Positions 1 to 13,644 of a stretch of DNA of 13,644 bases are shown in pieces. How positions within the stretch are numbered: the first letter of the stretch is position 1; the number at the start of each line of letters is the position of its first letter. The stretch spans positions 1 to 13,644 of the forward strand of contig JADHWK010000058.1 in assembly GCA_016783505.1 (NCBI GenBank), written 5' to 3'. Source of the DNA: Candidatus Zhuqueibacterota bacterium. GTDB lineage: Bacteria; BS750m-G25. The notes beneath the pieces are model-generated. The model made no database searches and was not told where the DNA came from. It worked only from the letters and a program-made list of their open reading frames with translations. The translations under genes were made by a program, and so were the position numbers.

Positions 1-4
1 AAAA

Positions 5-1942
5 ATGCGCTGTAGAAAATTTTTCTATTGTTTGTTCATCCTGGCCTTCATTTTTTCCGGTCAGAATGGGTGGGGGAAGACCGAGGATGAGGTTTTAGGG
101 ATCATCAAAAACGCCCCGGGAGCGATAGAATATCCCGAGGCCGGGGCTCTGTATCTGCTTGTGGAAAAAAGGGTTACCATTGATGATCAAGGGCGGGAGT
201 TTAAGGAAACGCATTCCCTGATCAAGATCCTGCAGGACCGGGCCCGGGATAGCTACTGCAACCAGAGGGTGAAGTTTGACGGCGAGAAACAGCGGGTCAT
301 CGTTGAGGTTGCCCGAACCCACAGACCCGACGGCTCCATCGCCCTGCCGGAGGAGGATGCCATTATGGAGTTGTCCCATCCCGAGGCGGCCCAAGCCCCC
401 TTCTACTCCAACGCCCGGCTTCAGGTGGTGGCCTTCCCGGCCATCGAACCGGGGGCGGTGATGGAATTCATATATCGGATTGAGCCTAAAGAAGGGGTGG
501 AAGAAGAGGAGGACAAATACAAATATTTCAACGGTGAGATAATCTTCCAGACCACCGAACCCATCCTTGAAAAAAGCCTCAGCCTTTCCGTCCCAACCCA
601 CCGAAAGGTTAGCTATCGGATGTTGAACAGCGATTCAGAGCCGGTAGTGACCACCGAGGATGGCACCACCACCTATTCTTGGCAGTTTCGGGATTGCGAG
701 CAGATCATAACTGAGCCGGGAATGGTCCCCATTCCCAACCTTGCCCCCCGGCTATTGTATTCGTCCCTGGAGGACTGGGATGACCTTGGAGGCTGGTTTC
801 GGGATCAATATTTCGATAAGTTGTCAGGAGATCAGACCGTTCGGGAGCGCGTCAAAACCATCACGGAGGGGTTGACATCTACGGATGATAAGATCAGGGC
901 CATCAGTTTTTACCTGATTAAGGAGGTGCGGACGGTGTGGTTGGGGTTGGGGAACACCGGGTATGAGCCGACCCTGGCCCCCAAAATCCTGGCCAATAAA
1001 TACGGGGATCGGATGGACAAAACCGTGCTTTATCTGTCTATGCTGAGGGAGATCGGCGTCCAGGGGTTCCCCGCCTTTGTGAACCATGCCCGGGTGGACT
1101 TCGTGGACCTGCCGGCCATCAAACAATTCAACGACCTTTTAGTTTACCTTCCTCAGGAATCCGGTGATGGGTTATGGATTGATCTGACCGGCGAGACCAC
1201 CGAATACGGCGTCCTTCCCGATGAGGAGGCCGGGCAGCGGGTGTTCGTGGTGACCCCAGAAGAGGCTTATGTGACCCAATCCCCTGAACAGAACGGAGCA
1301 GTGAACTTTACCAATACGGTGATGAAGCTAACACTGGATAAGGAGGGTAACCTGTCGGGCAGTGTCTATTCCGAAGTGAACGGGGTAACCGATGCCCGGA
1401 CCCGGGGGGTTCTGAAGGATAAGAAGGATCAAGAGTTGAAGATGTATTTTGAGCGGCTGGCGAATGGGCTGAAACAGGGCACCAAAATGATTTCCTATGA
1501 TCTGCCCGACCTGAAAAAACTGGATGAGGATGCCTGGGTGAAGATGGAATTTCACTGTGACCGCTACGCCTTCCGTCAGGGGGACATCCTGCTGTTCGAG
1601 GTCCCCGGCAACCCCTTCGGGTTTACCTACGCTGGATTTAACCCCTCCCTGCCCACCGTTCGCCATCCGGCCCTGGTTCGCTCCACCACGGTTTCTGAAA
1701 GGGAGATTGAAGTTGACTTTCCCGAAGGGCTTAAGGTGGGGTATCTCCCCGAAAGCCTCCTCGTCGAAAACGACTTCATGAAGTTGGAAATGCAGACCCG
1801 AAGGGAAGGTTCCAAAATTGTGATTAAAAAGACGGTGACCTGGAAGCGAGGGGTGATCAACCCCGATGGGTATCCCCGGTTGAAGAAAGAATACACGGAT
1901 TTCGTTTTACCGAAGAACCGTTTGATTATCTTTGAAATGTGA
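5..1942 (+). CDS. Exported DUF3857 / transglutaminase-like protein, probably catalytically dead
   Basis: This 645-residue protein starts with a signal peptide (basic MRCRK, then a hydrophobic stretch to about residue 20), so it is probably exported. Residues about 50-240 resemble DUF3857, including the 'ARTHRPDGSI' segment and an 'AIEPGAVMEFIYRI' segment. Residues about 285-410 resemble the transglutaminase-like core that normally follows it. In that family the nucleophile lies in 'YGDCKDK' and the catalytic His in 'FNHA'; here the matching stretches read YGDRMDK (R336) and FNDLLV (D377), while the Asp of 'WIDLT' (D393) is kept. I infer a pseudoenzyme with a binding or structural role. The rest, to residue 645, is beta-rich and not recognised. 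Only 4 nt lie upstream, so no ribosome binding site is visible and an earlier start cannot be excluded, though the signal peptide fits ATG at 5. The gene is clearly real; its function is unknown. Confidence 0.88.
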   Translation: MRCRKFFYCLFILAFIFSGQNGWGKTEDEVLGIIKNAPGAIEYPEAGALYLLVEKRVTIDDQGREFKETHSLIKILQDRARDSYCNQRVKFDGEKQRVIVEVARTHRPDGSIALPEEDAIMELSHPEAAQAPFYSNARLQVVAFPAIEPGAVMEFIYRIEPKEGVEEEEDKYKYFNGEIIFQTTEPILEKSLSLSVPTHRKVSYRMLNSDSEPVVTTEDGTTTYSWQFRDCEQIITEPGMVPIPNLAPRLLYSSLEDWDDLGGWFRDQYFDKLSGDQTVRERVKTITEGLTSTDDKIRAISFYLIKEVRTVWLGLGNTGYEPTLAPKILANKYGDRMDKTVLYLSMLREIGVQGFPAFVNHARVDFVDLPAIKQFNDLLVYLPQESGDGLWIDLTGETTEYGVLPDEEAGQRVFVVTPEEAYVTQSPEQNGAVNFTNTVMKLTLDKEGNLSGSVYSEVNGVTDARTRGVLKDKKDQELKMYFERLANGLKQGTKMISYDLPDLKKLDEDAWVKMEFHCDRYAFRQGDILLFEVPGNPFGFTYAGFNPSLPTVRHPALVRSTTVSEREIEVDFPEGLKVGYLPESLLVENDFMKLEMQTRREGSKIVIKKTVTWKRGVINPDGYPRLKKEYTDFVLPKNRLIIFEM

Positions 1943-2030
1943 GGTTTAGTGAAAGCCTAGCGCGGCAAAATTTTTATTGCACTTTTATAATTAAACACTA
2001 ACCGAAGGTTCGCCGTGGCGAAAAAATACT

Positions 2031-2060
2031 GAATTGTTGATTGTTAATTGCTAATTGTTA
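2031..2060. repeat. Degenerate 7-bp tandem repeat in the spacer before ddl
   Basis: Four 7-nt units read GAATTGT, TGATTGT, TAATTGC, TAATTGT, consensus TAATTGT. Just before them, at 2009-2022, lies a small inverted repeat (TTCGCC-GT-GGCGAA). The rest of the 1943-2196 spacer holds the hairpin at 2085-2102 and no open frame of note. No convincing promoter was found: a TTGACA at 2144-2149 has no matching -10 box at a normal distance. Confidence 0.6.
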
Positions 2061-2084
2061 GAACCTGGGCTCCAGCAGCAATCA

Positions 2085-2102
2085 GTCCCGAGCATTCGGG
2101 AC
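2085..2102. repeat. TCCCGA/TCGGGA hairpin repeat, copy 1
   Basis: This 18-nt element has 7-bp arms GTCCCGA and TCGGGAC around GCAT. It is flanked on the left by CAGCAATCA (2076-2084) and on the right by AATCAGCAATCA (2103-2114), so the hairpin interrupts a short direct repeat as if inserted. Copy 3 at 6060-6077 has the same length and arms and differs only at three central bases. It is not followed by a T tract, so it does not look like an intrinsic terminator. Confidence 0.7.
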
Positions 2103-2196
2103 AATCAGCAATCATTTCAGTGTCATTCGGTGTTCTTCAGTGTTTGACAGAATAATTCCTTTGCACAAAAAACAAAGATTTTATGGTAATATTATA

Positions 2197-3306
2197 ATGT
2201 CAAAACTAAGGGTGGGCATTCTTTTCGGGGGCAGGTCCTGTGAGCACGAGGTATCCCTGCAGTCGGCGCGGTCGGTGGTGGAGGCGTTGGATAAGGATAA
2301 ATACGAAGTACTGTTGATCGGAATTTCCAAGGAAGGGAAATGGCTGGTCTCGTCAAGAGCGCTGGAATACCTTAAAGAGGGTAAATTGGATGGAGGGGGT
2401 CAACCTATGGTGATGCTGAATTATCCCGCTTCTAAAAGCCTGGTCAAAATTCAAGATGAAACCATCGCCCCCTCCCGGGCCGGGGAGAAGGTTGATGTGG
2501 TTTTTCCCCTGCTGCACGGGCCCTTCGGGGAGGACGGCACGGTGCAGGGTCTTTTGGAACTGGCCGATGTCCCGTATGTGGGGGCCGGAGTTATGGCCTC
2601 GGCGGTGGGGATGGACAAAGGGATCATGAAGATGGTATTTAAGGCACATAATTTACCTATTCTGGACTTTATGGTGTTGAAAAGGGGGGATTGGGAGGGG
2701 GGACGGGATAAAATTTTGGTGGACATTGGGAAAGAATTTGATTATCCCCTGTTTATAAAGCCGTGCAACTTGGGGTCCAGCGTGGGGATCAGCAAAGTTC
2801 ATAACTTTTCCGAGTTGGCCCCGGCTCTGAACCTGGCGGCGCAGTACGATCGGAAGATGATTATCGAGCAAGGGGGGATCAACTGCCGGGAGATCGAGGC
2901 CTCCGTCCTGGGCAACGATGATCCCATCGTCTCTGTCCCCGGTGAAATTATCCCCTGCAATGAATTCTACGATTACGACGCTAAGTATATTGACGAAAAT
3001 TCCCAATTGATCATTCCGGCTGATCTTCCCATAAAAACCATCGAAGAGATTCAACAGATCGCCGTCAAGGCCTTCAAGGCCGTGGACTGCGCCGGGATGG
3101 CCAGGGTGGATTTTTTAGTCCAGAGGGAAACCCATGAAATCTACCTGAGCGAGGTCAACACCATCCCTGGTTTCACCAAGATAAGCATGTATCCCAAACT
3201 CTGGGAGGCCAGCGGGATCAGCTATACCGAACTGATCAGCCGCTTGATAGAGCTGGCCATTGAAAGGCACCGGGATAAGAAGAAGTCCATTACATCTTAC
3301 CGGTGA
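2197..3306 (+). CDS. ddl: D-alanine--D-alanine ligase
   Basis: This cytoplasmic ATP-grasp enzyme joins two D-alanines to make the dipeptide for peptidoglycan precursors. I chose ATG at 2197 (369 residues) because the family N-terminus begins there (MSKLRVGILFGG, then EHEVSLQSA); the GTG at 2140 would add 19 residues that do not resemble the family. Visible motifs are HGPFGEDGTVQG (H107 onward, central domain), KPCNLGSSVGIS (K188 onward, ATP-binding loop), EFYDYDAKY (Y258, Y260) and SEVNTIPGFT (E319, N321, Mg-binding and C-terminal loop). The YDYDAKY omega-loop is that of true D-Ala-D-Ala ligases rather than VanA-type D-Ala-D-Lac ligases. No strong Shine-Dalgarno is visible. It stands apart from other cell-wall genes here. 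The downstream AT-rich cassette begins 23 nt after its stop and could be read from the same transcript. Confidence 0.97.
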   Translation: MSKLRVGILFGGRSCEHEVSLQSARSVVEALDKDKYEVLLIGISKEGKWLVSSRALEYLKEGKLDGGGQPMVMLNYPASKSLVKIQDETIAPSRAGEKVDVVFPLLHGPFGEDGTVQGLLELADVPYVGAGVMASAVGMDKGIMKMVFKAHNLPILDFMVLKRGDWEGGRDKILVDIGKEFDYPLFIKPCNLGSSVGISKVHNFSELAPALNLAAQYDRKMIIEQGGINCREIEASVLGNDDPIVSVPGEIIPCNEFYDYDAKYIDENSQLIIPADLPIKTIEEIQQIAVKAFKAVDCAGMARVDFLVQRETHEIYLSEVNTIPGFTKISMYPKLWEASGISYTELISRLIELAIERHRDKKKSITSYR

Positions 3307-3329
3307 CGCATAAAGTGAGAAGGTGATAT

Positions 3330-3521
3330 ATGTCCAATCAAAAAGTAAGTTTCAAAACTGAAAAAGAGCTCCAAGTGGCAATCTTGCAAGAAAAAGCAAG
3401 AGGAACTCCTGACTTAGAAATCGGTCAGAAATATGGGGTTATATTTAGATATATTGAGCGACCTAATACCATATTGCAAGGACTCAATATTAGTTCCTTG
3501 AAAGAAGGTGATTTATCATGA
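3330..3521 (+). CDS. Small putative helix-turn-helix protein, first gene of the AT-rich cassette
   Basis: This 63-residue protein has no family I can name. It is charged and helical, and residues about 26-45 (TPDLEIGQKYGVIFRYIERP) have the spacing of a helix-turn-helix, with a 'D-E-I-G-x-K-Y-G-V' core, so DNA binding is a fair guess. The start has a good Shine-Dalgarno (GAGAAGGTGAT, just upstream), and nearly the same string, AGAAGGTGAT, precedes the next gene. Its stop overlaps the next start as ATGA (3518-3521), which implies translational coupling. Base composition drops sharply in GC relative to ddl, 23 nt upstream, suggesting acquired DNA. It might be a regulator or antitoxin-like partner of the 258-residue protein; that is inference. 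Confidence 0.72.
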   Translation: MSNQKVSFKTEKELQVAILQEKARGTPDLEIGQKYGVIFRYIERPNTILQGLNISSLKEGDLS

Positions 3522-4294
3522 AAGAAGAGAAATTCACTTGGAAAGATATTGTGAGAAATGCTTTATTAGAATTAGAGGGCCAAGGTCATTTATCTGAGAT
3601 TAATGAGATAGTAGAGGGCCACCCTAAAACTAAAACTAATCCTACATGGCAGGATACTATCCGAAGGGTAGTAAGGCAATATAAGATATTCGAGCCAGTA
3701 CCACCAGAAAGAAGTGGTATTTATAAAGTTGTAGAAGAAATTTCAATAAAACCTGAGTCACAGTGCTTTACCGAGAAACCAGAAATTGATCACGGGATTG
3801 CTCAAGGAATGTTAGTTACACTCGGAAAAACTTATGGATACGAAACCTATGTGCCTCCACATGATCAGACTATTAGAATTTTTCAAGGTAAACCGTTAAG
3901 AGATTTCTTAACGGTCTCCGACTGCACCGATATTTTTAGGGGTCCTAACTTGGCAAAGATTAGAGAAATAGATTCTCTATGGTTTGATGAAGATGATTAC
4001 GGGTTATTTCCAGTTTACGCCTTTGAAGTAGAGGAAACAACAAGAGTAAAATCTGGTTTGGATAGGCTATTAAAAATACCAAGAAGATTTCCTGCTCGAT
4101 TTTTTGTTGTTGGTCCGAGCACAAAAGAGAAAGATTTATTTGAGCAGTATATTAACCAGACACCATTTAGAGACTTTAGAGGTAGATTTAACTTTAGGTT
4201 TTATAAAGAGTTAGAAGAATTGTATAACTCTGCATTGGTTCATAATGACCAGCGAGAACAATTTGGAATCATTGAAAGGTGGAGGCAACCATGA
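3518..4294 (+). CDS. Winged-helix (HARE-HTH-like) plus PD-(D/E)XK-like nuclease candidate
   Basis: This 258-residue protein appears to have two domains. Residues about 5-72 (starting FTWKDIVRNALLELEG, then a conserved-looking 'TWQDTIRRVVRQ' helix) resemble the HARE-HTH / winged-helix module found in restriction and chromatin proteins. Residues about 95-245 contain an acidic pattern, EIDSLWF (D152) followed by FEVEETTRVKSGLDRL (E170, E172, K178) and then a beta strand ARFFVVGP. This D...ExE arrangement and the 'EVE-x-T-x2-V-x-SGL-x-RL' block are like restriction-endonuclease-fold proteins. I therefore infer a DNA-binding nuclease or nuclease-like effector; catalysis is not shown. The start has AAGGTG upstream and overlaps the previous stop (ATGA); its own stop overlaps the next start the same way (4291-4294). 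A cytoplasmic location is expected, as no signal or membrane segment is seen. Confidence 0.82.
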   Translation: MKEEKFTWKDIVRNALLELEGQGHLSEINEIVEGHPKTKTNPTWQDTIRRVVRQYKIFEPVPPERSGIYKVVEEISIKPESQCFTEKPEIDHGIAQGMLVTLGKTYGYETYVPPHDQTIRIFQGKPLRDFLTVSDCTDIFRGPNLAKIREIDSLWFDEDDYGLFPVYAFEVEETTRVKSGLDRLLKIPRRFPARFFVVGPSTKEKDLFEQYINQTPFRDFRGRFNFRFYKELEELYNSALVHNDQREQFGIIERWRQP

Positions 4295-4464
4295 AGTCTA
4301 TAATAACAATTAGATGTTTATGCGGTAGAGAAGTTATACTCAAACTTGTTGGCGGACAGTACCAAGATACATACCAGGCGGAATGCGATTGTGGCCGTAA
4401 GTGGTCTTTAGAAGAACAGTCGGAAGCGATTGCAGAATTATCTGATGAAAACTATGTAAACTAA
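4291..4464 (+). CDS. Small CxC...CxC zinc-ribbon protein
   Basis: This 57-residue protein carries two knuckles, C9-L-C11-G and C32-D-C34-G, about 20 residues apart, as in a zinc ribbon. The two halves before and after the knuckles are short beta-type stretches ending in an acidic tail. ATG at 4291 is preferred over GTG at 4279 because GGTGGAGG (4278-4285) lies 5 nt before it and because the ATGA overlap with the upstream stop repeats the arrangement at 3518. It is the third coupled gene of the cassette. Zinc binding is inferred from the cysteine spacing; the partner or target is unknown. It could be a nucleic-acid-binding accessory subunit. Confidence 0.7.
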   Translation: MKSIITIRCLCGREVILKLVGGQYQDTYQAECDCGRKWSLEEQSEAIAELSDENYVN

Positions 4465-4528
4465 TGTAAAATTCAGAGAACCAAACAAGCGAGAACGCAC
4501 CCCTGCCCATGTCCACTCGATTGTAGAA

Positions 4529-4852
4529 ATGTATGTCAAGTATGCCTTTAACCCTCAACTAACCTTAAAATTAAAGGAGCATATCTTGTCAATGCTTGCT
4601 TCGATTAAACCAGTAAATTCTTTTCCGCCAAGTCTTCAATATTTTAGACCTGAGCATATCGAACCATTCAAAGATTTAGATAGAGTTGGGGAGTTTACAG
4701 TTGAGTTTATTCTTGTTGTTACCGAACTTATGGCAATACAGGAGAAAACGAATTATCCAAAAGGTTCTCTAACCGAGAGTTTATATAGGGATTTTGAAGT
4801 GAAAGATAGGTTCCAAGTGATACAAAAAGCGGTATTAAAAAGACTAAGGTGA
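4529..4852 (+). CDS. Unknown 107-residue protein; true start uncertain
   Basis: I do not recognise this gene. The predicted protein is helical with mixed charge (MYVKYAFNPQLTLKLKEHI at the start, KAVLKRLR at the end), with no membrane segment. ATG at 4529 lacks a Shine-Dalgarno. The same frame stays open back to 4460, and the extra 23 codons (N-V-K-F-R-E-P-N-K-R-E-R-T-P-A-H-V-H-S-I-V-E) look like coding sequence, but contain no ATG, GTG or TTG. The only nearby in-frame ATG, at 4454, is followed at once by TAA. Either a rare start codon is used or a small deletion or sequencing error removed the start. It follows the zinc-ribbon gene directly and shares its AT-rich composition, so it is probably the fourth gene of the cassette. 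Confidence 0.55.
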   Translation: MYVKYAFNPQLTLKLKEHILSMLASIKPVNSFPPSLQYFRPEHIEPFKDLDRVGEFTVEFILVVTELMAIQEKTNYPKGSLTESLYRDFEVKDRFQVIQKAVLKRLR

Positions 4853-4855
4853 AGG

Positions 4856-4978
4856 ATGTGTTCAGAAATTCCGCTGCTTCCCCTAGCACCTTTTGAAAGG
4901 CCAAAGTCCTCCCGACAAGTCGGGATCGGGACTTCCGCTACGCTTCAGCAAGAAAAAGATATCTATTTTCCCGAATAA
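4856..4978 (+). pseudogene. Short 40-codon ORF, probably a gene start cut by a hairpin repeat
   Basis: ATG at 4856 lies 3 nt after the previous stop, with AAGGTG upstream. The first 16 codons (MCSEIPLLPLAPFERP) look like a genuine protein start that I cannot assign. From codon 17 the frame passes through the compound hairpin repeat at 4904-4934 and ends at TAA 4976-4978. The likeliest reading is a fifth cassette gene truncated when the repeat arrived or when sequence to its right was lost. It may still be translated as a 40-residue peptide, but that is uncertain. Confidence 0.35.
4904..4934. repeat. TCCCGA/TCGGGA hairpin repeat, copy 2 (compound)
   Basis: The inner hairpin is TCCCGAC-AA-GTCGGGA (4910-4925). 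An outer pair, AAGTCC (4904-4909) with GGACTT (4929-4934), encloses it with a TCG bulge. It shares the TCCCGA core with the elements at 2085 and 6060. It lies inside the 40-codon ORF, is GC-rich against an AT-rich background, and is not followed by a T tract. Confidence 0.65.
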
Positions 4979-5271
4979 TATCAACTTTTTCCTATCCGGT
5001 CCTAAGACGGGTCACTACCAGGTCTGGCGTTCTTTGAAATATACATAAAATACTTAACTTTAACACATAAACCTCTTCCTCCGTTTCGGAAGTTTAGGGA
5101 ATATTGGCGGCAAATGGATCATGTTAGCCTGATGAAGTTTCATGGCAACAAAAACCAAATGCAATTGAACTTGGCATTGATCATTATCTCAATCTCCCTG
5201 AGAAAAGGCTGAACGGAGTGATTGCAATATAACCGAAAAGTCACAAGTTACTCGCGATAGAAAGGAAGATA
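4979..5271 (+). other. Gene-free stretch with possible coding debris
   Basis: No intact gene is seen here. It holds the first copy of a 30-nt direct repeat (5009-5038). Two open stretches look like remnants. One frame runs from 5006 to a TGA at 5210-5212 and contains KFREYWRQMDHVS. The other, from 5128 to TAA 5230-5232, reads PDEVSWQQKPNAIELGIDHY and continues to NGVIAI. They sit in different frames and meet near 5125, consistent with one small gene broken by a frameshift. I cannot assign a family. A short inverted repeat ATGAA-GT-TTCAT lies at 5132-5143. Confidence 0.35.
5009..5038 (+). repeat. 30-nt imperfect direct repeat, left copy
   Basis: Left and right copies (5009-5038 and 5586-5615) agree at 25 of 30 positions by hand alignment; both start GGGTCACT and end TTCTTTGAA. 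Together they bracket about 550 nt holding the coding debris and the 88-codon gene. No function is assigned. Confidence 0.6.
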
Positions 5272-5538
5272 TTGAGACTAGGAACGCATCTATTGGTGCT
5301 AAAGCATAGTAATGACGATGTATTTCTAGAATATCATCTTGATTGTATTTACAACAAAGTCTTTAGTGTTATGGAGGATATTAAAGTGGACAATAAGGAT
5401 TTTGAGAATGTCAGATACTTCTTTTCTCTCGCACTGGAAGATTATTTCGGTGATAAAGAAGAGCTAATGGACATGGCAGACATCACAGAAGAGACGTTAC
5501 AAGATTTTTTTGAGATGGAATTCCAAACTGCGGCGTAG
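5272..5538 (+). CDS. Unknown acidic 88-residue protein
   Basis: This small protein is not recognised. It begins at TTG 5272, supported by AGGAAG (5263-5268) upstream; there is no in-frame stop between 5233 and the start and no better start codon. The N-terminal third (RLGTHLLVLKHSNDDVFLEY) looks like beta strands; the remainder is helical and acidic, ending EETLQDFFEMEFQTAA. It has no signal peptide, cysteine motif or membrane segment. It is AT-rich like the island genes to its left and lies between the two copies of the 30-nt direct repeat. It could be the last cargo gene of the island or a small regulatory or immunity-type protein; neither is demonstrated. Confidence 0.55.
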   Translation: MRLGTHLLVLKHSNDDVFLEYHLDCIYNKVFSVMEDIKVDNKDFENVRYFFSLALEDYFGDKEELMDMADITEETLQDFFEMEFQTAA

Positions 5539-5585
5539 TTTGATGGTAACTTCATCACCTTATAATGTTACAAAAGAATATGATA

Positions 5586-5615
5586 GGGTCACTGACAGGT
5601 TGGGCATTCTTTGAA
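5586..5615 (+). repeat. 30-nt imperfect direct repeat, right copy
   Basis: This copy matches the one at 5009-5038 at 25 of 30 positions. It is followed by a TTGACA (5625-5630) and lies about 100 nt upstream of the RRM gene, so it may mark the right edge of the AT-rich island or belong to the leader of that gene. Confidence 0.6.
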
Positions 5616-5706
5616 TTAAATTAGTTGACATCTACTTCCCAACCTTATTCGGGACTCAAAGCACAGAGACGTAAGGCGAAATTCCGGTATAAATGTTCAA
5701 GATAAA

Positions 5707-5714
5707 AAGGAGGT
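5707..5714 (+). promoter_or_regulatory. Strong ribosome binding site of the RRM gene
   Basis: AAGGAGGT lies 4-5 nt before ATG 5719 and is the closest match to an ideal Shine-Dalgarno in the window. It fixes the start of the RRM protein and suggests high expression. Confidence 0.85.
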
Positions 5715-5718
5715 CAGA

Positions 5719-6024
5719 ATGAATATCTACGTGGGAAATTTGTCGCGTCAGGTCACCGAAGAGGATTTGCAACAGGCTTTTGAGGCCTTCGGGAAGGTCG
5801 AATCCGTCAAAATTATTAAGGACATGTTCAGCGGCGAATCAAGAGGGTTCGGATTCGTGGAGATGCCCGCTAAAGCTGAAGCCCAGGCCGCGATCAATGG
5901 TATGAACGGCAAGGAACTGAAGGACCGAGTCCTTAACGTAAATGAGGCTCGCCCTCGCTCCGAAGGCCGTCGGGGTGGAGGAGGACGAGGCGGAGGAAGA
6001 CAGGGTGGTGGGCGGCGCTGGTAG
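5719..6024 (+). CDS. Single-RRM RNA-binding protein with glycine-rich tail
   Basis: This 101-residue protein is a one-domain RNA recognition motif. RNP2 is IYVGNL (residues 3-8) and RNP1 is RGFGFVEM (residues 42-49), with the usual aromatic residues at Y4, F44 and F46. Residues about 82-101 form an Arg/Gly tail (GRRGGGGRGGGRQGGGRRW), as in bacterial and cyanobacterial Rbp proteins related to plant glycine-rich RNA-binding proteins. Such proteins bind single-stranded RNA in the cytoplasm and are often induced by cold; induction here is only inferred. The gene is monocistronic as far as can be seen: about 180 nt precede it and about 510 nt follow. GC rises again here relative to the AT-rich island, so this is probably core chromosome. 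Confidence 0.95.
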   Translation: MNIYVGNLSRQVTEEDLQQAFEAFGKVESVKIIKDMFSGESRGFGFVEMPAKAEAQAAINGMNGKELKDRVLNVNEARPRSEGRRGGGGRGGGRQGGGRRW

Positions 6025-6051
6025 GTGGCATTCGGACATAATAGAGCCCGC

Positions 6052-6086
6052 CTGCCATAGTCCCGAAGCTTCGGGACGGCTGGCAG
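6052..6086. repeat. TCCCGA/TCGGGA palindrome, copy 3, with outer CTGCCA/TGGCAG arms
   Basis: The core GTCCCGAAGCTTCGGGAC (6060-6077) is an exact 18-nt palindrome. Outer arms CTGCCA (6052-6057) and TGGCAG (6081-6086) extend the foldable stem. It lies 27 nt after the RRM stop. It could stabilise or end the RRM transcript, but no T tract follows, so a REP-like repeat is more likely than a classic terminator. Confidence 0.7.
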
Positions 6087-6405
6087 ATCATAGTAGAACT
6101 TTGCCTAACCCCATTTGAAAGAACAAATTTATGTCAAAAATATAAACCTTCTCGAAAAAAGGCGTTTCGCTTTCATTTCAATCACATTGGAGCACTCTTT
6201 AAATCGGTATTATTTTTAGGGATAATAGGGAGAGAACGGATTCATTACTGGAACCTTTTTTTCTGGTCTTTGTTCAGGCATCCACGACTTTTCCCATTGG
6301 CGATTACTTTTGCGGTCTACGGATTCCATTTTCGAAAGGTTTTTGAAAATTACTGAAATTTATAATGACAAAAAGATTTGCCTTGCATAGCATAAAAGTT
6401 TCCTC

Positions 6406-6488
6406 ATGACCGTCGGGGTCATCCTAATTTTTGCTTAGCAAAAACTTTTTTGTGTTGGATTCGTTAGACGAAATACTCCGTTAGGGAG
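6406..6488. repeat. Cluster of four short hairpins
   Basis: Four consecutive inverted repeats are ATGACC-GTCGG-GGTCAT (6406-6422), TTTTTGC-TTA-GCAAAAA (6428-6444), TTCGT-TAG-ACGAA (6460-6472) and CTCC-GTTAG-GGAG (6476-6488). Three of the four loops are TTA, TAG or GTTAG. The cluster lies about 50 nt before the start of the hydrolase gene. It may be a dispersed repeat or a structured 5' leader. Confidence 0.5.
6428..6451 (+). terminator. Possible intrinsic terminator
   Basis: The 7-bp stem TTTTTGC/GCAAAAA with loop TTA is followed by C and six T residues (6446-6451). The stem has only two GC pairs, so it is weak. If active it would insulate the hydrolase operon from upstream reading. Confidence 0.3.
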
Positions 6489-6537
6489 ATGACAAATCTA
6501 AAGTAAAAGGAATAATAATCATTTAAGGAAGTTTCAT

Positions 6538-7275
6538 ATGCGCACATTATCTGTATTGGTCATTGTTTTTATCGTGGTTTTTATGTTGACAGCGGTTGCG
6601 AAGGAAAAGTATGAAACGGATATCATCAAAACGTCCTCTGGCGACCTGAAGATCACGTTTATCGGCCATGGTACGCTGATGTTTACCTTTAGTGGAATGG
6701 TCATCCATGTCGATCCGGTAAGCCAGATGGCCGATTACACCAAGCTACCGAAAGCCGACCTTATCCTGGTAACCCATGAGCACGGCGACCACTTTGACCC
6801 GAAGGCGCTAGAAATTCTGCGCACTGAGAAAACCGCGCTGGTGTTGACCGAAACCTGTGCCAAGCGGGTTAAAGACGGTATTGTTATGAAGAATGGGGAT
6901 GTTAAAACTATTGAAGGGTTGAAGATAGAGATTGTACCTGCGTATAATATCATCCACATGCGCAAAGAGGGACGTCCCTTTCACCCCAAGGGTGTTGGCA
7001 ATGGCTACGTAATTACCTTTGGCGATAAGAAGGTTTATGTGGCAGGCGACACGGAAAATACTCCGGAGATGAAAAATCTAAAGGGGATCGACATCGCATT
7101 TTTACCGATGAACCTGCCATATACGATGACACCAGAGATGGTAGCTGATGCCGCAAAGGCTTTCAAGCCGAAGATACTTTACCCGTATCACTATGGCAAC
7201 ACTGATACCTCCAAGCTCGTGGAGTTATTGAAGGATATCAAGGGGATCGAGGTGCGCATCCGAAAGATGAAGTAG
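6538..7275 (+). CDS. Exported metallo-beta-lactamase-fold hydrolase (UPF0173/UlaG-like)
   Basis: This 245-residue protein has an N-terminal hydrophobic segment (residues 3-21) ending before KEKYET, so it is probably exported, or anchored to the membrane. The metal-binding motif is H80-E-H82-G-D84-H85, with further likely ligands D171 (VAGDTE) and H218 (YPYHYGN). The blocks 'FIGHGTLMF', 'HVDPV' and 'FHPKGVGNGYVI' resemble UPF0173 and UlaG-type metal-dependent hydrolases, whose substrates vary (lactones, phosphoesters and others); the substrate cannot be read from sequence. AAGGAAG at 6525-6531 supports ATG 6538. The phosphatase gene starts 40 nt downstream, so the two may be cotranscribed. The leader is unusually rich in hairpins. 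Confidence 0.9.
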   Translation: MRTLSVLVIVFIVVFMLTAVAKEKYETDIIKTSSGDLKITFIGHGTLMFTFSGMVIHVDPVSQMADYTKLPKADLILVTHEHGDHFDPKALEILRTEKTALVLTETCAKRVKDGIVMKNGDVKTIEGLKIEIVPAYNIIHMRKEGRPFHPKGVGNGYVITFGDKKVYVAGDTENTPEMKNLKGIDIAFLPMNLPYTMTPEMVADAAKAFKPKILYPYHYGNTDTSKLVELLKDIKGIEVRIRKMK

Positions 7276-7315
7276 GTGTCCGCAAATAATATTATGGCGT
7301 TTTTTTGGATGAAAA

Positions 7316-8653
7316 ATGAATTCAATAAACATTACCGATAAAATTCTTCAATTAGAAGCAGAAAATCGCCGTCTACAAAGGGCGGTGGAGGAACTTTCCA
7401 TTCTCAATGAAATTGCCACCGCAATTAGCTCCACGTTGGCATTAGATCAAATCGTGGTTTTGATTGTCCAAAAATGTGTGAAGCATTTGAAAGTAGAACA
7501 GGCAGCGGTCATGATACTGGCTGAGAAAAAAGAGGAAAAACCATTTCAAACAATGGTTCGCAGGGCAGACACGACTGCGAACGTACTTCCCTATCGCCTC
7601 AATGCCCAATTGACCGGCTGGATGCTGAAACACCAGAAGCCCTTGGTTATTAATGATTTTCCGAATGATGACCGTTTTCAAGGGGTTGCTGAAGAAACGT
7701 TTCCCATACAGTCGTTGTTGAGTGTCCCTTTACTGTCAAAAGGCCGCATGATTGGAGTGCTCACCGTATTTAATAAAAAAGCACGGGAGGGTTACAGCAG
7801 CGAAGATCAACGGTTATTAACCATTATAGCCACCCAGTCTACCCAGGTAATTGAAAATGCCCGCCTTCTTAAAGAAGAGCAGACCTTGATAAAAATGCGC
7901 GAGGAAATACGGTTGGCCCATGATATTCAAAGCAACTTGCTGCCGAAAAAGCCGCCCCAATTAAACGGATATGACATTGCCGGCGAAAGCATCCCCGCCC
8001 AAGTGGTTGGAGGTGATTATTTCGATTTCATCCCGGTGGACGAGAACAGGTTGGCTTTTTGTCTTGGAGACGTCTCAGGCAAAGGGCTGCCGGCAGCATT
8101 GTTGATGGCGAACCTTCAAGCGACGATTCGGGGACAAACTATTATAAAGCCCTCTCCGAAGGATTGTTTACGGCATTCGAACAAACTGCTGTACCAAAGC
8201 ACCGAGTCTCAAAAGTTTGTCACGCTTTTTTATGGAATTTTGGACTCCCAAAAACATCAACTGCGTTATTCCAACGCTGGACATAACAGCCCCCTACTTT
8301 TCAGCGAAGGTGAGGAGCCGGTACCTTTGGAAACCGGCGGGGTTGTTCTAAGCTTTATGGAGAACTTTTCTTATGATGAAGGGGTTGTTTCTTTCAATCC
8401 CGGTGACCTACTATTGATTTATTCTGATGGGATCACTGAAGCCATGGATGCCGGCGATGAAGAATTCGGGGAGGAGAGGCTGGCGGCACTGGTGAAGGAG
8501 AATATGGGGGAGTCCGCCAGCGGATTAATCGAGAAGGTCATTACTGCTGTCAAACGACATGCTGGTGACAGCTCGCAAATGGATGATATGACTCTGGTAG
8601 TCATTCAGAGAGAAAAGAGTAACATTCAATTAGGAGGAGACCATGAAAATTAA
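7316..8653 (+). CDS. GAF-domain PP2C/SpoIIE-type serine phosphatase (RsbU-like)
   Basis: This 445-residue cytoplasmic protein starts with a short coiled coil (residues about 8-40, LQLEAENRRLQRAVEE), followed by a GAF sensor domain (about 33-185, with SLLSVPLLSKGRMIGVLTV) and a helical linker. A SpoIIE/PP2C phosphatase domain covers about 205-435. Metal-binding acidic residues are seen in GGDYFDF (D234), GDVSGKGLPAALLMA (D252), YSDGITEA (D371) and MDDMTLVV (D423, D424), so it should be active. The family removes phosphate from Ser or Thr of STAS anti-sigma antagonists; the GAF domain would take the input signal. The next gene encodes just such a STAS protein, and its start overlaps this gene by 11 nt, so coupled translation is likely. 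No RsbW-type kinase is present in the window. Confidence 0.95.
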   Translation: MNSINITDKILQLEAENRRLQRAVEELSILNEIATAISSTLALDQIVVLIVQKCVKHLKVEQAAVMILAEKKEEKPFQTMVRRADTTANVLPYRLNAQLTGWMLKHQKPLVINDFPNDDRFQGVAEETFPIQSLLSVPLLSKGRMIGVLTVFNKKAREGYSSEDQRLLTIIATQSTQVIENARLLKEEQTLIKMREEIRLAHDIQSNLLPKKPPQLNGYDIAGESIPAQVVGGDYFDFIPVDENRLAFCLGDVSGKGLPAALLMANLQATIRGQTIIKPSPKDCLRHSNKLLYQSTESQKFVTLFYGILDSQKHQLRYSNAGHNSPLLFSEGEEPVPLETGGVVLSFMENFSYDEGVVSFNPGDLLLIYSDGITEAMDAGDEEFGEERLAALVKENMGESASGLIEKVITAVKRHAGDSSQMDDMTLVVIQREKSNIQLGGDHEN

Positions 8654-8984
8654 AAAAGAAATATTAGGCGATGTAGCAGTTTTACACCTGAGCGGCGCCA
8701 TGCTTGGTGGACCGCCCACCTCTGAGATTTTTCCGGCTGAAATCAAGAGTATTATTGATGAAGGCATTAACAAGGTAGTGGTAGATCTTGGAAAAGTGAA
8801 ACGAATGAACAGCACTGGATTAGGGATTCTCATTCGGGGTTACACTTCTCTTCGGAATAATAACGGTGATTTGAAACTTGCCAACCTCAATCCGTTGATG
8901 AAAGGCGTATTGGTTACGACCAAACTTGACACCATCTTTGAGAGTTATCCTAGCATAGATGAGGCTGTAGATAGCTTTGGTTAA
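8643..8984 (+). CDS. STAS-domain anti-sigma factor antagonist (RsbV/SpoIIAA-like)
   Basis: This 113-residue protein is a single STAS domain of the normal length. The phosphorylation loop reads R-M-N56-S57-T58-G-L-G, where most relatives have D-S-S/T-G; S57 is the likely phosphorylated residue. AGGAGG lies just before ATG 8643, inside the end of the phosphatase gene, and gives a clear start. In the partner-switch pathway the dephosphorylated form binds an anti-sigma kinase and releases its sigma factor or target. The neighbouring phosphatase is the obvious partner. The kinase acting on S57 is not in the window unless the Hanks-type kinases downstream do this, which would be unusual. The gene ends about 260 nt before the kinase remnant. 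Confidence 0.94.
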   Translation: MKIKKEILGDVAVLHLSGAMLGGPPTSEIFPAEIKSIIDEGINKVVVDLGKVKRMNSTGLGILIRGYTSLRNNNGDLKLANLNPLMKGVLVTTKLDTIFESYPSIDEAVDSFG

Positions 8985-9242
8985 AAAGAACGGCAGGATT
9001 GGGGTTTCAGGTTAGTTTTGAATTAAGCAATTTAGAACATCTTGCCCATATAATAATCCGACATTGTGATAACCATTTTTAAGAGCTACGAAACTGCTGA
9101 TCGGGCTATCGCCAGTTTTAAGTGATGGACAACTGTAGTTAAATCGGTGAAGTTGCGAGATACTATTTGGTTCTTTAAGGCCCGCCGGCTTTTTGGCATG
9201 TCGTAGATTCGCCAGTGTTTTGGCGGACTGGAGTAATGGTCT
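8985..9242. other. Spacer between the STAS gene and the kinase region
   Basis: Nothing convincing is seen here. A weak hairpin CGCCA-GTGTTT-TGGCG lies at 9210-9225. An 84-codon frame on the opposite strand (9012-9266) overlaps the kinase remnant and resembles nothing I know, so I do not call it a gene. Confidence 0.4.
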
Positions 9243-9314
9243 ATGATTGGAAAGACAATATCGCATTATCGAATTTTAGAAAAGCTCGGCGGCGCCCCAC
9301 GGCCAACAAACTAA
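9243..9314 (+). pseudogene. Truncated N-terminus of a third Hanks-type kinase
   Basis: ATG 9243 opens a 23-codon frame beginning MIGKTISHYRILEKLGG, which matches the N-terminus of the kinase at 12381 (MIGKTISHYKILEKLGE) up to the glycine-rich loop, then becomes unrelated (APRPTN) and stops at TAA 9312-9314. The following kinase gene begins in the same frame only 9 nt later and repeats the KTISHYRI segment. The fragment is therefore the 5' end of a lost or recombined paralogue. At the DNA level it differs from both kinases, so it is not a recent copy of either. It may supply the original promoter and ribosome binding region for the gene behind it. Confidence 0.75.
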
Positions 9315-9323
9315 TGTGAAGAT

Positions 9324-11363
9324 TTGAAAGATTTAATAGAAAAAACCATTTCTCATTATCGAATCATTGAGCCATTGGGGCAAGGGGGAATGGGTGTCGT
9401 CTACAAAGCCGAGGACACCAAGCTTAAACGCACTGTTGCACTGAAGTTCCTGCCTCCAGAGCTAACCCGTGACCCTGATGCCAAAGAGCGCTTTGTCCAC
9501 GAGGCGCAGGCGGCCTCGGCTCTTCAGCATAACAACGTCTCCACGATTCATGAGATTGATGAAACCGATGAAGGACAAATGTTCATATGCATGGATTACT
9601 ATGAAGGTGAGGCGTTGAATGAAAAGATCAGGAGCGGTCCTATCAAGATTGAAGAAGCCCTTGACATTGCCATCCAGGTTGCACAGGGTCTGAATAAGGC
9701 ACACAAGAAAGGGATCGTGCATCGAGACATCAAGTCGGGAAATATCCTCGTGACCGAAGACGGCGTAGTGAAAATTGTGGACTTCGGTCTGGCCAAACTG
9801 CGTGGGCAAACAAAGCTTACCAAAGAAGGTACTACTTTAGGAACAGCAGCGTATATGTCTCCCGAACAAGCGCGGGGGGAAGAGGTTGATCACCGGACAG
9901 ATATCTGGTCGCTGGGTGTTGTTCTTTATGAGATGATTACTGGACAACTTCCCTTTAAAGGCGATTATGAACAGGCGGTGATCTATTCGATTATGAATGA
10001 AGACCCGGAACCAATGACAGGCTTACGAACCGGCGTGCCGAGGGCATTGGCGCAGGTTGCAGAGAAAGCTATGCGAAAGGACAACGAAGAGCGGTATTCG
10101 AAGGTCGATGACATGATAACTAGCCTCAGGTCTTTGAGGAAGAAGCTCGAATCTGGCCCTTCGGATAAGTTAGAACCAGAATTGACTCTTAGAAAAAGAA
10201 GATACATTTACCTCGGCATCACGATTTTGGTCTTCTCTCTCATTGCAGCAGCTCTCTTTTTCTGGCAAAGAACGGAGACTAGACGGATTGAAGCCATAGT
10301 TGCCCGTTTGCAACCCGCTGTGGAGGCCGGTCGCTTTGATGACGTGTTTGAGATATTAAATGATTCGGGCCTGGAACTTCAAGATGACAGGGTTGAGATG
10401 CTTACGAAGCAGGTAGCTGGAACGCTATCAATTCAAAGTACACCCTCGAAGGCAAAAGTGACTTTGGCTCGCGTTCAATCTACACCCACCTTGTCAGTGG
10501 CAGAGCCAGTGAGCATCGGACGCACACCCCTTGAAGGCCATGCGTTAGTTGCAGGGGAATACTTCGTCAGTATGATGCTCGAGGATATGACACCACTCGA
10601 ATTTCTTGTACAGGTGGTGCCTGGTGAGTCTTTGCGAATCAACCGTACTCTTCTCAGGGCGAATAAAGAGTTGGCTGGTATGGTAAGGATTGAGAAGGAA
10701 ATTTCGCAAAATGGCATCTCAATCCCAGCGTTTTTTATTGATAAACATGAAGTAACCAACGCGGAATTTTTTAATTTTATCGCTGCCGGCTGTTATAGGG
10801 TAAAGAAATTCTGGCCTGAAGATATTATCATAAACGGTAATCCAACTCCTCGGGAGTCAGCTATAAGAAGTTTCGTTGACCAGACCGGCATACCAGGTCC
10901 GCGCTTTTGGTCAGGAGGAAAATATCCAGACGGCAAGGAAGGTCACCCTGTGGTAGGCATCTCTTGGTATGAAGGAATGGCATATGCTCGCTGGGTGGGA
11001 AAAGATCTGCCTACATGGGACCAGTGGTGGCTAGCAGCGCTCAGCGAAACCAGCAGTATTTTTCCTTGGGGGAGTGACGTGAGGACAACTCACTTGCGCG
11101 CAAACTTCGGGTTGAAAGGTACCCAACCAGTAGAATCTTACCCCTTGGGAATAAGCCCATTCGGGTGTTTCGACATGGCTGGCAACGTACGGGAGTGGCT
11201 GCGCGATTCGGTGTCACCCAGCAGACTTCGCACAGTAGTTGGTGGGTCGTGGAAAGATCCTTCCTACATGTTTGAACCCTCTCACGCCGAATCGTTTTAT
11301 CCAGAGTTTGCTGGCGAGGATATTGGGTTTCGATGTGTGAAATCTATTCCCGATGACCAATAA
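9324..11363 (+). CDS. Membrane Ser/Thr kinase with PEGA and FGE/SUMF1-like C-terminal domain
   Basis: This 679-residue Hanks-type kinase has a glycine loop (G19-QGGMG), K41 in VALK, H133-R-D135, N140 and D153-F-G, so it should be active. One transmembrane helix lies at about 294-314. Outside the membrane follow a PEGA-like beta domain (about 368-446, LSIQSTPSKAKV) and an FGE/SUMF1-type domain (about 452-672) with DMAGNVREW, GGSW and GFRC. The cysteine pair used by true formylglycine-generating enzymes is not seen near GGSW, so this domain is more likely a binding or C-type-lectin-fold sensor. The start is TTG 9324 with no clear Shine-Dalgarno; relatives start with M-I-G-K where this gene has L-I-E-K (ATA for ATG), so the start may have been altered by the rearrangement just upstream. 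A secreted hydrolase gene follows 21 nt later. Confidence 0.93.
   Translation: MKDLIEKTISHYRIIEPLGQGGMGVVYKAEDTKLKRTVALKFLPPELTRDPDAKERFVHEAQAASALQHNNVSTIHEIDETDEGQMFICMDYYEGEALNEKIRSGPIKIEEALDIAIQVAQGLNKAHKKGIVHRDIKSGNILVTEDGVVKIVDFGLAKLRGQTKLTKEGTTLGTAAYMSPEQARGEEVDHRTDIWSLGVVLYEMITGQLPFKGDYEQAVIYSIMNEDPEPMTGLRTGVPRALAQVAEKAMRKDNEERYSKVDDMITSLRSLRKKLESGPSDKLEPELTLRKRRYIYLGITILVFSLIAAALFFWQRTETRRIEAIVARLQPAVEAGRFDDVFEILNDSGLELQDDRVEMLTKQVAGTLSIQSTPSKAKVTLARVQSTPTLSVAEPVSIGRTPLEGHALVAGEYFVSMMLEDMTPLEFLVQVVPGESLRINRTLLRANKELAGMVRIEKEISQNGISIPAFFIDKHEVTNAEFFNFIAAGCYRVKKFWPEDIIINGNPTPRESAIRSFVDQTGIPGPRFWSGGKYPDGKEGHPVVGISWYEGMAYARWVGKDLPTWDQWWLAALSETSSIFPWGSDVRTTHLRANFGLKGTQPVESYPLGISPFGCFDMAGNVREWLRDSVSPSRLRTVVGGSWKDPSYMFEPSHAESFYPEFAGEDIGFRCVKSIPDDQ
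9498..9611 (+). repeat. 114-nt tract shared with the second kinase gene
   Basis: This tract, coding for the alpha-C helix to hinge region (HEAQAASALQHNNV to YYEGE), matches 12546-12659 at 112 of 114 positions by hand alignment. Both differences are silent third-position changes. On both sides the genes diverge in sequence and codon choice, so the tract is a likely gene-conversion patch. Confidence 0.8.
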
Positions 11364-11384
11364 AGAAACAAGGAGGAACTGCAA

Positions 11385-12323
11385 ATGAATTACTATTTTC
11401 GTTTGGCAATGCTTCTCATCGTGGGGTTGTTTGCAATTCTATCAGCCTTAATCGCTCAAGAGCAAGCCTCCGATGAGTGGTTAGCACAGCCTGTTGACGA
11501 TCAGACCTTCCAAACGCACTTGGATTTTTTTACTTACGACCAAACCTTACCATTTGAACTCCAATCGATTGGTGTGAAAGAGTACGAAGGAATAAGAAAG
11601 GAGCATTTGTCTTTCCAAAGCACACCTGGTGTGCATGTTTTTGCGAACTTATACAGTCCCATCGGGCTATCTTCAAAAAACGGACCTGCCCTGATTCTTC
11701 TTCATGGTGGTTCTCCGGGAGGAAAAGATAGTCCGTATGTCGATGATACTGCAAAGCTTCTGATGCGGGCCGGTTGGATAGTACTGGCTGTAGACTTTCA
11801 GTATTTTGGGGAGCGAAGTACTAGTTTGTTGACTACATTCACGGAAGAAGATAAGCACGATCGACTCTATAACCAGCCTTCCATGTATCTCGCATGGATG
11901 ATCCAAAATGTAAAGGATATTGGCAGATCGTTTGACTTTCTTGTAGACCAGATAGGTGTTGATCCCAAACGCATCGGTCTCATTGGTATCAGCCGTGGTG
12001 CGCAAGTCGGGGCAATTGTTGGCGGAGCAGAGCGCAGGCTGGTTGCAATTGTGTTACTTCACGGAGGCCATTTTGACGCATTGGAGCGGGGCCATCTGCC
12101 GGCGGCATGCCCTGCCAACTATATTGGTCGCATAAGCCCCCGTCCACTGCTTATGATAAATGGCACCCGTGACACCGATTACAATAAGGATACTTCGGTC
12201 CTGCCTCTTTACAGGCTGGCAAAGCCCCCTAGAAAGATTATTTGGGTCGAGGGCGGCCACGGATCTTTTACGGAGGAAGTTCGCTCAGCTATGTTACGGT
12301 GGCTGCAAGAGAACGTTAAGTGA
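11385..12323 (+). CDS. Secreted alpha/beta hydrolase (prolyl-oligopeptidase / dienelactone hydrolase type)
   Basis: This 312-residue protein has an N-terminal signal peptide (hydrophobic residues about 7-24, ending ALIAQEQAS), so it is exported. The alpha/beta hydrolase core shows ILLHGGSPGGKDS (oxyanion region), the nucleophile elbow G-I-S203-R-G, an acid D263 in NGTRDTDY and H292 in EGGHGSF, so the catalytic triad is complete. The substrate is unknown; esterase or peptidase activity is possible. AAGGAGG about 10 nt before ATG 11385 is a strong ribosome binding site, and the gene starts 21 nt after the kinase stop, so the two form an operon. The kinase has an extracytoplasmic FGE-like domain and the hydrolase is exported, so both may act in the same compartment. 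That link is inferred only from gene order. Confidence 0.92.
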   Translation: MNYYFRLAMLLIVGLFAILSALIAQEQASDEWLAQPVDDQTFQTHLDFFTYDQTLPFELQSIGVKEYEGIRKEHLSFQSTPGVHVFANLYSPIGLSSKNGPALILLHGGSPGGKDSPYVDDTAKLLMRAGWIVLAVDFQYFGERSTSLLTTFTEEDKHDRLYNQPSMYLAWMIQNVKDIGRSFDFLVDQIGVDPKRIGLIGISRGAQVGAIVGGAERRLVAIVLLHGGHFDALERGHLPAACPANYIGRISPRPLLMINGTRDTDYNKDTSVLPLYRLAKPPRKIIWVEGGHGSFTEEVRSAMLRWLQENVK

Positions 12324-12380
12324 GGTTGCGATTCATCAGCATAATAAATTGTGATGGCATGAAAATCAAATGAATGAATC

Positions 12381-13644
12381 ATGATCGGCAAAACCATATC
12401 GCATTACAAAATTCTCGAAAAGCTTGGCGAGGGTGGCATGGGGGTTGTGTACAAGGCCGAGGACATCAAACTTAAACGCACCGTTGCCCTTAAGTTCCTG
12501 CCGCCGGAATTAACCCGGGACGAGGAAACAAAGGAGCGCTTCATCCACGAGGCGCAGGCGGCCTCGGCTCTTCAGCATAACAACGTATCCACGATTCATG
12601 AGATTGATGAGACCGATGAAGGACAAATGTTCATATGCATGGATTACTATGAAGGTGAGACGTTGAAAGATAAGATTAAACATGGGCCACTCAAAATAGA
12701 AGAAGCTCTCAACATTGCTGTCCAGGTTGCTAAAGGTCTGGAAAAAGCCCATGAACAGGGGATTGTACACAGGGACATCAAACCTGCCAACATTATGATT
12801 ACTAATGATGGAGTGGTTAAAATCGTGGATTTTGGGCTGGCCAAGTTAGCCGGGCAGACCGGGCTCACAAGGAATGATACGACCATGGGTACAGTGTCGT
12901 ATATGTCACCTGAGCAGACGCGTGGCGAAGGGGTTGATCATCGAACAGATATTTGGTCTTTAGGCGTTGTTCTTTATGAAATGATCACCGGGCAATTACC
13001 ATTTAAAGGAGAATATGAACAAGCGGTGATTTATTCGATTTTGAATGAAGACCCAGAGCCAGTGAAGGCGCTACGGACTGGCATTCCGATGGAGCTTGAG
13101 CGGATATTGAATAAGGCTTTGTTAAAAAATGCGGGCGAACGTTACCAACTCGTAGACAAGATGTTGGATGATATGAGATGGCTTCAAAAATCATTAGAAA
13201 TAGGGATTATAGAACAACGACTAACCAAGATTGTTTCTCCTTATAGGTGCCGGATCGCGGTATTGCCCCTTACCAATATCAGTCCTAATCCGGAAGATGA
13301 ATATTTTGCTGATGGCATGACAGAGGAACTCATTTCAACGCTATCTAAAATTAATGAATTAAGAGTCATCGCCCGTACGTCTATTATGCAATATAAAAAT
13401 ATAGCGAAGAGCGTCGCTGAAATTGGTCGAGAATTGAAGGTTGGCAATGTACTCGAAGGCAGCATCCGAAAAGCCGCCAACAAGCTGCGTATTACGGTAC
13501 AGCTCATAGATTCACAAAGTCAAGAGTATCTCTGGTCGCAAGATTATGATCGAGAGTTCAAGGACATATTTACGATACAAAGCGATATCGCCCATAGGGT
13601 TGCAGACGCGTTGAGAGTCCAATTAATGGGGGGAGAACAGAAAC
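12381..13644 (+). CDS. Ser/Thr kinase with TolB-like domain, 3' end outside the window
   Basis: The frame is open from ATG 12381 to the end of the window (421 codons seen). The kinase domain has G16-EGGMG, K38 in VALK, H130-R-D132-IKPAN and D150-F-G, all intact. From about residue 290 (RIAVLPLTNIS, EDEYFADGMTEEL, VLEGSIRK) a TolB-N/FlgO-like domain follows, as in many bacterial kinase or adenylate cyclase proteins that end in TPR repeats; the repeats would lie beyond the window. No transmembrane helix separates the two domains, unlike the kinase at 9324, so this one is probably cytoplasmic. No strong Shine-Dalgarno precedes the start, 57 nt after the hydrolase stop. It is a close paralogue of the upstream kinase in the first 270 residues. 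Confidence 0.94.
   Translation, partial: MIGKTISHYKILEKLGEGGMGVVYKAEDIKLKRTVALKFLPPELTRDEETKERFIHEAQAASALQHNNVSTIHEIDETDEGQMFICMDYYEGETLKDKIKHGPLKIEEALNIAVQVAKGLEKAHEQGIVHRDIKPANIMITNDGVVKIVDFGLAKLAGQTGLTRNDTTMGTVSYMSPEQTRGEGVDHRTDIWSLGVVLYEMITGQLPFKGEYEQAVIYSILNEDPEPVKALRTGIPMELERILNKALLKNAGERYQLVDKMLDDMRWLQKSLEIGIIEQRLTKIVSPYRCRIAVLPLTNISPNPEDEYFADGMTEELISTLSKINELRVIARTSIMQYKNIAKSVAEIGRELKVGNVLEGSIRKAANKLRITVQLIDSQSQEYLWSQDYDREFKDIFTIQSDIAHRVADALRVQLMGGEQK
12546..12659 (+). repeat. 114-nt tract shared with the first kinase gene
   Basis: This is the partner of 9498-9611 and lies at the equivalent codons of the paralogous kinase. Two mismatches were found by eye, at positions equal to codon third bases. 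Confidence 0.8.

Follow-up and report, generated by a model that had tools for sequence, protein, structure and literature searches.

A restriction enzyme (REase) without its methylase is expected to kill its host. Ershova et al. (2012; PMC3488263) listed 74 cases of solitary REases with corrupted methyltransferases and quoted the example of PaeR7I, an REase that in the absence of its methylase neither killed nor restricted, while Oliveira et al. (2014; PMC4176335) argued that degradation is seldom the origin of solitary genes. DpnI and its kin (Helbrecht et al., 2024; PMC11037411) combine a winged helix with a PD-(D/E)XK nuclease and seldom have a methyltransferase gene adjacent. The locus described here is a degenerate Type II restriction-modification (R-M) cassette with an apparently solitary REase, a known kind of locus in an exceptionally clear and widespread form, whose new part is the serial, cross-domain erosion of the methylase and a partner slot of small proteins. 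It resembles Type II R-M systems in its REase fold, its N6_N4_Mtase partner and, in three related loci (L013, L017 and L022), a methyltransferase-then-REase order, but the methyltransferase is deleted or absent in the window and most relatives, and the catalytic residues are D/E/E instead of the D/E/K triad. A D/E/E set is also present in BamHI. As with the solitary REases of PMC3488263, a full-length REase lies beside a corrupted methyltransferase; here, however, one family has undergone many distinct deletions in many phyla of both domains, and selection has been measured on methyltransferase-free copies. Compared with the DpnI group (PMC11037411), the winged helix is N-terminal and nearer to forkhead domains, and some relatives do have a methyltransferase partner. 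With the scraps of its methylase still in place, this REase family is a counter-example to the argument of PMC4176335.

The window, by which we mean the whole 13,644-nucleotide stretch analyzed, is part of a 2.5-Mb, 60% complete metagenome-assembled genome (MAG) of a Candidatus Zhuqueibacterota bacterium, which has no close relative among the genomes searched. After ddl, GC content drops from 50.6% in that gene to 36.7% over positions 3307-4852, a low-GC block of ~1.5 kb, with a parallel fall in GC3 from 0.66 to 0.28. A sequence-only reading had pointed to this AT-rich block, correctly, and everything that it listed there was found in place: frames of 63, 258, 57 and 107 residues, ATGA overlaps at 3518-3521 and 4291-4294, and the repeated string AGAAGGTGAT, which the window contains at 3318 and 3503 and nowhere else. 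Its fifth frame, at 4893-5048, overlaps a dispersed repeat. The system that it left unnamed can now be named, as the remnant of a Type II R-M cassette. Farther along, the window contains two Ser/Thr protein kinase genes (9324-11363 and 12381-13643) with a near-identical kinase domain and differing C-terminal parts. The features of the block and its right flank are the following.

3330-3521, plus strand: DNA methyltransferase stump, residues 1-58 (HTH part) and KEGDLS (tblastn, alignment, junction)
3501-3521, plus strand: deletion junction, KEGDLS codons and stop, holding AGAAGGTGAT (right-hand junction shared with relatives)
3518-4294, plus strand: REase-like protein of 258 aa, winged helix and PD-(D/E)XK nuclease (AF2, folds, PADLOC, alignment)
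3518-3742, plus strand: winged-helix domain, residues 1-75, forkhead/H1-like (structure matches)
3743-4285, plus strand: nuclease domain, residues 76-256 (Nt.BspD6I, EcoT38I and BstEII fold matches)
3971-3973, 4025-4027 and 4031-4033, plus strand: catalytic-site residues D152, E170 and E172, respectively (26-row alignment)
4291-4464, plus strand: P3, a 57-aa CxC...CxC ribbon protein, with its ATG at 4291 and adjoining the REase
4466-4852, plus strand: P4 homology, full length ~127 aa (alignment with the L013, L036 and L048 copies)
4887-4994, unstranded: dispersed repeat, found again on contigs 84 (twice), 35 and 62 of this genome

An AlphaFold (AF2) model of the 258-aa protein (pLDDT 90.3, pTM 0.88) bears out the winged helix and PD-(D/E)XK fold proposed from the letters alone. 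The winged helix is fused to the nuclease domain as in DpnI, but precedes it, whereas in DpnI the nuclease comes first. Forkhead domains are the best matches of this winged helix (FoxP4, 6xat, Z 10.1, being the best forkhead), which has a short extra helix at residues 37-40 and also matches the winged helix of DpnI (4kyw, Z 7.7). Against Pfam Forkhead the protein scores 17.2 bits, under the cut-off of 27, and it has no Pfam match to HARE-HTH, the module named in the earlier reading. The nuclease domain matches the catalytic part of Nt.BspD6I (5liq) with Z 8.0 over 141 residues and EcoT38I (7e8r) with Z 7.3, which are moderate values with no single strong match, while Foldseek places BstEII on its top row, with E-values above 0.01. 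We assign the nuclease fold because several restriction enzymes agree and because of the D...ExE motif. PADLOC also recognizes the protein as REase_II (E 3e-4). D152, E170 and E172 are invariant in 26 aligned homologues, most of them methyltransferase-free. The protein thus has the restriction nuclease fold and conserved active site of a Type II R-M enzyme, and a lack of nuclease fold at these three residues, which would have spoken against the earlier reading, was looked for without being found. Pfam, NCBIfam and PHROGs provide no confident family for the REase, P3 or P4.

The 63-aa ORF1, on the other hand, is not the independent HTH gene that it had been taken for. Its residues 1-58 match a full methyltransferase, that of L013, at 76% (tblastn), and the methyltransferase alignment reveals that they are followed, in frame, by six mid-protein codons (KEGDLS) and a stop codon overlapping the ATG of the REase; the catalytic motifs are deleted. 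ORF1 therefore derives from an N6/N4 DNA methyltransferase. The right-hand junction of this deletion is also found in L014, L015 and L025, and in degraded form in L027. It explains the second copy of AGAAGGTGAT, which had been read as the ribosome-binding site of the second gene: the string is there, but it consists of leftover methyltransferase codons, an inherited coding scrap now positioned as a putative ribosome-binding site. Over the first 50 codons, the HTH part of the stumps has a pN of 0.175 versus 0.165 in intact methyltransferases. Stump codons thus diverge like those of intact methyltransferases, so the stumps are recent, selected, or both. The stump in the window carries helix-breaking changes.

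How general this loss is can be seen in the relatives. One scan for homologues of the 258-aa protein returned 27 loci in 27 genomes, and the window, L114 and L150 bring the total to 30 loci. Of these, three (L013, L017 and L022) have an uninterrupted methyltransferase frame, and there the REase is preceded by a full DNA methyltransferase (299-318 aa) that contains motif I (VLDYFCGAGTT) and motif IV (HPPY); that of L022 matches Pfam N6_N4_Mtase (E 2e-23) and PADLOC MTase_II (E 1e-70). This L022 protein (5577-6533) has a 19-aa insertion just before motif IV, missing from its relatives, and may be inactive. The methyltransferase is C-truncated in one locus (L029) and reduced to an N-terminal stump in seven (window, L014, L015 with L057, L019, L021, L023 and L025). 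A C-terminal or internal scrap persists in L016 and L034, and a trace in L026, L027 and, less surely, L028; the region is cut off by the contig end in L036, and in the remaining 13 loci no remnant is detectable. Stump length varies, and the internal deletions of the window, L014, L015, L025 and L027 differ despite their common right-hand junction (KEGDLS followed by ATG or GTG), while L016, L019, L021/L023 and L029 represent separate deletion events; these distinct deletions come with an open REase frame. In the REase tree, the backbone of which is poorly resolved, the three rows with a full methyltransferase do not group. We conclude that the methyltransferase was lost repeatedly. The window itself holds a full-length REase with only the 63-aa stump, and no full methyltransferase, nearby.

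The REase is 57-86% identical to that of the window across many bacterial phyla and in archaea, its hosts including Cloacimonadota, Dehalococcoidia, Atribacterota, Actinomycetota, Planctomycetota, WOR-3, Zixibacteria and Methanophagales archaea, among others, and it is carried by only 5 of the 393 genomes of one class. Such identity over distant phyla, together with this sparse occurrence, indicates horizontal spread, as had been supposed when the block was called acquired. We found no relative in viral contigs and no match in phages, and plasmids gave just remote nuclease or winged-helix matches, with nothing for P4 or the small protein PA (see below). The remote homologues (L009-L012 and L108-L111, ~30% identity) combine the same nuclease domain with different N-terminal domains, which in L010 and L012 look EVE/PUA-like on visual inspection, and no annotated methyltransferase lies near the Deinococcus and Azospirillum plasmid copies. 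In L019, the REase region occurs twice on one contig as an inverted copy (1593-2934 and 7673-9027), probably an assembly artefact.

The REase is under purifying selection. Median dN/dS is ~0.08, with synonymous sites near saturation, and is 0.145 (bootstrap 95% 0.088-0.230) between L024 and L150, two archaeal copies from one site that are both methyltransferase-free. These values, well below 1 between copies without methyltransferase, are difficult to reconcile with a dying relic, in which the REase would be silent or inactive and its decay merely pending, as are a reading frame open in nearly all loci and catalytic residues that never vary. Signs of decay do exist, in the disrupted REases of L033 and L034, in a second copy on contig 29 of our genome that keeps just the REase tail, and in the window itself, with its helix-breaking changes in the stump and its startless P4; we nevertheless find this explanation unlikely. 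What we favor, and hold to be probable though far from certain, is that the block is a Type II R-M cassette, acquired horizontally, whose methyltransferase was deleted and whose endonuclease has been kept as a stand-alone defence nuclease. The winged helix would read the target and the D/E/E site would cut it, and the host would survive since the nuclease would ignore its ordinary DNA, a modification or other foreign feature being required. Alternatively, a linked small protein (P3 here) or translational coupling to the stump might restrain it. In many hosts, what is left of the methylase can still be read, more eroded in some than in others, beside a selected nuclease. Matched pairs with and without methylase also exist, so that the survival of an REase beyond its methylase becomes directly testable. 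The REases with an intact methylase in L013 and L017 are, however, ~83-85% identical to that of the window and give no evident sign of a changed specificity, which counts against our reading.

How do hosts survive? A PacI-type explanation, in which the site is missing from the host, is rejected for the site types tested, since every 4- and 6-base palindrome, every interrupted palindrome tested and every 6-mer occurs in the 293-390 kb covered of each of the window, L018 and L035 hosts. GGGNCCC is low in the L018 and L035 hosts (observed/expected 0.29 and 0.26), which may be due to composition. Protection could also come from a positionally unrelated host methylase, the nuclease then being an ordinary Type II REase. 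Such separated systems have been reported (PMC3488263), the window genome has eight PF01555, one PF02086 and one PF00145 matches, most hosts have several methylases, and a full methyltransferase of the cognate family, found in 4 of the 27 genomes, is in one of them (that of L014) on a contig other than that of the REase. However, the window genome, a 60% complete MAG, has no cognate-family member besides the stump, and the same coincidence would be required in many unrelated hosts. Furthermore, PF01555, PF02086 and PF00145, which cover the three main methylase classes, give no match at E 1e-5 in the assemblies of the L018 and L035 hosts, although these are MAGs and a cognate methylase may be missing from the data or belong to another family, such as PF02384. 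We regard this second explanation as possible but rather unlikely. From the purifying selection, the two assemblies without main-class methylases and the lack of any missing site among those tested, the predicted nuclease probably spares unmodified host DNA, via modification dependence, an inhibitor or partner, or some other control, e.g., conditional expression. By analogy, the PaeR7I case warns that some methylase-free REases may idle.

Modification dependence deserves separate consideration. A type IV-like enzyme would have a winged helix that reads a modified base that the host lacks, making a methyltransferase dispensable or even harmful. Several architectures of winged-helix fusion endonuclease recognize m6A (PMC11037411), and our fold matches include the winged helix of DpnI; the EVE/PUA-like domain preceding the nuclease in the remote L010 and L012, and a D12 methylase gene split by the cassette in L031, are consistent with the same idea. 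Yet an intact N6/N4 methyltransferase persists beside a closely similar REase in L013 and L017, the domain order is the reverse of that in DpnI, and forkhead domains, which do not read m6A, are better matches than DpnI, all of which makes this a tentative and rather doubtful alternative to a stand-alone defence nuclease derived from a Type II cassette.

As for the small genes, the fourth frame has the 107 codons originally noted (4529-4852, from an inner ATG at 4529) but is not a complete gene: homology starts at ~4466, relatives are 127 aa long, and the 5' end has no in-frame ATG, GTG or TTG. P4 is therefore probably decayed or N-truncated in the window; a structure model of it was unusable (pLDDT 44.7). 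In each of the six genomes with P3, it adjoins the REase; the window genome has a further, relic copy. That relic (L048; contig 29, ~6430-7060, minus strand) consists of a frame-shifted scrap of the REase tail, a P3 with an internal stop, and P4, and sits just behind a gene for a 291-aa DNA methyltransferase. More generally, the REase is followed immediately (within 0-12 nt in most loci) by a small gene from one of several families, namely the ribbon P3, the QFDDW protein PA, the TTKKH protein PB, PE, PG or PF. PA is found in ten genomes, every copy being on the REase contig and close to the REase, and the measured members of P3, PA and PB have a pI of 4.5-4.8. The fixed four-gene unit first proposed is thus not supported: only some loci have P3 behind the REase, fewer still have P4, and elsewhere the slot is taken by other small genes. 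A functional operon encoding an HTH regulator, the nuclease, a ribbon and a helper protein, suggested by the overlapping frames and by a stump HTH that diverges no faster than intact methyltransferases, is very improbable given stumps of differing length, the 13 loci without remnant, a P4 without start codon and small genes that change between loci. The slot could have another meaning, which we think quite unlikely: the REase might be a methyltransferase-free module restrained by slot proteins of several unrelated families. If true, this would be a nuclease with protein antidotes in place of self-methylation, spreading over bacteria and archaea.

The genomic places occupied by the cassette are varied, and its homologues adjoin R-M or other defence genes in several of them, in line with the neighborhood anticipated from the window. 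In Methanophagales, it sits between GNAT and radical-SAM genes, a junction that is empty in some relatives (68 nt in L134 and L136) and occupied in others by an unrelated DNA methyltransferase (L139) or a metallophosphoesterase (L143), both named by eye from translations. Across L133-L150, this junction is an insertion hotspot whose content differs between species. A transposon with target duplication was considered and rejected, since comparison of filled and empty archaeal sites reveals that an intergenic stretch was replaced, with no duplication or inverted ends. By eye, the gene upstream of the cassette is co-directional in most loci. The D12 (Dam-type) methylase gene split by the cassette in L031 lies at ~7463-9550, and in L023 the cassette adjoins a DprA-like gene and one for a phosphoribosyltransferase, a pair reminiscent of ShosTA/PsyrTA.
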